A stretch of 64,000 bases of DNA from Candidatus Leucobacter sulfamidivorax (GTDB taxonomy: Bacteria > Actinomycetota > Actinomycetes > Actinomycetales > Microbacteriaceae). Where the stretch lies: NCBI GenBank assembly GCA_016771945.1, contig QZLF01000001.1, forward strand, positions 186,001 through 250,000, written 5' to 3'. Positions 1 to 64,000 of this stretch are shown here, in pieces. The notes beneath the pieces are model-generated. The model saw only the letters and a program-made list of their open reading frames with translations, ran no database searches and was not told the DNA's origin. Numbering within the stretch: the first letter of the stretch is position 1; every line of letters starts with the position of its first letter. A program made the position numbers and the translations under genes.

Positions 1-779
1 CCCACATACGAGTTCCAGTAGAGGGCCATCCCAATCTCACCGTTTGCGAGAAGGGTATTGGCCTCGTCGCTCGAAGAGTAGAAGGTGCGAATGCTCGGCT
101 TCAATTTATCGAGCGCGCCCGAAGCAGCATCGAAGTCCATATTCGACCAGTCGTCTTCCAATTCTGTGCCGAGAGACTCCTGAGCAAATGCAAGGGCCGT
201 CAATGGCTGGAACGATGAGAAGGTCCTGTGGCCCGGGAACGCCTCCACATCGAAGAACTCTTTCGCGTTCGTCGGGCACTTGTCGACGACGTTCATATTG
301 CAGACGATCATCGAAGCACCGACTCTCTCAGGGACTGCGGCTCCGACGAATGAGCCGCCGGCTGCTTCTATAGCCTCTTTCACGTCCTTCGGCGGATCCA
401 CCACGTACCCGAGCGAATAGAGTGTCGCCACCTCGCCGCCGGTCAGGGCGAAGCCCATATCCCACTGCGGATTGCCGGACTCCTGCTGGGCACTAACCCC
501 GGCCGCGATTCCGCCGGGGGCCACGACCCACGTCGTGTCAGCACCGGTATCCTCAGCGTACGCCGGGAACACGATATCCTTCATTGCGGTTTCCGTCAGC
601 CCGCCATAGCCGACGACGATCAGGGAGTCGGAACCTCCTTCGCCGCCTTCGCTGCCCGACCCGCCCGAGCAGCCGGCCAGCAACGAGAGCGTTACCACGC
701 CCACGGCGGCGAGGGCCGCGCGAGGCATGGAGCGCCCGAAGCTTCCGACTCCGGCATCGTTTTTCCTCTGAAATAGCAT
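1..779 (-). CDS. ABC transporter substrate-binding lipoprotein (PotD-like), C-terminus outside window
   Basis: About 259 residues are visible; the gene runs off the left edge. The N-terminus has a basic segment, a hydrophobic stretch and a lipobox (LLAGC) followed by a Gly/Ser-rich linker, so it should be a membrane-anchored extracellular solute receptor. The body resembles the spermidine/putrescine type-1 periplasmic binding family. Two ATGs are possible. The one at 779 is preferred because AGGAG lies 7 nt upstream, whereas the ATG at 785 leaves only 1 nt. It is the last visible gene of the leftward operon that also encodes two permeases and an ATPase. Ligand unknown. Confidence 0.85.
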   Translation of the reverse strand, partial: MLFQRKNDAGVGSFGRSMPRAALAAVGVVTLSLLAGCSGGSGSEGGEGGSDSLIVVGYGGLTETAMKDIVFPAYAEDTGADTTWVVAPGGIAAGVSAQQESGNPQWDMGFALTGGEVATLYSLGYVVDPPKDVKEAIEAAGGSFVGAAVPERVGASMIVCNMNVVDKCPTNAKEFFDVEAFPGHRTFSSFQPLTALAFAQESLGTELEDDWSNMDFDAASGALDKLKPSIRTFYSSSDEANTLLANGEIGMALYWNSYV

Positions 780-855
780 CTTCATACTCCTTTGTATTGT
801 TTCGATATTTCTTGTGGTGGTGAGCACGAGCAGCTGCGCCCAGTGCGCTTTCGGA

Positions 856-1956
856 TCACGCTCGATTGATGGTCTTGATAGTGGACGTGTCCGTCGATTC
901 CCTGGCGGGCAGCAGCAGTGCGCGGTCGAAGTCGATCCCGACTTCAAGGTCGGAATCCAAGACGAATCTCTTCCTCTCGAACCAGGGCACCTCAGCCGCT
1001 ATGGTCAACCCACTGCTATGCAGGCGAAGCGAAATGTGCGCGACAGCCCCCATCGGGACGATGTCTATCACACGCGCAGGCGCCCACCCGTCGCCGACCA
1101 GGAATGCATGGGGCGGAACAGCCATCAGCATGCCTTCGTCGAGGTCGCCGCCCGCGGAGACCAGACCTGACTTGCCCTCCCAGGAAATGCGATACACATC
1201 GCCCTCGCGCTGGGCACCTGACACGTTCAGCACCTGGAATCCGCAGAAGAACCTCGCCACGAACGCATCCTGAGGGGACTCGTAGAGCTCGCTCGGGCTC
1301 CCGACGTGGCAGAGCAGCCCTTCTCGCATGATGCCGACGCCGTCGGAAAGCGCGAAGGCCTCGTCACGGTCGTGGGTGACATAGATCACGGTCGGAGACA
1401 CTTCCTGATGAATGCGGCGAATCTCCGAGCGCATCTGGACACGAATCTCCCGATCCAATGCGGCAAGCGGCTCGTCCATCAGAAGCAGGCCGGGCTCGAA
1501 TGCAAGGGCTCGCGCCAACGCCACACGCTGCTGCTGTCCACCCGAGAGTTCGGTCGGCATGCGGTTGCCCAAGCCTGCGAGCCCCACGAGGTCCAGCATC
1601 TCCTCAACCCTTGAGGAGATGCGGGCCCGTTTCCATTTCCGCCGTTTCAAGCCGTACGCGATGTTTCCGGCCACCGACATGTGCGGGAACAGGGCGTAGT
1701 TCTGAAACACCACACCGATATTGCGGTCTGCTGGGGCGATCCTGCTGACGTCTTGACCGTCGATGAGCACTTGCCCCTCATCGCTGTTGTAGAGGCCGGA
1801 GACCAGGTTCAGGATCGTGCTCTTCCCAGAACCGCTCGGGCCGAGGAGGGAGAAAAACGACCCCGGATTCACCACCAGGTTGAGGTCTTCGAGAACGCGC
1901 GTAGAGCCGAATGCCTTGCCCACCCCTCTGAACTCAACGTTCGCTGCTTCTGTCAA
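856..1956 (-). CDS. ABC transporter ATP-binding protein, PotA/spermidine-putrescine type
   Basis: A 366-residue ATPase energising the adjacent permeases. Visible motifs: Walker A GPSGSGKST (about 39-47), Q-loop Q85, signature LSGGQ (137-141), Walker B LLLMDEP (157-163) and switch histidine in THD (about 195). The roughly 130 C-terminal residues fit the TOBE-like regulatory domain of the PotA/CysA group. Its start overlaps the stop of the upstream permease by 4 nt (ATGA), so it is probably translationally coupled. Family function is well established; the substrate (polyamine or another small organic molecule) cannot be read from sequence. Confidence 0.95.
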   Translation of the reverse strand: MTEAANVEFRGVGKAFGSTRVLEDLNLVVNPGSFFSLLGPSGSGKSTILNLVSGLYNSDEGQVLIDGQDVSRIAPADRNIGVVFQNYALFPHMSVAGNIAYGLKRRKWKRARISSRVEEMLDLVGLAGLGNRMPTELSGGQQQRVALARALAFEPGLLLMDEPLAALDREIRVQMRSEIRRIHQEVSPTVIYVTHDRDEAFALSDGVGIMREGLLCHVGSPSELYESPQDAFVARFFCGFQVLNVSGAQREGDVYRISWEGKSGLVSAGGDLDEGMLMAVPPHAFLVGDGWAPARVIDIVPMGAVAHISLRLHSSGLTIAAEVPWFERKRFVLDSDLEVGIDFDRALLLPARESTDTSTIKTINRA

Positions 1957-2795
1957 CGTGGAGACTCCTTCTTGCTTGTACTGCCCCGTGAGATCCGACG
2001 TTTGCGCAGGCTCTGCAGCCCCATGGCGGCACTCGCCACCACTAGGACGGCAAGCATCAATAGGACGGATACCGGAGCGATCAATTGATCGAGGTTGAAT
2101 CGGAGAGAATCGAAGATCATCCGGCTGACGGTCTTATCGCCCGGGCCGCCCAGGAATGTGATGTACATCGCATCATCCACGACCGTGACGAATGCATAGA
2201 TAAGTGCGACTACGATCGCTGGGATGCTCAGTCTCAGGCTGATGTCTACCGCTGATCGGAGGCGGCCTGCGCCGAGCGTCTGCGCGACGAACTCGAGACG
2301 GCCATCGACTCGTCGTACCGCAGCGCGCACGATGAGGTAGGAGACCGGGATCGCGGCAACGGCTTCGACCGCTACGAGCCCCCAGTACTGTCCGATCAGC
2401 CTCCAGTTCAAGAAGGTGATGTAGAGGCTCACCGCGAACGCTGTACCGGGTATGAGTAGGGGCGCCAACGTGGAGAGTTCGAGCGCTCCCTTGCCCGGAA
2501 CTCGCCACCGCTCGAGGATCAGCACGGCCGGGGCGACGACCAGTATCGCGAGGGCTGCTGCGGGCACAGCGAGTCTGAGGGTGACCAACGCCGCTTCGCC
2601 CCACGGAGCCGAACTGAAGAGCTGGCGGTACAGGTCGAACGAGAACTCTGTCGGCGGGAAGGAGCGGAACACGTCGCTGAAGAACGACAGCCCGAATACC
2701 AGCACCACCGGCAAGAGGCAGAACAGCACCGCCAAGGCAGTGATAACGCCAGCGACGATACGCCATAGCACGGTCCCCGTTGATGTCTTTCTCAT
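1953..2795 (-). CDS. ABC transporter permease, PotC-like
   Basis: A 280-residue integral membrane protein with about six hydrophobic segments. It contains a binding-protein-dependent transport EAA-like region around 'AQTLGAGRLRSAVDISL', the loop that docks on the ATPase. It overlaps the neighbouring permease upstream and the ATPase downstream by 4 nt each. It corresponds to the second (PotC-like) permease in the usual PotB-PotC-PotA order of this family. The C-terminus is basic and cytoplasmic. Confidence 0.92.
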   Translation of the reverse strand: MRKTSTGTVLWRIVAGVITALAVLFCLLPVVLVFGLSFFSDVFRSFPPTEFSFDLYRQLFSSAPWGEAALVTLRLAVPAAALAILVVAPAVLILERWRVPGKGALELSTLAPLLIPGTAFAVSLYITFLNWRLIGQYWGLVAVEAVAAIPVSYLIVRAAVRRVDGRLEFVAQTLGAGRLRSAVDISLRLSIPAIVVALIYAFVTVVDDAMYITFLGGPGDKTVSRMIFDSLRFNLDQLIAPVSVLLMLAVLVVASAAMGLQSLRKRRISRGSTSKKESPR

Positions 2796-3694
2796 CCGAG
2801 CGCCTCCTCGAACCGCTTACGGCCGACCGCGAGTACTGCCGCGAAGATCAGGCCAACGGCGACCAGCAAGATGATGACCGACGTCGCAGCAGCAGAGGCG
2901 GTGTCAAACCTTAGGAAAATGTCATCCTGCACTAGTCGGGAGATGAAGGTGGATCTGGAGCCTCCGAGGATGATCGGGGTGACATAGAAGCCTGCCGTCA
3001 GCACGTACATCAGAATGGCGACGACCAGGATCGTCCCTTTCGCCATCGGGAAGACGACCGTGCCCAGTACCGTCCAGGGACGAGCGCCCAGACTCTTGGC
3101 AGCAGCGATGAGATTCTCTGGGATGGACGTCAGGGCGAGGTAAGTCGGCATGACTGCCAAGGGGAACAGCGTGTAGACCATGCCGATCACGACGGCGAAG
3201 GGTGTATAAAGCATGTCCACTTGCGGCAATCCCAGCATGCCCAGCAGACCGTTGATGGGCCCCTGTCGTCCAAGGATCATCGTCCAGGCGTAGTTCTTCA
3301 CCACGACGCTCATCCACATGGGGACGATGATCGCAGCCCATAGCAGGATCTTCAGCCACTTTCGCTTCGTGATCCGCAGCGTCCACGCAATCAACAGACC
3401 GAGCAGCAGCGTCAATACCGCGCTCACCGCGCTCTGCCAAAGTGTCGTGCCCAATACCCTCGCACGCGTAGGATCAGTGAAGACGCTGACGTAGCTGTTC
3501 CCCCCGGTCTTGAGCGACTCCACGACGAGCACAGCTATCGGCCAGACCACGAACGCCAGCAGCACCACGATCAGTGGCGTGAGTAATAGATACGGCAACC
3601 TGGAGTGCCCCCGCGTGTACCTGAGCGAACCGGGGTGGGGCAGCACGGTGCCATGCTGCCCCACTCCTGGGCTTATCCGAGAACGTCTCGCCAT
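2792..3694 (-). CDS. ABC transporter permease, PotB-like
   Basis: A 300-residue permease with a basic N-terminus, a first hydrophobic helix near residues 35-55 and about six membrane segments. An EAA-like motif ('AAKSLGARPWTVLGTVVFP') is visible. It pairs with the downstream permease. The first codons overlap the 3' end of the epimerase gene by 22 nt. The real start could lie a little further in, because the first 30 residues are not typical of the family. Confidence 0.9.
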   Translation of the reverse strand: MARRSRISPGVGQHGTVLPHPGSLRYTRGHSRLPYLLLTPLIVVLLAFVVWPIAVLVVESLKTGGNSYVSVFTDPTRARVLGTTLWQSAVSAVLTLLLGLLIAWTLRITKRKWLKILLWAAIIVPMWMSVVVKNYAWTMILGRQGPINGLLGMLGLPQVDMLYTPFAVVIGMVYTLFPLAVMPTYLALTSIPENLIAAAKSLGARPWTVLGTVVFPMAKGTILVVAILMYVLTAGFYVTPIILGGSRSTFISRLVQDDIFLRFDTASAAATSVIILLVAVGLIFAAVLAVGRKRFEEALG

Positions 3695-4593
3695 GAGTAC
3701 TGGGGTTCGTAACCGAGGATCTTCCGGGCGCGTGCGATGGAGTATGCACTCCCGTACTCAGGCAGGTCTTCAGGGACCACCACCTTCGGAGCGTACTTCG
3801 CCATCAGCTCGCGAGTCGGAATGTCCATCATCGTGTCTGCAGCGTGGATGTGCATGATCTCGCCACCAATGTTGCCTGTGGAATCGACCGCTTTCTTGAA
3901 TGCCTGATACACGTCCCGGCCATCGACGTAATTCCACAGATTCGCGATACGCTCTTCCGGGTTCGCCTGCACCCTTGGGAAATCTGCCTCGTACAGGAAC
4001 TCATAGTTCTCTACCTCGTATGCGAAGCCCATGCGGAGGCCGACGATCTCCGTATCACCCCAGAAGCGGGTATGGGGCAGCAGCGACTCCGCCGCGAGCT
4101 TCGACAGCCCGTATATGTCGCCGGCCTGATACTGGTGATTCTCAACGATGGGGAACACCGCGGGCGGGTACTCCGCCAGCGACTCGATCGAGAACGGCTG
4201 ACCGCCGGAGTGCGAGGACGAGGCCCAGACCACCCGTTTCACACCCTGCAATTTGGCTGCCCAGAAGACGTTGAACGCCGACATCAGGTTGTCGGAGAAC
4301 ACCTGCCCCCGGCTGACGAACGGGCGGCTGTGGGCGGCCAGGTGGATTACGGTCTCATACCCGGCGACCGCGTCCACCGTCTGCCCCAGGTCGCGAAGAT
4401 CGACCAGATAGCTCTCGACCGGGGGGTCGACCCATCTGTCTTTCGAGATCGCACGAACGTCATAGCCATCTGCGACGAAGCGTTCCACCAGCTTGTTCCC
4501 GACGGTCCCTGGAGCACCGGTCACCAGGATCGAACCCTTCGTGGGCGGGGTCTGTGCGTGAGGGTCGACACCCTTCTGCAAGATTGTTGACAT
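3673..4593 (-). CDS. NAD(P)-dependent epimerase/dehydratase (extended SDR)
   Basis: A 306-residue Rossmann-fold enzyme. The nucleotide-binding GAPGTVG motif lies near residues 26-32 and the catalytic YGLSK (YxxxK) near 160. The overall layout resembles sugar epimerases and uronate-type dehydrogenases of the extended SDR family. It sits between a cupin gene and a transporter operon, all on the same strand, which suggests that it acts on the imported compound or a derivative. Exact substrate unknown. Confidence 0.85.
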   Translation of the reverse strand: MSTILQKGVDPHAQTPPTKGSILVTGAPGTVGNKLVERFVADGYDVRAISKDRWVDPPVESYLVDLRDLGQTVDAVAGYETVIHLAAHSRPFVSRGQVFSDNLMSAFNVFWAAKLQGVKRVVWASSSHSGGQPFSIESLAEYPPAVFPIVENHQYQAGDIYGLSKLAAESLLPHTRFWGDTEIVGLRMGFAYEVENYEFLYEADFPRVQANPEERIANLWNYVDGRDVYQAFKKAVDSTGNIGGEIMHIHAADTMMDIPTRELMAKYAPKVVVPEDLPEYGSAYSIARARKILGYEPQYSWRDVLG

Positions 4594-4649
4594 CTTTTCT
4601 CCTTCGGTGAATATCGATCTGTGATTTCTGTGGCGGGCCTGCCTGGTGG

Positions 4650-5378
4650 TCAGCGGGCCATATACGCAGCGGAGGGGCTCCCTGCCGGGGTGAAGATTCC
4701 GAGCTCGATGAGGTCCTCAGACTTCGATGTGTTCTCGTTGATGTGCAGGTCTCGGGGCAAGATACGGAAAGCTGTCCCGATCTTCGCGGGTACGGACAGG
4801 GTCGGCTGGTGGAAGGTGATCTCGCCCTCGCTCAGGATCACGATCTCGTCGTACTGGTGGAAGTGCTGAGGCGCTGCCCCAGGGGGAACGATCCCTACGA
4901 AGAAGGTCGCGTAGTAGGAGCCGTTCTGCGGGCCGAAGAGAATCTGGAACGAACGGTTACTCGTCGCGACATCGAGGTCCGAGAAATCGGTGTGGTTGAA
5001 TGCCTGATATTCACCGAGGGGGGCGTGCTCGTCGGCGGACCGGCCGATGATGAACTTGAACAGCTGAGCACCCTTATCGCCCGCGACAAGTTGCGCGCTC
5101 GACTCCTCGATGAGGTGCATCGCGCCACCGCGGAGCAGCGCCTCGGTATTCCCATTGACGGTTGCATCCACCGACCCGGATTGCACGAAGATGATCTCGT
5201 CCGCTGCGGATCCCGAAGTCTCGAAGACCGACCCCGGATCAAGGAAGACGGCGTCAAGAGATAGCGGCGATTCGTCGATCTCAGGCAGTTGATGCTGGAC
5301 GAACACTCCCGGGGCAACTGCCTCGGCAGCATCGCGATCCAAATGCACTACGGGGCGAGGGGTGGTCACATTGGCCAT
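4650..5378 (-). CDS. Bicupin-like protein
   Basis: A 242-residue protein with two beta-rich cupin-like halves. The second half carries the clearer metal-site signature (PQHFHQYDEI, then a downstream HIN). The start at 5378 is chosen over the longer 5393 option because a GGA core sits 7 nt upstream of that ATG. Cupins of this kind are often dioxygenases, isomerases or sugar-binding proteins. As first gene of the leftward transporter operon it is likely a catabolic enzyme or sensor for the same substrate. Specific activity is not recognisable. Confidence 0.75.
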   Translation of the reverse strand: MANVTTPRPVVHLDRDAAEAVAPGVFVQHQLPEIDESPLSLDAVFLDPGSVFETSGSAADEIIFVQSGSVDATVNGNTEALLRGGAMHLIEESSAQLVAGDKGAQLFKFIIGRSADEHAPLGEYQAFNHTDFSDLDVATSNRSFQILFGPQNGSYYATFFVGIVPPGAAPQHFHQYDEIVILSEGEITFHQPTLSVPAKIGTAFRILPRDLHINENTSKSEDLIELGIFTPAGSPSAAYMAR

Positions 5379-5423
5379 TGCAATTTCCTTCATCTTCGTT
5401 GATCGGCAGCTTGCGACGCTAGC

Positions 5424-5504
5424 TTGTCAAGAACTTGCCACGCTGTCAAGTGTCGAAATCAGGATCATCGATCGATGCTTGACTGCTAGGCAAAAGTTTG
5501 ACAA
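5424..5504. promoter_or_regulatory. Two copies of TTGT-N7-TTGCC motif in divergent promoter region
   Basis: The 203-nt gap between the cupin gene and the OsmC gene contains TTGT-N7-TTGCC at 5424-5439 and an inverted copy at 5486-5504, read as CTAGGCAA-N7-ACAA. The second copy overlaps a 13-nt palindrome AGTTTGACAAACT (5495-5507). A third copy lies upstream of the HTH-OsmC regulator. The arrangement fits operators of that regulator; binding itself is inference. Confidence 0.5.
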
Positions 5505-5581
5505 ACTGAGCTCGCCAGGCATGGCGTGCTCACGTCTGTGCGAGGGCGAAATCATTACTCCCATCCAGAAAGAAGGACCTC

Positions 5582-6025
5582 ATGGCACTTCAGATCGTCC
5601 GTCGCGCAACCGCAAAATGGAGCGGGAGCGACTCAGCCGGCACAGGCTCGATCAGCCTTGGAAGTGGCGCATTCACAGGCCCGTACTCTTTGAAGTCGAG
5701 GATCGACGACGTCCCCCAGTCGAATCCCGAAGAGCTCATCGGTGCAGCCCTCGCGGGCTGCTTTGCAATGGCCCTCTCCAGTGAGCTCGCAGGCGCCGGC
5801 CACGAACCGACCTCGCTCGAGGTGAATGCCAAAGTGAAGATGGTGGAAGAGCCCGGTCGTTTCTCAATCACGCTGATCCAGCTCGAGGTCAACGGCGTGG
5901 TTCCGGGACTCGACGAAGAGGAGTTCTTTGGGTTTGCGGATGCGACCAAGTCGGCCTGCCCGGTGTCTCGCGCTCTTGCGGGGACATCAATCGAACTGCA
6001 GCGCGGATCATACTCAAACGGTTGA
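5582..6025 (+). CDS. OsmC-like peroxide/thiol-active protein
   Basis: A 147-residue OsmC-family protein with both family cysteines: C60 in LAGCFAM and C126 in SACPVSRAL. OsmC/Ohr proteins reduce organic hydroperoxides or related electrophiles through this Cys pair. AAGAAGGA lies just upstream of the ATG. It is divergent from the cupin-transporter operon and is followed by a regulator whose C-terminal domain is a paralogue, so the two probably respond to the same chemical. Confidence 0.9.
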   Translation: MALQIVRRATAKWSGSDSAGTGSISLGSGAFTGPYSLKSRIDDVPQSNPEELIGAALAGCFAMALSSELAGAGHEPTSLEVNAKVKMVEEPGRFSITLIQLEVNGVVPGLDEEEFFGFADATKSACPVSRALAGTSIELQRGSYSNG

Positions 6026-6079
6026 CCTCTCTTCATCGGGGTCTCGCGATATTCCGACTTCTTCGACGCGGTGGGAAAC

Positions 6080-6098
6080 TTGTACTACGCTTGCCTAG
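6080..6098. promoter_or_regulatory. Third TTGT-N7-TTGCCTAG site upstream of the HTH-OsmC regulator
   Basis: TTGT (6080-6083), seven bases, then TTGCCTAG (6091-6098) matches the inverted copy at 5486-5504 over all 12 defined positions. It lies 63 nt before the regulator start, in the 136-nt gap after the OsmC gene, which would allow autoregulation. Confidence 0.5.
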
Positions 6099-6161
6099 TC
6101 CACGGGAAACCGCCCAAGAAAGCTGCCCTATCAATGTCGACGGAGCGCCGCGGAGGAACGC

Positions 6162-6983
6162 ATGGGAAGTGAGCGAGTGTCAAGCGACTCGATCGAACGC
6201 ACGCTACTCGCACTCAGCCGCCAGCTCAAAGCACTGCGCAGCGAGCGAGGATTCCGGCTCGCTGACCTTGCGCACCTCACCGGGTTCTCGGAAGCCTACC
6301 TCTACCGGATCGAAGAGGGCGAGCGATCTCCGTCTCTGCCTGCCCTCATTCGAGTGGCCGAAGTATACGGGATCCCCGTCACGAAGCTTTTCGAGCACGA
6401 TCAGAAGGAGCAGCGCTCAGCACACCACTCCGGCAGCGCGATCTGGCGCGGCACTGAACGTGACGGCTCGGGAACCATGTTCAGCTCTTCAGTCACGCCT
6501 TCGACTTACAACGTCGCCAGCCGGCTCGGCTACGGGAGCGAGAGTGCCACCAGCCCGGAAGAGCACATCGGAATGGCTATCGCCGGGTGCTTCTCGATGT
6601 CGCTTGCGCAGAAGCTCGAGGTAGCGGGTTTCAAGCCCGAAAGCATCGAGACCACGGCCGATGTCATACTGCGCTTCATCGACGATCGACTCGAGATCAA
6701 CCGCATTCTCATGCACGCCGATGTGGTGGTCGCAGAAATCGATGACACGCGCCTGAACGAGATCGCGCAAGACACTCGAAGAACCTGCGTCGTCGCACGG
6801 GCCATGGCGGCCGTTCCGGTCAGGCTCGAACTCTCGCGCAACCGAGTGCAGCAGCAGCATGAGCCGTCAATAGGCCAGCAGTCGAACCCGGGCGATGATC
6901 AACGTTCTCCGTTGTCCTCATCGGCACACTCTATACCTCGGGACAGCCAGGCTGGATCAGCCATCAGCAGCTCGAGGAAGTAG
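6162..6983 (+). CDS. XRE-type HTH regulator fused to an OsmC domain
   Basis: A 273-residue protein. Residues about 16-75 form an XRE/Cro helix-turn-helix (LADLAHLTGFSEAYLYRIEE). Residues about 92-225 form an OsmC domain aligned with the neighbouring OsmC protein and retaining both cysteines, C143 (IAGCFSM) and C209 (RRTCVVARAM). The last ~45 residues are polar and look disordered. Most likely a DNA-binding sensor that reads a hydroperoxide or electrophile through the Cys pair. The domain fusion is seen; the sensing role is inference. It ends one base before the convergent permease gene. Confidence 0.85.
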   Translation: MGSERVSSDSIERTLLALSRQLKALRSERGFRLADLAHLTGFSEAYLYRIEEGERSPSLPALIRVAEVYGIPVTKLFEHDQKEQRSAHHSGSAIWRGTERDGSGTMFSSSVTPSTYNVASRLGYGSESATSPEEHIGMAIAGCFSMSLAQKLEVAGFKPESIETTADVILRFIDDRLEINRILMHADVVVAEIDDTRLNEIAQDTRRTCVVARAMAAVPVRLELSRNRVQQQHEPSIGQQSNPGDDQRSPLSSSAHSIPRDSQAGSAISSSRK

Positions 6984-6984
6984 C

Positions 6985-8583
6985 CTACCCGTCGAGCCCG
7001 TCATCGAAGACCGGCATCGCCGAGGTGTCGGTGCTCGCGTCGGCGCGCGGCAGCACCTTGCCCCGGAAGAAGTCGGGCGACTTCCTGGCCTGGATGAACA
7101 TGAGCACCACGCCGAGGCCGAGCACGACGATGCCGATGATGCCGACGAGCCCGATGCCGCCGATGTTGCTGCCCGATCCGAACTCGGGGTTCATGCTGTC
7201 GACCGTGGTCTGCACGAAGACCACGAGCAGCACGACGCCGCCGATGAGCGGCAGCACGATCTTCGAGATGATCGCTCCGATGCCCTCCTTGACCGCGCTC
7301 TTGCGGAAGTACCAGGGGCTCGCAAGCGCGGTGATGCCGTAGTAGAAGCACACCATCATGCCGAGGGCGGTGATCGTGTCCCACAGCACGTCCTCGCTGA
7401 GGAAGCGCATGACCGCGTAGAACACCGAGGCCACGATCGAGGACAGCAGCAGCGCCACGTGCGGCGACTTGTACTTCGGGTGCACCTTCTTGAGGGCCGC
7501 GGGCAGCGCCTCGTAGTGGGACATCGCGAGCAGGGTGCGCGCCGGCGAGATCGCCGTCGAGTTGATCGATGCCATCGCGCTCACGAGGATCGCGAGCGAG
7601 AGGAGGATCGCGAAGGGCCCCATGACGGGGTGCGCGAGGGCCGCGAAGACGTTCTCGGCGATCGCCGGGTTCATGAGCCCGGTGCCGGTCTCGCCGAGAC
7701 CCGCGTAGGCGACGGTGGCGGCCGCGGTGCCGACGTAGAGCACCACGAGGATCACGACGAGGATCATCGCCGCCTTGCTCTCGGTCGACAGCCGGCCCTT
7801 CGAGGGCTTCGTCTCCTCGCCCATGGTCAGCACCGTGTCCCAGCCCCAGTACACGAAGATCGAGACCGCGACGCCGGCGGCGAGCGCGCTGAAGCTCGGC
7901 ACCTCGAAGGGGTTGAACCAGGAGAGCTCGGGCATCTGCCCGGCCTCGTTCAGCGGGTTCGCGGCACCCACGAACATCGCGATCACGAACCACACCATGA
8001 CCGCCATCTGGAAGAAGACGGTGACGTACTGGAACACCTTCGTCGAGGTCATGCCGCGGTAGGAGATGAAGGTCGCGAGCGCCATGAAGCCGAGGCAGAC
8101 CAGGATGTTGACGAACCTGTTCTCGGCGATGTCGGCGATGCCCGGGTCGCCGAAGACGATGCTGAGCGATTGGAAGAGGAACTCGACCGCGATTCCCGCG
8201 AGGTTCGAGAGCACGAGCACCGTGGCGGCGATGAGCCCCCAGCCGGCCATCCACCCGATCCAGGGGCCGAAGGCCCGGGTCGCCCAGGTAAAGGAGGTGC
8301 CGGAGTCGGGCATCGCCGAGTTCAGCGCGCGGTAGCCGAGCGCCACGAGAAGCATGGGGATGAAGCCGACGAGGAAGATGGCGGGGGTCTGGTACCCGAC
8401 CTCGCTCGCGGCCGGCCCCACGGACGCGGTCAGCGTGTAGGCGGGCGCGCAGACCGAGATGCCGATGACGAGGGCGCCGAGCACGCCGACCGTGCCCTGC
8501 GGCAGGCCCTTGCGGCTGAGGCCGGTCGCGGTGTCGAGGGTGCGCGTCGCGGGCTCGGGGCCCTTCTGGTCATATCTGGACAC
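6985..8583 (-). CDS. APC-family amino acid/amine permease
   Basis: A 532-residue polytopic membrane protein with about 12-14 hydrophobic helices. The first helix carries a GALVIGISVCAPAYT-like segment typical of the amino acid-polyamine-organocation superfamily. It is divergent from the copper amine oxidase gene, across a 199-nt gap, so it probably imports the amine oxidised by that enzyme (for example tyramine, phenethylamine or putrescine). The substrate is inferred from context only. Confidence 0.9.
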   Translation of the reverse strand: MSRYDQKGPEPATRTLDTATGLSRKGLPQGTVGVLGALVIGISVCAPAYTLTASVGPAASEVGYQTPAIFLVGFIPMLLVALGYRALNSAMPDSGTSFTWATRAFGPWIGWMAGWGLIAATVLVLSNLAGIAVEFLFQSLSIVFGDPGIADIAENRFVNILVCLGFMALATFISYRGMTSTKVFQYVTVFFQMAVMVWFVIAMFVGAANPLNEAGQMPELSWFNPFEVPSFSALAAGVAVSIFVYWGWDTVLTMGEETKPSKGRLSTESKAAMILVVILVVLYVGTAAATVAYAGLGETGTGLMNPAIAENVFAALAHPVMGPFAILLSLAILVSAMASINSTAISPARTLLAMSHYEALPAALKKVHPKYKSPHVALLLSSIVASVFYAVMRFLSEDVLWDTITALGMMVCFYYGITALASPWYFRKSAVKEGIGAIISKIVLPLIGGVVLLVVFVQTTVDSMNPEFGSGSNIGGIGLVGIIGIVVLGLGVVLMFIQARKSPDFFRGKVLPRADASTDTSAMPVFDDGLDG

Positions 8584-8782
8584 GGGCAGTCACCGACCTC
8601 TCTCGGACGCTTCGACGCGTCTCGCCCAAGTATCGGGCATCCCGGCCGGGTTTGCCCAACTCCGCACGGGAGTGGCGGATCCGCCGCGCCGCGCGATCCG
8701 GAATCTCCTGGAGCGCGGTAGGCGCCGGTCGTCCCGTCCCATAGGATCTGATCACCCGGCTCTGTGTTCCAAGGAGGGCGCC

Positions 8783-10798
8783 ATGACCGCACACCCGCTC
8801 GACTCGTTGTCCGCCGAGGAGATCACCGCGACGTCCGCGGCCCTCGCATGTGAGAAGGGGGTCGACGCGGGCTGGCGCTACGCCTCGATCGCGCTGCAGG
8901 AGCCGCCGAAGGCCGCGGTGCAGGCCTGGCGGGCGGGCGATCCGATCCCCCGCCGCTCGATCTCGGTGGTCTGGAACAAGCAGAGCAACGAGGTCTACGA
9001 GGCCGTGGTCGATCTGGACGGCGGCGGTTCCGGCGATGCAGCCGTCGAGTCGTGGACGCACAAGCCCGGCGTCACCCCGAACTTCACGATCGACGAGTAC
9101 CACGACTGCGACGAGGCGATGCGGGCGAACCCCGAGGTGCGCGCGGCGCTCGAGGCGCGCGGCGTCGATCCCGAGCTCGTGCTCTTCGACCTGTGGACCT
9201 ACGGCCGCGAGGTGATGCCCGAGCAGTGGCGGGATCGCCGCCTGGGCTGGGTGGATCTCTGGGCGCGGGCGACCCCCGACGGCAACCCCTATGCGCATCC
9301 GGTCAGCGGGCTCAAGATCATCGTCGACGTGAACACCATGGAGGTGCTGCAGCTCGACCAGGCGCACGACCGCGGCTTCCCCGAGGTCGACGGCAAGTAC
9401 GTTCCCGAGCTGCGCGGGCTCGAGCCCCGCACCGATCTGAAGCCGCTCGACATCGTGCAGCCGGAGGGGGTCTCCTTCGAGCTCGAGGGCTCGCTGCTGC
9501 GCTGGCAGGACTGGGAGTTCCGGCTCGGCTTCAACTTCCGCGAGGGGCCGGTGATCTACCAGGTGCGCTTCAAGGATGGCGACGAGTACCGCGACATCGC
9601 CTACCGCATGTCGCTCGCCGAGATGATCGTGCCGTACCGCGACTCGAGCTTCGACCACTACCGTCGCACGGCCTTCGACATCGGCGAGTGGGGCTTCGGC
9701 TACATGTGCACCTCACTCGAGCTCGGCTGCGACTGCCTCGGCGAGATCACCTACCTCGACGGCGTGCTGCCCGACACGAAGGGCGAGCCCTACGCGATCA
9801 AGAACGTGATCTGCCTGCACGAGGAGGACGACGCGGTGCTGTGGAAGCACGTCGACCCCGACTCGGGCACCGAGGTGCGCCGCATGCGCCGCTTCGTGGT
9901 CTCGGTGCACGCGACCGTCGCGAACTACGAGTACCTCGTCTACTGGCGCTTCTACCCGGACGGCAACATCGAGTGCGAGATCCGCGCGACCGGCATCATG
10001 GTCACCACCCCGATGGAGGACCACACCCCGGGCTTCCCGACGGGCACTGTGATCGACCGGCGCACGTACGCCCCCTACCACCAGCACTTCCTGGTGGCCC
10101 GCCTCGACCTCGACGTCGACGGCGGCGCCAACACGGTCGTCGAGACCGAGTCCTTCGCGGCCCCCATCGACGAGAGCAATCCGCTGGGCCTCGACCTGCA
10201 CACCCGCGCGACCGTCATCGCCTCGGAGAAGGACGCCGGGCGCAGCTACGACTGGCAGACCCAGCGCGGGTGGAAGGTGCAGAATCCGAACCGCCTCAAC
10301 GCCTGGGGCAACCCGACGGCCTACAAGCTGGCGCCCACGGGGCACTTCCCGGCCATGTTCGACGAGTCGTCGCCCATCCTGAAGCGCAACCCGGTGATCG
10401 GCAACACGCTGTGGGTGACGCGGCACCACGACACCGAGATGTGGCCGGCCGGCGACTACCCGACGCAGTCGGCCGACGACCTGGGGAACGGCATGAGCGC
10501 CTGGATCGCCGACGACGAGAGCCTCGTCGACACCGACGTGGTGCTCTGGTACGTCTTCGGCATCCACCACATCACCCGCGCCGAGGACTGGCCCGTGATG
10601 CCGGTCGACAAGGTCGCGTTCACGCTGAAGCCCTTCGGCTTCTTCGACCGCAACCCCTCGCTCGACGCCCCGCGATCGCCCGCGAAGGGCGGCGGATCGT
10701 GCTGCGCGAGCGACGGCCACGGCCACGGCCACGCCGACGGCCACATCGGCGGTGACGACCACGCCGACGGCGCCGGCTACGCCTACGATCAGGGCTGA
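8783..10798 (+). CDS. Primary (copper/TPQ) amine oxidase
   Basis: A 671-residue enzyme that oxidises primary amines to aldehydes with release of ammonia and hydrogen peroxide. Landmarks match the family: TPQ precursor Y382 in NYEY, catalytic base D299 in AFDIG, copper ligands H433 and H435 in YHQHF, and the late HHITRAEDWPVMP block with the third histidine. AAGGAGG lies 5 nt before the ATG at 8783. The last ~35 residues form an unusual CC plus repeated GHGH/DGH tail that could bind metal. The neighbouring permease supports an amine catabolic role. Confidence 0.96.
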   Translation: MTAHPLDSLSAEEITATSAALACEKGVDAGWRYASIALQEPPKAAVQAWRAGDPIPRRSISVVWNKQSNEVYEAVVDLDGGGSGDAAVESWTHKPGVTPNFTIDEYHDCDEAMRANPEVRAALEARGVDPELVLFDLWTYGREVMPEQWRDRRLGWVDLWARATPDGNPYAHPVSGLKIIVDVNTMEVLQLDQAHDRGFPEVDGKYVPELRGLEPRTDLKPLDIVQPEGVSFELEGSLLRWQDWEFRLGFNFREGPVIYQVRFKDGDEYRDIAYRMSLAEMIVPYRDSSFDHYRRTAFDIGEWGFGYMCTSLELGCDCLGEITYLDGVLPDTKGEPYAIKNVICLHEEDDAVLWKHVDPDSGTEVRRMRRFVVSVHATVANYEYLVYWRFYPDGNIECEIRATGIMVTTPMEDHTPGFPTGTVIDRRTYAPYHQHFLVARLDLDVDGGANTVVETESFAAPIDESNPLGLDLHTRATVIASEKDAGRSYDWQTQRGWKVQNPNRLNAWGNPTAYKLAPTGHFPAMFDESSPILKRNPVIGNTLWVTRHHDTEMWPAGDYPTQSADDLGNGMSAWIADDESLVDTDVVLWYVFGIHHITRAEDWPVMPVDKVAFTLKPFGFFDRNPSLDAPRSPAKGGGSCCASDGHGHGHADGHIGGDDHADGAGYAYDQG

Positions 10799-10822
10799 GC
10801 CGAGTCGCGGCCCGGTATCGAA

Positions 10823-10888
10823 CCGAGGTCGGGGACGGATACGCACGTCATCCCGTGGCTGAAGCGGACGTAGCCGTCCCCGACTCGG
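10823..10888. repeat. Large imperfect palindrome between convergent genes
   Basis: Arms at 10823-10843 and 10869-10888 pair almost completely (core GTCGGGGACGG / CCGTCCCCGAC, with one bulge and one mismatch) around a 25-nt loop. It sits between the convergent amine oxidase and monooxygenase genes, so a bidirectional terminator is the simplest role. There is no U-tract. Its length is also compatible with a dispersed REP-like element. Confidence 0.6.
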
Positions 10889-10907
10889 GGGCCGGAGGGT
10901 CCCGGCC

Positions 10908-12523
10908 CTAAACCAGCCCGCGTGCGGTCACTCGCTCCAGGATCGCGCCCGCGTCGGACCCGGGCTCCCCCAGCCACGCGATGTGCTGATCGGGGCGCAC
11001 GAGCACCGCCGCCTCCCCCGCGACGGGCGGGAAGCCGTGCGCCGCGGGATCGACGGCGACGAGCGGCACGCCCGCTCGGCCGCGAGCCACTTCTCGGCAC
11101 CGCCGCGCGCCGCCCCGGCACCGGCACCCGCGCTCAACAGCGTGAACTCCGGTCCGAGCAGGTCGAAGAGCGACTCCCCCGCGGCGTTGCGGCTGTGGGG
11201 AAGGCGGTTGCCCGGCGCCGCGATCGGCACGTACTCGCGCGTGCTCGGGGCCTGCGCCGCGGCATCGGGGCCGTAGCCGTAGCCGAGCACGAGCCCGTTC
11301 GCGTAGAACTCGTCGGCCTTCGTCGCCCGGATCGTCTCGGCCGCCGCGGCGCGGGCGGCGTCGCCCTCGGGGCCCTCGACCATGAGCCACGGCGAGGCGA
11401 GGTCGATCGAGAGGCTGCGCATGTTGTTCGCCGCGAGGTCGATGGTCTGCTGCTCGATCGGCTTCCGCTCGGCCTCGTAGCTCGCGAGCAGCTGCTCGGG
11501 CGCCCAGCCGTTCAGCACGGCGGCGAGCTTCCAGGCCAGGTTGACCGCGTCCCCGACCCCGGTGTTGAAGCCGTGGCCGCCCCACGGCGGGTTCTGGTGG
11601 GCCGCGTCCCCGACGAGATAGGCGCGGCCGGAGCCGTAGGAGTCGGCGAGCAGCAGGCGGGCCTGCCACGGGTCGGTGGCGAGCACCTCGACGTCGATGT
11701 CGGCGTCGACCAGGCGGCGCACCACCGCGGCGGCCTCGGCGTCATCGGCGACCGACTCGACGCCGGTGGCGATCGCCCACCACGTGCCCTCGAGGTCGAG
11801 GGGGCCGACCACGCCGGGCGCCTCCGGATTGAGCACCCAGTGGTGCAGCGCCGGCGGCACGAGCCCCGCGAGCTCGCGCGAGCGGAAGGTGACGTTGACG
11901 TTCGGCCGTCCGCCCGCGGCGCCCTCGTAGCGCGCGCCGAGCGCGTCGCGCACGACGCTGCGCGAGCCGTCGGCCCCGATCACGTAGTCGGCGATCACGA
12001 CGGAGACCGTGCCATCGGCGTCCTCGATCGTCACCCGGGGCCGCCCGCCGGCGGGATCGGCGGAGAGGTCGACGGCGGTGGCGCGCGCGCCGAAGCGGGC
12101 CGTCACGAGCGGGTGGCGATCCGCCAGCGCGCGCAGCGCCTCCTCCACGACCGGCTGCGCGATCTGCTGCGCCGCCTCGGAGGTGAGCTGCGAGTTCTCC
12201 AGATCGAGCCCGAGCACCTTCGTGAAACGCGTGATCTCCATGCCGCCGGGGGTGGTGCAGAAGCGGATGTCCTGCGACCAGTCGATCGGCAGCTGCGCCC
12301 GCCTGCGGATCTCGGCCGCGGCGCCGGTGCGGCGGAAGAGCTCCATGGTGCGCGTGGAGGTGGTCTTCGCGCGGGGCCGCGAGTGCTCGACGGCCTCCCG
12401 CGGCTCGACGAGCAGCGACGCGATGCCGTGATGGGCGAGCTCGAGCGCGGTGGTGAGCCCGACCGGGCCTCCGCCCACGACGACGACCGGCGCCTCGAGC
12501 GGGAGCGGCTGCGGATCGGGCAT
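10908..12523 (-). pseudogene. FAD-dependent aromatic-ring monooxygenase, frameshifted near C-terminus
   Basis: Similar to MhpA/PheA-type flavoprotein hydroxylases that add oxygen to phenolic rings using NAD(P)H. Visible: N-terminal dinucleotide motif VVVVGGGPVG, the second FAD motif YLVGDAAHQNPPWGG, and a thioredoxin-like C-terminal region. The start at 12523 has GAGGAGG five nt upstream. Near 11065-11080 the reading frame changes: after AEKWLAAER the family-like continuation AGVPLVAVDP is in another frame and ends at the stop 10908. The 1616-nt span needs one more base to be in frame. It is either a genuine one-base deletion or a sequencing error. Confidence 0.8.
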
Positions 12524-12567
12524 GCGGGCCTCCTCGGAGACGGGGGATCGGGTACAGACGACGGAAA

Positions 12568-12617
12568 AGCGGATCGGCCGCACATTTCGCCAAAGCTCAA
12601 TGTACGGCCGACCCGCT
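12568..12617. terminator. Hairpin between dioxygenase and monooxygenase genes
   Basis: Arms at 12568-12580 (AGCGGATCGGCCG) and 12605-12617 pair with one G-T-type mismatch around a 24-nt loop. It lies in the 126-nt gap between two co-directional genes, so it may attenuate or process the transcript rather than end it. There is no U-tract. Confidence 0.35.
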
Positions 12618-12649
12618 CAGGGGCGCGAGCCCACTTCCATCAGTCGGGT

Positions 12650-13261
12650 TTACCAGACCTCGGGCAGGAAGATGTCCTCGGGGATCACCGCGGGCAGGTA
12701 GTCGCCCTTGCGCGCGTTCGCGTGGATCTCCTGGAACGACAGACCGGCCTCGCGCGCCTCCACGATCTTCTCGGGATCGAAGTAGGTGCCGATCGGGTTC
12801 GCCGCGAAGTCGGGATCGTTGGCGATCCACTCGCTCGAGGCCGCCCAGTCGCCGAAGCCGTCGACCTGGATCTCGACGCCGTTGCCGTCCGGGTCCTGGT
12901 AGTAGATCGACATGGTGAGGCCGTGGTCGAGCGTGAGGAACGGCAGGATGCCGTGGTTGCGCAGGCGGATGTAGTTGTTGACCCACATGTCGAACGAGTC
13001 GAACTCGAACGCGGTGTGGTGGATGCCGGTCTCATGGCCCTTGTCGGTCGGGTGCTTCAGGCCGGGGGGCGACAGCAGCGCGATGCGGTGGTTCGCCTCG
13101 TCGTTCGTGAGCCACGAGGCCTCGTCGCTCTGGAAGAGGGGGCGGAGGCCGCAGACGAGACCGTACCACTCGACCATCTCCTTCATGCGGAGCGTGGTGA
13201 ACGTCGTGTGATGCAGGCGCGGCGGGTTGGCCGGGAAGCCGGTGGACTGGTTCTCGGGCAT
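12650..13261 (-). CDS. VOC-family extradiol (catechol 2,3-dioxygenase-like) protein
   Basis: A 203-residue protein with the vicinal oxygen chelate fold. Candidate metal ligands are H17/H18 (RLHHTTF), H81/H82 (IHHTAFEF) and E130 (NGVEIQV), the His-His-Glu triad of type I extradiol dioxygenases. The start at 13261 has AAGGAG 9 nt upstream. It is short for a two-module BphC, so it is a single-module enzyme or a related isomerase. Just upstream of the FAD monooxygenase, it suggests a hydroxylate-then-cleave aromatic pathway. Confidence 0.85.
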   Translation of the reverse strand: MPENQSTGFPANPPRLHHTTFTTLRMKEMVEWYGLVCGLRPLFQSDEASWLTNDEANHRIALLSPPGLKHPTDKGHETGIHHTAFEFDSFDMWVNNYIRLRNHGILPFLTLDHGLTMSIYYQDPDGNGVEIQVDGFGDWAASSEWIANDPDFAANPIGTYFDPEKIVEAREAGLSFQEIHANARKGDYLPAVIPEDIFLPEVW

Positions 13262-13332
13262 TGATGCTCTCCTTCGAGTCGATGTCGTGGTCTGACGAGA
13301 GTCAATGTAGCCCGGAGACACGGGCCTCGCTA

Positions 13333-13364
13333 GTGCTGTCAGCACAAACAGCATACGTATGCTG
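13333..13364. promoter_or_regulatory. Two adjacent perfect palindromes, candidate operators
   Basis: GTGCTG-T-CAGCAC (13333-13345) is followed three bases later by the 16-nt perfect palindrome CAGCATACGTATGCTG (13349-13364). Both lie in the 183-nt space between the PucR-type regulator and the dioxygenase gene, 70-100 nt before the dioxygenase start. They are likely binding sites for the adjacent regulator. Confidence 0.5.
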
Positions 13365-13444
13365 GGCGATCAGCACAATCAATTGCCCGGCTTGTGCATT
13401 CTGCACTACGTCACCCGAAGACTTGAGCTGCACGCACGAATAGC

Positions 13445-14770
13445 TCAGTCCTCGCACTCCGCGAGGATCGCGAGCGCCGCCTGCAGCTGCAGGCGGCGCT
13501 CGCCGATCGGGCGGCCGAGCAGCTCCTCGGCTCGACGCACCCGGTAGCTCACCGTGTTGCGCGACACGATGAGCCGGGCGCCCGCCGCGTGGGGGCTCCC
13601 CTGCTCGTCGAGATACACGGCGAGCGTGCGGCGCAGCTCGGCCGTCGCGGGTTCGGGCCCGGCCAGGGCCCCCAGCTCGGTGCGGGCGAAGCGCAGCCCC
13701 CGCTCGCGGTCCGCGAGCAGCAACGACAGCAGATCGACCTCCGAGTACGGCGTCACCTCCTCCGGCGCCTGGGGCAGCACCGACCGCAGCTGGAACACCG
13801 CCTGGGCGTCCTCGTGCGACTCGCGGAAGCCTGCGAGACCGCGACCCGCCCCGCCGAGCGCGACGTGCGTGTTGGGCGGCAGGGGCATGACGGCCAGCCG
13901 ATCCACCAGCTCGCGGGGGTCGCCCTTGGGGCTCGCCCACGCCCACACCACCCCGACCCCGGCCGAGAGGATGAGGCGCTGATCGCAGCCGGACTGCTGC
14001 AGCAGGCCGAGGGCCGTGTCGTGCAGCTCCTGCTGATCCGCCTCGATCGTGCGGGCCGAGCTCCAGACCACGGCCGCCACGTGCGGCTGGGAGAGGTCGT
14101 AGCGCAGGCGGGCGGAGGCCTCAGCCGGCACGTGATCGTGGTCGCGCCGCAGCAGCTCCTTCACGAGCGTCAGCCGCGCCGCCGCATCCGATCGCGACCA
14201 CCGCAGCTCCTCCTCGCGATGGGCGACGGCCATGCGCGCCGAGAAGTCGTCGAAGAACACGAACATGCGCTGCGACAGGGTGCGCATCTGCTCGGGGCGC
14301 TGATCGGGATCGCCGAGCCTGCCGCACTCGGCGAGGAAGGCGGCCGCGATGACCGAGTGGCCGAGCTGAATGCCGCGCAGCAGCTCGTCGAGGCTCATGC
14401 GGTGCCGCACGAAATGCGGAATGCCCGCGAGCGCGTCCGGCGTCGCGGCGGCGTCGATCTCGGCTCCCGACAGCGCGAGCAGCAGCTGCAGCGTCGTCGC
14501 CTCGGTCCCCGTCCTGGTCACCTCCGCGACGCCCGTCTCGGCGTGCGCGGGAACCTCCTGGGCGACGAGCTCGGCGGCCTCCCGCCCGACCTCGACGGCC
14601 CACTGCACGGCGTCGGAACCGGCGGCGCGCAGGGCCCTGGCCCGCTGCGCCCCGCTCGACGCGGGCACGATGCGACGCCCCTCAGCGCTGGGCGTCAGCT
14701 TGCCGAGCCACGGCACCACCGGGCCCTCGCCGAAGCTCAGCCGCCCGTCGCCCCCCGAGAGCGCGCTCAC
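13445..14770 (-). CDS. PucR/CdaR-type transcriptional regulator
   Basis: About 441 residues. The C-terminus carries the PucR helix-turn-helix (SRNTVSYRVRRAEELLGRP), preceded by a GGDEF-like/CdaR middle region. The open frame continues upstream to 14962 without a good start; GTG at 14770 is a tentative choice because the extra ~64 residues look non-coding (Arg/Ser-rich). Regulators of this family typically sense pathway metabolites. Its position upstream of the dioxygenase and monooxygenase genes makes it their likely controller. Confidence 0.85.
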   Translation of the reverse strand: MSALSGGDGRLSFGEGPVVPWLGKLTPSAEGRRIVPASSGAQRARALRAAGSDAVQWAVEVGREAAELVAQEVPAHAETGVAEVTRTGTEATTLQLLLALSGAEIDAAATPDALAGIPHFVRHRMSLDELLRGIQLGHSVIAAAFLAECGRLGDPDQRPEQMRTLSQRMFVFFDDFSARMAVAHREEELRWSRSDAAARLTLVKELLRRDHDHVPAEASARLRYDLSQPHVAAVVWSSARTIEADQQELHDTALGLLQQSGCDQRLILSAGVGVVWAWASPKGDPRELVDRLAVMPLPPNTHVALGGAGRGLAGFRESHEDAQAVFQLRSVLPQAPEEVTPYSEVDLLSLLLADRERGLRFARTELGALAGPEPATAELRRTLAVYLDEQGSPHAAGARLIVSRNTVSYRVRRAEELLGRPIGERRLQLQAALAILAECED

Positions 14771-14992
14771 GAGCGGGCTCTCGCCCGGATCGATGCGGCC
14801 GCTGCGCCGACGATGGCTCCCATGGCTACCAGTCTGACCGATGAGCGCGCCGAGCCGCGAATCCCCGCGTGCGCGGCGCGGAACCGTCGCGAAGATCCGC
14901 GGCGCCGGTCCTTCGTACCGATCCACCGCGCCGATCCACCGCGAGGACCCGCGGCATGGCACGATGGTCGGCAGACGGAAACACGGAGGACG

Positions 14993-15682
14993 ATGGCAGT
15001 GTCGGAACGACAGGTGCAGGCGGTCGCGGGAACCGGCCGCTCGGCGGTCGATCTCGTGACGGCGGAGATCCGGCGCGCGGTGCTGCGGGGCTCACTGCCG
15101 CCGGGGTCCAACTTCTCGATCCGCGACCTCGCCGCCCAGCTGGGCGTGAGCCACATCCCCGTGCGCGAGGCGCTGCGGCGCCTGGAGACCCAGGGCCTCA
15201 TCATCCTGCGCCAGGCGCGCGCCGCGAGCGTCGCGCCGCTCAGCACCGCGGACTTCCACGCGATCTACCGCCTGCGCTACATCATCGAGCTGCCCCTCGC
15301 CGGCGCCTCCGCCGGGAAGCGCACCCCCGAGGAGATCACGCAGCTGGACGAGCTGCTCGAACTGAGCCGCGATCCCGACCCCGAGATCGCCTGGCGCGCG
15401 CACTACGACTTCCACGCGGCGCTCGTGCACCCGGCCGCGAACCCGTGGGACGACCGCATCCTGCACACCCTGTGGACCGCGGCGGAACGCTACACCCATC
15501 TGGTCTTCGATCCGACCGACATCACCGCGGCGGAACGGGCTCGGCGCTACGAGCGGCACGTCGTCCTGCGCGACGCGGCGATCGTGCCGGACGCCGAGGG
15601 GATGGAACGCGCGCTGCGGGAGCACCTGCAACCGAACGAGGCGCAGATCCTCACCGAGATCGCGGCACTCGAACGGCACTGA
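14993..15682 (+). CDS. GntR-family transcriptional regulator (FadR/FCD type)
   Basis: 229 residues. An N-terminal winged helix-turn-helix (SIRDLAAQLGVSHIPVREALRRLE, about 38-61) is followed by an all-helical FCD ligand domain with a D/H-H arrangement (HYDFHAALVH). GGAGGA precedes the ATG at 14993 by only 2 nt; the GTG at 14999 would have a better 8-nt spacing and is an alternative start. It is divergent from the PucR gene and lies upstream of the HIT-like and amidohydrolase genes, which it may regulate. Confidence 0.9.
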   Translation: MAVSERQVQAVAGTGRSAVDLVTAEIRRAVLRGSLPPGSNFSIRDLAAQLGVSHIPVREALRRLETQGLIILRQARAASVAPLSTADFHAIYRLRYIIELPLAGASAGKRTPEEITQLDELLELSRDPDPEIAWRAHYDFHAALVHPAANPWDDRILHTLWTAAERYTHLVFDPTDITAAERARRYERHVVLRDAAIVPDAEGMERALREHLQPNEAQILTEIAALERH

Positions 15683-15689
15683 GCCCGTC

Positions 15690-15731
15690 TTGCCCCCGGA
15701 CCGGTCCGGCTATAGGGTGAGGATATATCCT
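15690..15731 (+). promoter_or_regulatory. Promoter with embedded palindrome before the HIT-like gene
   Basis: TTGCCC (15690-15695) and TAGGGT (15713-15718) are spaced by 17 nt. The spacer contains the perfect palindrome CCGGACCGGTCCGG (15696-15709), and a second palindrome AGGATATATCCT lies at 15720-15731. A repressor site inside the promoter spacer is plausible, with the adjacent GntR protein as candidate binder. Confidence 0.5.
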
Positions 15732-15774
15732 GCACACGAGCGACCACCGGGGCGAGGCCCCGAGGAGGCACCCC

Positions 15775-16191
15775 ATGAGCGACTGCATGCCCTGCGATCT
15801 CGAGAACGCGGCCGACGAGCGCGTCGTCTACCGCGACGACACCTGGGCCTGCGAGGTGCCCGAGGGCTACGAGGTGCCGGGCTGGTTCGTGCTGCGCCTG
15901 CGCCGCCACGCCGAGGGCTGGCACGAGCCGACCGCCGAGGAGCTCGCCGGCTTCGGTCCCGTCGCGAAGCGCATCGTCGCCGCCCTGCAGCAGGCGACCG
16001 GCGCCGTGGGCACCTACTTCATGAGCTTCGGCGAGAACTACAAGCACTTCCACTTCCTGCTCACCGCGCGCCCCGCCGACCTCGCCCCCGAGCATCGCGG
16101 CGGAGCGATCGTCGGCACCCGCGCCGAGAACCTCGACGTCGACGCGGCGCTCGCGGTCGCGGCCGAGGCCCGGCGCCTCCTCGCCGCCTGA
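15775..16191 (+). CDS. HIT-like nucleotide hydrolase domain protein
   Basis: 138 residues with a HIT-like architecture. An N-terminal CMPC pair begins the protein and the catalytic region reads YKHFHFLL, with two of the three histidines of the usual HxHxH triad; the third position is Leu. HIT proteins hydrolyse or transfer nucleotidyl groups. The incomplete triad makes activity uncertain. GAGGAGG precedes the start by about 7 nt. Confidence 0.65.
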   Translation: MSDCMPCDLENAADERVVYRDDTWACEVPEGYEVPGWFVLRLRRHAEGWHEPTAEELAGFGPVAKRIVAALQQATGAVGTYFMSFGENYKHFHFLLTARPADLAPEHRGGAIVGTRAENLDVDAALAVAAEARRLLAA

Positions 16192-16259
16192 CGGCGAGGT
16201 CCGGCGGGTCACTCCGCGGCCGGTGCTCCTGGCTTCACCGCAGTACCGAGAGGACGAAG

Positions 16260-16364
16260 ATGCCCACTCCGTTCGACTGCACCGCAGCCGACGGTCGCTC
16301 CACCAGCGGACGCAGCTCGACTTCGCCCTGGCCGCGGCGAGATCCTAGGCGGGCGGGGGCGTGA
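16260..16364 (+). CDS. Possible 34-residue upstream ORF coupled to the amidohydrolase
   Basis: A short ORF starts at ATG 16260 with GAGAGGA about 6 nt upstream and ends in a TGA that overlaps the GTG start of the next gene (GTGA). The peptide is Ser/Arg-rich and resembles nothing known. It may exist only to couple translation of the downstream gene, or may be chance. Confidence 0.3.
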   Translation: MPTPFDCTAADGRSTSGRSSTSPWPRRDPRRAGA

Positions 16365-17383
16365 GCGAGGTGGGCGGGCGCCGCATCATCGCGTTCGAAG
16401 AGCACTTCCTCGACCCTGCGGCAGCGGGATCCGCCGGCTTCGATGCGCGCAGCCCGGGCTTCGCCGAGGCCTTCCACCCTTCGAGGGGCCTCCCCTACGC
16501 CCCCGCGCCGGAGACGCTCCGCGACCTCGGCGAGGGCCGCCTCGCCGACATGGACGCGCACGGCATCTCGGTGCAGGTGCTGTCGGGGCTGCACGCGCAG
16601 AACCTGCCGATCGACGTCGCGGCCGGACTCACCCGCGGTACCAACGATCTCGCCGCAGCAGCCGTCGCTCGCCACCCCGAGCGCTTCGCGGCCTTCGCGG
16701 TGCTGCCGACCGCGGATCCCGCCGCCGCGGTCGCCGAGCTGACCCGCTGCGTCGAAGAGCTCGGTTTCGTCGGCGCCCTGGTGCACGGCCGCACGGGGGG
16801 CGAGTTCCTCTCAGCCTCGCGCTTCTCCCCGATCCTCGAGCGCCTCGCAGCCCTGAGGGTGCCGCTGTATCTGCACCCCGCGCCGCCCCCGCTCGCCACC
16901 TCGGCGTCGAACTACGACGGCTTCGACCCCGTCGTGACCGCGCGTCTGCAGACAGCGGCCTGGGGCTGGCACGCGGAGACTGCCGTTCATTTCCTCAACC
17001 TCTATCTCGCGGGGGTCTTCGACCGCCACCCCGCTCTGCAGGTGATTCTCGGCCACTGGGGCGAGCTGCTCCCGTTCTACATGGAGCGCATCGACGAGGC
17101 CCTGCCCCCGCGAGCCACCGGGCTCGAGCGGACCTTCGTCGATGTGATGCGGCGCAACGTCTTCGTCACCCCGAGCGGCATGTGGACGCAGGCGAACCTC
17201 GACTACTGCGTCGCGATGCTCGGCATCGAGCGGATCCTCTTCGCAGTCGACTACCCCTTCCTGCCGAACGACGGTGCGGCACCGTTCATCGAGTCCGCCC
17301 GGTTGACCGGGATCGAGAAGGATCTCGTAGCGCACGGCAACGCCGAACGGCTGCTCGCTCGAGGCGCCCACCGGCGCGCCTGA
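16361..17383 (+). CDS. Amidohydrolase-family decarboxylase (ACMSD / gamma-resorcylate type)
   Basis: 340 residues of the amidohydrolase-2 fold. Probable metal ligands: E/H in AFEEHF (residues 11-16), H in YLHPAPPP, H in ILGHWGE and D in AVDYPF. This layout is that of zinc or manganese enzymes that decarboxylate aromatic or muconate acids non-oxidatively. GTG start. It could supply or consume phenols in the adjacent aromatic pathway, but the substrate is not determinable here. Confidence 0.85.
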   Translation: MSEVGGRRIIAFEEHFLDPAAAGSAGFDARSPGFAEAFHPSRGLPYAPAPETLRDLGEGRLADMDAHGISVQVLSGLHAQNLPIDVAAGLTRGTNDLAAAAVARHPERFAAFAVLPTADPAAAVAELTRCVEELGFVGALVHGRTGGEFLSASRFSPILERLAALRVPLYLHPAPPPLATSASNYDGFDPVVTARLQTAAWGWHAETAVHFLNLYLAGVFDRHPALQVILGHWGELLPFYMERIDEALPPRATGLERTFVDVMRRNVFVTPSGMWTQANLDYCVAMLGIERILFAVDYPFLPNDGAAPFIESARLTGIEKDLVAHGNAERLLARGAHRRA

Positions 17384-17488
17384 TCCAATAGCCTGGGTGC
17401 GGAGCCTCCTTCGGGGCTCGACATCCATTCCGGCCGAGGCAACCGGCCGAGACAGCGGTGCAACGGGACAGCAGAGTGAGGAGCCCCC

Positions 17489-18574
17489 ATGGTCTATCGA
17501 GTGCAAGGCGTGGTCGTGCGCGAGAAGAACGCCCCGGCGACGATCGAGACGATCATCGTGCCCGATCCCGGCCCGGGCGAGGTCGTCGTTGACGTGCTCA
17601 GCTGCGGCGTCTGCCACACCGACTACCACTACCAGCAGGGCGGCATCGGCGATGACTTCCCGTACCTGCTGGGCCACGAGTCCACCGCGCGCGTCGCGGC
17701 GATCGGCGAGGGCGTCACCGAGGTGGCGGTCGGGGATCGCGTGATCCTGAACTGGCGCGCGGTCTGCGGGCAGTGCCGCGCCTGCGCGAAGGGGCAGCCG
17801 CAGTACTGCTTCGCGACGCACAACGCGACGCAGAAGATGACGCTCGAGGACGGCACCGAGCTCTCGCCCGCGCTCGGCATCGGCTCCTTCGCGGAGAAGA
17901 CGCTCGTGGCCGCCGGCCAGTGCACGAAGATCGACGAGGACTCGGACGCGGCGGCCGTGGGCCTGCTCGGCTGCGGCATCATGGCCGGTATCGGCGCCGC
18001 GATCAACACCGGCGAGGTGAAGCGCGGCGAGTCGGTCGCGGTCATCGGCTGCGGCGGTGTCGGCACGGCGGCCATCGCGGGCGCGCAGCTCGCGGGCGCG
18101 ACCACGATCGTCGCGGTCGATGTCGATGACGCGAAGCTCGAGCAGGCGAAGCGGTTCGGCGCGACGCACACCGTGAACTCGCGGAACGAGGACGCGGTCG
18201 AGGCGATCCGCGCGCTCACGGGCGGTTTCGGCGCCGACGTGGTCATCGACGCGGTGGGCCTGCCCGCGACCTACAAGCAGGCCTTCTACGCGCGCGATCT
18301 CGCGGGCCGGGTGGTGCTCGTCGGGGTGCCGACCCCGGAGATGACGCTCGAGCTGCCGCTGCTGGACGTGTTCGGACGCGGCGGATCGTTGAAGTCGTCG
18401 TGGTACGGCGATTGCCTGCCGAGCCGTGACTTCCAGATGCTCATCGATCAGTACAAGCTGGGGCGGCTCGATCTGGACGGCTTCGTGACCGAGCGCATCG
18501 GTCTCGGCGATGTCGAGGAGGCCTTCGGGAAGATGGCCGGCGGCGGCATCCTGCGCTCGGTGGTCGTGCTGTGA
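17489..18574 (+). CDS. S-(hydroxymethyl)mycothiol dehydrogenase (formaldehyde detoxification)
   Basis: 361-residue zinc alcohol dehydrogenase. Catalytic zinc site: C/H in CGVCHTDYH and GHES. Structural zinc Cys cluster: [18 protein letters not shown] site: [10 protein letters not shown]. The length and sequence match the actinobacterial enzyme that oxidises the formaldehyde-mycothiol adduct, the mycothiol counterpart of glutathione-dependent formaldehyde dehydrogenase. The stop overlaps the start of a metallo-beta-lactamase-fold hydrolase by 4 nt, a common pairing for this enzyme. Confidence 0.93.
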
Positions 18575-19215
18575 CGGGGGAGCAGACGCAGTCCGCGCGC
18601 ATCGAGAACCTCGTCACGAGCGGGACCTTCTCGCTCGACGGCGGTACCTGGGAGGTCGACAACAACGTCTGGATCGTCGGCGACGACTCCGAGGTCATCG
18701 TGATCGACCCGGCGCACGATCCGGCGGCGGTTGCGGCGGCCGTCGGGGGACGCACGACGCGCGCGATCCTGCTCACCCACGGGCACGACGATCACATCCG
18801 GGCGGCGCGCGAGACCGCCGATCTGCTGGGCGCCCCGCTCTATCTGCATCCGGCCGACCGGATGCTGTGGGACGCGGTCTACGACGAGGCGCCCGATGCG
18901 CAGATCGCCGATGGCGATGTGCACATCGTCGCGGGCGTCGAGCTGACGGCGAAGCACACGCCGGGGCACTCGCCCGGCTCGGTGTGCTTCGTCGCGCCGG
19001 CGCTGAATGCGGTCTTCACGGGCGACACCCTCTTCCAGGGCGGGCCGGGGGCGACGGGCCGTTCGTACAGCAGTTTCGAGACGATCATCGACTCGATCCG
19101 CGAGACGCTGCTGACGCTGCCGGCGGAGACCGTCGTGCACACCGGTCATGGCGGCACGACGACGATCGGTACGGAGGCGCCGCATCTCCAGGAGTGGATC
19201 GACCGAGGCCACTGA
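18571..19215 (+). CDS. Metallo-beta-lactamase-fold hydrolase, partner of the mycothiol dehydrogenase
   Basis: 214 residues. The zinc motif THGHDDH (about 70-76), a downstream H in KHTPGHSPG and D in FTGDTL mark a glyoxalase-II-like hydrolase. Because it is coupled to the formaldehyde-mycothiol dehydrogenase, the likely job is to hydrolyse the S-formylmycothiol product and regenerate the thiol. Membership of the fold is seen; the substrate is inferred from the operon. Confidence 0.88.
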
Positions 19216-19254
19216 ACGAGAAGGCGCGGCTTTCGAGTTCCGTACCTGCTCCAC

Positions 19255-19590
19255 CTACTCCGGCGGGAATACGCGCTTCACGACGCTCTGCATGTCACGA
19301 TCGAGGTCGCCGACGCGGGTCTCCAGCCGCTCGAGTCGACGGTCGACCTGCGCGAAGCGCTCGTCGACCTGTGCGAAGCGATCGTCGACCTGCTCGAAGC
19401 GGAGCACCATCTCAGTGCGCAGACCATCGAGCCGCGCGTCCATGGCCTCGAACTTCGCATCCAGCTTCGTGCTCACCGCCTCGAATCTCGCGTTCATCGT
19501 CCGGTTGAACGACTGCGTGACGATGGTCAGGATCGCGGCGAGCGCGGCGACCATCACTCCGATGATGGTCCACACCTGGGGCTCGGTCAC
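19255..19590 (-). CDS. Small membrane-anchored coiled-coil protein
   Basis: 111 residues: one N-terminal transmembrane helix (TIIGVMVAALAAILTIV), then a long heptad-patterned region with repeated RF(E/A)QVD units (FEQVDDRFAQVDERFAQVD). The preferred start is GTG 19590, with GAGGAG about 9 nt upstream; ATG 19599 is too close to that site. Similar small proteins are common next to phage and stress genes but have no established function. Confidence 0.65.
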   Translation of the reverse strand: MTEPQVWTIIGVMVAALAAILTIVTQSFNRTMNARFEAVSTKLDAKFEAMDARLDGLRTEMVLRFEQVDDRFAQVDERFAQVDRRLERLETRVGDLDRDMQSVVKRVFPPE

Positions 19591-19763
19591 TGCGATCATC
19601 TCCTCATTGTCGCCGATATGCGGTAAGACTGTCACGTCCAGCACGCGGAAAAACGCGGCCTTCAAAATCTGTGGAGAGCCCGGGGATTTTCCAGCACAGG
19701 CGTGCCTGTGGACGGCAAATAGCCATCACTTCCGCGGATGTCCGCATCCGGCAGCTCGCGGAG

Positions 19764-19776
19764 TAGGCTCTGCACC
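19764..19776 (+). promoter_or_regulatory. Leaderless-type -10 element for crcB
   Basis: TAGGCT at 19764-19769 is followed by 7 nt and the ATG at 19777, and no Shine-Dalgarno sequence is visible, which fits leaderless transcription. No fluoride-riboswitch consensus is recognisable in the gap 19591-19776. A small hairpin, CACAGGC-GT-GCCTGTG (19695-19710), is the only other structure seen. Confidence 0.5.
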
Positions 19777-20280
19777 ATGACCGCCGAGGGGAACGCACGC
19801 AAGAGCGCGATCCCCGCTCATCGGCAGCCGAAGCTCGTCCTGTACGTCTTCCTCGGCGGCGTGATCGGCGCCGCGGCGCGGGCGGGCCTCTCCCTCGCGC
19901 TGCCGACCGCCCCGGGCGGGGTCCCCTGGGCGATCCTCATCGCGAACCTCGTCGGCGCCTTCCTGCTCGGCGTGCTGCTGACGGCCATCGGCGTGCACGC
20001 CGTCGAGACGCGGGCGAGGCGCGAGCTGCGGCTGTTCGCCGGCACCGGCGTGCTCGGCGGCTTCACCACCTACAGCTCGCTCGCGGAGGGCACCGCCGAG
20101 CTGCTGCGGGGCGACGTCTGGCTGGGCGCGGCCTATGCGCTCGGCACCCTCGTGCTCGGCCTCGTCGTGGCCGTCATCGGCGTCCGGGCGGTCGAGTGGC
20201 TCGCCACCCGACGGGGCTGGGGCGGGCGCGGGAGCGGAGCCGGGACCGGCGCCGAGCACGCGGAGGGCGGATCGCAGTGA
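19777..20280 (+). CDS. crcB: CrcB/Fluc fluoride channel subunit 1
   Basis: 167 residues with four hydrophobic helices and the Fluc hallmarks GGxxGAxxR (GGVIGAAARAG) and GFTTYSS in the third helix. Fluc proteins are dimeric fluoride exporters. Actinobacteria often encode two different subunits that form a heterodimer, and the second gene starts here with a 4-nt overlap. The C-terminus has a Gly/Arg-rich cytoplasmic tail. ATG 19777 is preferred over the longer frame because of the -10 element placed directly upstream. Confidence 0.93.
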   Translation: MTAEGNARKSAIPAHRQPKLVLYVFLGGVIGAAARAGLSLALPTAPGGVPWAILIANLVGAFLLGVLLTAIGVHAVETRARRELRLFAGTGVLGGFTTYSSLAEGTAELLRGDVWLGAAYALGTLVLGLVVAVIGVRAVEWLATRRGWGGRGSGAGTGAEHAEGGSQ

Positions 20281-20645
20281 CCCTCGGCCTCTTCCTCCTC
20301 GGCGCGCTCGGCGGCGGCATCGGCGCAGCGCTGCGCTTCGTCATCGACGGGGCGGTGGCGCAGCGGTTCGGCACGCGCTTCCCCTGGGGCATCTTCGTCA
20401 TCAACGCGAGCGGATCGCTGCTGCTCGGCTTCATGATGGGCCTCGCGGAGTCGGCCCCCGACTGGGCCTTCTCCATGGTCGTCGGCCTGACGGGCGGGTA
20501 CACGACCTTCAGCACGGCGACGATCGACACGGTCCGGCTGCTGCGCGAGCGGCGCTACGGCCCGGCTCTGGCGAACAGCCTCGGAATGCTGGTCCTCACC
20601 GTGGTGCTCGCCATCGCCGGACTGGCGCTCGGCCGCGCGCTCTGA
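20277..20645 (+). CDS. crcB: CrcB/Fluc fluoride channel subunit 2
   Basis: 122 residues, GTG start within the GTGA overlap of subunit 1. The motifs GGGIGAALRF, NASGSLLLG and GGYTTFST match the family, and four membrane helices fit its length. It is expected to assemble antiparallel with subunit 1. Confidence 0.94.
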   Translation: MTLGLFLLGALGGGIGAALRFVIDGAVAQRFGTRFPWGIFVINASGSLLLGFMMGLAESAPDWAFSMVVGLTGGYTTFSTATIDTVRLLRERRYGPALANSLGMLVLTVVLAIAGLALGRAL

Positions 20646-20677
20646 CGCCCGCCTCTGCGCCGGCCAGAGAGCCGCCG

Positions 20678-21112
20678 CTATGCGTCGATCGCCTGCGGGG
20701 CGGCGGCCTTGCTCGCGACCGAGATCTTGCGCGGCTTCGCGGCCTCTGCGACGGGGATCTGCAGCGAGAGCACCCCGGAGTCGTAGCTGGCCGTGATCCG
20801 CTCGGTGTCGAGATTGTCGCCGAGTACCAGCTGGCGGCTGAAGACGCCGCGAGGACGCTCCGCCGCGAGCTGCTCCCCGACGCCCGCGAGCGCCGGACGC
20901 TCCGCCTTCACGGTGACGACGTTGCGCTCGACGTCGAGGTCGATCGAGTCGGGCTGCACACCCGGGAGGTCGAACTCGACGTGGAAGGTGTCGCCGTCGC
21001 GCCAGGCGTCCATCGGCATGACGCCCGGGTGAGCAGGGGTGCCGTCGCCCGTCAGCAGCTGTCGGGTCAGGCGGTCGAATTCGCGGAACGGATCGGTGGT
21101 GCGCATCAGCAT
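20678..21112 (-). CDS. Hsp20/alpha-crystallin small heat shock protein
   Basis: 144 residues. An N-terminal [12 protein letters not shown] segment is followed by the alpha-crystallin domain ([18 protein letters not shown] ... [12 protein letters not shown]) and a short C-terminal KPRKISV extension with an I-x-V-type motif. It acts as an ATP-independent holdase. It is divergent from an HspR-like MerR gene, which probably represses it through the repeats in between. Confidence 0.95.
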
Positions 21113-21151
21113 GGTGGTTCTCCTTCCTCAGCGTGGACGATTGCGGATCGC

Positions 21152-21191
21152 GTTGCATGATATATATTCAACGCTATAGATTTTTTATAGC
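21152..21191. promoter_or_regulatory. Two tandem inverted repeats with N7 spacing (HAIR-like operators)
   Basis: GTTGCAT-N7-ATTCAAC (21152-21172) is followed immediately by GCTATA-N7-TATAGC (21173-21191). The known HspR element is CTTGAGT-N7-ACTCAAG, so the first repeat matches it in spacing and in the TTG/CAA ends. They occupy the AT-rich centre of the divergent promoter between Hsp20 and the MerR gene. Confidence 0.6.
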
Positions 21192-21221
21192 ACGATCGAG
21201 AGAACACGGCAAGGGGCGCAC

Positions 21222-21554
21222 ATGGCGGAGCGGGACCGCGCGGAGCCGATCGACGGCCGCGGGCACGGCGGGGCTGCGCCGGATGCGGAGCACGCCGTCT
21301 ACAGCATCTCGGTCGCGGCCGAGCTCGTGGGCACGGGTGTGCAGAACCTGCGCATCTACGAGGCCCGGGGCCTGGTCGCGCCGCGTCGCACCGCGGGCGG
21401 TACCCGCCGCTACAGCTCCGCGGACGTCTCCCGGCTGCGCCGCATCGCCGAGCTGCTCGACGCCGGGCTCAACCTCGCCGGCATCGCCATGGTGCTGACC
21501 CTGCAGGACGAGAACTCCCGCTTGCGGGCCGAACGGAAGGAACGGAGACGATGA
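21222..21554 (+). CDS. MerR-family regulator, HspR-like
   Basis: 110 residues. The MerR helix-turn-helix region runs from about residue 26 (YSISVAAELVGTGVQNLRIYEARGLV), with the wing GGTRRYSSADVSRLRRI. It is followed by a short C-terminal helix and a basic tail. The pattern VGTGVQNLRIYE is typical of HspR, the actinobacterial heat-shock repressor. AAGGGGCGCAC precedes the ATG. It overlaps the next small gene by 4 nt. Confidence 0.88.
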   Translation: MAERDRAEPIDGRGHGGAAPDAEHAVYSISVAAELVGTGVQNLRIYEARGLVAPRRTAGGTRRYSSADVSRLRRIAELLDAGLNLAGIAMVLTLQDENSRLRAERKERRR

Positions 21555-21754
21555 ACCGCGACACCGATATCGACGCCGAGATCCCCGAGGTCGACCGCCT
21601 CGACCAGAGCCTTGCCGTGGAGCCCGAGGAGGGCGGACTGCCCGAACGGCCCGAGCCGCCGACCCAGTCGGCGAGCGAGGGCGACTGGCTCGATCAGCGG
21701 ATCGAGGTGCCGCTGGACGACTCCGAGGAGGACAGGGGAGCGGAAGAGATCTGA
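21551..21754 (+). CDS. Small acidic hypothetical protein
   Basis: 67 residues, strongly acidic (many Glu/Asp) and apparently without membrane or folded-domain signatures. Its ATG overlaps the stop of the HspR-like gene (ATGA) and GGAACGGAGACG lies just upstream, so it is probably co-expressed with the heat-shock regulator. No function recognised. Confidence 0.7.
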   Translation: MNRDTDIDAEIPEVDRLDQSLAVEPEEGGLPERPEPPTQSASEGDWLDQRIEVPLDDSEEDRGAEEI

Positions 21755-21787
21755 GCCTCCACCGCCTCCGTAGGCCGGCGCGGTCGC

Positions 21788-22786
21788 TCAGCGGGCCGCG
21801 ATCCGCCGTCTCGCTCGCAGTAGCTCGCCGGCCTTCACAGTCACGACGCCCGCCACGATGAGGGCGGCGCCGAGCCACTGCAGCGGGGTCGGGAGCACCG
21901 ACAGCAGGACGGCGGTCCAGAGGACTCCGAACAGCGGCTCGGAGTAACCGGTGAAGCTCGCGACCGTCGCCCCGAGACGCCGCGAGGCGGCGACGCCCAG
22001 AACGTAGGACAGGACGGTCGATATCAGCACCATGCCCGTCACGAGCAGCCACGGCGAGGCCACGACGCCGGCGACGACCGCCGGGGCGTCCGTAATCACG
22101 AACGGCAGCATCCCGGTCGCGCTGACCAGGATCAGCACGACCGCCCCGACCGCGAGCCCGAGACCCACGAACGGCAGCGGCGGGATGCCGTGGTCGCCCA
22201 TCGCTCCCGTCGCGTAGTAGGCGGCGACGCCGATCGCGGCCACGAGCGCGAAGGCGATGCCGAGCGGGTGCAGGCCGTCGCCCGTGACCACACCCGAGAT
22301 CACGGCCAGCCCGAGCAGCGCCAGCGCCGCCCCGAGCAGCGTGACCACGGAGGGCGCCACCCGCGTGCGCAGCCAGGTCCAGAGCATCAGCAGCACCGGA
22401 CCGGTGAACTCGATGAGCAGCGCGAGGCTCGGCAGGATGAACTGGACGGCGAGGAAGAAGGCGAGCTGCGCGCCCACGACCGCCAGCAGCCCGAAGAGCA
22501 GGATCGGTCGCCAGGCTGCGCGAACGAGGTGCCAGCGGCCGCGCAGCGCGATCGCCGTCGGCGCGGCGAGGATCAGGGCGGCGAGCACGATCCGCGCGGT
22601 GGCGGCCGCCCCCGCCGACCAGCCCGCGGAGAGCAGGGCGCTCGCGAAGATGCCGGAGAGGGCGAAGCTCGCGGCCGAGGCCACCGCGAACAGGAATCCC
22701 CAGAGGGCGAGCGTGCGCGATGCACCCACCGCGGCCACCTCCGAACCGTCACCCGAAGGCCGCGTGCCGCGGCCTTCAGCGAGCAT
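21788..22786 (-). CDS. EamA/DMT-family transporter
   Basis: 332 residues with about ten hydrophobic helices in two EamA repeats, the layout of drug/metabolite transporters. The conserved region near SLALLIEFTGPVLL resembles the RhtA-like exporter group. N-terminal ~25 residues are polar. Substrate unknown; amino acids or related metabolites are usual for this group. Confidence 0.88.
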   Translation of the reverse strand: MLAEGRGTRPSGDGSEVAAVGASRTLALWGFLFAVASAASFALSGIFASALLSAGWSAGAAATARIVLAALILAAPTAIALRGRWHLVRAAWRPILLFGLLAVVGAQLAFFLAVQFILPSLALLIEFTGPVLLMLWTWLRTRVAPSVVTLLGAALALLGLAVISGVVTGDGLHPLGIAFALVAAIGVAAYYATGAMGDHGIPPLPFVGLGLAVGAVVLILVSATGMLPFVITDAPAVVAGVVASPWLLVTGMVLISTVLSYVLGVAASRRLGATVASFTGYSEPLFGVLWTAVLLSVLPTPLQWLGAALIVAGVVTVKAGELLRARRRIAAR

Positions 22787-22892
22787 ACCCGGCGGGCGGT
22801 GATCGCGCTGGGATCGGAGCGGTCCGGAAGGTCCCCGGATCCCCGGATGCCCCGGCGCGGCCGGCGAGATCGTAAGGGCCCGGTCCCCTGTG

Positions 22893-24926
22893 CTACTCGC
22901 CCGGCTCCTCCCGATCCCTCTGCGGCTTCCGGTCCTGCCGGGGGTGCTGCCTCTCGCCCACGGTGAGCGAGGCGTCTCCGGACGCCGCGTGCTCCGGTAC
23001 GTTCTCGCCCCTCGGCTGGATGCGCCCCGGCTCGAGGGTGCGGCGCACGTCCTCGGCGGTGACGGTGTCGATCGGCCCCGTCGTCGCCTCGACGTACCAG
23101 TCGGTGAGCGCGGGGTCGTCGCTGTCGAAGCCGGCGCCCGCGCCCTCGTCGGAGGGGACCTCGCTCACGTCGAAGACGAAGTCGTCCCCGTACTCGTCGA
23201 TGCCGCGGCGCACGCCCTGGGCGATGGCGGCCCGCGCGTACTTGCGGCGGATGGTGAAGGGGTCGGTGCGCAGATCCTTCGCCCACGAGATCATGATCCC
23301 GATCACGACGAAGGCGAAGGGCAGCGCCGAGACCACCATGAGCGATTGCAGGCCCGAGAGCGTCGACTTGCCTCCGGCGAGCAGCAGCGCGATCGCGATG
23401 AGGCCGAGCAGCAGGCCCCACAGGATCGTGACCCAGCGCGACGGCTCGGGCCGCCCGCCCTGCGACATCGACGACATCACGATCGACGCGGAGTCGGCGG
23501 CGGTGACGAAGAAGATCACGACCGCGACCATCGCGACGATCGAGGTGATGAAGCCGAGCGGCAGCCGAGCGAGCAGCTGGAACAGCACCTCCTCGCTCGT
23601 GCCGCCGCTCTGCAGATCCTCCCCGTTCAGCGTCAGGAATATGGCGGTGCTGCCGTAGGTGACGAACCAGGCGATGACGATCGCGGAGGGCACGAGCACG
23701 ACGGTCGTCACGAACTCGCGCAGGGTGCGGCCTCGCGAGATCTTCGCGATGAACATGCCGACGAAGGGGGTCCACGACACCCACCAGGCCCAGTAGTAGG
23801 TGGTCCAGGCGCCGAGGAAGGTCACGGCCTCCTCGCCCTCGTTCGCGTTGAGGGCGAGCATGGCCCCGAGGTCCGTCACGAACTCGACGAGCGAGGTGGG
23901 CATGAAGTTGAGGATGAAGATCGTCGGGCCGGCGATGAGCACGAAGAGCCCGAGGGCGCCCGTCAGGAACATGTTGACGTTCGAGAGCATGCGTATCCCG
24001 CGCTTGACCCCGGAGACGGCGGAGGCGATGAAGAGCGCGGTGAGCAGCGAGATCGCGCCGATGAGGAACATGTTGCCGAGCGGGCCGATGCCGGTGACGA
24101 ACACGAAGCCGCTCTGGATCTGCAGCGCGCCGATGCCGAGCGACACCGCCGTGCCGAAGAGCGTCACGATGATCGCGAAGAAGTCGATGATGCGCCCGAG
24201 CACGCGGTGCGAGGATCCGGGGAAGACCGGCTCGAAGAGCGCCGAGATGAGCGGCGGCCGACCGCGGCGGTAGGCGCTGTAGGCGATCGCACCGCCGACG
24301 AGCGCGTAGAACGCCCAGGCGATGGGGCCCCAGTGCAGGATCGTCTGCGCCATCGCGGGCAGGATCGCCTCGTTCGTGCCGCCCTCGACGCTCTGGCTCG
24401 GGGCAGGATCGAGGAAGTAGGTCAGCGGCTCGAGCGGGCCGTAGAAGAGGAGCCCGATGCCGAGGCCGGCGGCGAAGAGCATGGAGATCCACGACATGGT
24501 CGAGAACTCGGGCTGCTCGTCGTCAGCTCCCAGCCGGATGCCGCCCGTGCGGCCGTAGCCGACGACCAGCATGAACAGCGCGATGGCGATGGCGAGCGCG
24601 CCGAACAGCCAGCCGAAGTTCGTCGTCACCCAGTTCAGCGACGCGGCTCCCGCCGCGGCGAGGCTCTCCGGCGCGGCGAAGGCCCACACGATCACGGCGA
24701 GGGTCACGGCGACCGCACCGGCGAGCACGACCTTGTTCGTCGGGAAGGTGACGCCGGTCTGCTCCACTCCGATGCCCGGGATGAGCCCGGGATGCGGGGT
24801 CCCGGGCGAGGCCGCCGCCCGCTTGATCGCGCTCTTCACGCGATCGCCGGGACGCGTCGGCGCCGCCCCGTCGGCAGGAGTTCCGGTCTCTGGTCGGTCG
24901 GCTCCTTCGGGGAGCTTCCTGGTCAT
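22893..24926 (-). CDS. BCCT-family betaine/carnitine/choline transporter
   Basis: 677 residues, with 12 hydrophobic helices and long hydrophilic N- and C-terminal tails. Family blocks are visible: SWISMLFAAGLGIGLLFYGP, HWGPIAWAFYALVGG and WWVSWTPFVGMFIAKISRGR. BCCT carriers import quaternary ammonium osmoprotectants with sodium or protons. The acidic C-terminal tail (~130 residues) may act in osmosensing. It stands alone on the minus strand. Confidence 0.95.
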   Translation of the reverse strand: MTRKLPEGADRPETGTPADGAAPTRPGDRVKSAIKRAAASPGTPHPGLIPGIGVEQTGVTFPTNKVVLAGAVAVTLAVIVWAFAAPESLAAAGAASLNWVTTNFGWLFGALAIAIALFMLVVGYGRTGGIRLGADDEQPEFSTMSWISMLFAAGLGIGLLFYGPLEPLTYFLDPAPSQSVEGGTNEAILPAMAQTILHWGPIAWAFYALVGGAIAYSAYRRGRPPLISALFEPVFPGSSHRVLGRIIDFFAIIVTLFGTAVSLGIGALQIQSGFVFVTGIGPLGNMFLIGAISLLTALFIASAVSGVKRGIRMLSNVNMFLTGALGLFVLIAGPTIFILNFMPTSLVEFVTDLGAMLALNANEGEEAVTFLGAWTTYYWAWWVSWTPFVGMFIAKISRGRTLREFVTTVVLVPSAIVIAWFVTYGSTAIFLTLNGEDLQSGGTSEEVLFQLLARLPLGFITSIVAMVAVVIFFVTAADSASIVMSSMSQGGRPEPSRWVTILWGLLLGLIAIALLLAGGKSTLSGLQSLMVVSALPFAFVVIGIMISWAKDLRTDPFTIRRKYARAAIAQGVRRGIDEYGDDFVFDVSEVPSDEGAGAGFDSDDPALTDWYVEATTGPIDTVTAEDVRRTLEPGRIQPRGENVPEHAASGDASLTVGERQHPRQDRKPQRDREEPGE

Positions 24927-25233
24927 GAGATGAACCCAATCCGGCGGCCTCCCGGCTGCCTCGTCGACTGCGGATGCTCATCGACGCTAACGGGCGAAGA
25001 GAGGTGCCCGCCAGTCGGCGCACACCCGGAACCGACGCCGGGCCTTCGGCATCCCGGCCCTGGACGGGGGTTTCATGCGTTACCGAAATGTGATGTTCGG
25101 GGCGCCCTCTGCGCGGAAGGCAGAGGAGCGCGGCGGCGGGCGCACTCGCGCCTCGGAGAGCGGCCGATCCGCCGCATCTCAGCGTCACTCCGGGGCCCTG
25201 CGGGTAGCATGTGCTGAGAAGGAGGGCGGAGCC
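24927..25233. other. 307-nt divergent intergenic region (BCCT / fhaA)
   Basis: No gene is supported here. A hairpin CCTCTGC-N7-GCAGAGG occurs near 25109-25129, and a TAGCAT -10-like hexamer lies about 25 nt before the fhaA start. The region should hold the promoters of the BCCT gene and of the large fhaA operon. Confidence 0.5.
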
Positions 25234-26085
25234 ATGGGCATACTCGACAGCGTCGAACGTGGGCTCGAGCGCGCCGTCAACGGCGCTTTCGCCCGCACCT
25301 TCCGCTCGGGCGTGCAGCCGGTCGAGATCGCCTCGGGGCTCAAGCGCGAGCTCGACATCGGCTCGGTGATCGTGGATCGCGACCGCGTGCTCGCCCCCAA
25401 CCGCTTCGTCGTGCGCCTCTCCGGCAGCGACGCCTCGCGCCTGGCCCGCATGGGCGGCACCCTCGAGCGCGAGCTCATCGACGTCGTCATGAAGCACGCG
25501 CGGCGCCAGGGCTACCAGCTGCTCGGCGAGGCCGACGTCGAGCTGCGGACCGACGAGTCGCTCGCGACCGGCGTGCTCGAGATCGACGCCTCGCAGGTCG
25601 AGAGCTCGGTCGACTGGGCCCCGGTCATCGAGGTCGACGGCGTGCAGCACGCACTGCGGCAGGGCACCACGGTCGTCGGCCGGGGCGGCGAGGCCGACAT
25701 TCGCATCGGCGACTCCGCGGCCTCGCGCCGGCACCTGGAGCTCATCTGGGACGGCCGGGCCGGCATCGCCCGCGACCTCGGCTCGACGAACGGCTCCAAG
25801 ATCAACGGCCAGCGCTTCCGCGAGGCGGCCCTCAGCCCGGGCACCGTCATCACGATCGGGCAGACGCCGCTGAGCTTCCAGCTGGTGCCCGCGCGCACCG
25901 CGCAGCCCCGCTCCGCCCAGGCCCGGCCCGCGCAGACACAGGCGCAGGCCCAGACCCCGCCTCCCCGGTCCGCCCCGCCCCGCGCGACGCCCCCCGTCCA
26001 GCCCCCCGCGGCCCGCCCGGCCGCCAGGCCGGCCGCGGACGCCGACGCACCCGGCATCGAGCAGGACTTCTGGAGAGGCCTGTGA
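25234..26085 (+). CDS. fhaA: FhaA: DUF3662 plus FHA domain protein
   Basis: 283 residues. The N-terminal ~125 residues are the FhaA_N domain (MGILDSVERGLERAVNGAFA). A Pro/Ala/Gln-rich linker follows the FHA domain (GRGGEADIRIGDSAASRRHLEL ... DLGSTNGSKINGQ). Phosphothreonine recognition by FHA connects it to the Ser/Thr kinases encoded downstream and to peptidoglycan control, as known for the mycobacterial homologue. AAGGAGGGCGGAG precedes the ATG. The next gene overlaps by 4 nt. Confidence 0.95.
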   Translation: MGILDSVERGLERAVNGAFARTFRSGVQPVEIASGLKRELDIGSVIVDRDRVLAPNRFVVRLSGSDASRLARMGGTLERELIDVVMKHARRQGYQLLGEADVELRTDESLATGVLEIDASQVESSVDWAPVIEVDGVQHALRQGTTVVGRGGEADIRIGDSAASRRHLELIWDGRAGIARDLGSTNGSKINGQRFREAALSPGTVITIGQTPLSFQLVPARTAQPRSAQARPAQTQAQAQTPPPRSAPPRATPPVQPPAARPAARPAADADAPGIEQDFWRGL

Positions 26086-26612
26086 GCGAACTCACCCTGC
26101 TGATCATGCGCATCGGCTTCCTGCTGCTGCTCTGGCTCTTCATCTTCGCCATCGTCTACGCGCTGCGCAGCGACCTGTTCGGCGCCCCGGTGCGGCGCCT
26201 GCCGGCCGGGGGCGGATCCGGAGCCGAGGTCGGCAAGCCCGTCGGAGGCCGCGCCGGGCCCGCGCCCGCGCCGGTCGTCACCCCGAGCGGAGGCGCCCTG
26301 CCGAGCGCCGGCGGCGCGGGCCCGGCGCGCAACCTCGTCATCACCTCCGGGGTCGCGGCCGGCACCTCGCTCCCGCTCGACGACGACTTCGTCACGATCG
26401 GACGCTCGAGCGACTCCTCCCTCGTCATCGTCGACGAGTTCACCTCCACCTACCACGCGCGGCTCAGCCGCGACGGCGAGCACTGGATGCTCACCGATCT
26501 CGACTCCACGAACGGCACCCGTCTCGCCGGCGCCCGCATCAGCGGCACGGTGCAGGTGCCGGTCTTCACCCCGATCACGATCGGCACGACCACCTTCGAG
26601 CTGAGGCCCTGA
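26082..26612 (+). CDS. fhaB: FhaB (FipA): membrane-anchored FHA protein
   Basis: 176 residues, GTG start. One transmembrane helix (IGFLLLLWLFIFAIVYAL), a Gly/Pro/Ala linker, then an FHA domain (IGRSSDSSLVIVDEFTSTYHARL, DLDSTNGTRL). The mycobacterial homologue links PknA phosphorylation to FtsZ/FtsQ. It lies between fhaA and pstP in the conserved order. Confidence 0.93.
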   Translation: MSELTLLIMRIGFLLLLWLFIFAIVYALRSDLFGAPVRRLPAGGGSGAEVGKPVGGRAGPAPAPVVTPSGGALPSAGGAGPARNLVITSGVAAGTSLPLDDDFVTIGRSSDSSLVIVDEFTSTYHARLSRDGEHWMLTDLDSTNGTRLAGARISGTVQVPVFTPITIGTTTFELRP

Positions 26613-26614
26613 GC

Positions 26615-27955
26615 GTGAGGGTCGGCTACGCGAGCGCCATCGGCAGCCACGTCGGCATGGTGCGTTCGAACAACCAGGACTCGGGATTCGCGGGCAACCG
26701 GCTGTTCCTCGTAGCCGACGGCATGGGCGGCCACGCGGGCGGCGACGTCGCCTCGGCGCTCACGGCGAAGGCCATGTCCCGCCTCGACCCGGGATTCCAG
26801 GCGGGCCTCGAGGCGGAGTCCCAGCGCGGCGAGACGCGGGACGGCGCGGCGCCCACCACTCCCATCACGGTGGATCCGCTGACCGCCCCGCCGCACGACC
26901 CGGGGCCCGCGGCGAGGGATCTGCGCGAGTCCCTGCTGCGCACCAACAAGATGCTGCGCGCCACGGTCGGCGAGCGACCGGAGCTCTCGGGCATGGGCAC
27001 GACCTTCACCGGCTTCATGACGGTCGAGGACCGGCTCGCGGTCGCCCACATCGGCGATTCGCGCCTCTACCTGCTGCGCGACGGGAGCCTGCGGCAGATC
27101 ACGAAGGACCACACCTTCGTGCAGCGCCTCGTCGACAGCGGCCGCATCACCGAGGAGGAGGCGAAGACCCACCCCCGCCGCTCGGTGCTCATGCGCGTGC
27201 TCGGCGACGTCGACAGCTCGCCCGAGATCGACACGATGGTGCTCGACACCCGGCCGGGAGACGTCTGGCTGCTCTGCAGCGACGGCCTCTGCGGCTACGT
27301 CGAGGACTCCGACATCGAGAAGATCCTGCTGCGCCGCGACTCGCTGCAGGGAGCGGTCGACGGGCTGATCGACAAGAGCCTCGCCCACGGCGCGCCCGAC
27401 AACGTCACGGTCGTGCTCGTCGAGACCGTCCCGGAGCCGCTCGCCCCGGGCGAGCTGCCCGGACGGCGCTTCGCGGGATCCGCGACCACCGAGGCGGCCG
27501 GCGACGAGATCACGAGCACCGAGCGCACCCGCCTGCTCACGCGGCGCCGGGCGATCCGGCGCGCGCAGCCGGTGGCCGAGAGCCACTTCGAGCCCCGCGT
27601 CGACGAGTACCTGAACGAGCTCATCGCGGAGACCAAGCGGCGCAACCGCCGCCGGCGCCTCCTCTGGGCGCTCGGCCTGCTGGCGATCATCGCCGCGCTC
27701 GTCGGCGTGCTCGCCCTCGGCTACCAGTGGACGCAGACCCGCTACTTCGTCGGCACCGACGGCGAGACGGTCATCATCTACCGCGGCGTGCCCCAGGGCA
27801 TCGGCTCGCTCACGCTGCACTCGGTCGCCGAGGACACGGGGATCCCGCTGAAGTCCCTCGACGGCCTCGAGCAGCGCCAGATCGAGCGCAACCTGAGCGC
27901 CGACTCCCTCGAGCAGGCGCTCGACATCGTGAAGCGGCTCGGGGAGCAGCCGTGA
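26615..27955 (+). CDS. pstP: PstP/Ppp: PP2C-type Ser/Thr phosphatase
   Basis: 446 residues, GTG start 2 nt after fhaB. PP2C motifs: RSNNQD, LVADGMGGHAGG, GMGTTFTGF, AHIGDSRLYLL, CSDGLCGYV and APDNVTVV, which contain the metal-binding aspartates. A transmembrane helix follows (LLWALGLLAIIAALVGVLAL), then ~70 extracytoplasmic residues. It dephosphorylates PknA/PknB and their targets. It is slightly shorter than the mycobacterial homologue, mainly in the outer domain. Confidence 0.95.
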   Translation: MRVGYASAIGSHVGMVRSNNQDSGFAGNRLFLVADGMGGHAGGDVASALTAKAMSRLDPGFQAGLEAESQRGETRDGAAPTTPITVDPLTAPPHDPGPAARDLRESLLRTNKMLRATVGERPELSGMGTTFTGFMTVEDRLAVAHIGDSRLYLLRDGSLRQITKDHTFVQRLVDSGRITEEEAKTHPRRSVLMRVLGDVDSSPEIDTMVLDTRPGDVWLLCSDGLCGYVEDSDIEKILLRRDSLQGAVDGLIDKSLAHGAPDNVTVVLVETVPEPLAPGELPGRRFAGSATTEAAGDEITSTERTRLLTRRRAIRRAQPVAESHFEPRVDEYLNELIAETKRRNRRRRLLWALGLLAIIAALVGVLALGYQWTQTRYFVGTDGETVIIYRGVPQGIGSLTLHSVAEDTGIPLKSLDGLEQRQIERNLSADSLEQALDIVKRLGEQP

Positions 27956-29340
27956 CCGAGCCCGTCGCCTACGAGAAGGCCCGCACCAGCGAGACCGTGC
28001 TGCAGCGCATCACGGCGATCCGCGCCCCCCGCCTGCTGCGCGGCATCGAGCTCGCCCTGCTGCTGTTCGCGATCGCGATCGGCGCGGCCGCGATCGTCAT
28101 CATCGACCTCACCGTGCAGGAGACGATCACCACGACGCTGCTCCCCGCCGGCGTCGCCTTCGTCGTCGCCATCCTCGGGCTGCACGTGGCCGTGCGGTTC
28201 ACCGCGCCGGACGCCGACCCGCTCATCCTCCCGATCACGACGCTGCTCAACTGCATCGGCATCGCCATGATCTACCGGATCGACCTCTCCCAGGGCCTCG
28301 CGGGCTGGGAGGCCGCCTCGGTGCGGCAGCTCGTGTGGTCGGTCGTCGCCGTCGCGGTGGCGATCCTCGTGATCACGGTGATCCGCAACCACCTGGTGCT
28401 CTTCCGCTACACCTATCTCACGGGCCTCGGCGCGCTGATCCTGCTGCTCCTGCCGATGCTGCCGTTCGTCGGCCAGGAGATCAACAACGCGCGCGTGTGG
28501 ATCAGGATCGGCGAGTTCTCCTTCCAGCCGGGCGAGGTCGCCAAGGTGCTGCTCGCGATCTTCTTCGCGGGCTATCTCGTGCGGAACCGCGACGCCCTGT
28601 CGATGGTGGGCCGCAAGGTGCTCGGGATCCGCTTCCCGCGCGGTCGCGACCTGGGACCGCTCATCGCCTTCTGGCTGATCGCGATGGCCGTGCTCGTGTT
28701 CCAGCGCGACCTCGGCACGTCCCTGCTCTACTTCGGGCTCTTCCTGTCGATGCTCTACCTCGCGACCGGCCGGGCGGGCTGGATCGTGCTCGGCGTCGGC
28801 CTCTTCCTCGTCGGCGGCATCGTCGCGAGCCAGACCCTCGACTACGTGGGCCGCCGCTTCGCCAACTGGCTCGATCCCTTCGCCGATCCGATGGGCGCGA
28901 GCTACCAGCTGGTGCAGGGGCTCTTCGGCATGGCCAACGGCGGCATGACCGGCACGGGCCTGGGGCAGGGCTTCCCCGGCGACACGCCGCACGCCGAGAG
29001 CGACTACATCTTCGCGAGCCTCGGCGAGGAGCTGGGGCTCATCGGCCTCTTCGTGATCCTCGCCGCCTACCTGATCCTCGTCGGCAGGGCGATGCGGATC
29101 GGCTTCGCGGGCCAGGACGACTTCGGGAAGCTCCTGGCCGCGGGCCTCGGCTTCGCGATCGCGCTGCAGGTGTTCATCGTCGCGGGCGGGATCACCCGGG
29201 TGATCCCGCTCACCGGGCTCACCATGCCGTTCCTCGCCGCCGGCGGATCCTCCCTCGTCTCCAACTGGATCATCGTCGCCCTGCTCATGCGCCTGTCCAA
29301 CTCGGTGCGCAACCGGCCGAAGCTGGTGATCCGCTCGTGA
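27952..29340 (+). CDS. rodA: RodA/FtsW-type SEDS peptidoglycan polymerase
   Basis: 462 residues, GTG start in a GTGA overlap with pstP. Ten or so membrane helices. SEDS signatures: the [18 protein letters not shown] loop (seen as [19 protein letters not shown]) and the later [12 protein letters not shown] and AGGSSLVSN blocks. SEDS proteins polymerise glycan strands with a partner class B PBP, here the next gene. Confidence 0.95.
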
Positions 29341-30818
29341 ACCGGCAGCTGAAGGCTCTGACCCGCACGGTGTTCGGCATGTTCCTCGTGCTGTTCTTCG
29401 CCGTGACCATGATCCAGTTCGTGAGCGCCGACGAGCTGCGCGCGAACGAGTACAACCAGCGCACGGCCAAGAACAGCTACCGGATCGAGCGCGGCTCGAT
29501 CCTCGTCGGCGGCGATCCGGTCGCCTACTCGACCCCCACCGCCGACGAGTACCGCTTCACGCGGCAGTACCCCGCGGGCGCGCTCTACTCGGCCGTCACC
29601 GGCTACTACTCCCGCCAGCAGGGCATGACCGAGCTCGAGTCCGTCATGAACCAGGATCTCTCGGGCCTCGCCAACACGCAGTTCTTCAGCCGCATCGCGC
29701 GCACGCTCACGGGCGAGGCGCCGCAGGGCAGCTCGATCGAGACCACCATCGACCCGGTGCTGCAGCAGGCCGCGGCCGAGGCCATGGCGGGCTTCGAGGG
29801 CGCCGCCGTCGCGATCGAGCCGGCCACGGGCCGGGTGCTCGCGCTCGTGTCGACCCCCGGCTTCGACCCTGCGCTCCTCTCCTCGAACGACGACGCCGAG
29901 ATCATCGCCAACTACCGGGCGCTCGAGGCGGATCCGGCGCAGCCCCTCGTCAACCGCGCCATCGCGGGCGACCTCTACCACCCCGGGTCGACCTACAAGC
30001 TGCTCGTCGCGGCGGCGGCGCTGGAAAGCGGCACCGCGACGCCCGAGAGCGAGTACGCCAATCCGGCGACCCTGCAGCTGCCGCAGTCGACCGCGGTCAT
30101 GCAGAACGCCTCGCGCACCACCTGCGGCGGCGGCGAGACCGTGAGCCTCACGCAGGCGCTCATCCTCTCGTGCAACATCCCCTTCGCCGAGCTCGGCATG
30201 AGCATGGACCGCGACGCGGTGCCCGACATGGCCCGCGCCTTCGGCTTCGAGCAGGAGATCGAGATCCCGCTCATCGTGACCCCGAGCACGGCTCCGATCC
30301 CGCAGGACCAGGCGCAGGTCGCGCTCTCGTCGATCGGGCAGCTCGACGTCCGCGCCACGCCGCTGCAGATGGCGATGGTCTCCGCCGGCATCGCGAACGA
30401 CGGCGTCGTGATGACGCCGCGGCTCGTGGACCGGGTGATCACCCCGGATCTGCGCACCGAGCGGGAGTACGAGGACGAGGAGTTCTCGCGCCCGATCTCG
30501 AGCGCGACGGCCGCGAGCCTCACCTCCATGATGGAGCAGGTGGTCTCCGACCCCGCCGGGACCGGCTACCTCGCGTCGATTCCCGGCGTGCGCGTCGCGG
30601 GAAAGACCGGGACCGCCGAGAATGGTATGGACGCGAGCGGCGCCCTGCGCCCCTTCACACTCTGGTACACCGGTTTCGCGCCGGTGGACAACCCCCAGGT
30701 CGCCGTCGCGGTGGTCATCGCGAACGGCGGCGGCGAAGCCTACGAGTATCAGGGGAGCTCGTACGAACTCCCCACCCGAGTCGGAAAACTAATGATGGAA
30801 GCGGTGTTGAACCAATGA
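29337..30818 (+). CDS. pbpA: PbpA: class B penicillin-binding protein (transpeptidase)
   Basis: 493 residues, GTG start overlapping rodA. A single N-terminal transmembrane helix, a small dimerisation region, then the transpeptidase domain with the active-site STYK (S218-K221), SCN and KTGTAE motifs in order. It crosslinks peptidoglycan with its SEDS partner. A 4-nt overlap leads into pknA. GTG starts and overlaps through this operon indicate tightly coupled expression. Confidence 0.95.
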
Positions 30819-32563
30819 GGCCAGCGGCAGGAATCACCTTCGGCGGTCGCTACGAGCTGAGCTCCCGGATCGCCGTCGGCGGCATGGGGGAGGTCTGGAA
30901 GGCGACCGACAGCATCATCGGGCGCACCGTCGCGATCAAGATCCTCAAGGACGAGTACATGGGGGACCCGGGATTCCTCGAGCGCTTCCGCGCCGAGGCC
31001 CGCCACGCCGCGCTCGTCAACCACGAGGGCATCGCCAACGTCTTCGACTACGGCGAGGAGCAGGGATCGGCGTACATCGTCATGGAGCTCGTGCCCGGCG
31101 AGCCGCTCTCGTCGATCATCGAGCGCGAGGGGCGCCTGCCCGCCGACCGGGTGCTCGGCATCGTCGCCCAGACCGCGACCGCGCTGCAGGCCGCGCACGA
31201 CGCCGGCCTCGTGCACCGCGACATCAAGCCGGGCAACCTGCTCATTACGCCCGAGGGCCGCGTCAAGATCACCGACTTCGGCATCGCCCGCATCGCCGAC
31301 CAGGTGCCGCTGACCGCGACCGGCCAGGTGATGGGCACCGTCCAGTACCTGGCGCCCGAGCAGGCGAGCGGCCACACCGCGACCTCGGCCACCGACATCT
31401 ACTCGCTCGGTGTCGTCGCCTACGAGTGCCTCGCGGGGCGCCGCCCCTTCACCGGGGACTCGCAGGTCGCGATCGCCATGGCGCAGATCAACGACACCCC
31501 GCCGGACCTGCCGAGCGACGTGCCCGGTCCCGTGCGGCGGCTCGTCTTCGCGTGCCTCGCGAAGGCTCCGGAGGATCGCCCGCGGAGCGCGGCCAAGCTG
31601 GCCCAGGCCGCCACCGCGCTGCACCGCGGCGACGTGCAGCTCGCCGCGAGCTACGTGCCGCAGATCGCGCCGGCCCCGGTGGTCCCCGAGGCGACGGTCG
31701 CGATGACCCGCAACGGAGGCGACGACGCGCCCACCGCGGCCCTGCCGCAGACGACCGTGCTGCCCGGGGCCGCCGCCGCGGGAGCCGCGGGCCTCGCGAC
31801 CGGGACCGCGGCCGCGGGCGAGGAGCCGCCCGAGGAGGGGAAGAAGAAGCGCAGCCCCTGGACCTGGCCGCTCATCACGCTGATCGTCCTGCTGCTCGTC
31901 ATCGGCGGCGGCACCCTGTGGGCGCTGCTGTCGAGCGGCGGGGGCGACGACAAGCCCACCGAGACGACCTCGAAGACGACGACCTCGACCACTTCGAAGC
32001 CGACCACGACGACCCCGGCGACGGCCCAGATCGACAAGTCGAAGGTCGTCGGCATGAGCGTCGAAGAGGCTGAGGGCTATCTGCTGGGCCTTGGCTTCAC
32101 GAATGTGACGGCCCAGCCCGGCAACCCCGGTCCCGACGCCGAGGTCAACCTGGTGACCGATGTGAACCCCTCGGGCAGCAAGGTGCAGCTCGACGTGCCG
32201 ATCGTGCTGACCTTCACCTCGGCATATCCGGACGCGGCGGAGCCGGCCGCGCCCTCGGGCACGACGACCGTGAGCTCGGGCTCGCCCTTCGTGCTCGGCC
32301 TCGCCACCAACGTCTGCCCCACCGGCCTCACGCTGGCCGGCTACACCGTGACCGCCGACCCGGCCAGCGCCCTCGCGAGCGTCTCGGGCTCCACCGCGAA
32401 CATGCAGGCGCCGACGCTGCAGCCGGGCGATCCGGACGCCACGATCACCGTGAGCTACACCGTGACCTGCCAGGGCAGCGGGGTCGAGCGCGTCTCGCCC
32501 GCCTCGCCGCAGGCGGTGATCACCGTGACGGCGCCCGGCGGGGGCGGCGGCAACGACGATTAG
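30815..32563 (+). CDS. pknA: PknA-like Ser/Thr kinase with one PASTA and an extra C-terminal domain
   Basis: 582 residues. Kinase domain ~10-275: GGMGEVW glycine loop, AIKILK lysine, HRDIKPGN catalytic loop, DFGIA. Then a ~75-residue Pro/Ala linker, a transmembrane helix ([20 protein letters not shown]), a Thr-rich stalk, one PASTA-like repeat ([18 protein letters not shown]) and a further ~120 residues with two cysteines that look Ig-like. The mycobacterial PknA lacks PASTA repeats, so this is a different architecture. It starts in an ATGA overlap with pbpA. Confidence 0.93.
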
Positions 32564-32637
32564 CCGCGACCGGGCGCACGGATCCGCCACCGCGCGCCCA
32601 TAGACTAACTAGAACGACTCCGACGAAAGAGGGGGCC

Positions 32638-34329
32638 ATGTCCGAGACCGCCGGCGCGCAGCGCACCCTCGCGGGGCGCTATGCCATCAGCGAGTACCTC
32701 GGTCAGGGCGGCATGTCCACCGTGTACCGCGGCACCGACGTCAAGCTCGGTCGCCAGGTGGCCATCAAGGTGATGCGGGCGAACCTGGCGAGCGACGAGC
32801 AGTTCCGCACGCGCTTCCGGCAGGAGGCGCAGGCCGCCTCGCGCCTCGCGCACCCCGGCATCGTGCGCGTGCTCGACGCCGGCGACGACCTGATCCAGAC
32901 CGGCGAGGGCCCGCAGCGGCTCCCGTTCATCGTCATGGAGTTCGTCGACGGCAAGAACCTGCGCGAGCTCGCCGACGAGGGCCGGCTGTCGCAGGCGGAG
33001 GCCTGCCGCGTGGTCGACGCCGTGCTCGGGGCGCTCGAGTACTCGCACCGCGCCGGCATCGTGCATCGCGACATCAAGCCCGCGAACATCATGATCACCC
33101 GCAGCGGCCAGGTGAAGGTGATGGACTTCGGCATCGCCCGTGCGGTCTCCGAGACCTCGTCGACCGTGCAGCAGACGACCGCGATCCTCGGCACCGCCGC
33201 CTACTTCTCGCCCGAGCAGGCCAAGGGCGAGACGGTCGACATCCGCACCGACCTCTACTCGACGGGGGTGCTGCTCTACGAGCTGCTCACGGGCGACGTG
33301 CCGTTCCGCGGCGAGACCGCCGTCGCCGTGGCCTATCAGCATGTCAGCGAGCGGCCGCAGCCGCCGAGCGAGCGCGACCCCGAGATCTCGCCCGCGCTGG
33401 ACCGGGTGATCCTGCACTCGCTCGCGAAGGACCGGACCCGGCGCTTCCAGAGCGCCTCCGAGTTCCGCGAGGCCCTCAGGCTGGCCGCCGAGGGCACGAT
33501 GCCGAGGCTCGGCCGGGAGGAGGAGCAGTCCTCCGTGCTCTTCTCGAACCCGGAGGACGTGTCCGAGTCCGAGCTCGCGCTCCGGCGGCTCTCCGAGACG
33601 GGCGCCAGCTCGCGCGCGCAGAGCCGTCCGCCGGTGATGTGGATCTGGGCCGCCATCCTGACCGTGATCGCCGTGGTGGTGGCCGTCGTGTTCTGGCTGG
33701 TGACCCTCGCGCCCAAGAGCTTCGCGCCCGACACCAGTCGTGAGGTCCCCGAGCTCGTCGACGTCGACCGGGACGCGGCGCTCGAGACGCTCTCGGAGCT
33801 GGGGCTCGTCGGGGTGCCGGTCGAGGTCGCGAACGAGGAATTCGGCGCCGGACGCGTGATCCGCACCGATCCCGAGGCCGGCGCCCGCGTCGCCACCGGC
33901 GCTTCGGTGCGTCTGTTCGTCTCGACGGGGCCCGAGAGCGCCGCGGTGCCCGACTTCACCCGCATGTCGCTCGAGCAGTACACGGCTGCGCTGAACGAGC
34001 TCGGCCTCGAGATCGGCTCCGTGACCACGCAGGACGACCCGTCCCAGCCCGCGGGCTGGGTGCTCGGGGTGCATCCCACGGTCGGCACCGAGCTCACCCG
34101 CGGCGAGACGGTCGACGTGGTCACCTCCACCGGGCAGGTGCTCGTGCCCGACCTGATCAATCAGCCCCTGAGCGCCGCGAAGACGCTGCTCGAGGGATCG
34201 GGGCTGAACGCCAACCCGCTGCCGGACGCCAGCTGCGCGATGACCCCGAACCTGACCATCATCAGGCAGTCCATCGTCGGCCAGCAGCCGCAGAAGTCGA
34301 CCGTCGACATCTACTACTGCTCGGGCTGA
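32638..34329 (+). CDS. pknB: PknB-like Ser/Thr kinase with three PASTA repeats
   Basis: 563 residues. Kinase motifs: GQGGMSTVY, AIKVM, HRDIKPAN, DFGIA. A juxtamembrane linker precedes the transmembrane helix (IWAAILTVIAVVVAVVFWLV), followed by three outer PASTA repeats (beginning VPELVDVDRDAALETL, VPDFTRMSLEQYTAAL and VPDLINQPLSAAKTLL). The mycobacterial protein has four. PASTA domains bind peptidoglycan or lipid II. It lies 74 nt after pknA, with a TAGACT hexamer and AGAGGGGG upstream, so it may have its own promoter. Confidence 0.95.
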   Translation: MSETAGAQRTLAGRYAISEYLGQGGMSTVYRGTDVKLGRQVAIKVMRANLASDEQFRTRFRQEAQAASRLAHPGIVRVLDAGDDLIQTGEGPQRLPFIVMEFVDGKNLRELADEGRLSQAEACRVVDAVLGALEYSHRAGIVHRDIKPANIMITRSGQVKVMDFGIARAVSETSSTVQQTTAILGTAAYFSPEQAKGETVDIRTDLYSTGVLLYELLTGDVPFRGETAVAVAYQHVSERPQPPSERDPEISPALDRVILHSLAKDRTRRFQSASEFREALRLAAEGTMPRLGREEEQSSVLFSNPEDVSESELALRRLSETGASSRAQSRPPVMWIWAAILTVIAVVVAVVFWLVTLAPKSFAPDTSREVPELVDVDRDAALETLSELGLVGVPVEVANEEFGAGRVIRTDPEAGARVATGASVRLFVSTGPESAAVPDFTRMSLEQYTAALNELGLEIGSVTTQDDPSQPAGWVLGVHPTVGTELTRGETVDVVTSTGQVLVPDLINQPLSAAKTLLEGSGLNANPLPDASCAMTPNLTIIRQSIVGQQPQKSTVDIYYCSG

Positions 34330-34346
34330 GCCGATCCGCTCAGGCC
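34324..34346. terminator. Short hairpin over convergent stop codons
   Basis: GGC-TGAGC-CGATCC-GCTCA-GGCC forms a small stem spanning the stop codons of pknB (plus) and of the amidotransferase gene (minus), which are only 10 nt apart. Possible shared bidirectional terminator; the stem is short. Confidence 0.35.
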
Positions 34347-34975
34347 GACATGAGCGGCGACAGCGTGGCCGCGATCTGCGCCGCGTTCGGCGAGCCGACG
34401 AAGGTGAGCCAGTTGCCCAGCTGGCGGTAGCCGCCCTCGGTCAGCACCGACTCGGGGTGATACTGCACGCCGTAGATCGGCAGTTCGCGATGCCTCAGCG
34501 CCATCACGATGCCGTGCTCGGTCTCCGCCGTGATCACGAGCTCGGCCGGCACGGTGTCGCGCACCACGGCCAGCGAGTGGTAGCGGGTGGCGTCGAAATC
34601 GTGCGCGACGCCCTCGAAGAAGGCATCGCCCGAGTGGTGCACGCGCGAGACCTTGCCGTGCATGAGCTCCTCCGCGTGGGTGACCGTGGCGCCCATGGCC
34701 TCGGCGATCGCCTGGTGTCCGAGGCAGACGCCGAGCACGGGCACGCCGGTCGTGAGGGCGATGCGCACCATCGCGATCGAGACGCCGGCCTCGGCGGGGG
34801 TGCCGGGCCCGGGGGAGATGAGCACGCCGTCGAACTCGGTCACGAGCTGCTTCAGCTCGCCCACGCTCACTGCGTCGTTGCGGATCACGCGGGTCTCCGC
34901 GCCGAGCTGCTGCAGGTAGCCGTTCAGCGTGTAGACGAAACTGTCGTAGTTGTCGATGACAAGGATCCTCGTCAT
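34340..34975 (-). CDS. Class I glutamine amidotransferase, TrpG/PabA type
   Basis: 211 residues. N-terminal ILVIDNYDSFVYTL, oxyanion and nucleophile motif GVCLGHQAI with the catalytic Cys, and the C-terminal GVQYHPES with His and Glu. It hydrolyses glutamine to feed ammonia to anthranilate or aminodeoxychorismate synthase. The partner is not in view, so TrpG versus PabA cannot be decided. Gene position beside pknB is conserved in actinobacteria. Its start overlaps a small membrane protein gene by 4 nt. Confidence 0.93.
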   Translation of the reverse strand: MTRILVIDNYDSFVYTLNGYLQQLGAETRVIRNDAVSVGELKQLVTEFDGVLISPGPGTPAEAGVSIAMVRIALTTGVPVLGVCLGHQAIAEAMGATVTHAEELMHGKVSRVHHSGDAFFEGVAHDFDATRYHSLAVVRDTVPAELVITAETEHGIVMALRHRELPIYGVQYHPESVLTEGGYRQLGNWLTFVGSPNAAQIAATLSPLMSA

Positions 34976-35130
34976 GGGTTCACCGTCGCTTCCTCGCTCA
35001 TCAGGTATGTCGCCACATAGGGGTACACCCACGTGACCAGGGCGTAGACGATCGCCGCCGCGACCCCGAGGATCACGATGATGCGCAGCCACGCGGGTCC
35101 GGGCAGGAATCGCCAGATCAGGGAGAACAT
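34972..35130 (-). CDS. Small single-span membrane protein
   Basis: 52 residues: a short basic N-terminus and one hydrophobic segment (IIVILGVAAAIVYALVTWVYPYV). It overlaps the sortase stop (TGATG) and the amidotransferase start (ATGA), so the three genes form one compact leftward operon. Function unknown. Confidence 0.75.
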   Translation of the reverse strand: MFSLIWRFLPGPAWLRIIVILGVAAAIVYALVTWVYPYVATYLMSEEATVNP

Positions 35131-35963
35131 CAGGCCGCATCTCCTCTCGGGGCCTGGTGGGCCTCCATCCGCGGATTCTGCTCCAGCAGCTCGGCCGGCG
35201 GGCCCTCGCTCAGCGGCTGATAGCTCTCGAACACCGCGTAGACGATCGCGCGCTCGTCGCTGCCGGCCTCCTTCGGGTGGCAGGTGGTGAGCGTCAGGAT
35301 GCGATCGGTGCCGGGGATGCCGTCCAAGCGCGGGAAGGGGGCGAGCACATCGACCTCGTTCGGCAGCACGTACTCGACGGAGCGGAAGCGGTAGGTGTAC
35401 CAGCCCACCGGCGTCTCGAGGAAGAGCGCGTCGCCGAGGCGCAGCTCCGCCACCTCGCGGAAGGAGTTGATGAGCGGCCCCGAGCGGTGGCCGGCCAGCG
35501 CGGTGTTGCCGATCTCGCCGGGCATCTGCGTGTCCTCGTAGTGGCCGATGCCCTTCTCGTCGAGGTTCAGCACCGTCCACCAGTCGGTCGTCTCGGCCAC
35601 CCGGTTCGCGAAGGTCTCGCCGAACGCCGGCACGTAGAGAACGCCGAAGACCTCGGCCGGGCCGACGCGGGGCACGACAGGGATCTCGCCGTCCCAGGGC
35701 GCCGGATCGGCGGCGGTGGCCTCGTTCCAGCGGGCCGAGTCCTGGCTCGAGAGCTCCTCCTGCTTCGCCGTCACCACGACCTCGGTGTTCCAGTACTGCC
35801 AACCGAGGTAGCCGACGACCGCGAGCCCGGCGACGAGGAGCAGCTCGCCGATCACCGTGAGCGGGCTCAGCCTGCGCCTGCGCTTCCGGGGCGCAGCCCG
35901 GTGCGAGCCGCCGGGTGATGCGGCTCGGTCTGCACCCGCGGCGAAGGCGGAGTCCTCGGTCAC
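35130..35963 (-). CDS. Class E sortase
   Basis: 277 residues. A basic N-terminus, a signal-anchor helix (TVIGELLLVAGLAVVGYLGW) and the sortase beta-barrel with catalytic H in ALAGHRSG, the TLTTC cysteine motif and the downstream Arg in DERAIVYA. Class E sortases attach LAXTG-type proteins to the wall or act as housekeeping enzymes in actinobacteria. It lies in a conserved position near pknB. Confidence 0.93.
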   Translation of the reverse strand: MTEDSAFAAGADRAASPGGSHRAAPRKRRRRLSPLTVIGELLLVAGLAVVGYLGWQYWNTEVVVTAKQEELSSQDSARWNEATAADPAPWDGEIPVVPRVGPAEVFGVLYVPAFGETFANRVAETTDWWTVLNLDEKGIGHYEDTQMPGEIGNTALAGHRSGPLINSFREVAELRLGDALFLETPVGWYTYRFRSVEYVLPNEVDVLAPFPRLDGIPGTDRILTLTTCHPKEAGSDERAIVYAVFESYQPLSEGPPAELLEQNPRMEAHQAPRGDAA

Positions 35964-36042
35964 CCGATCATCCTATGCGGGCTCGCTGAGAGCGTCCGCG
36001 GAGTCGGGGCCCGCGGTTACGCAGAGAGCGCGAACACGCCTG

Positions 36043-36267
36043 AGTGGTGTGTCCCGGGAATGAGTGCCTGCTGTGGTGCACCCTGCAGCCGCGCTCGCTT
36101 CGCCCGCGGCCATGGCCGCGGCGGGTCCGGCGAGGAATCGCGCTGCGATTCCTTCTCGGCCGGGCACCGCAGTCGACGATGCCTCCAGCATCGCCTCCCT
36201 CCTCCGCCTCGCGATCACGACCGCAGGGCACATCCTCGCAAGACACCCACTCCCGGGACACACCACT
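36043..36267. repeat. 225-bp element bounded by 17-bp perfect inverted repeats
   Basis: This fills most of the 316-nt non-coding gap before crgA. AGTGGTGTGTCCCGGGA at 36043-36059 is repeated exactly in inverted orientation at 36251-36267, and similarity continues inward for some bases. Inside are an 18-bp perfect palindrome centred on CCATGG (36104-36121) and a hairpin AGGAATCGC-GCT-GCGATTCCT (36133-36153). No ORF is credible and no target duplication is seen. MITE-like element or large regulatory structure. Confidence 0.6.
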
Positions 36268-36279
36268 AGACTCATATGC

Positions 36280-36549
36280 ATGGCAGCTGGGAAAGAAGTG
36301 AGCAAGAAGTCGAAGGCGGTGTCGCAGGATCGCCTGGAGCGGGCCGAACTCCGCAAGGAGGCACCCAACCCGGTGTGGTTCAAGCCGCTCATGTTCGGCT
36401 TCATGCTGGTCGGGCTCGTCTGGATCGTGCTCTACTACATCACCAGCGCGAACCTGCAGCTGCCCGTGCCGGCATTCGGTCAGGCCAACATCTTCGTCGG
36501 CTTCGGCCTCGTGCTGATCGGCTTCCTCATGACGCCCTGGTGGAAGTAG
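36280..36549 (+). CDS. crgA: CrgA: septation inhibitor / divisome membrane protein
   Basis: 89 residues with two transmembrane helices (PLMFGFMLVGLVWIVLYYI; ANIFVGFGLVLIGFLMTPWW) and a basic N-terminal cytoplasmic tail. The PNPVWFKPLM and MTPWWK blocks identify CrgA, an actinobacterial protein that recruits divisome components and connects to PbpA/RodA. TAGACT ends about 8 nt before the ATG, and there is no Shine-Dalgarno sequence, so the transcript is probably leaderless. Confidence 0.95.
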   Translation: MAAGKEVSKKSKAVSQDRLERAELRKEAPNPVWFKPLMFGFMLVGLVWIVLYYITSANLQLPVPAFGQANIFVGFGLVLIGFLMTPWWK

Positions 36550-36566
36550 AAATCACACCGGTGTAA

Positions 36567-36588
36567 TTCATCCCCAGCTGGGGATGAA
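36567..36588. terminator. 22-bp perfect palindrome, shared terminator
   Basis: TTCATCCCCAG and its exact reverse complement abut at 36567-36588, between convergent crgA and the rhomboid gene. A shorter palindrome, ACACCGGTGT, precedes it at 36555-36564. A bidirectional terminator is likely. Confidence 0.6.
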
Positions 36589-36590
36589 CC

Positions 36591-36599
36591 TGTGGACAA
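36591..36599 (-). other. DnaA-box-like nonamer
   Basis: The minus strand reads TTGTCCACA, the preferred high-GC actinobacterial DnaA box. Only one copy is seen, but this gene block normally lies near dnaA/oriC. A single isolated 9-mer may be chance. Confidence 0.35.
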
Positions 36600-36604
36600 A
36601 TCCC

Positions 36605-37567
36605 TCAGGCCAGCCAGGGCACCGAGGGCAGCACGACCCAGTAGAGCGCGCCGAGGGCGACGAGCACCGCACCGAGCAGGACGAGCACGAGCATGCGGGA
36701 CGCCTTCCGTCGCGGGCCACGGGTCGCCAGCAGCAGCCCCATCGTCGCGGCGCCGACCACCATGCCGCCGAGATGCGCCTGCCACGAGATCGCGGCGCCC
36801 GGCAGCAGCCCGATGGCGAAGTTGATCGCGACGAGCACCGCCAGGGAGACGATGCTCACCCCGGCCGCGCGGTGGGCGATGAGCGTCGCGGCCATCACGC
36901 CGAAGATCGCCCCCGATGCGCCCACGGTCGGCACTCCGATGGTGGAGGGATCCGCGTAGGCCCAGAGCATGACGCCGAGGGATCCGCCGAGACCGGAGAA
37001 GAGGTACAGCGTCAGGAAGGCGGCCCGGCCGATGACCTGCTCGAGATGGCGGCCGAACAGCCACAACGCGTACATGTTGAACAGCACGTGGAACAGGAAA
37101 CCGGTCGAGTGCGTGAAGACCGAGGTCAGCATGCGCCACGGCTCGAAGGCGACGTCGCTGTAGCGCAGGGCGGACACCCAGTCGGGCAGCGAGTAGACCG
37201 GCGCGTACCAGAGCGCGTGGGTCACCTCGTTCTCGCCGAGCCAGTTGCTCAGCAGCTGCGCGACGAAGACCAGCCCGCAGACCGCCATGACCGCATACGT
37301 CACGACCGGCGTTCCGCGGTCGCCGACTCGGCGCGCGGTCGCGCGGCTCGAGCGGGCCATCCGCTGCCCGGTGCTCGGCTTGGCCTCGCGCACGCAATCC
37401 GGGCAGAGCACGCCGACCGCAGACACCGTCTGGCACTGCGTGCAGATGGTGTTGCCGCAGCGCTGGCAGAGCGTCAGGCTCGGGCGGTCGGGATGCCGGT
37501 AGCAGACGTCGTCGGGGCCGAGATCGGCCCGTTCGCCGAACTGCGGCGCCGATCCGCCCCCGGACAC
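36605..37567 (-). CDS. Rhomboid-family intramembrane serine protease with N-terminal zinc finger
   Basis: 320 residues. The N-terminal 65 residues have a B-box-like Cys/His cluster (CYRHPDR, CQRCGNTICTQCQ, LCPDC). About six membrane helices follow, with the rhomboid GASGAIFG serine motif, an HxxxN-type HVLFNMYAL block and a late AHLGGM histidine. It cleaves membrane proteins within the bilayer. Position between crgA and the cyclophilin gene is conserved in actinobacteria. Confidence 0.93.
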   Translation of the reverse strand: MSGGGSAPQFGERADLGPDDVCYRHPDRPSLTLCQRCGNTICTQCQTVSAVGVLCPDCVREAKPSTGQRMARSSRATARRVGDRGTPVVTYAVMAVCGLVFVAQLLSNWLGENEVTHALWYAPVYSLPDWVSALRYSDVAFEPWRMLTSVFTHSTGFLFHVLFNMYALWLFGRHLEQVIGRAAFLTLYLFSGLGGSLGVMLWAYADPSTIGVPTVGASGAIFGVMAATLIAHRAAGVSIVSLAVLVAINFAIGLLPGAAISWQAHLGGMVVGAATMGLLLATRGPRRKASRMLVLVLLGAVLVALGALYWVVLPSVPWLA

Positions 37568-37572
37568 CGGGG

Positions 37573-38082
37573 TCAGGCCTCGACGACGTCGACGCCCGTG
37601 ATCACCACGTCGTCGACCGGGCGGTCCATGGCGCCCACGGGCACCGCGGCGATGGCGTCGACCACGGCCTTCGAGGCGTCGTCGGCGACCTCGCCGAAGA
37701 TGGTGTGCTTGCCGGTCAGCCAGCCCGGGGCGGTCGTCGTGATGAAGAACTGCGAGCCGTTGGTTCCCGCGAGGCGGCCGGTCATGTCGGGGCGCTTGCC
37801 GGCATTCGCCATGGCGAGCTGGTACTTGCGGTCGAAGACGAGCTCGGGGTGGATCTCGTCGTCGAAGGTGTAGCCGGGGCCGCCCGTGCCGGTGCCGGTC
37901 GGATCGCCGCCCTGGATCATGAAGTCCTCGATGATGCGGTGGAAGATCACGCCGTCGTAGAAGCCCTTGTTCGCCAGGTCGACGAAGTTCTTGACGGTCT
38001 TGGGGGCGTGGTCGCCGAAGAGGTTCAGCACGACGTCGCCGTGATTGGTGTGGACGGTCGCGACAGCGGTGTGAAGAGTCAT
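37573..38082 (-). CDS. ppiA: Cyclophilin-type peptidyl-prolyl cis-trans isomerase
   Basis: 169 residues; cyclophilin core with [26 protein letters not shown] and a HTIFGEV block containing catalytic Arg/Phe/His positions. No signal peptide, so cytoplasmic. TAGACT lies 7 nt before the ATG at 38082, another leaderless-type promoter; the longer upstream frame is not credible. Confidence 0.95.
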
Positions 38083-38242
38083 GCCTGCCAGTCTAGAGCG
38101 TGCGGCACCTCCTCGTCCGCCCGGCGCGAGGCGGGCGAGGGGCGCGCTCCCCTGGGAATCCGCTCCGCCCGTGGGCGCACCGCCCCGCGCTTCGGTGTAG
38201 CGTTGAGGGAAGCGGAATTCGCACGGAAGGCGGAGGTTCTCA

Positions 38243-38758
38243 ATGTCTCTCTCTCGCAAGCGTCGTCGTGAGTTGCGTCGACTGCGCTCCCAGACTCAGG
38301 ACCTGCTCGATCAGCAGCGCGTCGTGCTCGCGCAGGCCGGCTCGGTGCTGCAGGAGGCCGGCCGCCAGGCGAGGCGCCTCGGCGACGAGCACGTCGCCCC
38401 CCGCGTCCACGACGCCATCGAGGGCGTGCGCCCGACGGTCGATCGCGGTGTGCTGCAGGCCCGCCGGGCCGCCGACAACGTGCGCCGCCTGAGCGCCCCC
38501 GTCGTCGCGGGCGCGCTCGCCGGCACCGTCCGCGCGCTCGAGCGCCTCGAGAACCAGGACGCCGCGCGGCAGCTGCGCGGCTTCGGCGAGCGGCGGGGCA
38601 TCCTCGCACCCGTGAAGAAGAAGCGCCGGGTCGGCCCGATCATCGCGATCGTCGCGGGCGTGACCGCGGCCGCGGGCGTCGGCTACGTGCTGTGGCAGGC
38701 GTTCCGCAGCGATGACGAGCTCTGGATCGCTCCGGAGGAACCCGCTCCGCTCGACTGA
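38243..38758 (+). CDS. Basic coiled protein with C-terminal transmembrane helix
   Basis: 171 residues. A very basic N-terminus ([12 protein letters not shown]), a helical amphipathic middle resembling YtxH-like or DUF-type envelope proteins, one hydrophobic helix near the end ([22 protein letters not shown]) and a short acidic tail. Commonly found next to ppiA in Microbacteriaceae. No established function. GAAGGCGGAGG precedes the start. Confidence 0.75.
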
Positions 38759-38818
38759 CCCATTCCGGATCCGGGCCGCCGGGCGTCGAGCGGCCGGGCT
38801 CGCGAGGTCGCCCGAGCC

Positions 38819-38834
38819 GGGGCGGATCCGCCCC
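38819..38834. terminator. 16-bp perfect palindrome between convergent genes
   Basis: GGGGCGGATCCGCCCC lies in the 89-nt gap between the convergent basic membrane protein and Nudix genes. A CCGGATCCGG palindrome occurs about 50 nt earlier. Candidate shared terminator without a U-tract. Confidence 0.45.
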
Positions 38835-38847
38835 TCTGCCTGGCGGT

Positions 38848-39315
38848 CTACTTGGCGGTGCGGTTCTGCCGCCGCTGCGCGCCGCCGCGGGCGCGGGCAT
38901 CGATTCCGGCCATGCGCAGTCCGGTCTGCACGAGGGAGAGCGTGCGCAGGGCGCGCACCTCGCGCAGCGAGACCCAGCGCGCCTCGTCGGAGGAGCCGTC
39001 GATCTCGTGCCGCAGGGGCCCGTCCTTCACCGAGGCCCGGTACACGATTCGGATCGTGTGCAGTTCGGGCTCGATGCCCTCGGGCACCTCTTCGCGCACC
39101 ATGACGCGGGAGTCGACGCCGAGCAGCTTCCCGACGCGGGCCTCGAGGCCGGTCTCCTCCAGCACCTCGCGCACGACGGCGTCGCGCGGATCCTCGCCGC
39201 TCTCGAGCCCGCCGCCCGGCAGCGTCCACCCGTGCATGTGGCCGCGCCGCCAGTGGGTGAGCAGCAGGCGACCCCGCCGCTCGACCACCGCATATGCGGC
39301 CACTCTCAGATCCAT
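38848..39315 (-). CDS. Nudix hydrolase
   Basis: 155 residues. Complete Nudix box at about 35-57 (GGLESGEDPRDAVVREVLEE followed by TGL), matching GX5EX7REUXEEXGU. It hydrolyses nucleoside diphosphate-linked substrates; short MutT-like enzymes often sanitise oxidised nucleotides. The C-terminal basic tail (RARGGAQRRQNRTAK) is not part of the fold. Stands alone between convergent neighbours. Confidence 0.93.
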   Translation of the reverse strand: MDLRVAAYAVVERRGRLLLTHWRRGHMHGWTLPGGGLESGEDPRDAVVREVLEETGLEARVGKLLGVDSRVMVREEVPEGIEPELHTIRIVYRASVKDGPLRHEIDGSSDEARWVSLREVRALRTLSLVQTGLRMAGIDARARGGAQRRQNRTAK

Positions 39316-39383
39316 GCTTCGAGCCTAGCCTGCCCGCGGCGGCCCGAATGCCACTCTCGGATGCCGTCCGCGGGGCGTCCCGG

Positions 39384-40442
39384 CTACCCGGCGGCGGACC
39401 ATCCCCGCAGCCATCGCTCGAGGCGGCGATAGGCCTCGGCGCGCGCATCGGGCGCCGAGAGGAAGACGTCGTGCAGGGCGCCGTCGATGCGCTCCACCGT
39501 CACGCTGCGGCCGAGCCGCAGCGCCGCGCTCGCGACCCCGTCCAGGTCGAGCACCGTGTCGCAGCGGGTCATCTCCTCGCGCCAGTTCAGCCCGAACAGC
39601 GAGCGCGCCGAGAGCAGCACGCAGCTCGGCGCGCCGACCTCCAGGCCGGCATCCACCCGGGCATGCCCGGCCAGGATCGCGCTCAGCCAGCCGGCCCGCA
39701 CCGGCATGGTCTGCGCAGGCCTCCAGTCGAGATCCACCGACTCCTGCTCCCCGGGGGCGGCGACGAGCTGCTGCGCGCGATGGTAGAAGCCGAGGTCGAG
39801 CTGCGGCAGCGCCAGCTCGCGGGGGGTGAACTTGGCCCGCAGGTTCACGACCGGCGCGAGCGCCCGGCGGGCGGCCCCGCCGATCTGCAGGGCGAGCCAC
39901 GGGCTGTTCAGCAGCAGCGCGTCGGCGATCCCGGGATGCCGGTCGGCCCAGAGGCTCAGGATCAGCCCACCGGTCGAATGCCCGAAGAGCGCGAGGCGGC
40001 GCGGTCCCGCGCGACCGGGCGCCGGAGCCCCGGACGCCGCGGCGCCGGGCGGCTGCGAGTCGGGCACCTCGTACCCCATGACGGCGAGCGCCTGCTCGAT
40101 CTCGACGCCGTAGTCGTCGAGGTGCTCGATGTAGCCGGGGGTCTGGCCCTCGTGCAGGCTGCGGCCGTACTTGCGCAGATCGAGCGCGAAGAATCGGGCA
40201 CCGCGATCCGTGAAGAAGCGGGCCAGGTCGCGCTGGAAGAAGTAGTCGCTCCAGCCGTGCACGTAGAGCACGTCGACGTCCTCGAGCGGACGGGCGAGCG
40301 CGACGAGTCGGGACCAGAATCCGAGCGGCCGCGGCAGCGAGCGCACGAGCGTCGCGGTGAGCGGCCCCTCGTCGTCGGCGCCGAGGTCGAGATCCAGGCG
40401 CTCGAAGCCCTCGCCGAGGATGTCGGGGGCCCACTCGCTCAC
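39384..40442 (-). CDS. Alpha/beta hydrolase (lysophospholipase-like)
   Basis: 352 residues. Oxyanion region VLYVHGWSDYF, nucleophile elbow FGHSTGG, and a late histidine in GALHDVFLS. The HGWSDYFFQ and DLRKYGRS segments resemble the serine aminopeptidase/monoglyceride lipase group. Natural substrate unknown. It lies 9 nt downstream of the EamA transporter gene, so the two may be cotranscribed. Confidence 0.85.
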   Translation of the reverse strand: MSEWAPDILGEGFERLDLDLGADDEGPLTATLVRSLPRPLGFWSRLVALARPLEDVDVLYVHGWSDYFFQRDLARFFTDRGARFFALDLRKYGRSLHEGQTPGYIEHLDDYGVEIEQALAVMGYEVPDSQPPGAAASGAPAPGRAGPRRLALFGHSTGGLILSLWADRHPGIADALLLNSPWLALQIGGAARRALAPVVNLRAKFTPRELALPQLDLGFYHRAQQLVAAPGEQESVDLDWRPAQTMPVRAGWLSAILAGHARVDAGLEVGAPSCVLLSARSLFGLNWREEMTRCDTVLDLDGVASAALRLGRSVTVERIDGALHDVFLSAPDARAEAYRRLERWLRGWSAAG

Positions 40443-40451
40443 GGCCTCAGC

Positions 40452-41342
40452 CTACAGTCCGCGCTTCGCCCTGCTCCGGCGCACGGCCGCCCCCGCCACG
40501 ATCACGTTGCTCGCCACCACGAGCGCGACGCCCAGGAGCTCGACCGGCGAGAGCGCCTGGTGCAGCACCACCCAGCCGAGCAGCACGGCCCAGACGGGAT
40601 GCAGGCTCGTGAGCGTGCTGAAGAGGCCCGGCGTCAATCGGCGCAGCGCCATGAGGTCGAGGGTGTAGGGCACCACCGAGGAGAGCACCGCGCCGACGAG
40701 CAGGAAGCCCAGAGCCCACAGCGGAGGCGTGTGGGCGACGAGCCAAAACACCGCGAAGGGGAGCAGGAGCACCGCCGAGATCAGGTTCGCCGCGGCGGTG
40801 CCCTGCACCCCGGACAGCTCCGCGCCGAGCCGTCGGCTGAGCAGGATGTACGCCGCCCAGGTGAGGGCGGCGGCCAGGGCGAAGGCGATCCCCGCCACGT
40901 CGGTGCTCGGCCCGGGCTGCACGATCACCACGACCCCCACCGCGGCGAGCACCGCGCACCCGATGTCGATCAGGCGGCGGGAGGTCGCGATCGCCACCCC
41001 GAGGGGACCGAGGAACTCGAGGGTGACGGTGAGACCGGTGCCGATGCGCTCGAAGGCCGCGTAGACGCAGATGCCCATGACGCTGAACACGAGCGCGAGC
41101 GCCGCCACGAGCAGCCACTGCGACCGGGTGAAGGCGCGCAGTCGCGGGCGGGCGAGCAGCAGGTAGATCGCCGCCACGAAGAGCTGGCGGATCGAGACCA
41201 CGCCCACGGGCCCCAGCACGGGGAAGGTGAGCGCCCCGACCGAGGCGCCGAACTGCATGCTCGCCGAGCTGCCGGCGGCGAGCGCGACGCCGGATCCTGT
41301 TCGGCTCTCGTCACCCGCGAGGGCGCGGATCGGGCGGCTCAT
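40452..41342 (-). CDS. EamA-family transporter, RhtA-like
   Basis: 296 residues with ten hydrophobic helices in two EamA repeats (LEFLGPLGVAIATSR typical of RhtA-type threonine/homoserine exporters). It is likely cotranscribed with the downstream alpha/beta hydrolase (9-nt gap). Substrate inferred only from family. Confidence 0.9.
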   Translation of the reverse strand: MSRPIRALAGDESRTGSGVALAAGSSASMQFGASVGALTFPVLGPVGVVSIRQLFVAAIYLLLARPRLRAFTRSQWLLVAALALVFSVMGICVYAAFERIGTGLTVTLEFLGPLGVAIATSRRLIDIGCAVLAAVGVVVIVQPGPSTDVAGIAFALAAALTWAAYILLSRRLGAELSGVQGTAAANLISAVLLLPFAVFWLVAHTPPLWALGFLLVGAVLSSVVPYTLDLMALRRLTPGLFSTLTSLHPVWAVLLGWVVLHQALSPVELLGVALVVASNVIVAGAAVRRSRAKRGL

Positions 41343-41474
41343 CCGGCCACTGTATTGCGCCGACGACCGCCGCGGAGCCCGCGTTGTACTTGCCGCAACG
41401 GAGCCGCGCTTTGCCGGAGCGGCGAGCCCGGCGATGTGCCGCGAGCAGCGGGCCGATCGGGCCGGGGGAGGGGA

Positions 41475-41834
41475 TCAGTCCTCGAGCAGCGCGATCGCTA
41501 TGCGGTCGATGATCCACGCGGCCACGCCGACAACGGCGGGGATCGCGAGGTCGAGGAGGAAGAGGCCGGTCCCCACGCCCACGAAGAGGACGGCCTCGAT
41601 CACCAGCTTCGCCACCGCGGGCAGCGGCACCGCCGCCTTGGGCGAGAGGAAGACTCCCCAGAAGGTCGCCACGACGACCACGCCGCCGATCGCGATCAGC
41701 CAGCCCCACCACTGCGGGAAGAGGCGCATGGCGATGACCGCCACGCCCACGAGCAGGGCGAGCTCGATCACGAAGCGCACCGCCAGCGCGATCGCGAGAC
41801 CGGGCGGGGCGTCGGGGCGGAGGGCGCCGCTCAT
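41475..41834 (-). CDS. YrdB-family (DUF2568) membrane protein
   Basis: 119 residues and four hydrophobic helices. The pattern RFVIELALLVGVAVIAMRLFP and KLVIEAVLFVGVGTGLFLL fits DUF2568. Function unknown. It lies alone, 132 nt upstream (in its own strand sense) of the EamA gene. Confidence 0.8.
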   Translation of the reverse strand: MSGALRPDAPPGLAIALAVRFVIELALLVGVAVIAMRLFPQWWGWLIAIGGVVVVATFWGVFLSPKAAVPLPAVAKLVIEAVLFVGVGTGLFLLDLAIPAVVGVAAWIIDRIAIALLED

Positions 41835-41891
41835 GCGCCGCTCCGCCGCCGCCCCGTCGGCCGCTGCTCGATGCCGATCATCTTCCGCCGT

Positions 41892-42248
41892 TCAGCGCGG
41901 GGGAAGGGACTTGTAGAAGACGATCCCGTTGCCCTGGCTGTCGTAGGTCACCGCGCGGCGCTCGTGGGCGTCGTCGTACGGCGCACGCGCGATCCCGCCG
42001 CCGTGCTCGTCCACGGCCGCAGCCGCGCCGTCGACGTCGTCGGTCTTGATGCCGACGACGACCTGGCCGGGGATCGGGTGGTCGAGCGGGGTCGCGAGCG
42101 CGAGGGTGATCGTGCCGCCGTCGAGGGCGGCGAAGTGATCCCCGTCGCGGAACTTCAGCGGAAAGCCGAGGGTCTCCGTGTAGAACTTGATCGACTCCTC
42201 GAGATCGTCCGTGGCCAGCACCACCATCTTCACCTGCATGTCGCCCAT
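41892..42248 (-). CDS. VOC/glyoxalase-fold protein
   Basis: 118 residues: a single VOC module (VLATDDLEESIKFYTETLGFPLKF ... QGNGIVFYKS is the usual beta-alpha-beta-beta pair). The metal-ligand positions are not obviously complete. GAGGGAGAC lies upstream of ATG 42248. Probably a small lyase, isomerase or resistance-type binding protein; substrate unknown. Confidence 0.82.
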   Translation of the reverse strand: MGDMQVKMVVLATDDLEESIKFYTETLGFPLKFRDGDHFAALDGGTITLALATPLDHPIPGQVVVGIKTDDVDGAAAAVDEHGGGIARAPYDDAHERRAVTYDSQGNGIVFYKSLPPR

Positions 42249-42456
42249 GATGTCTCCCTCTTCCCGTCTTCGCTCGGATGCCCGGCGCGGCGCGATGATG
42301 CGCGATCGCCCGGGTACCTCCAGGGTAGCCCTCGCCGTTCCCCCGCGGGAGGGCAGTTGAGGCCGGCGAGAGGGAGGCGCCCGCCCGGGTCGAGAGGCGT
42401 CGACGGAGGCCCGGTCAGCGATGTCGCCCGTCACGATCGCCGTCCTGGTCACGGTG

Positions 42457-43290
42457 TCAGTCCAGGCGCGCCGCCCAGGCCCGGGGAGGGGCGCCCTCCC
42501 GCTGCGCGAACACCCGGGAGAAGGAGCTGCTCGTGTACCCGAGCTCGGCGGCCACCTGCGCGACGGCTCGCCCCTCGCGCAGCTGCCGGCGCGCGAGCGA
42601 CATCCGCCAGCCGGTGAGGTAGTCGTGCGGCGTGGCGCCGACGAGCTCGCGGAAGCGCTGCGCGAATGCGCTGCGCGACATGCCCGCCCGGCCCGCGAGC
42701 GACTCGAGCGTCCAGCCGCGGCCCGGATCCTCGTGCATGCCGGCGAGCGCACGCGCGAGCTGCGGATCGGAGAGCCCGGCGATGAGCCCGGGCGACAGCC
42801 CGATGTCCCGCGGGTGGTCCAGCAGCCAGCGCAGCAGCTTCAGCAGCGCGATCTCGAAGAGGCGGTCGACGACGTGGCGGCGCCCGCAGCGGAACTCGTC
42901 GATCTCGGCGAACAGCAGCTCGAGCGAGCGGTCGAGGCCCGCGACCTCGGCGATCGGAACGGTGACGGCATCGGGGAGCGCCCGCACCAGCGGATGCTCG
43001 GCGCCGCCGTCGAACTCGAGCTCGGCGCAGGCCAGCTCCACGCCCGGCCCCGCGTGGAAGACGTGCTCGAACGCCCGCGGGTAGAACAGCAGGCTCGGCC
43101 CTTCGACGGAGCGCAGGGCGGGACGGCCCTCGTCGCCCACGAGCAGCCGGCCCGACCGCAGGACGTGCAGGAAGCCGCGGCCCGGCTCGGCCGCGTAGCG
43201 CTGGGTGTCGCGCAGCGGCCCGAGATGGAACTGCCGCGCCCGCACGGAGAAGCGCTCGAGCACGGCGTCGAGGCGATCGGTGGGCTCCAT
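42457..43290 (-). CDS. AraC-family transcriptional regulator
   Basis: 277 residues: an N-terminal cupin-like ligand domain (AraC_binding type) and a C-terminal double helix-turn-helix (LAGRAGMSRSAFAQRFRELVG ... VAAELGYTSSSFSRVFAQREG). It is divergent from the AhpD-like gene across a 141-nt gap, so it is a good candidate for its activator. Confidence 0.9.
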   Translation of the reverse strand: MEPTDRLDAVLERFSVRARQFHLGPLRDTQRYAAEPGRGFLHVLRSGRLLVGDEGRPALRSVEGPSLLFYPRAFEHVFHAGPGVELACAELEFDGGAEHPLVRALPDAVTVPIAEVAGLDRSLELLFAEIDEFRCGRRHVVDRLFEIALLKLLRWLLDHPRDIGLSPGLIAGLSDPQLARALAGMHEDPGRGWTLESLAGRAGMSRSAFAQRFRELVGATPHDYLTGWRMSLARRQLREGRAVAQVAAELGYTSSSFSRVFAQREGAPPRAWAARLD

Positions 43291-43431
43291 GCGACCAGAT
43301 TAGACGATCTGACAAGAATCATGGACAGAAAGATGCGAATCGGCCATCCGTCGGAGCGAGACTGGGAGCAGCCGGCCCGGAGGGCCCGGCGCTCGGAGCA
43401 GAACGAGAACAGAAGACAGAAGGAGACCATC

Positions 43432-43971
43432 ATGTCGCGCGTACCCCTCATCGATCCCGCCGAAGCCGACGATCGCGTGGGGCCCCTGCTGGGCCGGATC
43501 GACGGCGCCTTCGGCACCGTCCCGAACATGTTCCGCGCGGTCGCGAACTCGCCCGCCGCGCTGCAGTCGATGTGGGGCGCGTTCGGCGCGTTCTCGACCG
43601 GATCGCTCGGCGCCGCCCTGACCGAGCAGATCGCCGTCGCCGTCGCGGACCGCAACCGCTGCCGCTACTGCCTCGCCGCCCACACAGCGCTCGGCGGGAA
43701 CGCCGGCCTCAGCGAGGAGAGTCTCGCCGCCGCGCAGCGCGCCCGCTCCGACGATCCCCGCACGGAGGCGCTGCTGGCCTTCGCCGTCGAGCTCGTCGAG
43801 CATCGCGGCCAGGTGGATGCGCAGAGCGTCGAGGCCCTGCGCGCGCACGGCTGGAGCGACGAGCAGATCGTCGAGACCGTCGCCCAGGTGGCACTGAACC
43901 TGTTCACCAACTACATCAATATCGCCCTCGACGTGCCGGTCGACTTCCCCGAGGTCGCGTTCCAGGGGTGA
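43432..43971 (+). CDS. AhpD-like carboxymuconolactone decarboxylase-family protein
   Basis: 179 residues with the CMD/AhpD redox signature E65-x11-C77-RY-C80-x3-H84 (CRYCLAAH). Such proteins act as peroxidase partners or thiol oxidoreductases; several are induced by stress. AAGGAG lies 8 nt before the ATG. The 3' end overlaps the convergent TetR gene by 56 nt. Confidence 0.9.
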   Translation: MSRVPLIDPAEADDRVGPLLGRIDGAFGTVPNMFRAVANSPAALQSMWGAFGAFSTGSLGAALTEQIAVAVADRNRCRYCLAAHTALGGNAGLSEESLAAAQRARSDDPRTEALLAFAVELVEHRGQVDAQSVEALRAHGWSDEQIVETVAQVALNLFTNYINIALDVPVDFPEVAFQG

Positions 43972-44506
43972 AGGCGGCGCGCACGGCCGCGTCGATGATC
44001 GGCGCGGGGTCGACCGCGGCGTAGCCGCCGAAGACGTGCAGGAACAGGCCCTCGAAGCAGACCGCGACGGCCTGCACCGCGAGCTCCGGATCGGGCGCTC
44101 TCAGCTCGGCGAATGCCGCGAGCACGGGCGCCTCGATGGCGGAACGGCCCTGCGCGAGCGCCGCGCGGACGGCCTCGTCGTGGCCCGCCTCGACGAGCAG
44201 CGCGAGGCGGGCCGAGGTGACGCGGCGGCCGGGACCGACCATCTCCTCGAACAGCTCGACCAGCGCCGCGCTCAACTCGTCGGCGCTCTTCGCGCCGCGC
44301 AGGGCGGCCACCGGCCCGGCCTCGCTCGCGACCATCGCCTCGCACACCCCGACGAGGAGCGCCTCGCGCGTGCGGAAGACGTTCGAGCTCGAGCCCTTCG
44401 GCAGTCCGGCACGACGGTCGACCCGCAGATGGGTGAGCGAGCGGATCCCCTCCTCCGAAAGCAGCTCGATGGCGGCGTCGAGCGCGCGGTCGCGATTGGT
44501 CGGCAC
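43916..44506 (-). CDS. TetR-family transcriptional repressor
   Basis: 196 residues, GTG start. N-terminal TetR helix-turn-helix (LTHLRVDRRAGLPKGSSSNVFRTREALL) and an all-helical ligand-binding C-terminus. The Arg-rich final ~20 residues are encoded in the region that overlaps the AhpD-like gene, so the annotated end may be longer than the ancestral protein. It faces a small membrane protein gene across a large palindrome, which should be its operator. Confidence 0.9.
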   Translation of the reverse strand: MPTNRDRALDAAIELLSEEGIRSLTHLRVDRRAGLPKGSSSNVFRTREALLVGVCEAMVASEAGPVAALRGAKSADELSAALVELFEEMVGPGRRVTSARLALLVEAGHDEAVRAALAQGRSAIEAPVLAAFAELRAPDPELAVQAVAVCFEGLFLHVFGGYAAVDPAPIIDAAVRAAFTPGTRPRGSRPARRGRY

Positions 44507-44515
44507 GTAGCGATG

Positions 44516-44555
44516 ATACTACGGTCATAGTGACAGATCACTACGACCGTAGTAT
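44516..44555. promoter_or_regulatory. 40-bp near-perfect palindrome with two opposed promoters (TetR operator)
   Basis: Arms 44516-44533 and 44538-44555 match at 17 of 18 positions around CAGA. A TAGTAT -10-like hexamer sits at each outer end, one on each strand, each followed by exactly 9 nt and then a start codon (GTG 44506; ATG 44565). One bound TetR dimer pair would close both promoters. Confidence 0.75.
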
Positions 44556-44564
44556 TCTTCGGGC

Positions 44565-44987
44565 ATGGTCACCGTTCTCGCGATCGTCACCGCGGTGCTG
44601 CTGTTCGCGGCGGTCGGGTTCGGTACGGCGAGCCTGCGGCGGTGGTGGATCCGCGCTCCGCGCGGGGTCCCCGTCCCGCGGGTCGTCGCGCACATCTCCC
44701 TGCAACTCGCCGCCATCGGCCTGTGGATCGGCTTCACCGCCACCGGTCGCCTGTGGATCGGGTGGCTCGCGTTCGCCGTCGTCACCGTCGGACAGGTCTT
44801 CGGCGATCTGCTGATGCTCGCGAGCCATCGGAGCAGGCACCCGGAAGCGGGGCGGATCCGCTATGGAACGCTGGCCGCGGACGTGCTCGGCTTCAGCCGG
44901 CCCGCCGCGGCGCTGCACGCGATCGTCGGCGCGCTCGGCTTCTTCCTGATGCTCGTCACCTGCATCGTCGCCGCCGCGATCGGCTGA
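44565..44987 (+). CDS. Small four-helix membrane protein under TetR control
   Basis: 140 residues with about four hydrophobic helices (first: VLAIVTAVLLFAAVGFG). Not recognised as a named family. Divergent from the TetR gene and sharing its palindrome, so it is probably the regulated target; efflux or membrane-stress functions are typical of such pairs, but this is not shown. Confidence 0.75.
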   Translation: MVTVLAIVTAVLLFAAVGFGTASLRRWWIRAPRGVPVPRVVAHISLQLAAIGLWIGFTATGRLWIGWLAFAVVTVGQVFGDLLMLASHRSRHPEAGRIRYGTLAADVLGFSRPAAALHAIVGALGFFLMLVTCIVAAAIG

Positions 44988-45090
44988 CCGCCTCGCCCTG
45001 CCCCGCCTCGCCCTGCCCCGTCGCGACCCGCTCAGCCGCGCCGCCGCGTCCGCCGCGCCGCGGCCTCGCTCGAGGTGGCAGGATCGAGGC

Positions 45091-45795
45091 ATGGCAGGCC
45101 CGGCTGATGCGGATCGGACCCCCGACGGCGAGCTGTACGAGGAGCGGTACCCCGACTCCACGCACATCGAGTGCGTCTGGCAGGCCCGCGCGGTGCGCGA
45201 GGAGCGCTATCTGGTGCCGGCCGTCGAGTACTGGGACCTCTGGTTCGCCCGCCAGGCCGACGGCGGACTCGCCGCGGGCATGTCCGGCCCGACGGTCGGC
45301 CATCGCTGGATCAAGTCGGTCGTCGGGGAGCACGGCTGGGGCGTGCAGCTGCAGGCCCACGTCGTCATGCCGGGCGTCGGGAAGAAGCTGCTGCTCGGCG
45401 GCGAGCAGCGACTCCCCGTCGAGGACGGCTGCGTCGTCATCGGCGCGCATCGCGTCCGGTTCCCCGAGTACGGGGAGCTCGAGGCCTTCACGGAGCGGCT
45501 GCTCGAGCTCGGGATCCTGCGCTCCGACGAGGAGGTGCGGCGGGTGCTGTCGGGCGACGACGTCGGCTACTCCGAGCGCCAGTGGCAGCGACGGGTGCGC
45601 GACGCGACGGGCCTCACCCGGAAGCAGATCGCGCAGCTCGCCCGCGCACGAGACGCCTTCGCCCTGCTGCACCAGGGCGTCGCGCCGGCAGAGTGCGCGG
45701 TGCGGTGCGGCTTCGCGGATCAAGCGCATCTGACGCGATCCCTCGGCCTGCTCCGCGGCGAGACCCCGGGGCGCATCCTCGCCGACCGGAGATGA
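45091..45795 (+). CDS. AraC-like regulator with unusual N-terminal domain
   Basis: 234 residues. C-terminal AraC helix-turn-helix: YSERQWQRRVRDATGLTRKQ, then APAECAVRCGFADQAHLTRS. The N-terminal ~140 residues resemble the short ligand domain of DUF-type AraC regulators in actinobacteria rather than the cupin type. It precedes a VOC gene by 77 nt on the same strand. Confidence 0.82.
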   Translation: MAGPADADRTPDGELYEERYPDSTHIECVWQARAVREERYLVPAVEYWDLWFARQADGGLAAGMSGPTVGHRWIKSVVGEHGWGVQLQAHVVMPGVGKKLLLGGEQRLPVEDGCVVIGAHRVRFPEYGELEAFTERLLELGILRSDEEVRRVLSGDDVGYSERQWQRRVRDATGLTRKQIAQLARARDAFALLHQGVAPAECAVRCGFADQAHLTRSLGLLRGETPGRILADRR

Positions 45796-45872
45796 CGGAA
45801 ATCTTCAATCGGGCGCCCGCCGCTCCCTGATCGAATGGGGTCATCCCATCCGATACCGAGAAGGAGCACCCG

Positions 45873-46403
45873 ATGTCCATTCCCGCCGCCCCCGAGGGCT
45901 ACGCCACCGTCAACCCGTTCATCATCACCCTGAACGCCGAGGAGGAGATGCGCTTCGTCGTGGAGGTCTTCGACGGCGTCGAACGCCCCGAGGCCCGCAC
46001 CGTCGACGAGGACGGGCTGCTCTTCCAGGGCGAGGTGGCCGTCGGCACCACCACGATCATGTTCGCGGAACGCAAGCCCGACTGGCCGTTCACTCCGAGT
46101 CTGCTGCAGGTCTACGTGCACGACATCGAGGCGACGCTCGAACGGGCGCTCTCGCGCGGCGCAGAGCTCATCACCAGGCCGACCGACTTCTTCGGCACGC
46201 GGTTCGTCCGCATCAAGGATCCGGGCTCGAACATGTGGTGGATCTGGCAGCACGGCGAGATGGACTGGGACGAGAAGGCGAACGCCGACGCGTGGGACGG
46301 GGATGCGCCGGCCGAGAGCTGGGGCGCCATGTCGCCCGATCTGGCGTACATCCGCAACACGATCGTCGAGGCGCTGCCGAAGCTGAAGGACCCGCTCGCC
46401 TGA
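45873..46403 (+). CDS. VOC-family glyoxalase-like protein
   Basis: 176 residues. A VOC module of the PhnB/glyoxalase type (FIITLNAEEEMRFVVEVFDG ... DPGSNMWWIWQH) with a ~45-residue acidic C-terminal extension. AGAAGGAG precedes the ATG. Regulated possibly by the preceding AraC-like protein. Substrate unknown. Confidence 0.85.
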   Translation: MSIPAAPEGYATVNPFIITLNAEEEMRFVVEVFDGVERPEARTVDEDGLLFQGEVAVGTTTIMFAERKPDWPFTPSLLQVYVHDIEATLERALSRGAELITRPTDFFGTRFVRIKDPGSNMWWIWQHGEMDWDEKANADAWDGDAPAESWGAMSPDLAYIRNTIVEALPKLKDPLA

Positions 46404-46423
46404 GTCTGCGGCAGACTGGACCC

Positions 46424-46834
46424 ATGGGAACCACGAACTATACGGACACCTTCATCCAGGTCGCCGAGGACTGCCCCGTCCTGGCCGCCGAGGAGCCGCC
46501 GGTCCGGGGCGAGGCACCCACTGTCGCGGCCCTGCACTACGGGCTCATCGCCGAGCGGCCCTACGAGCTCACGAGCGACGACGTGCTGTTCGAGGTCTAC
46601 GCCGTGCGCAACGCGGTTCCGGCCGAGGCGAGGGAGGAGGCGCGCGCGGCGTTCTTCGCCAAGAGCCAGCCCTGCCTCCGCGCCTCCCCGCTCGGCAAGC
46701 GGTACGGCTGGGGCATCCACCACGACGGTCAGAGCAGGGTGGCGCTGGTCCCGCTCGAATCCGATTGGTACTGGGCCCTTGCGGCGGACCCCTCCCTCAA
46801 GCAGCTGCGGGCGATGCGATCCAAGCGCGGCTGA
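46424..46834 (+). CDS. DUF6157-like conserved hypothetical protein
   Basis: 136 residues. Begins TTNYTDTFIQVAEDCP and ends in a WGIHHD ... LVPLESDWYWAL region, consistent with the DUF6157 family. No transmembrane segments or recognisable active site. CAGACT lies 6 nt before the start, possibly a leaderless -10. It follows the VOC gene by 20 nt. Confidence 0.75.
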   Translation: MGTTNYTDTFIQVAEDCPVLAAEEPPVRGEAPTVAALHYGLIAERPYELTSDDVLFEVYAVRNAVPAEAREEARAAFFAKSQPCLRASPLGKRYGWGIHHDGQSRVALVPLESDWYWALAADPSLKQLRAMRSKRG

Positions 46835-46841
46835 GGCGACG

Positions 46842-47465
46842 CTAGTGCTCGTCGAGCCCTCGGGGCCACCCCTCGGACACCGAGCGCCGGGCTGACCCGG
46901 GATCATCGCCGGCGCCGGCGTAGAGGCGCACCAGCCCCGAGCGCATGACCGGCTCGACCGCCTCGAACGGCATCACCCCGGTCACGAACAGCATGCAGGC
47001 CCCGTGGCCGAACATCCAGATCTCATTGGCGAGGAGCACCGGATCGGCCTCCGCGGCGAAGCGCCGCGCGTCGATGCAGCGCTGCACCGCCCTCACCAGC
47101 CGGCCGAGCGTCGTATCGGCCGCGCGTTCGTCGGGAAGCGGAAGAGAGCCGTCGAACATGAGCGCGTAGAGCTCGGGGATCCGCCGCGCCGAGGCGGCGT
47201 AGGCGGCGCCGGTGGCCGCGAGGTCCGCAACGGGATCCTCGCTGTCGGCGAGCGCGGCCAGCCCCTGGGCGAGGCGCGTGAACCCCTCCTGCCGCACTGC
47301 GCCGAGGAGTCCCGGCATGCCGTCGAAGTAGGTGTAGACGGCCATCGTCGACAACCCGGTTCCGTCGACCAGTCTGCGCAGGCTGACGGTCTCCCGGCGG
47401 GCCAGCATGGCGGCCGCGCGCTCGATGAGCAGCTCGCGGATCTCAGGACGGGAGGGACGGACCAC
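46842..47465 (-). CDS. TetR-family regulator (WHG-type C-terminus)
   Basis: 207 residues. HTH: SLRRLVDGTGLSTMAVYTYF (about 28-47), then a helical domain with a WMFGHGAC block resembling the TetR_C_33/WHG group. It is divergent from a RidA-like gene, with a duplicated ATAGC-type site between them. Confidence 0.88.
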   Translation of the reverse strand: MVRPSRPEIRELLIERAAAMLARRETVSLRRLVDGTGLSTMAVYTYFDGMPGLLGAVRQEGFTRLAQGLAALADSEDPVADLAATGAAYAASARRIPELYALMFDGSLPLPDERAADTTLGRLVRAVQRCIDARRFAAEADPVLLANEIWMFGHGACMLFVTGVMPFEAVEPVMRSGLVRLYAGAGDDPGSARRSVSEGWPRGLDEH

Positions 47466-47476
47466 TTGACCATTCT

Positions 47477-47505
47477 ATAGCGGTGTTATTTAATAGCAGT
47501 GTTAT
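47477..47505. promoter_or_regulatory. Direct repeat ATAGC[G/A]GTGTTAT x2, candidate TetR operator
   Basis: Two 13-nt copies at 47477-47489 and 47493-47505 are spaced 16 nt start to start, each imperfectly palindromic (ATAGC...GTTAT). They fill the space between the TetR start and the RidA Shine-Dalgarno, so they should control both genes. Confidence 0.6.
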
Positions 47506-47523
47506 CGAATGAAGGAGGATGCC

Positions 47524-47931
47524 ATGTCCGTTCAACTGCTCAACCCGCCCGCTCTGCCCCAGCCGGAGGTGTACGCGCAGCTCTCGATCGCCGAGGGCTC
47601 GCGTCTCGTGTTCGTCTCGGGCCAGGTCGCCCGCGACGCCGCGGGCGCACCCGTCGGCGGCGGAGACCTCGCCGCTCAGGCGGAGCAGGCCTACGCCAAC
47701 GTCCACGCCGCGGTGACCGCCGCCGGCGGCTCCTTCGCGGACATCGCGAAGCTCACGGTCTACCTCGTCGACTGGGAGCCGGGCAAGATGGCCCAGCTCG
47801 CCGAGGGCGCCGTGCGGGCGGCGCAGCGACTCGGCTTCGACCTCGTGCGGCCGATCACCCTGATCGGCGTCGCCGCGCTCGGCGAGCCGGACATGCTGAT
47901 CGAGGTCGAGGCCGTCGCGGTTCTGTCCTGA
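47524..47931 (+). CDS. RidA (YjgF/YER057c)-family protein
   Basis: 135 residues. Family blocks: FVSGQVARDAAG, QAEQAYANVHAAVTAAGGSF, KLTVYLVDW and IEVEAVAVL. RidA proteins deaminate reactive enamine/imine intermediates; the catalytic Arg of the classic enzyme (RPITLIG here) appears present. AAGGAGG lies 7 nt before ATG 47524, so the longer frame from 47509 is rejected. Confidence 0.9.
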   Translation: MSVQLLNPPALPQPEVYAQLSIAEGSRLVFVSGQVARDAAGAPVGGGDLAAQAEQAYANVHAAVTAAGGSFADIAKLTVYLVDWEPGKMAQLAEGAVRAAQRLGFDLVRPITLIGVAALGEPDMLIEVEAVAVLS

Positions 47932-47955
47932 CCGGGTGCTCGCACCGCGATGCCG

Positions 47956-48396
47956 CTACGCACCGATGCTTTGCGCGAGCCCGAGGAGGATGCCCTCGGG
48001 TCCGCGGATGTAGCAGAGCCGGTACACGTTCTCGTACTGCACCACTTCGCTGCTCACGAGCTGCGCGCCGTGCGTGCGAAGCCGGATGAGCGTCTCGTCG
48101 ATGTCATCCACCTCGAACATGACCCGCAGATAGCCCAGGGAGTTCACGGGCGCAGCGCGGTGGTCGGCGACCACCGCCGGCTCGAGGAAGCGTGAGAGCT
48201 CGAGGCGCCCGCGTCCGTCCGGCGTGCGCATCATGGCGATCTCCACGCGCTGATCGCCGAGACCGGTGACGCGTCCGGCCCACTCGTCTTCCGCCATGGC
48301 CCGGCCTTCGAGTTCGAGCCCCAGTTCGCGGAAGAACTCGATCGCCGCCGACAGGTCCTCGACGACGATGCCGACGTTGTCCATTCGGATGGTCAT
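47956..48396 (-). CDS. VOC-family protein in ArsR operon
   Basis: 146-residue single VOC module (NVGIVVEDLSAAIEFFRELG; NVYRLCYIRGPEGILLGLAQ) with an Glu-bearing terminal strand. It is 4 nt downstream of an AHSA1 gene and co-directional with it and with an ArsR regulator. Substrate unknown. Confidence 0.87.
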   Translation of the reverse strand: MTIRMDNVGIVVEDLSAAIEFFRELGLELEGRAMAEDEWAGRVTGLGDQRVEIAMMRTPDGRGRLELSRFLEPAVVADHRAAPVNSLGYLRVMFEVDDIDETLIRLRTHGAQLVSSEVVQYENVYRLCYIRGPEGILLGLAQSIGA

Positions 48397-48400
48397 GAGC

Positions 48401-48877
48401 TCAGCCCAGCGCCTCACCGGCGAGATGCCGGCCGAAGTTCGTGAGCGCCTCGTCCCAGCCGTCGTAGACGAAGCCGTCGCCGGGCTCGCCCGCCCACCCG
48501 CGCAGGTGGAACACGAGCTCGGTGCGCTCGCCCCGGGGGATGAGGGTGAGCGTGATGACCGGTGCGTCGTCGACGGGCGCATCGGGCTCGCCCCAGGTGA
48601 AGACGAGCCGTTCGACGGGCTCCACTTCGAGGTACTCGCCGCCGGTCGGATACTCCTCACCGGTCTCGTCGTTCGTCATCGTGTAGCGGTACCGGCCGCC
48701 TACGCGGACGTCGCAGGACACGCTGTCGGTGGACACCCCGAAGGGATGCAGCCACTGCGCCAGCTCGGTCTCCTCGGTCCAGGCCCGCCACACGAGCTCG
48801 CGCGGCGCGTCGAAGACGCGGGTGATGGAGAATTCGGGGGCGTCGGCGGCCGACGCGTCTGTCGCGTTCATGTTCAT
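48401..48877 (-). CDS. SRPBCC/AHSA1-domain protein
   Basis: 158 residues with the AHSA1-like pattern VFDAPRELVWRAWTEETELAQWLHPFG ... RYRYTM ... FTWGEP. These proteins bind hydrophobic ligands and are often encoded with ArsR regulators. ATG 48877 overlaps the ArsR stop and has GGAG 8 nt upstream; the longer frame is rejected. Confidence 0.9.
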   Translation of the reverse strand: MNMNATDASAADAPEFSITRVFDAPRELVWRAWTEETELAQWLHPFGVSTDSVSCDVRVGGRYRYTMTNDETGEEYPTGGEYLEVEPVERLVFTWGEPDAPVDDAPVITLTLIPRGERTELVFHLRGWAGEPGDGFVYDGWDEALTNFGRHLAGEALG

Positions 48878-49236
48878 GTTCTCGGCTCCTCGGGTCGATC
48901 GGCGGTCGATCGGGTCTTCATGGTCTGGAGATGCGCATCGAGGGCGTCGAGGCGCAGGTTCCACTCGCGGCGCTGCTCCTCCACCCAGGCCGACGCCCGA
49001 TCGAGCGGCTCGGCCTGCATCGAGAGGGTCCGCCACTGGGCCTGGGCGGTCCGGGTGACGAGCCCCGCGCGCTCCAGCACCTTCAGATGCTGGGAGATCG
49101 CCGGGGCGCTGACCGTGAACGGCGCAGCCACCTCGCCGACGGTCGCCGGTCCCTGCGCCAGCCTCGAGAGGATCTCGCGGCGCGTCGGGTCGGCGAGTGC
49201 GGCGAACACGAGGCTCAGGGGATCCGATGCGGTCAT
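48874..49236 (-). CDS. ArsR-family transcriptional regulator
   Basis: 120 residues. Winged helix: LADPTRREILSRLAQGPATVGEVAAPFTVSAPAISQHLKVLERAGLV. It lacks the Cys metal box of classical ArsR/SmtB proteins, so it probably does not sense metals. It begins a three-gene operon (ArsR-AHSA1-VOC), a common arrangement. The AT-rich gap 49237-49334 upstream is likely its promoter. Confidence 0.93.
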   Translation of the reverse strand: MTASDPLSLVFAALADPTRREILSRLAQGPATVGEVAAPFTVSAPAISQHLKVLERAGLVTRTAQAQWRTLSMQAEPLDRASAWVEEQRREWNLRLDALDAHLQTMKTRSTADRPEEPRT

Positions 49237-49334
49237 TTCGATAAATCCTTAATTAATCTATTTCTTAAAAAACGCACGGATCGGATGGGATGTCAATGCC
49301 TGCGCGCGCTGAGCGTCCGCCGACGATCCTCGGA

Positions 49335-50012
49335 TCAGCGAGGAGGATTCAGAGCGCTCTTGAGAGACTGCAGGTGAGCACGGCTGGAACCGGCCGCGGT
49401 CTCTGCATCGCGCGCGATGATGGCCTCCGCTAATTCCTGATGCGTGGCGTGATCGGCATCGCTGCCGTAGGCCTTCCGGATTCGGAGCATGTCGATCATC
49501 GCCCCGCGAAGACGCGGGGTGAAGGTGTCGAACAGCTCGAGCAGGATCGGGTTGTGCGCCGCGGCGACGACGGCGCGGTGGAATGCGGTGTCGGTATCGA
49601 CATGGCTCTCGAGCTCGGAGCGATGCTCGGCCCGCTTCCCCAGAGCCTGGCGGATGGCGCGAATGTCGGCGGGCGTGCGACGCTCGGCGGCGAGGGCTGC
49701 CGCCTCGCACTCGATCGCGGCACGGGCCTCGATCACCGCCACGATATCGGTGCGGCGGAGCACCGTATCCCAATCCTCCGGAGCATCGAGCGCGGTGACG
49801 AACACGCCTGCGCCCTGACGCGTTGCGAGCACACCGCGCCCGGAGAGCTGACGGATCGCCTCGCGCACGGTGGAGCGGCCGACGCCGAGCTGAGGAGCGA
49901 GGGTCGTCTCGCCCGGCAGCTTCGCACCGAGGGTCCACTCCCCCGACCGGATGCGGTCGAGCAGTACCTCGGCGGCCTGATCCGCGAGCGGAGTTCGCCT
50001 CACCTGTGCCAT
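49335..50012 (-). CDS. FadR/GntR-family regulator
   Basis: 225 residues. GntR HTH (TLAPQLGVGRSTVREAIRQLSGRG) and an FCD-type helical ligand domain (DTDTAFHRAVVAAAHN, with D and H metal ligands). It is divergent from the leuA leader and could respond to a branched-chain pathway metabolite; no operator is certain. Confidence 0.9.
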   Translation of the reverse strand: MAQVRRTPLADQAAEVLLDRIRSGEWTLGAKLPGETTLAPQLGVGRSTVREAIRQLSGRGVLATRQGAGVFVTALDAPEDWDTVLRRTDIVAVIEARAAIECEAAALAAERRTPADIRAIRQALGKRAEHRSELESHVDTDTAFHRAVVAAAHNPILLELFDTFTPRLRGAMIDMLRIRKAYGSDADHATHQELAEAIIARDAETAAGSSRAHLQSLKSALNPPR

Positions 50013-50052
50013 GGACTCATTCTAGCTTCTCTACTTGTCTGAGGAGTTGTGC

Positions 50053-50155
50053 TAGAGTATTGCCATGTTCTCGACCGAGTTCCTTCTCCTTCATCGCCAC
50101 GGCGGGGCCTGACCAAGACCGGCTCCCCGACGTGGAGCCGAAAGCCGTGCCGGTC
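50053..50155 (+). promoter_or_regulatory. leuA leader: promoter element and attenuator-like structure
   Basis: TAGAGT (50053-50058) is 6 nt before the leader peptide ATG. After the peptide, stem GACCGGC/GCCGGTC (50117-50123 / 50149-50155) competes with the inner hairpin GGCTCC/GGAGCC (50121-50126 / 50134-50139), since both use GGC at 50121-50123. This matches the known actinobacterial leuA ribosome-mediated attenuation scheme in outline. Confidence 0.65.
50065..50112 (+). CDS. leuA leader peptide (15 residues, three consecutive Leu)
   Basis: The peptide MFSTEFLLLHRHGGA has Leu codons CTT-CTC-CTT in a row followed by CAT-CGC-CAC. Stalling at these codons when leucyl-tRNA is scarce would shift the downstream stem choice. 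It ends in TGA 72 nt before leuA. It is too short to be an enzyme; the position and composition support a sensor role. Confidence 0.7.
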   Translation: MFSTEFLLLHRHGGA

Positions 50156-50184
50156 GTCTGAATCCGGATGAAGGAACCCCTCCA

Positions 50185-51966
50185 ATGACCGCCACTGCTT
50201 TCCCCCGCATCTCGACGCCTGCCGGCTCCGCGCCCGACCAGGCGCCCTTCTGGAATCGACAGCGTCGGTCGCAGATGCCCTCGCACCGCTATTCCGATGT
50301 GTACTCGCGGGTCGAGGTGCCGCTGACCGAGCGCGACTGGCCGACCACGCGCCTCACCGCTGCCCCGTTGTGGGTGCCGGTGGATCTGCGCGACGGCAAC
50401 CAGGCGCTCGCCGAGCCGATGGACCCCGCCCGCAAACGCCGCTTCTTCGAACTGATGGTCGCGATGGGCTACAAGGAGATCGAGGTCGGTTACCCTTCCG
50501 CATCGCAGACCGACTACGATTTCGTGCGCCTCGTCGCGGAGACCGGCATCGCCCCCGACGACGTGACGATCGTCGTCTTCACCCCGGCGCGACGCGACCT
50601 CATCGAGCGGACGGTCGACTCGATCCAGGGGATCCGAAATGAAGTCGTGATCCACATGTACACCGCCACCGCTCCTGTCTGGCGCGATGCGGTGCTCGGT
50701 CGCTCGCCGGCCGGCCTGAAGGAGCTCATCCTCGGCGGAGGCCGCGACGTGCTGGAGTTCGCGGGGGACATGCCGAACGTGCGGTTCCAGTTCTCGCCCG
50801 AGGTGTTCAATCTCACCGAGCCCGGCTATGCGCTCGAAGTCTGCGACGCCATGACCGAGTTGTGGGACGCGCGACCCGAGCGCCCCGTGATCCTCAACCT
50901 GCCCGCGACGGTCGAGGTCGCCACGCCGAACGTCTACGCCGATCAGATCGAGTACATGCACAAGAACCTCGTCCGTCGCGACGGCGTGATCCTGTCGGTG
51001 CATCCGCACAACGACCGCGGCACCGGCATCGCGTGCGCCGAGCTCGCCGTGCTCGCCGGAGCCCAGCGCGTGGAGGGCTGCATCTTCGGCAACGGGGAGC
51101 GCACCGGAAACGTCGACATCGCGACCCTGGCGCTGAACCTGCACGCGCAGGGCATCGACCCGATGATCGACTTCAGCGACATCGACGAGATACGCCGCAC
51201 GGTCGAGCACTGCAATCGGATCGAGGTGCATCCGAGGCACCCCTATGTCGGCGACCTCGTCCATACCGCGTTCAGCGGCACGCACCAGGACGCGATCAAG
51301 AAGGGCTTCGCCGAGCACCGCGAGCGCGCCGCGGCCGAGGGCCGGGCTGAGAACCGCATCGCCTGGCGGGTGCCCTATCTGCCGATCGACCCGGCCGACA
51401 TCGGTCGCGGCTACGACGCCGTGATCCGCGTGAACTCCCAATCGGGCAAGGGCGGCATTGCCTATCTGCTCGAGACCGAGTACGGCATCGAGCTGCCTCG
51501 CCGCATGCAGATCAACCTCGCCCGGCACGTCCAGGCCCACACGGACCGAACCGGCAGCGAGGTCACCGCCGCCGAGCTGTGGGAGATCTTCGAGGGCGCC
51601 TATCTTCACGACGCAGCGAGCGGCATCGAACTGGTGGACTATCGGATCGCGGACGCCGGCGCCGTCACCAGGATCACGGTCCGAGCCGATGGCGTGGATC
51701 ACACTTCCGAGCACCGGGGGGTCGGCCCCGTGGAGGCGTTCGCCGCGGCACTCATCCCCCACGGCATCGCCCTCGAGGTTCTGTCACTGCATCAGACCTC
51801 GCTCCGGGCCGGCACCGACTCCGAGGCCCTGACCGTTCTGGAGTATCGGATCGGCGACGACGTCCGCTGGTCCGCGGGGCGGGACGAGTCGGTCCTCGCC
51901 GCGACGCTCAAGGCGGCGGCTCGCGCCGCTCGTCTCGACTATCGGCCGGCGATGCTGCCCGCGTGA
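50185..51966 (+). CDS. leuA: 2-isopropylmalate synthase
   Basis: 593 residues, the long actinobacterial form (LeuA type 2). Catalytic barrel with DLRDGNQAL near the N-terminus and the [11 protein letters not shown] metal-binding HxH region; C-terminal ~130 residues form the LeuA dimer/allosteric leucine-sensing domain. It condenses acetyl-CoA with 2-ketoisovalerate, first step of leucine synthesis. AAGGA precedes ATG 50185 by 9 nt. Confidence 0.97.
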
Positions 51967-52006
51967 GCGTGCTCGCGCGCCTTCCTCGACGACATCCACG
52001 CCATCA

Positions 52007-52585
52007 TCAAGAACCCGCTACTTCAAGGAGGGCGGCAGGCGTCCAGGCCGGCCAGCTCGGGGAGCCGATGAGGGTGCCCCGCTCGAACGAGGCACAGAGA
52101 CGGAACGGAGTGCCCGCACGGCTGTTATCGAGCACTTCCGCCACATCCGCGATCCGGATTGCCTCGGCGATATGGTCCCACAGGCGCTCATGGCGATCAC
52201 GGATCTTCTGCTCCGGCACGGAGTGCCCGCCGCGGCGCACGCGTTCGAGGACGCGCTGCACCGCGAGTTCGACGGGAACGACGATCACGTGCAGGTGCAC
52301 GAGGTAGCCCGCTTCCACGGCGTCTTCGACGAGCTGAACCTTGCTCCGGTGCGAGAACACGGTCTCAGAGATGAAGGAATCTCCCGTGCTGACCCGCTCC
52401 CGGCGCCGAGCTTCGGCGATCCGCGCCGCCTCGTAGGCATGCTCGGCTTGGGCGTCCGGCCACCGTTCGGCGGCGATCTCGTCGGCATTGATGAACGGAA
52501 GACCGGTCACCGGCATGAGAACATCGTGGACGTAACTGGACTTTCCGGCACCGTTCGGCCCGGCGAGCAGATGCAGCAGCGGCAT
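52007..52585 (-). CDS. Zeta-toxin-like P-loop kinase
   Basis: 192 residues: Walker A AGPNGAGKSS (8-17), INADEIAAERWP with the catalytic Asp, RRERVSTGDSFISETVFSH, and a later RRGGHSVPEQKI lid region. These are zeta-toxin/UDP-GlcNAc kinase family features. Its ATG overlaps the antitoxin stop by one base (TGATG), so they form a toxin-antitoxin pair. It stands beside the prophage att site and may be a stabilising cargo. Confidence 0.88.
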   Translation of the reverse strand: MPLLHLLAGPNGAGKSSYVHDVLMPVTGLPFINADEIAAERWPDAQAEHAYEAARIAEARRRERVSTGDSFISETVFSHRSKVQLVEDAVEAGYLVHLHVIVVPVELAVQRVLERVRRGGHSVPEQKIRDRHERLWDHIAEAIRIADVAEVLDNSRAGTPFRLCASFERGTLIGSPSWPAWTPAALLEVAGS

Positions 52586-52944
52586 CAGTCGCGAGCCGGA
52601 TGGACGATCAGCTTGCCGTCGTCCTCGACCTCGGAGTACGACTCGCCCGCAGCTGCGAACCGTGCTGCGTAGTTCAGCTCGCCCCGCAGCGCCACCATGC
52701 GTTCGGCCCATTCCTCGCGAACGATGGCCTGCTCCTGCTCACCGAGTTCATCATAGGATCCCGCACCGGCAAGCACACTGGCGATCTGCCGGTGATTCAC
52801 CGCCGGCGACATCTCCAGCTCCCGCCCGATCCGCGCCCAGTGCGCGATCTGCTGCGGCACTGTGCGCGACGTGACGAGCGTCGCCGCGAGTGCGGACTCG
52901 TACACGTCTGCGGGAAGCCGGGTCGGCTGGCTCGTCCTCGTCAT
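52585..52944 (-). CDS. ParD-like antitoxin
   Basis: 119 residues. N-terminal RLPADVYESALAATLVTSRTVPQQIAHWARIGRELEMSP matches the ParD-like ribbon-helix-helix antitoxin family; the acidic C-terminal tail should neutralise the toxin. ATG 52944 is used; the longer frame crosses the tRNA fragment. A 15-nt palindrome just upstream is the likely autoregulatory operator. Confidence 0.8.
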   Translation of the reverse strand: MTRTSQPTRLPADVYESALAATLVTSRTVPQQIAHWARIGRELEMSPAVNHRQIASVLAGAGSYDELGEQEQAIVREEWAERMVALRGELNYAARFAAAGESYSEVEDDGKLIVHPARD

Positions 52945-52953
52945 GACACGATT

Positions 52954-52968
52954 GTAGCACCGTGCTAC
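52954..52968. promoter_or_regulatory. 15-bp palindrome upstream of the antitoxin
   Basis: GTAGCAC-C-GTGCTAC begins 9 nt upstream of the antitoxin ATG. Toxin-antitoxin operons are usually autorepressed by the antitoxin at such repeats. Confidence 0.6.
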
Positions 52969-53037
52969 TGCCTGGCGCATGGCAGGGTGCGTGCTCGTGC
53001 CGCCTGCGCTCTCGCAAGTCCGATTCTCGCGACGCAG

Positions 53038-53082
53038 CACAGATGCGAAAACCCCGGGCAAGCCGGGGTTTTCGCATCTGTG
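53038..53082. terminator. Perfect 20-bp stem-loop after tRNA fragment
   Basis: Arms 53038-53057 and 53063-53082 are exactly complementary with a GCAAG loop and A/T-rich ends (GCGAAAACCCC / GGGGTTTTCGC). It abuts the tRNA 3' end and is the natural terminator of the original tRNA-Ala gene on the minus strand. Confidence 0.75.
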
Positions 53083-53122
53083 GATCCTGGGAGAATCGAA
53101 CTCCCGACATCCTGCTTGCAAA
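53081..53122 (-). tRNA. 3' fragment of tRNA-Ala(TGC), prophage attachment site (att)
   Basis: Only the 3' half remains: anticodon loop TTTGCAA, stem side GCAGG, variable bases ATGTC, T-arm GGGAG-TTCGATT-CTCCC, acceptor side AGGATCC and discriminator A. The matching 5' strand CCTGC is missing; sequence beyond 53122 is unrelated. This is the duplicate 3' end left by integration; the complete gene should be at the other end of the prophage. Confidence 0.75.
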
Positions 53123-53162
53123 CCCGCCACTTGGCAGAGGTCATCCCCCTCCGGGGTGCAGC

Positions 53163-53339
53163 ATGAGCGCGCGTAAGTGCGTCGAGATCGTTTGCGACAA
53201 CTGCTCGACGGTCAACGACGATGACTGGAGCCTGACCGCGACCGACGCGCGGCGGCTCTCACGAGCGAGCGGGTGGCACGTCGGTCTACCGGGTGGGCGC
53301 GACATCTGCGAGGAGTGCTGGGAAGACGGCGCACGGTGA
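53163..53339 (+). CDS. Small zinc-ribbon-like protein between att and integrase
   Basis: 58 residues with two CxxC pairs: VCDNCSTVNDDDW and ICEECWEDG, the pattern of a zinc ribbon. It ends in a TGA overlapping the integrase GTG (GTGA), so it is translated with the integrase. No RBS beyond GGGGTGCA. Function unknown; an excision or regulatory role is possible from position alone. Confidence 0.65.
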   Translation: MSARKCVEIVCDNCSTVNDDDWSLTATDARRLSRASGWHVGLPGGRDICEECWEDGAR

Positions 53340-54244
53340 GCGTGTCGGCGGCGGAGCGGGCGCGGTTCCGCTGGCACGCTGCGGAAATGAACAACGATGT
53401 TTTGCTTGCCTTCGCCACCTATCAACGATCCCGACGCCTCGCCCCGACAACGATCCGCAACCGTGCATGGCTGCTCCACGGCTTCACCGAGCGCACCGAG
53501 ATCCCGCTCCTGCGCGCCACCCTCCAGGATCTCCGCGAGCACCTCGGCCGCGACGGCGTAGAGGCCGGCACCGCCCGCACCGAGCGCGGCGCGTTCCAAG
53601 CGTTCTACCGGTTCTGCGTCGAAGACGGCTACCTGACCGACGATCCCTCGGCGAAGCTGCGGCCGGTGCGGATCCCGCGCGCCGAGCCGCGCCCGTTCGC
53701 CGCCTGGCAGATTGAAGCCATGCTCTCCACGGGCGCGAGGTTCAAGACTCAGGCCATGATCCTCCTCGGCTACTACCAAGGGTTCCGCGTCTCCCAGATC
53801 GCACGGGTCCGCGGAGACGACATCGACCGCGAGGCCATGACGATTCGCACGGTCGCGAAGGGCGGGAAGATCCGCTATCTGCCGCTCCGCGCCGAGATCG
53901 CCGAACTCTCGCTCCTCATGCCGCGCGTGGGCTGGTGGTTCCCCGCTCGCGACGGCAGCGACGCACCGATCAAGGGCGCAAGCGTGACCGATCTCATCAC
54001 CGCAGCGAAGCACCGCGCCGGCATCACAGACCCGCACCTCACCCCGCACTCGCTGCGCCACAGCTTCGGCTCCGAACTCGCCGACGCCGGCGTGGACATC
54101 CGCGTCGTTCAAGAGCTGATGCTGCACGAGCAGCTATCGAGCACACAGATCTACACCCGAGTGTCCCGACAGCGCAAAGCGGCCGGGATCGCCCAACTGC
54201 CGCCCGTGACGGCGCCGGCGCCGCCGGCACGGTGGGCGGCATGA
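53336..54244 (+). CDS. Tyrosine recombinase/integrase
   Basis: 302 residues. N-terminal SAM-like arm (LLAFATYQRSRRLAPTTIRN), catalytic domain with R in GYYQGFRVSQIARV, K-bearing AKGGKIRYLPL, HxxR in HSLRHSF, and the terminal LHEQLSSTQIYTRV with the Tyr nucleophile. It integrates the phage at the adjacent tRNA-Ala. GTG 53336 overlaps the previous stop; ATG 53388 is an alternative. Confidence 0.95.
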   Translation: MSVSAAERARFRWHAAEMNNDVLLAFATYQRSRRLAPTTIRNRAWLLHGFTERTEIPLLRATLQDLREHLGRDGVEAGTARTERGAFQAFYRFCVEDGYLTDDPSAKLRPVRIPRAEPRPFAAWQIEAMLSTGARFKTQAMILLGYYQGFRVSQIARVRGDDIDREAMTIRTVAKGGKIRYLPLRAEIAELSLLMPRVGWWFPARDGSDAPIKGASVTDLITAAKHRAGITDPHLTPHSLRHSFGSELADAGVDIRVVQELMLHEQLSSTQIYTRVSRQRKAAGIAQLPPVTAPAPPARWAA

Positions 54245-54264
54245 ACACCGGATAGGATCACCAT

Positions 54265-54597
54265 ATGCGAATCATGATCGTCGTTGCGGCACTTGCCCTC
54301 AGCCTCACAGCCTGCTCGTCGCCCGCGCCAGTCGTGGAGCGCGACGAGGAGTCTTTCATCGTCGCCATGGAGAGCTTCGGCGGGCCAGCTATCTCCATGT
54401 TCAGCGAGTCTGACCTCATCGAGGCCGGCGACTCGATGTGTGAAAGTGCCCGCGAGAGCGATCGTGCAATGAGCGAGGTCGGTGAGTCACTGAGGGAGTA
54501 TGCAATCAACGATCAGAACGCCAGCGATGACACGCTGACTTACCTGTCCGCGTTGATCGAATCGTCGTCGGCGTTTCTTTGCCCTGACCTCGCTTAG
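54265..54597 (+). CDS. Prophage lipoprotein (cargo/moron gene)
   Basis: 110 residues. Signal peptide with lipobox LTACSS (Cys 17), then an acidic Ser-rich mature part with two Cys (SMCESAR and FLCPDL), reminiscent of DUF732-like proteins. TAGGAT ends 6 nt before the ATG with no Shine-Dalgarno, so it is expressed from its own leaderless promoter in the lysogen. It may give superinfection exclusion, but that is inference. Confidence 0.7.
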   Translation: MRIMIVVAALALSLTACSSPAPVVERDEESFIVAMESFGGPAISMFSESDLIEAGDSMCESARESDRAMSEVGESLREYAINDQNASDDTLTYLSALIESSSAFLCPDLA

Positions 54598-54782
54598 CCG
54601 GCCCCGTGGTCTCCGGTGCGGACGGGGGTGTTCGCGCCGGCGAGCCCGCCAGTGACGAGCAGACCCGACCCGGACGTGATGAGCGCGACATCGCCGCGGA
54701 TCCCGCCGATCACGACGAGGGTCGCGCCGGCGATCGCCGCGATGATGTAGACGATGAAGCGGGCGAGAGCGGTGTAGTTCAT
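54594..54782 (-). CDS. Small two-helix phage membrane protein (holin-like)
   Basis: 62 residues with two hydrophobic helices (FIVYIIAAIAGATLVVIGGI; LITSGSGLLVTGGLAGA). The size and position after the lysin gene suggest a holin or a holin accessory protein. It overlaps the next-upstream gene by 4 nt (54779-54782). Confidence 0.65.
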   Translation of the reverse strand: MNYTALARFIVYIIAAIAGATLVVIGGIRGDVALITSGSGLLVTGGLAGANTPVRTGDHGAG

Positions 54783-55018
54783 GAGCTGGTGTCCTTTGCT
54801 GAATTCGGGGGTTTGGGAAGGTCCGGGGCGCCATCGCGGCGGTGCCGGTAGTACATGTCCGCGATGATCCGCGCCCACCACCACACGGCACGCCCGTCCG
54901 CCTCCAGGTGCGCGATCCGGCGCCAGAGGAGGCCCAGGATCACGCCCACGGCGGTCACCGCGGCGGCGCCGACGACGCCGAGCGCGGCGAACAGCGCGAC
55001 GAGGGTGGATTCGGTCAC
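54779..55018 (-). CDS. Small phage membrane protein (DUF2746-like)
   Basis: 79 residues. One N-terminal transmembrane helix (LFAALGVVGAAAVTAVGVILGLLW), then an amphipathic polar tail. Overlaps the lysin gene and the following small gene by 4 nt each. Second candidate holin component. Confidence 0.65.
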   Translation of the reverse strand: MTESTLVALFAALGVVGAAAVTAVGVILGLLWRRIAHLEADGRAVWWWARIIADMYYRHRRDGAPDLPKPPNSAKDTSS

Positions 55019-55728
55019 TGAGGGTCGGCTTTCAGGACGAGCCCGGCGAGGGCGTCGCGTGCGCCCTTCTCCGCGGCTTTCTCGATCACGGCCATGTCCA
55101 CGGTCCCGGCACCGCCCGCGAGCTGCTGCACGGCCGCCAGGAGCGCGGCCTGCTGCCCGATGAGCTGCGCGATCAGCTCCTGATTGTGCGCGACGATCGG
55201 GAGCACCCCGTACCGGAACGTGCGCACCTGCCCGTCGATCGTGGCGTGCCCGCCGTACCAGAGCCCCTGGTACGTGTTGCTGATTTCGTTTTCGGCCTTC
55301 GCTGACATTTCGTCTCCTATCGATGCGGTGAGGTAGGGCATGGGGTCCACGAAGCCGCCGGGCAGCTCCAGCTCGAAGTGCAGGTGATTTCCGGTCGCGG
55401 CGCCGGTCGCGCCTACGTACCCGATGAGCTGCCCGGCCTGCACTTCATCGCCGGCCTTGACCGCGTACGCGATCAGGTGCGCGTACCGGGTCGAGAACGC
55501 GGCGGACCCGATCTTGATCATGTTGCCGCCGGCGCCGGCCCCGCTCGGGTAGGCGTCCCACCACAGCGCGGTCACCCGCCCGGAGTGCGCGGCGTAGATC
55601 GGCGTCCACGCCGGCGCGGCGAAGTCCTGCCCGGTGTGGAAGTCGGTGGACCCGTCCGCCCAGGTGCGGCGCCCGAACGCATCGGTTCGGACCGAGCCCG
55701 GGCAGGGGTGAACGAGGCGGATCGACAT
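55015..55728 (-). CDS. Phage lysin with M23 peptidase domain
   Basis: 237 residues. M23/LytM zinc endopeptidase: HTGQDF (H, D ligands) and GNHLHFEL (HxH). The C-terminal ~80 residues form a helical region that may bind the wall. No signal peptide, consistent with holin-dependent release. ATG 55728 is used and overlaps the upstream stop by one base (TGATG). Confidence 0.88.
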   Translation of the reverse strand: MSIRLVHPCPGSVRTDAFGRRTWADGSTDFHTGQDFAAPAWTPIYAAHSGRVTALWWDAYPSGAGAGGNMIKIGSAAFSTRYAHLIAYAVKAGDEVQAGQLIGYVGATGAATGNHLHFELELPGGFVDPMPYLTASIGDEMSAKAENEISNTYQGLWYGGHATIDGQVRTFRYGVLPIVAHNQELIAQLIGQQAALLAAVQQLAGGAGTVDMAVIEKAAEKGARDALAGLVLKADPQ

Positions 55729-56234
55729 CAGACGCCCTTCACGACGCGCCACGCTATCGCGAGCGCGTAGCTCCCGGACACGGCCGCCATGTGCCTGACG
55801 GTGAGCTGCGTCTTGTCCGCGAGGCGGGTGATCGTCGCGATCGACGCCCAGGTGTAGGTGCCGCCGCCCGGGTCAATCTGGCTGGCCTGGATCGTCTCGT
55901 TCGCGGCGATCACGGTCGGCAGATCGAAGGTCACGGTTCTGCCGTAGATGCCGCCTGCTGCGGCGAGTGCGCCCGCGGCGGCCGAGACCGCGCCCTCGTG
56001 GCGGCGCCACGTACCGTCTGGGGCGGTGGACCAGAGCCGCCTGGTGCCGTCGGTGTCCTGCCAGTACGCGCCGGCCGGTGCCGGGTCGAGGGCGGCACGC
56101 TGCGCGCCCGTGCCGTGGAAGAACGCGCGCGCGTTGCTCTCGGCGGCCTGTGCGAGGTTGAGGAGGTCGGAGAACTCCACCTCGTCGTCATCCTCGTCGT
56201 ATCGGTAGGTGCCTGTGGTGTCGAGCTGTCCCAT
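55728..56234 (-). CDS. Phage minor tail / baseplate protein (unrecognised)
   Basis: 168 residues. An acidic N-terminal segment (YDEDDDEVEFSDLL), then a beta-rich C-terminal domain that begins near TWRRHEGAV. Located between the tail hub protein and the lysin, where baseplate or tail-fibre genes usually lie. No specific family assigned. ATG 56234 follows AAAGGGC. Confidence 0.6.
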   Translation of the reverse strand: MGQLDTTGTYRYDEDDDEVEFSDLLNLAQAAESNARAFFHGTGAQRAALDPAPAGAYWQDTDGTRRLWSTAPDGTWRRHEGAVSAAAGALAAAGGIYGRTVTFDLPTVIAANETIQASQIDPGGGTYTWASIATITRLADKTQLTVRHMAAVSGSYALAIAWRVVKGV

Positions 56235-56250
56235 GTTGGTGTGCCCTTTC

Positions 56251-57531
56251 TTAGCCGATGGTGATGTCGCGGAACTGCATGCTGGTCTCCGCGTCGGGGA
56301 TCGTGTGTGTGAGGGAGCGGATCGTGCCGTGCTGCTGCACACCGCCCGGGAGGATCTGGACCCGCTGCCCGGCGCCGAGCGGGAGTGCGAGGGTGGTCCG
56401 GGCGGTGCCGGTGCGGCCCCGCTGTTGGGAGCGGGTCACGAGCTGTTCGGCGGCGCCGGGCATGGTGCGGATCCCGGGGCGGGTCTCGTGCAGGATGCGC
56501 TGCGCGCCGGGCATCAGGTACACGTCGAAGCGTTGCGATGGGATCAGCTCGTCCGCGTCGGTGTACTCCACAATCGCGCCGTCGTAGTAGGCGTCTTTCA
56601 GATCGGTGACGGGCAGATACTCGATCAAATTGACGGCCTGGTCGAGGGGCTGCGGTGCGGTGCGGGTGGTGCGGGGCTCCAGCCGGTAGATGCCGTCCGC
56701 GGGCGTGTAGAGCTGCCACCCGACCGCCTCCAGCACCGGGTGCAGGAAATCCCAGGCCGTCATCCCGGGCTTCCATTCCGGGCCGGCGGCGATCGCCACG
56801 TCCGGGCCGGGCATAAGTTCGACGGTCACCCAGTCGCCGGCGCCGGCGGCGATGATCCCGAGCACTTCGGCGACGAGCGGGCGAAGCCGTGTGTGCGTGG
56901 ACTGGAGCACGCTGGCCGCGGTGTGCCGGTAGTCGTGGAGGCGCACGTCTTCGGACGCCAGCTCCAGCGTGATCGTGCCCTCGACCGTGTTCGGGGCGGT
57001 GCGGCGGGTGCGGAGCTGGTAGACGGTGCGCTCGGTCTCGGCCGGCAGATACGAGCCGCCCGGCACGCGGAGCGCCCGCGTGATCGCCGCCATGCTGCCG
57101 CCGACATCCGCGGTCACCGCGGCCGTGGCACCGCCCCAGAGCGCCGTCGCCTCGGCGAGTGGCAGGATCGGTTCGCCCGGGTTCCACGGCCGCGTGTGCG
57201 CCCGCGTGATCGCCTCGACGCTGCCGCCATGCTGCGCGGTGACCGCGGCGATGGATCCGGCATAGGCGGCGGTGAGGTCCGCGAGCGAGAGCCCGGGTCC
57301 GTACCGGGTTTCCAGCTCCAGCAGCAGGTAGTCGCCTTGCAGCTTCCAGATGTTCGGCGGCACGGGCGGGTAGAGGTCGAGCGTGGCCGGGATCGTGACC
57401 TCGCCCTGGATCCTGGGCGACCACTCCTCATCCTCGGAGACGCGCGCGGTGATGGGCTCGCCGAGCCCGGCCCTGGTGATGCGTTGCAGGATCCGCGCGC
57501 GAACCTCGCGGATCGGGACGACCTCGCTCAT
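56251..57531 (-). CDS. Phage tail protein with internal 29-residue duplication
   Basis: 426 residues. Similar in arrangement to the ReqiPepy6 Gp37-like/tail hub proteins of actinophages. Two tandem copies of a 29-residue unit lie at about 83-111 (LADLTAAYAGSIAAVTAQ...) and 125-153 (LAEATALWGGATAAVTAD...), 18 of 29 identical. The rest is beta-rich. It is the second gene after the tape measure gene. Confidence 0.65.
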   Translation of the reverse strand: MSEVVPIREVRARILQRITRAGLGEPITARVSEDEEWSPRIQGEVTIPATLDLYPPVPPNIWKLQGDYLLLELETRYGPGLSLADLTAAYAGSIAAVTAQHGGSVEAITRAHTRPWNPGEPILPLAEATALWGGATAAVTADVGGSMAAITRALRVPGGSYLPAETERTVYQLRTRRTAPNTVEGTITLELASEDVRLHDYRHTAASVLQSTHTRLRPLVAEVLGIIAAGAGDWVTVELMPGPDVAIAAGPEWKPGMTAWDFLHPVLEAVGWQLYTPADGIYRLEPRTTRTAPQPLDQAVNLIEYLPVTDLKDAYYDGAIVEYTDADELIPSQRFDVYLMPGAQRILHETRPGIRTMPGAAEQLVTRSQQRGRTGTARTTLALPLGAGQRVQILPGGVQQHGTIRSLTHTIPDAETSMQFRDITIG

Positions 57532-57884
57532 GGCGCACCGATCTCCTGAACCTCAGCCGAGACGATCCACACGGCCGCGGTCTCCTTGTCCAGCTCGCGG
57601 CGGATATCGCCGACGACGACGTACTGCATCGAGTGCGTGGGCCGGCCGTCCTCGGTGATCGTGATCACGGCCGTGCCGGTGTGCATGGTCTCGCACGCGA
57701 CCGACGCGGCCTCGTCGTCGAACAGCAGCGCGACCCGGACGCGGCGCGGGCCGGCCGGCGCGAGCGTGATCGCCTGTGCACCGGACACGAGCGTGTGCGT
57801 CCTCGTGCCGGCCTGGCGGGTGGACTCGTAGTCCATCCAGATGACCGGGTGGAGGGTGGTGGTGCCGTCGCTGATCGTGGTCAC
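57528..57884 (-). CDS. Small phage tail protein after tape measure
   Basis: 118 residues, GTG start overlapping the tape measure stop (GTGA), stop overlapping the next gene by 4 nt. Beta-rich (LVSGAQAITLAPAGPRRVRVALLF). Position fits a distal tail or minor tail protein. No family assigned. Confidence 0.65.
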   Translation of the reverse strand: MTTISDGTTTLHPVIWMDYESTRQAGTRTHTLVSGAQAITLAPAGPRRVRVALLFDDEAASVACETMHTGTAVITITEDGRPTHSMQYVVVGDIRRELDKETAAVWIVSAEVQEIGAP

Positions 57885-59440
57885 GGGAGGGGCCTTCCTT
57901 CGCGGTCGACGGCGTGGAACGTAACGTAGACATCCCGCTGCTGGTTGACCCAGTTGTTCAGGATCGTGTTGGCGGTGCCGGTGTTCACCACGGCCTCGAC
58001 GGCGGCCGTTCGCCGGCGAGACGTGAAGTCGTCGAGCTGGAGGGTCGCGTGCTTCGTGTCGGCCTCGGCCGTGATGCGGGCGGTCTGCGGGGCCACGAGC
58101 GCCGCGAAGCGCTCGCCGGCGGTCTCGGTCTCGGCCACGGCCGTGACGGTCTGGTTGATCGGGGAGCCGTCGACGATCGCCTGCCCGCCGTCGAGCATGG
58201 ATCGCACCTGCGAGGCGTACTCGGCGCCCATGCCGGAATCGAGGATGGACTGGAGCATCGGGGCGAAGTCGACGCCCTGGTCGAGGATCGCCTGTACCTC
58301 GTCGTGTGAGAGCCCGAATTCGGTGGCGAGCTGCTGCACGTTCGTGTTGAAGTTCGCCGTGGCGTCGCGGCGGGCCTGCATCGCGGTGATGTACCCGGCC
58401 GGGTCCAGCGCCCCGGTCTCCTTGTCCTGGTACTCGTCCCACGAGCCCATCACCTCGTCAAGCTCGCCCTGGAGGGTGCGCATCTGCTCGGCGCGGGCCG
58501 CGGCGGAGGCCAGGCCGGTCTCGTTGAACAGGCGTGCTTCCGCTGCGGCTTCGGCTTGTGCATCGGCGAGGTCGCGGAGGCCCTGGGATACTTCCGCGGT
58601 CGCCACGTACTGCTCGCCGGCGGCGAGCACCGATTCTGTGGATGACTGCTGCGCAGCGAGCTGCGCGTCACGCGCCGCCTCGGCTGCCTCGTCGCTCTTC
58701 TCGATGAATGCGTTGAGGTCGCCGCCGGCGCCGGCGTAGGCAAGGGCGAGATCCCGGAACTCGACGCCCGATAGCTCGGCTTCCCGGCGGAGCTTCGATA
58801 GCGATATCGCGTTCTCGTCCGTGGGTGCGACCATGTCCATGAGGCGGTCTGCGACGGCGTCGAGCGCGTCGGCGCCTTCCCCGCCAGTCTCGATGAGCAC
58901 CTGGGCGAGCTCCTGCACCCGCTCCCGGAATTCCTGTTCGGCTTTCTCGGCGTCCTCGAAACCCTTCATCATGAGCCCGATGCCGATCGCGCCGGCGACG
59001 CCCGCGGCAGCGCCGAGCGGGCCGAGATTCGACACCACTCCACCGAATGTGTCTTGCACCACCTGGGCGATATCGGAGGCGTCGCCGCGGAAGCTGGAGA
59101 CGGTTTCGGAGAGGTTTTGCAGGGCTTCGTCTTTGAACTCGGCCGTGGCCTCGGCGGCGCGGTCGGTGCCGGCTTTCACGCCGTCGCCGATGTCGCGGCC
59201 TCCGCGGCCGGCCTCGCGCACTTTCTTGTTGAGCTCGTCATATTCGCGGGCGAGCTTCTCGGTATCCTTCTGCGCGTCGCGCATCGAGTCTTCGAGCTGC
59301 TCCCCGGCCCGATCACCGTCTTTCTTGACGTCCTGGAGCACGTCCGAAACGTCTTCCAGCGGCTCGATCACGCCGCGCTTGATGCCGTTCAGGAAGTCTT
59401 TCGTGTCGGACGCGACGGAGAGGGATACGCCCTTGGCCAT
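57881..59440 (-). CDS. Phage tail tape measure protein
   Basis: 519 residues, mostly helical with coiled-coil stretches and a Gly/Ala-rich hydrophobic patch (GPLGAAAGVAGAIGIGLMMKG, about 140-160). This is short for a tape measure, implying a tail of roughly 75-80 nm if ~0.15 nm per residue holds. No slippery-frameshift chaperone pair is visible upstream. Confidence 0.85.
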   Translation of the reverse strand: MAKGVSLSVASDTKDFLNGIKRGVIEPLEDVSDVLQDVKKDGDRAGEQLEDSMRDAQKDTEKLAREYDELNKKVREAGRGGRDIGDGVKAGTDRAAEATAEFKDEALQNLSETVSSFRGDASDIAQVVQDTFGGVVSNLGPLGAAAGVAGAIGIGLMMKGFEDAEKAEQEFRERVQELAQVLIETGGEGADALDAVADRLMDMVAPTDENAISLSKLRREAELSGVEFRDLALAYAGAGGDLNAFIEKSDEAAEAARDAQLAAQQSSTESVLAAGEQYVATAEVSQGLRDLADAQAEAAAEARLFNETGLASAAARAEQMRTLQGELDEVMGSWDEYQDKETGALDPAGYITAMQARRDATANFNTNVQQLATEFGLSHDEVQAILDQGVDFAPMLQSILDSGMGAEYASQVRSMLDGGQAIVDGSPINQTVTAVAETETAGERFAALVAPQTARITAEADTKHATLQLDDFTSRRRTAAVEAVVNTGTANTILNNWVNQQRDVYVTFHAVDREGRPLP

Positions 59441-59443
59441 GGG

Positions 59444-59950
59444 TTACCTACTCTCGAATGCTTCGTGAAGGGTGCGGGCCGCGGTCTGCGCCCACAGGGA
59501 CGCGATGCGGGGAATGATGCTGGCCGCTGCCGGGTACGCGACGTAGCCGCGACGGTTCCGGGGGCGGAGCTGTCGGGTAGTGCGACGGTCATGCACCGGG
59601 TACCGGGTCGAGCCCCGCCGCCCCTCGTAGCTTTTGCGCTGATCCCGCGGTGCTCCGAACTCGACCGCCCACCACATGTCTGAGGGCTTCACGCCGCCGC
59701 GGAGCGCCTTCCCGATGTGGGCGGCTTTCAGGGTGACGTTCTGGTCCGACACGAGCGCCCGAGCGGTGCTCCCGAGTACCCGGTGCTCCAGCCGGGTGGC
59801 AGCGTGCTCGGTCACGGCACGCTGCCACTCCGGGAGGACCATCTGCCGGGTGTGCTGACGGATCTGCTTGCGCAGCTCCCGGTCTACCTGCTTGGTCGCG
59901 AGGATGACCGCCTGGAGCTGCTGCGAGGAATGAACCGAGATCCGCAGCAC
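59444..59950 (-). CDS. HK97 gp10-like/minor capsid-tail junction protein
   Basis: 168 residues: MLRISVHSSQQLQAVILATKQVDREL and LPEWQRAVTEHAATRLEHRVL are typical of the HK97 gp10/minor head-tail joining family. It sits between the tail tube and tape measure genes, where many siphophages carry tail assembly chaperones instead. Confidence 0.7.
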   Translation of the reverse strand: MLRISVHSSQQLQAVILATKQVDRELRKQIRQHTRQMVLPEWQRAVTEHAATRLEHRVLGSTARALVSDQNVTLKAAHIGKALRGGVKPSDMWWAVEFGAPRDQRKSYEGRRGSTRYPVHDRRTTRQLRPRNRRGYVAYPAAASIIPRIASLWAQTAARTLHEAFESR

Positions 59951-59959
59951 GACCGGCCC

Positions 59960-60415
59960 CTACTCTTCGGGCTCTTCGGGGGTGCCGGCGGCGAACACCG
60001 GCTTGCCGACGACCCCGCACTGCGCGGTCGCGGTGCCGTACTGGCCGACGTCGCCGCCGATCTGCCCGGACACGAGGATCAGCCCGTCGAGGGTGAACTT
60101 CGGGCCGGTCTCCAGCGGCCAGAACTCCACATCCTCGAACGTCTCGCCCTCGTGGTTGAGGAGGAAGATCGACAGCGAATCCTCGGTGGTCCAGTCCTGC
60201 GCGTAGTTCAGGCCGCACGTCCACGTCGCTTCGGTCGCGTCGGAGAACTTCGCCTCGGGCGACGCGCCCTGCCAGGTCTGAATCGAGGAGGACGGGGTGA
60301 GGACCACGCCGGAGCAGTGCGCGGCGTAGTCGGTGCCGTCGGTGCTGGCGCCGGGGATGATGACCTTGTAGTTCTTGAAAACGCGGGGCCGCACGGTCTT
60401 CTTGACGATGGGCAT
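59960..60415 (-). CDS. Major tail (tube) protein
   Basis: 151 residues, beta-rich with an N-terminal IVKKTVRPRVFKNYKVIIPG, two Cys residues and an acidic C-terminal EEPEE tail. Size and position, after the connectors and before the tape measure, match phage tail tube proteins. Confidence 0.8.
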   Translation of the reverse strand: MPIVKKTVRPRVFKNYKVIIPGASTDGTDYAAHCSGVVLTPSSSIQTWQGASPEAKFSDATEATWTCGLNYAQDWTTEDSLSIFLLNHEGETFEDVEFWPLETGPKFTLDGLILVSGQIGGDVGQYGTATAQCGVVGKPVFAAGTPEEPEE

Positions 60416-60432
60416 GGGGTTCCTTCTTTCTG

Positions 60433-60810
60433 TCAGTTCTTCTCGGTGACGGCCTTCACCGTCACGTCGTATCCCAGGTGCCGCTCGCCGTAGAGCACCT
60501 TGCGGGCGTTCTCCCAGTCGAGCCAGTCGATCCCGTCGATCGCGTGCAGCAGATCTGCCACGGCCGCGTCCAGGTCGTCCTCGGCTTTGTTCGGGGTGGT
60601 GAGCGCGGTCACGACGGTCACGGTGAACGTCGCGAGGTGCGCGCCGGCGGGCGCTTCGGGCAGCTTCTCGATCTCCATGAGCGAGAGCTGCACGAACCGG
60701 GCATCGGGGACGTCCACGTTGCGGCTGTTCGGGATCACCTTGTAGCCGGGCAGGTGCGGGGTGAGCGCGTCCTGGAGCTGCTTCCTGACGGATACGGCCA
60801 CGACGATCAC
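60433..60810 (-). CDS. Tail terminator/completion-like protein
   Basis: 125 residues, GTG start overlapping the upstream stop by 4 nt. KQLQDALTPHLPGYKVIPNSRN and LDAAVADLLHAIDGIDWLDW resemble minor tail/tail completion (gpU-like, DUF3168-type) proteins. No clear active site. Confidence 0.65.
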   Translation of the reverse strand: MIVVAVSVRKQLQDALTPHLPGYKVIPNSRNVDVPDARFVQLSLMEIEKLPEAPAGAHLATFTVTVVTALTTPNKAEDDLDAAVADLLHAIDGIDWLDWENARKVLYGERHLGYDVTVKAVTEKN

Positions 60811-61160
60811 CCCACCACCGGGACGGCCCGCTTGGGGCGCAGGAGCTGCTTGACGTGCCAGTCGAGCGGGTGGGTGCTCATCGTGAACTCGCCCTCGCCG
60901 AACTCGCCGCCCGGGGACACGATGCCGGCGTTCCACATGTTCCGGGTGTGGGTGAGCTGCGCCCGGCGCAGCGCCTCCCACCCGGGCCGCTCCGGGTCGC
61001 CCACGACGGGCGCGTACGCCTCGACGGCCTCGGCCGCGGCGGTCAGCAGCTCGGTGAGCTGCGCCTCGTCGGACGGGGCGTCGAGCCACCGGTCACGCGC
61101 CTCTTCGGACGTGAGCCACGCTGCGGGCGTGACCGGTGGCTCTGCGGGCTCCTCGGGCAT
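60807..61160 (-). CDS. Head-tail connector protein
   Basis: 117 residues; WLTSEEARDRWLDAPSDEAQLTELLTAAAEAVEAYAP is the gp6-like connector pattern. Located between capsid and tail genes. Two-nt gap to the capsid stop on the same strand. Confidence 0.75.
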   Translation of the reverse strand: MPEEPAEPPVTPAAWLTSEEARDRWLDAPSDEAQLTELLTAAAEAVEAYAPVVGDPERPGWEALRRAQLTHTRNMWNAGIVSPGGEFGEGEFTMSTHPLDWHVKQLLRPKRAVPVVG

Positions 61161-61162
61161 GA

Positions 61163-62878
61163 TCAGCCGCCGACGGTCGGGGCGGTGCCGATGAGCACGA
61201 ACGACTCGGGGCGGACCTCGAAGGTCTGGAGGTAGCCGTGGGTGGCGCGGTCCACGCCGCCTTTCGCGATCTCCAGCGCGTCGATCGTGAACGGCACGGC
61301 GCCGAGCTCGTCGAACTCCACGCCGCGCTTCGCGCCGACGATCACGGCCGGGGTGTCTTCCTCGACCACTGGGTCATCATCGGCGTCGACGAACGCGGCG
61401 TCATCGGCCTCGACCACGTACACCTTGCCGGCGTCGACGGTGCCGGTGCGCTCGGTCGTGATGTCGAACGACACGAACTCGGGCACCTTCTCGTGCGGGG
61501 TGTACAGCAGCTGCTCGTACGCCACGGAGTTCACGATTGCGAAGGTCGGGGTGTCCTTCGCGCGCTTCACGGCGAGGACGCCCTGGATGACCTGCCCCAT
61601 CGCGTCGGAGTACTCGGACGGGTAGGTGGACGGGGCGATCGGGGCGCCGGCCATCTTCACGAACGTGGCCAGGGCCTTCTCGTCGGACCAGATCGCGTAG
61701 TCCTCGGCGATGAGCCGGAACATGGCCTCGATCAGCTCGGCGCCGCCGGGCAGGTCGAAGAACTCGCGGGCGAGGTCGCCGGCGAACGCCCACCGGGCGA
61801 GGGTCGATCCGAGCTTGTCGGTGTGGCTGGTGCCGGTCGGCAGCTCGGTCTTGTTGCCGGTCCAGTCGCCGCCCAGCGCGGTCTTCGGGGATGCCTTGGT
61901 GCCGCGGCCGATCTTGAAGCCGGACTTGCCCGCGGCGGTGATGTTCGTCCCCAGGGTGCCCTGGTTGATGTACTTCCGCTCGTAGGTGGTGCCCTGCCAC
62001 ACCTGGCCGACCCAGTTCTCCTGGAGCACGCCGGTGCCGGGGAGGGCGCCGGTGCCGGAGATCTTCGTGTCGGTCAGCGCGGCGAGCAGGGTGAGGGCTT
62101 CCTGGTCGCCGGCGCGGGCCGCGGCGACGGTCGCGTACAGGGTGGGCAGCTCCATCTGCTGCTTGGGCCGCTCCTGGGTGCGGGCGCGCGGGGCCGGCGC
62201 GGGGCCGCGCTTGGCGGCGAGGGTGCTGGTCATGGGTTCTTCCTCCTGATCTTCGGGGTTGTCTGCGTCGTCGGGCTCGGTGATCTCCTCGACGATGGTC
62301 GTGGTCGTGGTCGTGGTGTCGCCGTCGGTCTCGGTCTCGGTGTCGATCACCATGCGCCAGAGGTTGCCGTTCTCGTCGACGTATTCGGTCTCCTCGTGCG
62401 TCGTCTCCGGCTCCTCGTCGCCGGCCTCGTCTTCGGTGTCGGCGGCAGCGGCCAGCAGCGTCGCGGACGGGAACGCGGGCGCCTCCACGAGGGCGGAGGC
62501 GAACAGCTTGCCGCCGGTGGCCTTGCCGTTCTTGATGCCGACGCCTGCGACCTCCACGGACAGGTGCTTGCGCTTACCCGTCTTGATATCGTTCAGCGCG
62601 GCGTCACCCTCGGGGGTCTCGGCGATCTTGAACGAGGCGTAGAGGCCGTCCGGCTGCTCCTCGAACTGGATCGGCGCGCCCACGACCTCCTCCCGCTTGT
62701 GGTCGATGTTCAGCGACATGCCAGTGAGATCGGCGGGCACCTTCACCACGCCGGGGTCGTAGCTGAACATGCCGAGATTCGATCGGCACTCCTCGCGGTA
62801 GGGCAGCAGCAGGCCGCGCACCACGCGATCCTCCCGGGATGCGGTGAGCGTGCCGCCGTCGATGGTGATGTCAGGCAT
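61163..62878 (-). CDS. Prohead protease-major capsid fusion protein
   Basis: 571 residues. N-terminal ~150: S78-like prohead protease with H60 (NIDHKRE) and S107 (HLSVEV). About 150-215: an acidic Thr-rich linker (TTTTTTIVEE). From about residue 216: HK97-fold capsid. An internal ATG at 62233 has AGGAGG 9 nt upstream, so the capsid alone (~356 residues) is probably also made. Confidence 0.9.
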   Translation of the reverse strand: MPDITIDGGTLTASREDRVVRGLLLPYREECRSNLGMFSYDPGVVKVPADLTGMSLNIDHKREEVVGAPIQFEEQPDGLYASFKIAETPEGDAALNDIKTGKRKHLSVEVAGVGIKNGKATGGKLFASALVEAPAFPSATLLAAAADTEDEAGDEEPETTHEETEYVDENGNLWRMVIDTETETDGDTTTTTTTIVEEITEPDDADNPEDQEEEPMTSTLAAKRGPAPAPRARTQERPKQQMELPTLYATVAAARAGDQEALTLLAALTDTKISGTGALPGTGVLQENWVGQVWQGTTYERKYINQGTLGTNITAAGKSGFKIGRGTKASPKTALGGDWTGNKTELPTGTSHTDKLGSTLARWAFAGDLAREFFDLPGGAELIEAMFRLIAEDYAIWSDEKALATFVKMAGAPIAPSTYPSEYSDAMGQVIQGVLAVKRAKDTPTFAIVNSVAYEQLLYTPHEKVPEFVSFDITTERTGTVDAGKVYVVEADDAAFVDADDDPVVEEDTPAVIVGAKRGVEFDELGAVPFTIDALEIAKGGVDRATHGYLQTFEVRPESFVLIGTAPTVGG

Positions 62879-62884
62879 ATGGGA

Positions 62885-63940
62885 TCAGTCCTCCATGGTC
62901 GGGCCGGTCGGTGCCGGCGGGTTGTACAGCTCGTACTTGTCGAAGCGGACCCGATGCCCGCGCGCCACCACGTCATCCATGGACAGGCGCTGCTCGATCG
63001 TGCCCGTCCAGAACGGCAGATCGAGCTCGTAGAACAGGTTCCGTTCGCCGTCCTTCGTGGTGTAGGTGAGGGAGTCCACGCCGGTCGTGCCGTCGAGCAT
63101 CGACGCGCGCACGTTCAAGTGCGAGCCCACGTCGGTGCGGATCGCGTTGCGCCCCTCGGTGTACAGTTCCGGCTTCAGCTCGCCGTGCGTCTTCAGCTCC
63201 ATCGATGGCGGGGTCAGACCGATCGCGCCGTCCTTCGCGCGCCGCGCCGCCGCCCACGCCTTCCGGTACTCGTCGGCTTCGTCCTGGGTGAGCTGGTCGT
63301 CGATCATGTGGAGCTCGATCACGGGGATCGGGTTGCGCGCCCGGTCGACCCATGCCGATTCGACCGAGCGGGCGCCCTGGAGGGTGGTCCGGCCGACGTG
63401 CAGCAGACCCTCGAAGGGGAAGTTGAACAGGATCACTTCGCCCTTCAGGGCGGGCTCGTCGTACACGTACACGCGGCCGTCGTGAATCGTCCAGTCCCCG
63501 AACGGCACCCATTCGGCGTCGAGGATCGGCCGGCGCTCGTCCCGGGCGCGTTCGCCGCGGGTCACGGTCCAGAGGGCGACGCCGTAGAAGATCGCGTCAT
63601 CGATCGTCCACAGCATCCGCTCGTAGGGCGATACTGCCGAGTCCGAGCGGTATAGGAACGACGACTGCTCGGTGACGGGGCCGGTCTTGTCGAGCTCGCG
63701 CAGCGGGAAGTTCGCGATCGTGGACACGAGGAGGTTCCGGGCCTTGGAGACCGCGGGGATCGTGAGCGCGAGATCCCGGGTCAGGGGGAGGTTCGCCTGC
63801 TGCTCTTCGGTGAGGAGGTCGGTGACGATGAGCTGCGGCAGGGGCGCGGCCGTGGAGTAGGGGGAGACGATGCCGAGCCTGTGCGCTGCGCGTTCGATGC
63901 GGGTCGCGCGGGTGAGGCCGAGCCGATCCATGAATCCCAT
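62885..63940 (-). CDS. Phage portal protein (HK97 family)
   Basis: 351 residues from ATG 63940 (MGFMDRLGL); the upstream GTG at 63958 and ATG at 63931 are alternatives. Portal blocks: TIPAVSKARNLLVSTIANFPL, RMLWTIDDAIFYGVALW and YRKAWAAARRAKDGAIGL. It forms the dodecameric DNA gate. Six-nt gap to the protease-capsid gene. Confidence 0.9.
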   Translation of the reverse strand: MGFMDRLGLTRATRIERAAHRLGIVSPYSTAAPLPQLIVTDLLTEEQQANLPLTRDLALTIPAVSKARNLLVSTIANFPLRELDKTGPVTEQSSFLYRSDSAVSPYERMLWTIDDAIFYGVALWTVTRGERARDERRPILDAEWVPFGDWTIHDGRVYVYDEPALKGEVILFNFPFEGLLHVGRTTLQGARSVESAWVDRARNPIPVIELHMIDDQLTQDEADEYRKAWAAARRAKDGAIGLTPPSMELKTHGELKPELYTEGRNAIRTDVGSHLNVRASMLDGTTGVDSLTYTTKDGERNLFYELDLPFWTGTIEQRLSMDDVVARGHRVRFDKYELYNPPAPTGPTMED

Positions 63941-64000
63941 GCCCTCCACCCTCGGCACGGCCCCCCTACGAACAACGAATCAGCGGCGTGTCGCGGCGAG

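Follow-up and report, generated by a model that had tools for sequence, protein, structure and literature searches.

We suggest, with a probability of about 0.5, that the XRE-OsmC fusion gene described here encodes a local one-component repressor of the XRE-cupin kind, in which the cupin sensor is replaced by an OsmC domain and the sensing is based on C143. The gene lies in the window, i.e. the whole stretch of 64,000 nucleotides of Candidatus Leucobacter sulfamidivorax DNA that was analyzed, and positions given without a locus name are those of the window. The architecture is rare, recurrent and not unique to the window, since it is also found in Herbiconiux, a genus of the same family (Microbacteriaceae). 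The gene, its parts and its closest neighbor are as follows.

6162..6983, plus strand: XRE-OsmC fusion gene, 273 aa, the proposed regulator (open reading frame, Pfam and NCBIfam).
6210..6389, plus strand: XRE-type helix-turn-helix (HTH), residues 17–76 (Pfam); its closest relatives are the HTHs of XRE-cupin proteins.
6429..6830, plus strand: OsmC (peroxiredoxin-fold) domain, residues 90–223, with R121, E133, C143 and C209 (NCBIfam and alignment).
6588..6590, plus strand: codon of C143, the peroxidatic position.
6786..6788, plus strand: codon of C209, the resolving position.
5582..6025, plus strand: stand-alone OsmC, a probable peroxidase (Pfam and NCBIfam), coded 5′ of the fusion and in the same direction.

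The fusion of an XRE HTH to an OsmC domain, proposed in the initial annotation of this DNA, is borne out. The reading frame is single and intact, with no stop between the domains or elsewhere in its 273 codons and with GGAGGA four bases 5′ of the ATG, and both domains score above curated cut-offs. In Pfam, HTH_31 matches residues 17–73 (53.1 bits, cut-off 27) and HTH_3 residues 22–76 (44.5 bits, cut-off 23); of the further models of the Cro/C1-type HTH, HTH_26 is also above its cut-off and HTH_19 stands at it (30.2 bits, cut-off 30.2). The OsmC model matches residues 125–222 (48.8 bits, cut-off 27.5), and TIGR03562 of NCBIfam spans residues 90–223 (100.1 bits, cut-off 85.8). Pfam finds no cupin domain in the window or Herbiconiux forms, but OsmC instead. 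C143 and C209 are the only cysteines of the window protein, its HTH part having none, and they align to the peroxidatic and resolving columns of the OsmC family, so that both are retained here, as had been stated earlier. A Ser/Gln-rich tail of 46 residues is present in the window fusion and not in the Herbiconiux form. Of the PDB, 18 sequences match the protein at E ≤ 0.01, and none of them covers both domains: OsmC structures match from residue 69 onward and XRE proteins over the N-terminal part.

Within the genus, the whole-genome search found the fusion in one of 54 genomes, the own one; the only other match (query the fusion, E ≤ 1e-10), in G036, is a stand-alone OsmC. In the family sample 230 of 398 genomes have some match to the fusion query, and among the matches listed an open frame runs across both domains only in the own genome and in G395. 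Among the best 6–7 candidates per genome, to which scoring in the large samples was confined, only the own genome has the fusion in the order (396 genomes) and phylum (396) samples at E ≤ 1e-17 and in the class sample (394) at E ≤ 1e-20; the family, order, class and phylum samples overlap. In Herbiconiux 3 of 16 genomes have it (G395, G1204 and G1203), and the carriers met in the GTDB contig scan are Herbiconiux oxytropis and two Herbiconiux MAGs. A fourth GTDB locus, from a Eubacterium MAG, was rejected as it matches the HTH only, and the ambiguous matches in G288 (L026), G218, G259 and G599 each proved to be a stand-alone OsmC. Other fusions may exist, because these counts refer to the best 6–7 candidates per genome, to the matches listed and, in the second GTDB contig scan, to two short patterns. 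A mobile-element origin was rejected, as phages and viral contigs gave no match and none of the 71 and 38 matching plasmid records covers 80% of the query. The open-licence literature showed no report of the XRE-OsmC architecture, which appears to be new; this agrees with the initial annotation, which did not recognize the sensor type as characterized.

The origin of the N-terminal half is suggested by its kinship. The HTHs compared were the HTH_31 proteins of five genomes (15/16 of the own genome and 23/23 of G395; those of G1203, G040 and G420 only from the loci examined) together with HTHs from other loci examined; matches with fewer than 40 aligned residues were dropped and 53 rows kept. 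Closest to both fused HTHs are three XRE-cupin proteins (L083, L088 and L089), with 50–60% identity, while the window and Herbiconiux fused HTHs are 47% identical, i.e. farther from each other than from these three. The fusions and the three proteins group at 90/97, which is below the star mark, apart from the other XRE proteins of the genomes to which the fusions belong; the nearness of the three is partly selected, because it was a profile built from the two fusions that had picked them out. Cupin_2 is present in all ten HTH relatives scanned, which were picked from the 53 rows and are mostly short open reading frames near the top of the list. The simplest reading would be that the cupin sensor was exchanged for the OsmC domain.

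The strongest evidence that the fusion may act as a local DNA-binding autoregulator is an array of palindromes around the Herbiconiux gene, present in all three genomes.

L095 5774–5805, 5874–5905 and 6718–6749: 32-bp palindromes of the Herbiconiux locus, TCGTCGmCAA-N12-TTGkCGaCGA, putative operators.

One of them ends 23 bp 5′ of the fusion ATG, one lies between the fusion gene and a divergent tautomerase-cupin pair, and one is 36 bp 5′ of an in-frame ATG of an alpha/beta-hydrolase gene (6786), whose mechanical open reading frame starts earlier, at 6699. Each 10-bp arm is nearly palindromic itself, and the centres of the two arms of a site are 22 bp apart. In G395 and G1204 the three palindromes are the best matches of the whole genome (0, 0 and 1 mismatch). 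In G1203 this holds for two of them, which have no mismatch, while the third has 2 mismatches, as has one other locus of that genome. The remaining genome matches have 3 mismatches, save one further locus with 2 in G1204. The fusion-less Herbiconiux genomes G420 and G064 lack any match at 0–1 mismatch. Only such matches were used, because with 3 mismatches allowed even genomes that lack the fusion give more matches for the pattern than for its reversed control (e.g. in G064 6/12 against 1/4). Between the more distant Herbiconiux species the two upstream sites are identical at 30/32 and 29/32 positions (59/64 together) and the rest of the same upstream stretch at 100/146. The paired-palindrome score at arm length 8 was reached by none of 60 shuffles; at arm length 10, where 9/10 pairs were demanded, the real Herbiconiux sequence has no pair. 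Predicted XRE-DNA complexes have spacers of 12–14 bp, according to the available part of PMC12565409. A TetR gene nearby (L095:4318–4914) might encode the binder of these sites instead; no palindrome match with 0–2 mismatches precedes its own unit.

In the window the corresponding signal is fainter. The initial annotation had placed binding sites at 5424–6098, and three TTGT-N7-TTGCC words were indeed located (5423–5442; 5486–5505, minus strand; 6079–6098), which are candidates only.

5421..5449, plus strand: operator candidate 1, 29 bp, identical at 21/29 positions to the inverted candidate 2; weak to moderate.
5479..5507, minus strand: operator candidate 2, 29 bp, the inverse of candidate 1; weak to moderate.
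6079..6098, plus strand: operator candidate 3, a weaker partial copy 5′ of the fusion gene; weak.

Candidates 1 and 2, inverted to each other, lie between the divergent cupin gene and the stand-alone OsmC gene. The three sites exceed chance weakly to moderately, and the outcome changes with the length taken: the best pair was equaled in 54 of 300 shuffles at 20 bp, in 25 at 24 bp and in 2 at 29 bp, and the best triple in 18, 9 and 7 of 100 at 18, 20 and 24 bp, being made up of the three TTGT-N7-TTGCC sites at 20 bp only. The pattern YTTGT-N6-YTTGCCWMG, built from the three sites, has exact genome matches only there, and four further loci differ from it by 1 mismatch; with 2 mismatches allowed it has 23/22 matches against 65/84 for the control. 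Another pattern, CTTGMC-N5-GKCAAR, was rejected as a window motif: it has 20/22 matches where its reversed control has 50/51, and it also occurs without mismatch at four other places. The k-mer enrichment of the window was no better than in shuffles, and no sigma-70-type promoter or terminator was found at 5300–7060. An operator shared by the window and Herbiconiux was also rejected, as the window genome contains nothing within 2 mismatches of the Herbiconiux pattern.

The fusion gene is the last gene, at the right edge, of an acquired island of about 9.8 kb, which comprises window positions 1–6983 and G000:C1 from about 183.2 kb. About 2.8 kb before the left end of the window the GC content drops to 0.59 from 0.77, and as far as the end of the fusion gene it remains at 0.56–0.62; outside the island it is 0.67–0.79, and right of the fusion gene at least 0.67. 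GC3 is 0.69–0.78 in the seven left genes of the window against 0.95–0.98 in the three right ones. Besides the fusion and the stand-alone OsmC the island carries a class-V aminotransferase-type enzyme, a binding protein of the ABC transporter and the following genes.

4650..5393, minus strand: cupin gene, divergent, 247 aa; one Cupin_2 domain in Pfam (168–225), the second cupin half being seen by eye only.
3673..4593, minus strand: NAD-dependent epimerase/dehydratase-type gene (Pfam).
856..3694, minus strand: ABC transporter genes (two permeases and an ATPase) of polyamine/aminoethylphosphonate type; the named models are below their cut-offs.
G000:C1:183382-183939 (L103:13382-13939), minus strand, outside the window: XRE-cupin protein at the left end of the island; a full-length PuuR match, below cut-off.

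A single island thus holds two XRE regulators that differ in their sensor domain, which is a cupin in one and OsmC in the other. The cupin of the window has no match at E ≤ 1e-20 in 198 other family-sample genomes and none in plasmids. Since, with the fusion as query and at E ≤ 1e-10, an OsmC relative is found only in the own genome and in G036 among the 54 of the genus, the island probably brought peroxidase and regulator together; two more distant OsmC-family genes lie elsewhere in the own genome. Right of the island (6985–10798), an amino-acid/amine permease gene convergent with the fusion gene is followed by a copper amine oxidase gene, whose product would make H2O2, a possible source of a signal. 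The Herbiconiux neighbors are a tautomerase, cupins, the alpha/beta hydrolase, an acyl-CoA-dehydrogenase-type flavoprotein and a transporter binding protein. Apart from a cupin of weak similarity (29% over 90 residues, E 1e-4), the two clusters have little in common.

The sensor domain was aligned with its relatives in 89 rows, after 17 duplicates among 104 OsmC matches had been dropped. W95, R121, E133 and C143 are identical in all 89 rows and E134 in 88. The resolving position is Cys in 86 rows, the window fusion among them, and Ser in three, which are exactly the Herbiconiux fusions. Three residues before C143, at position 140 (6579–6581), 80 rows have His; the window fusion has Ile, the stand-alone OsmC of the window Leu and the Herbiconiux fusions Gln. 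The Herbiconiux form, scanned with Pfam only, reaches 42.8 bits for OsmC (cut-off 27.5). Hence, the peroxide-reacting centre is retained, with drift in the residues around it and at the resolving cysteine, and C143 probably still does chemistry or at least shapes the peroxide pocket. Retained cysteines are in themselves no proof of chemistry, because OsmC domains attached to esterases keep both and the one tested had no peroxidase activity, as reported in the available part of PMC5113044. The initial annotation had spoken of a redox-sensing repressor with two cysteines and held that homologues with the HTH and without both cysteines would count against it. The Herbiconiux fusions go half that way, keeping the HTH and C143 with Ser in place of C209; the fusion stands and a local regulator is likely, whereas a conserved two-cysteine disulfide switch is rejected as the general mechanism, because C209 is Ser in 3/3 Herbiconiux fusions.

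The same residues bear on an alternative that we consider unlikely but worth serious weight: the same local repressor, in which OsmC is a plain ligand pocket for a catabolic substrate or intermediate, without redox chemistry, C143 being kept for the fold or the pocket. The XRE-cupin relatives act in catabolic clusters (PMC7901475, available part), both fusions lie in transporter-plus-enzyme clusters, C209 is lost in Herbiconiux and the His at position 140 is replaced in all fusions; the inactive OsmC-esterases (PMC5113044, available part) fit it as well. However, R121, E133 and C143 are invariant, an OsmC peroxidase gene lies next door in the window, and clusters that share only a cupin and little else suit a general signal better than one catabolite.

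In Herbiconiux the fusion is under purifying selection and the HTH is its most strongly constrained part. The two more distant, informative pairs have dN/dS of 0.114 and 0.124 over the fusion, 0.015 and 0.022 over the HTH part and 0.105 and 0.128 over the OsmC part; the third pair (0.033) has too few differences to weigh. It is improbable, given this constraint on the HTH, that the protein is a two-job enzyme, i.e. an active OsmC peroxidase which also binds DNA, e.g. for self-regulation, with catalysis as the main function. The window protein, with both catalytic cysteines and a score above the TIGR03562 cut-off, would allow it, but the Herbiconiux forms have no resolving cysteine. In Corynebacterium glutamicum Ohr, replacement of the resolving cysteine by Ser (C124S) leaves sulfenic acid on the peroxidatic cysteine and abolishes the activity on cumene hydroperoxide, according to the available part of PMC4486171. 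With this precedent, the natural Cys-to-Ser change of Herbiconiux would suit a one-cysteine sensor.

The descent of the fused domains is less clear-cut. One of the 89 rows was a longer copy of the window OsmC and was removed, giving a tree of 88 rows, in which the fused OsmC domains stand on very long branches (2.13 changes per column for the window and 2.42 for Herbiconiux). The initial annotation took the fused domain for a paralogue of the stand-alone OsmC next to it; that neighbor is real and the two stand side by side in the tree, both on long branches, with a support of 33/89 and an identity of 33%, so that local duplication is a possible source of the fused domain and no firmer than that. 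A single origin of the window and Herbiconiux fusions (AU p 0.64 for OsmC and 0.51 for the HTH) would be compatible with the trees, as would two origins, neither being shown nor rejected. That the window fusion arose by chance or is decaying, and has no function in its own right, as its confinement to one of 54 genus genomes, its branch of 2.13, its extra tail, its place in an acquired island and the undecided origin might suggest, is very improbable given the intact frame with its ribosome-binding site and all key residues, and the same architecture under purifying selection in Herbiconiux.

We return to the repressor with C143-based sensing. A local DNA-binding regulator is likely because of the Herbiconiux operator array and because the HTH is nearest to those of XRE-cupin proteins; DNA binding by the fusion protein, repression, the signal and its chemistry we infer as follows. 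Relatives of the OsmC domain are dimeric. In the resting state, the OsmC dimer would hold two HTHs on the palindromic operators beside the gene, and the bound protein would block its own and the neighboring promoters. The signal would be a hydroperoxide or another thiol-reactive small molecule, met during the use of the neighboring cluster. Having entered the pocket of the OsmC domain, it would react there with C143 of the invariant Arg-Glu-Cys centre, and the changed OsmC domain would make the fusion protein let go of the DNA. A disulfide could next be closed by C209 in the window protein, while in the Herbiconiux forms, with Ser at this position, the signal would be held as a sulfenic acid, a mixed disulfide or an adduct on C143. 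In the window, release from the DNA would yield more of the neighboring OsmC and thus removal of the peroxide. Such a local mode of action is known for the XRE-cupin proteins of Pseudomonas, which repress adjacent metabolic genes; their palindromic motifs suggest dimer binding and they are thought to move horizontally together with their targets (PMC7901475, available part).

A broader reading, which we hold tentatively and put a little short of an even chance, is that a peroxidase fold was captured as the input of a transcription factor. The XRE-OsmC proteins would then be one-component repressors that read hydroperoxides or electrophiles via the OsmC Cys-Arg-Glu centre, the Herbiconiux branch being a one-cysteine, sulfenate-holding sensor whose resolving Cys became Ser, and the window branch a sensor beside its enzyme relative. 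If this is true, the large XRE-cupin class can have its sensor half replaced by an enzyme domain, and a transcriptional sensor can be made straight from a peroxiredoxin, so that no separate regulator of the OhrR or OxyR type is needed. The natural two-cysteine (window) and one-cysteine (Herbiconiux) forms would allow separating the signaling role of the resolving cysteine from its catalytic one, and the Herbiconiux palindromes provide a ready binding assay.

Finally, we compare the fusion with known systems. It shares with the OsmC/Ohr peroxiredoxins (TIGR03562) the whole domain with W95, R121, E133 and C143, plus C209 in the window; unlike them, it has an added HTH and, in Herbiconiux, no resolving cysteine. 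OhrR, the MarR-type sensor of organic hydroperoxides, is similar in the proposed signal and in having a neighboring peroxidase as its target; however, its fold is different and it is not known to derive from the enzyme under its control. MsrR of Corynebacterium glutamicum is likewise an XRE-type repressor for which a cysteine-oxidation switch was proposed, but its single cysteine, C62, makes a disulfide between two molecules (PMC7532634, available part), whereas the two cysteines of the window fusion are both in the OsmC domain. The esterases EstO and EstRM also have OsmC, with both cysteines kept, fused at the C-terminus to another function, but this is an esterase in place of the HTH, and the one tested had no peroxidase activity (PMC5113044, available part). 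The XRE-cupin repressors (PauR, PsdR and ErfA of Pseudomonas and PuuR of E. coli) are similar to the fusion in the kind of HTH, in the small C-terminal sensor domain, in the position of the gene beside a transporter and enzyme cluster and, in Herbiconiux, in the palindromes adjoining the gene; their local repression is described in PMC7901475 (available part); the difference is in the sensor, which is a cupin in these repressors and OsmC, in the cupin's place, in the fusion.
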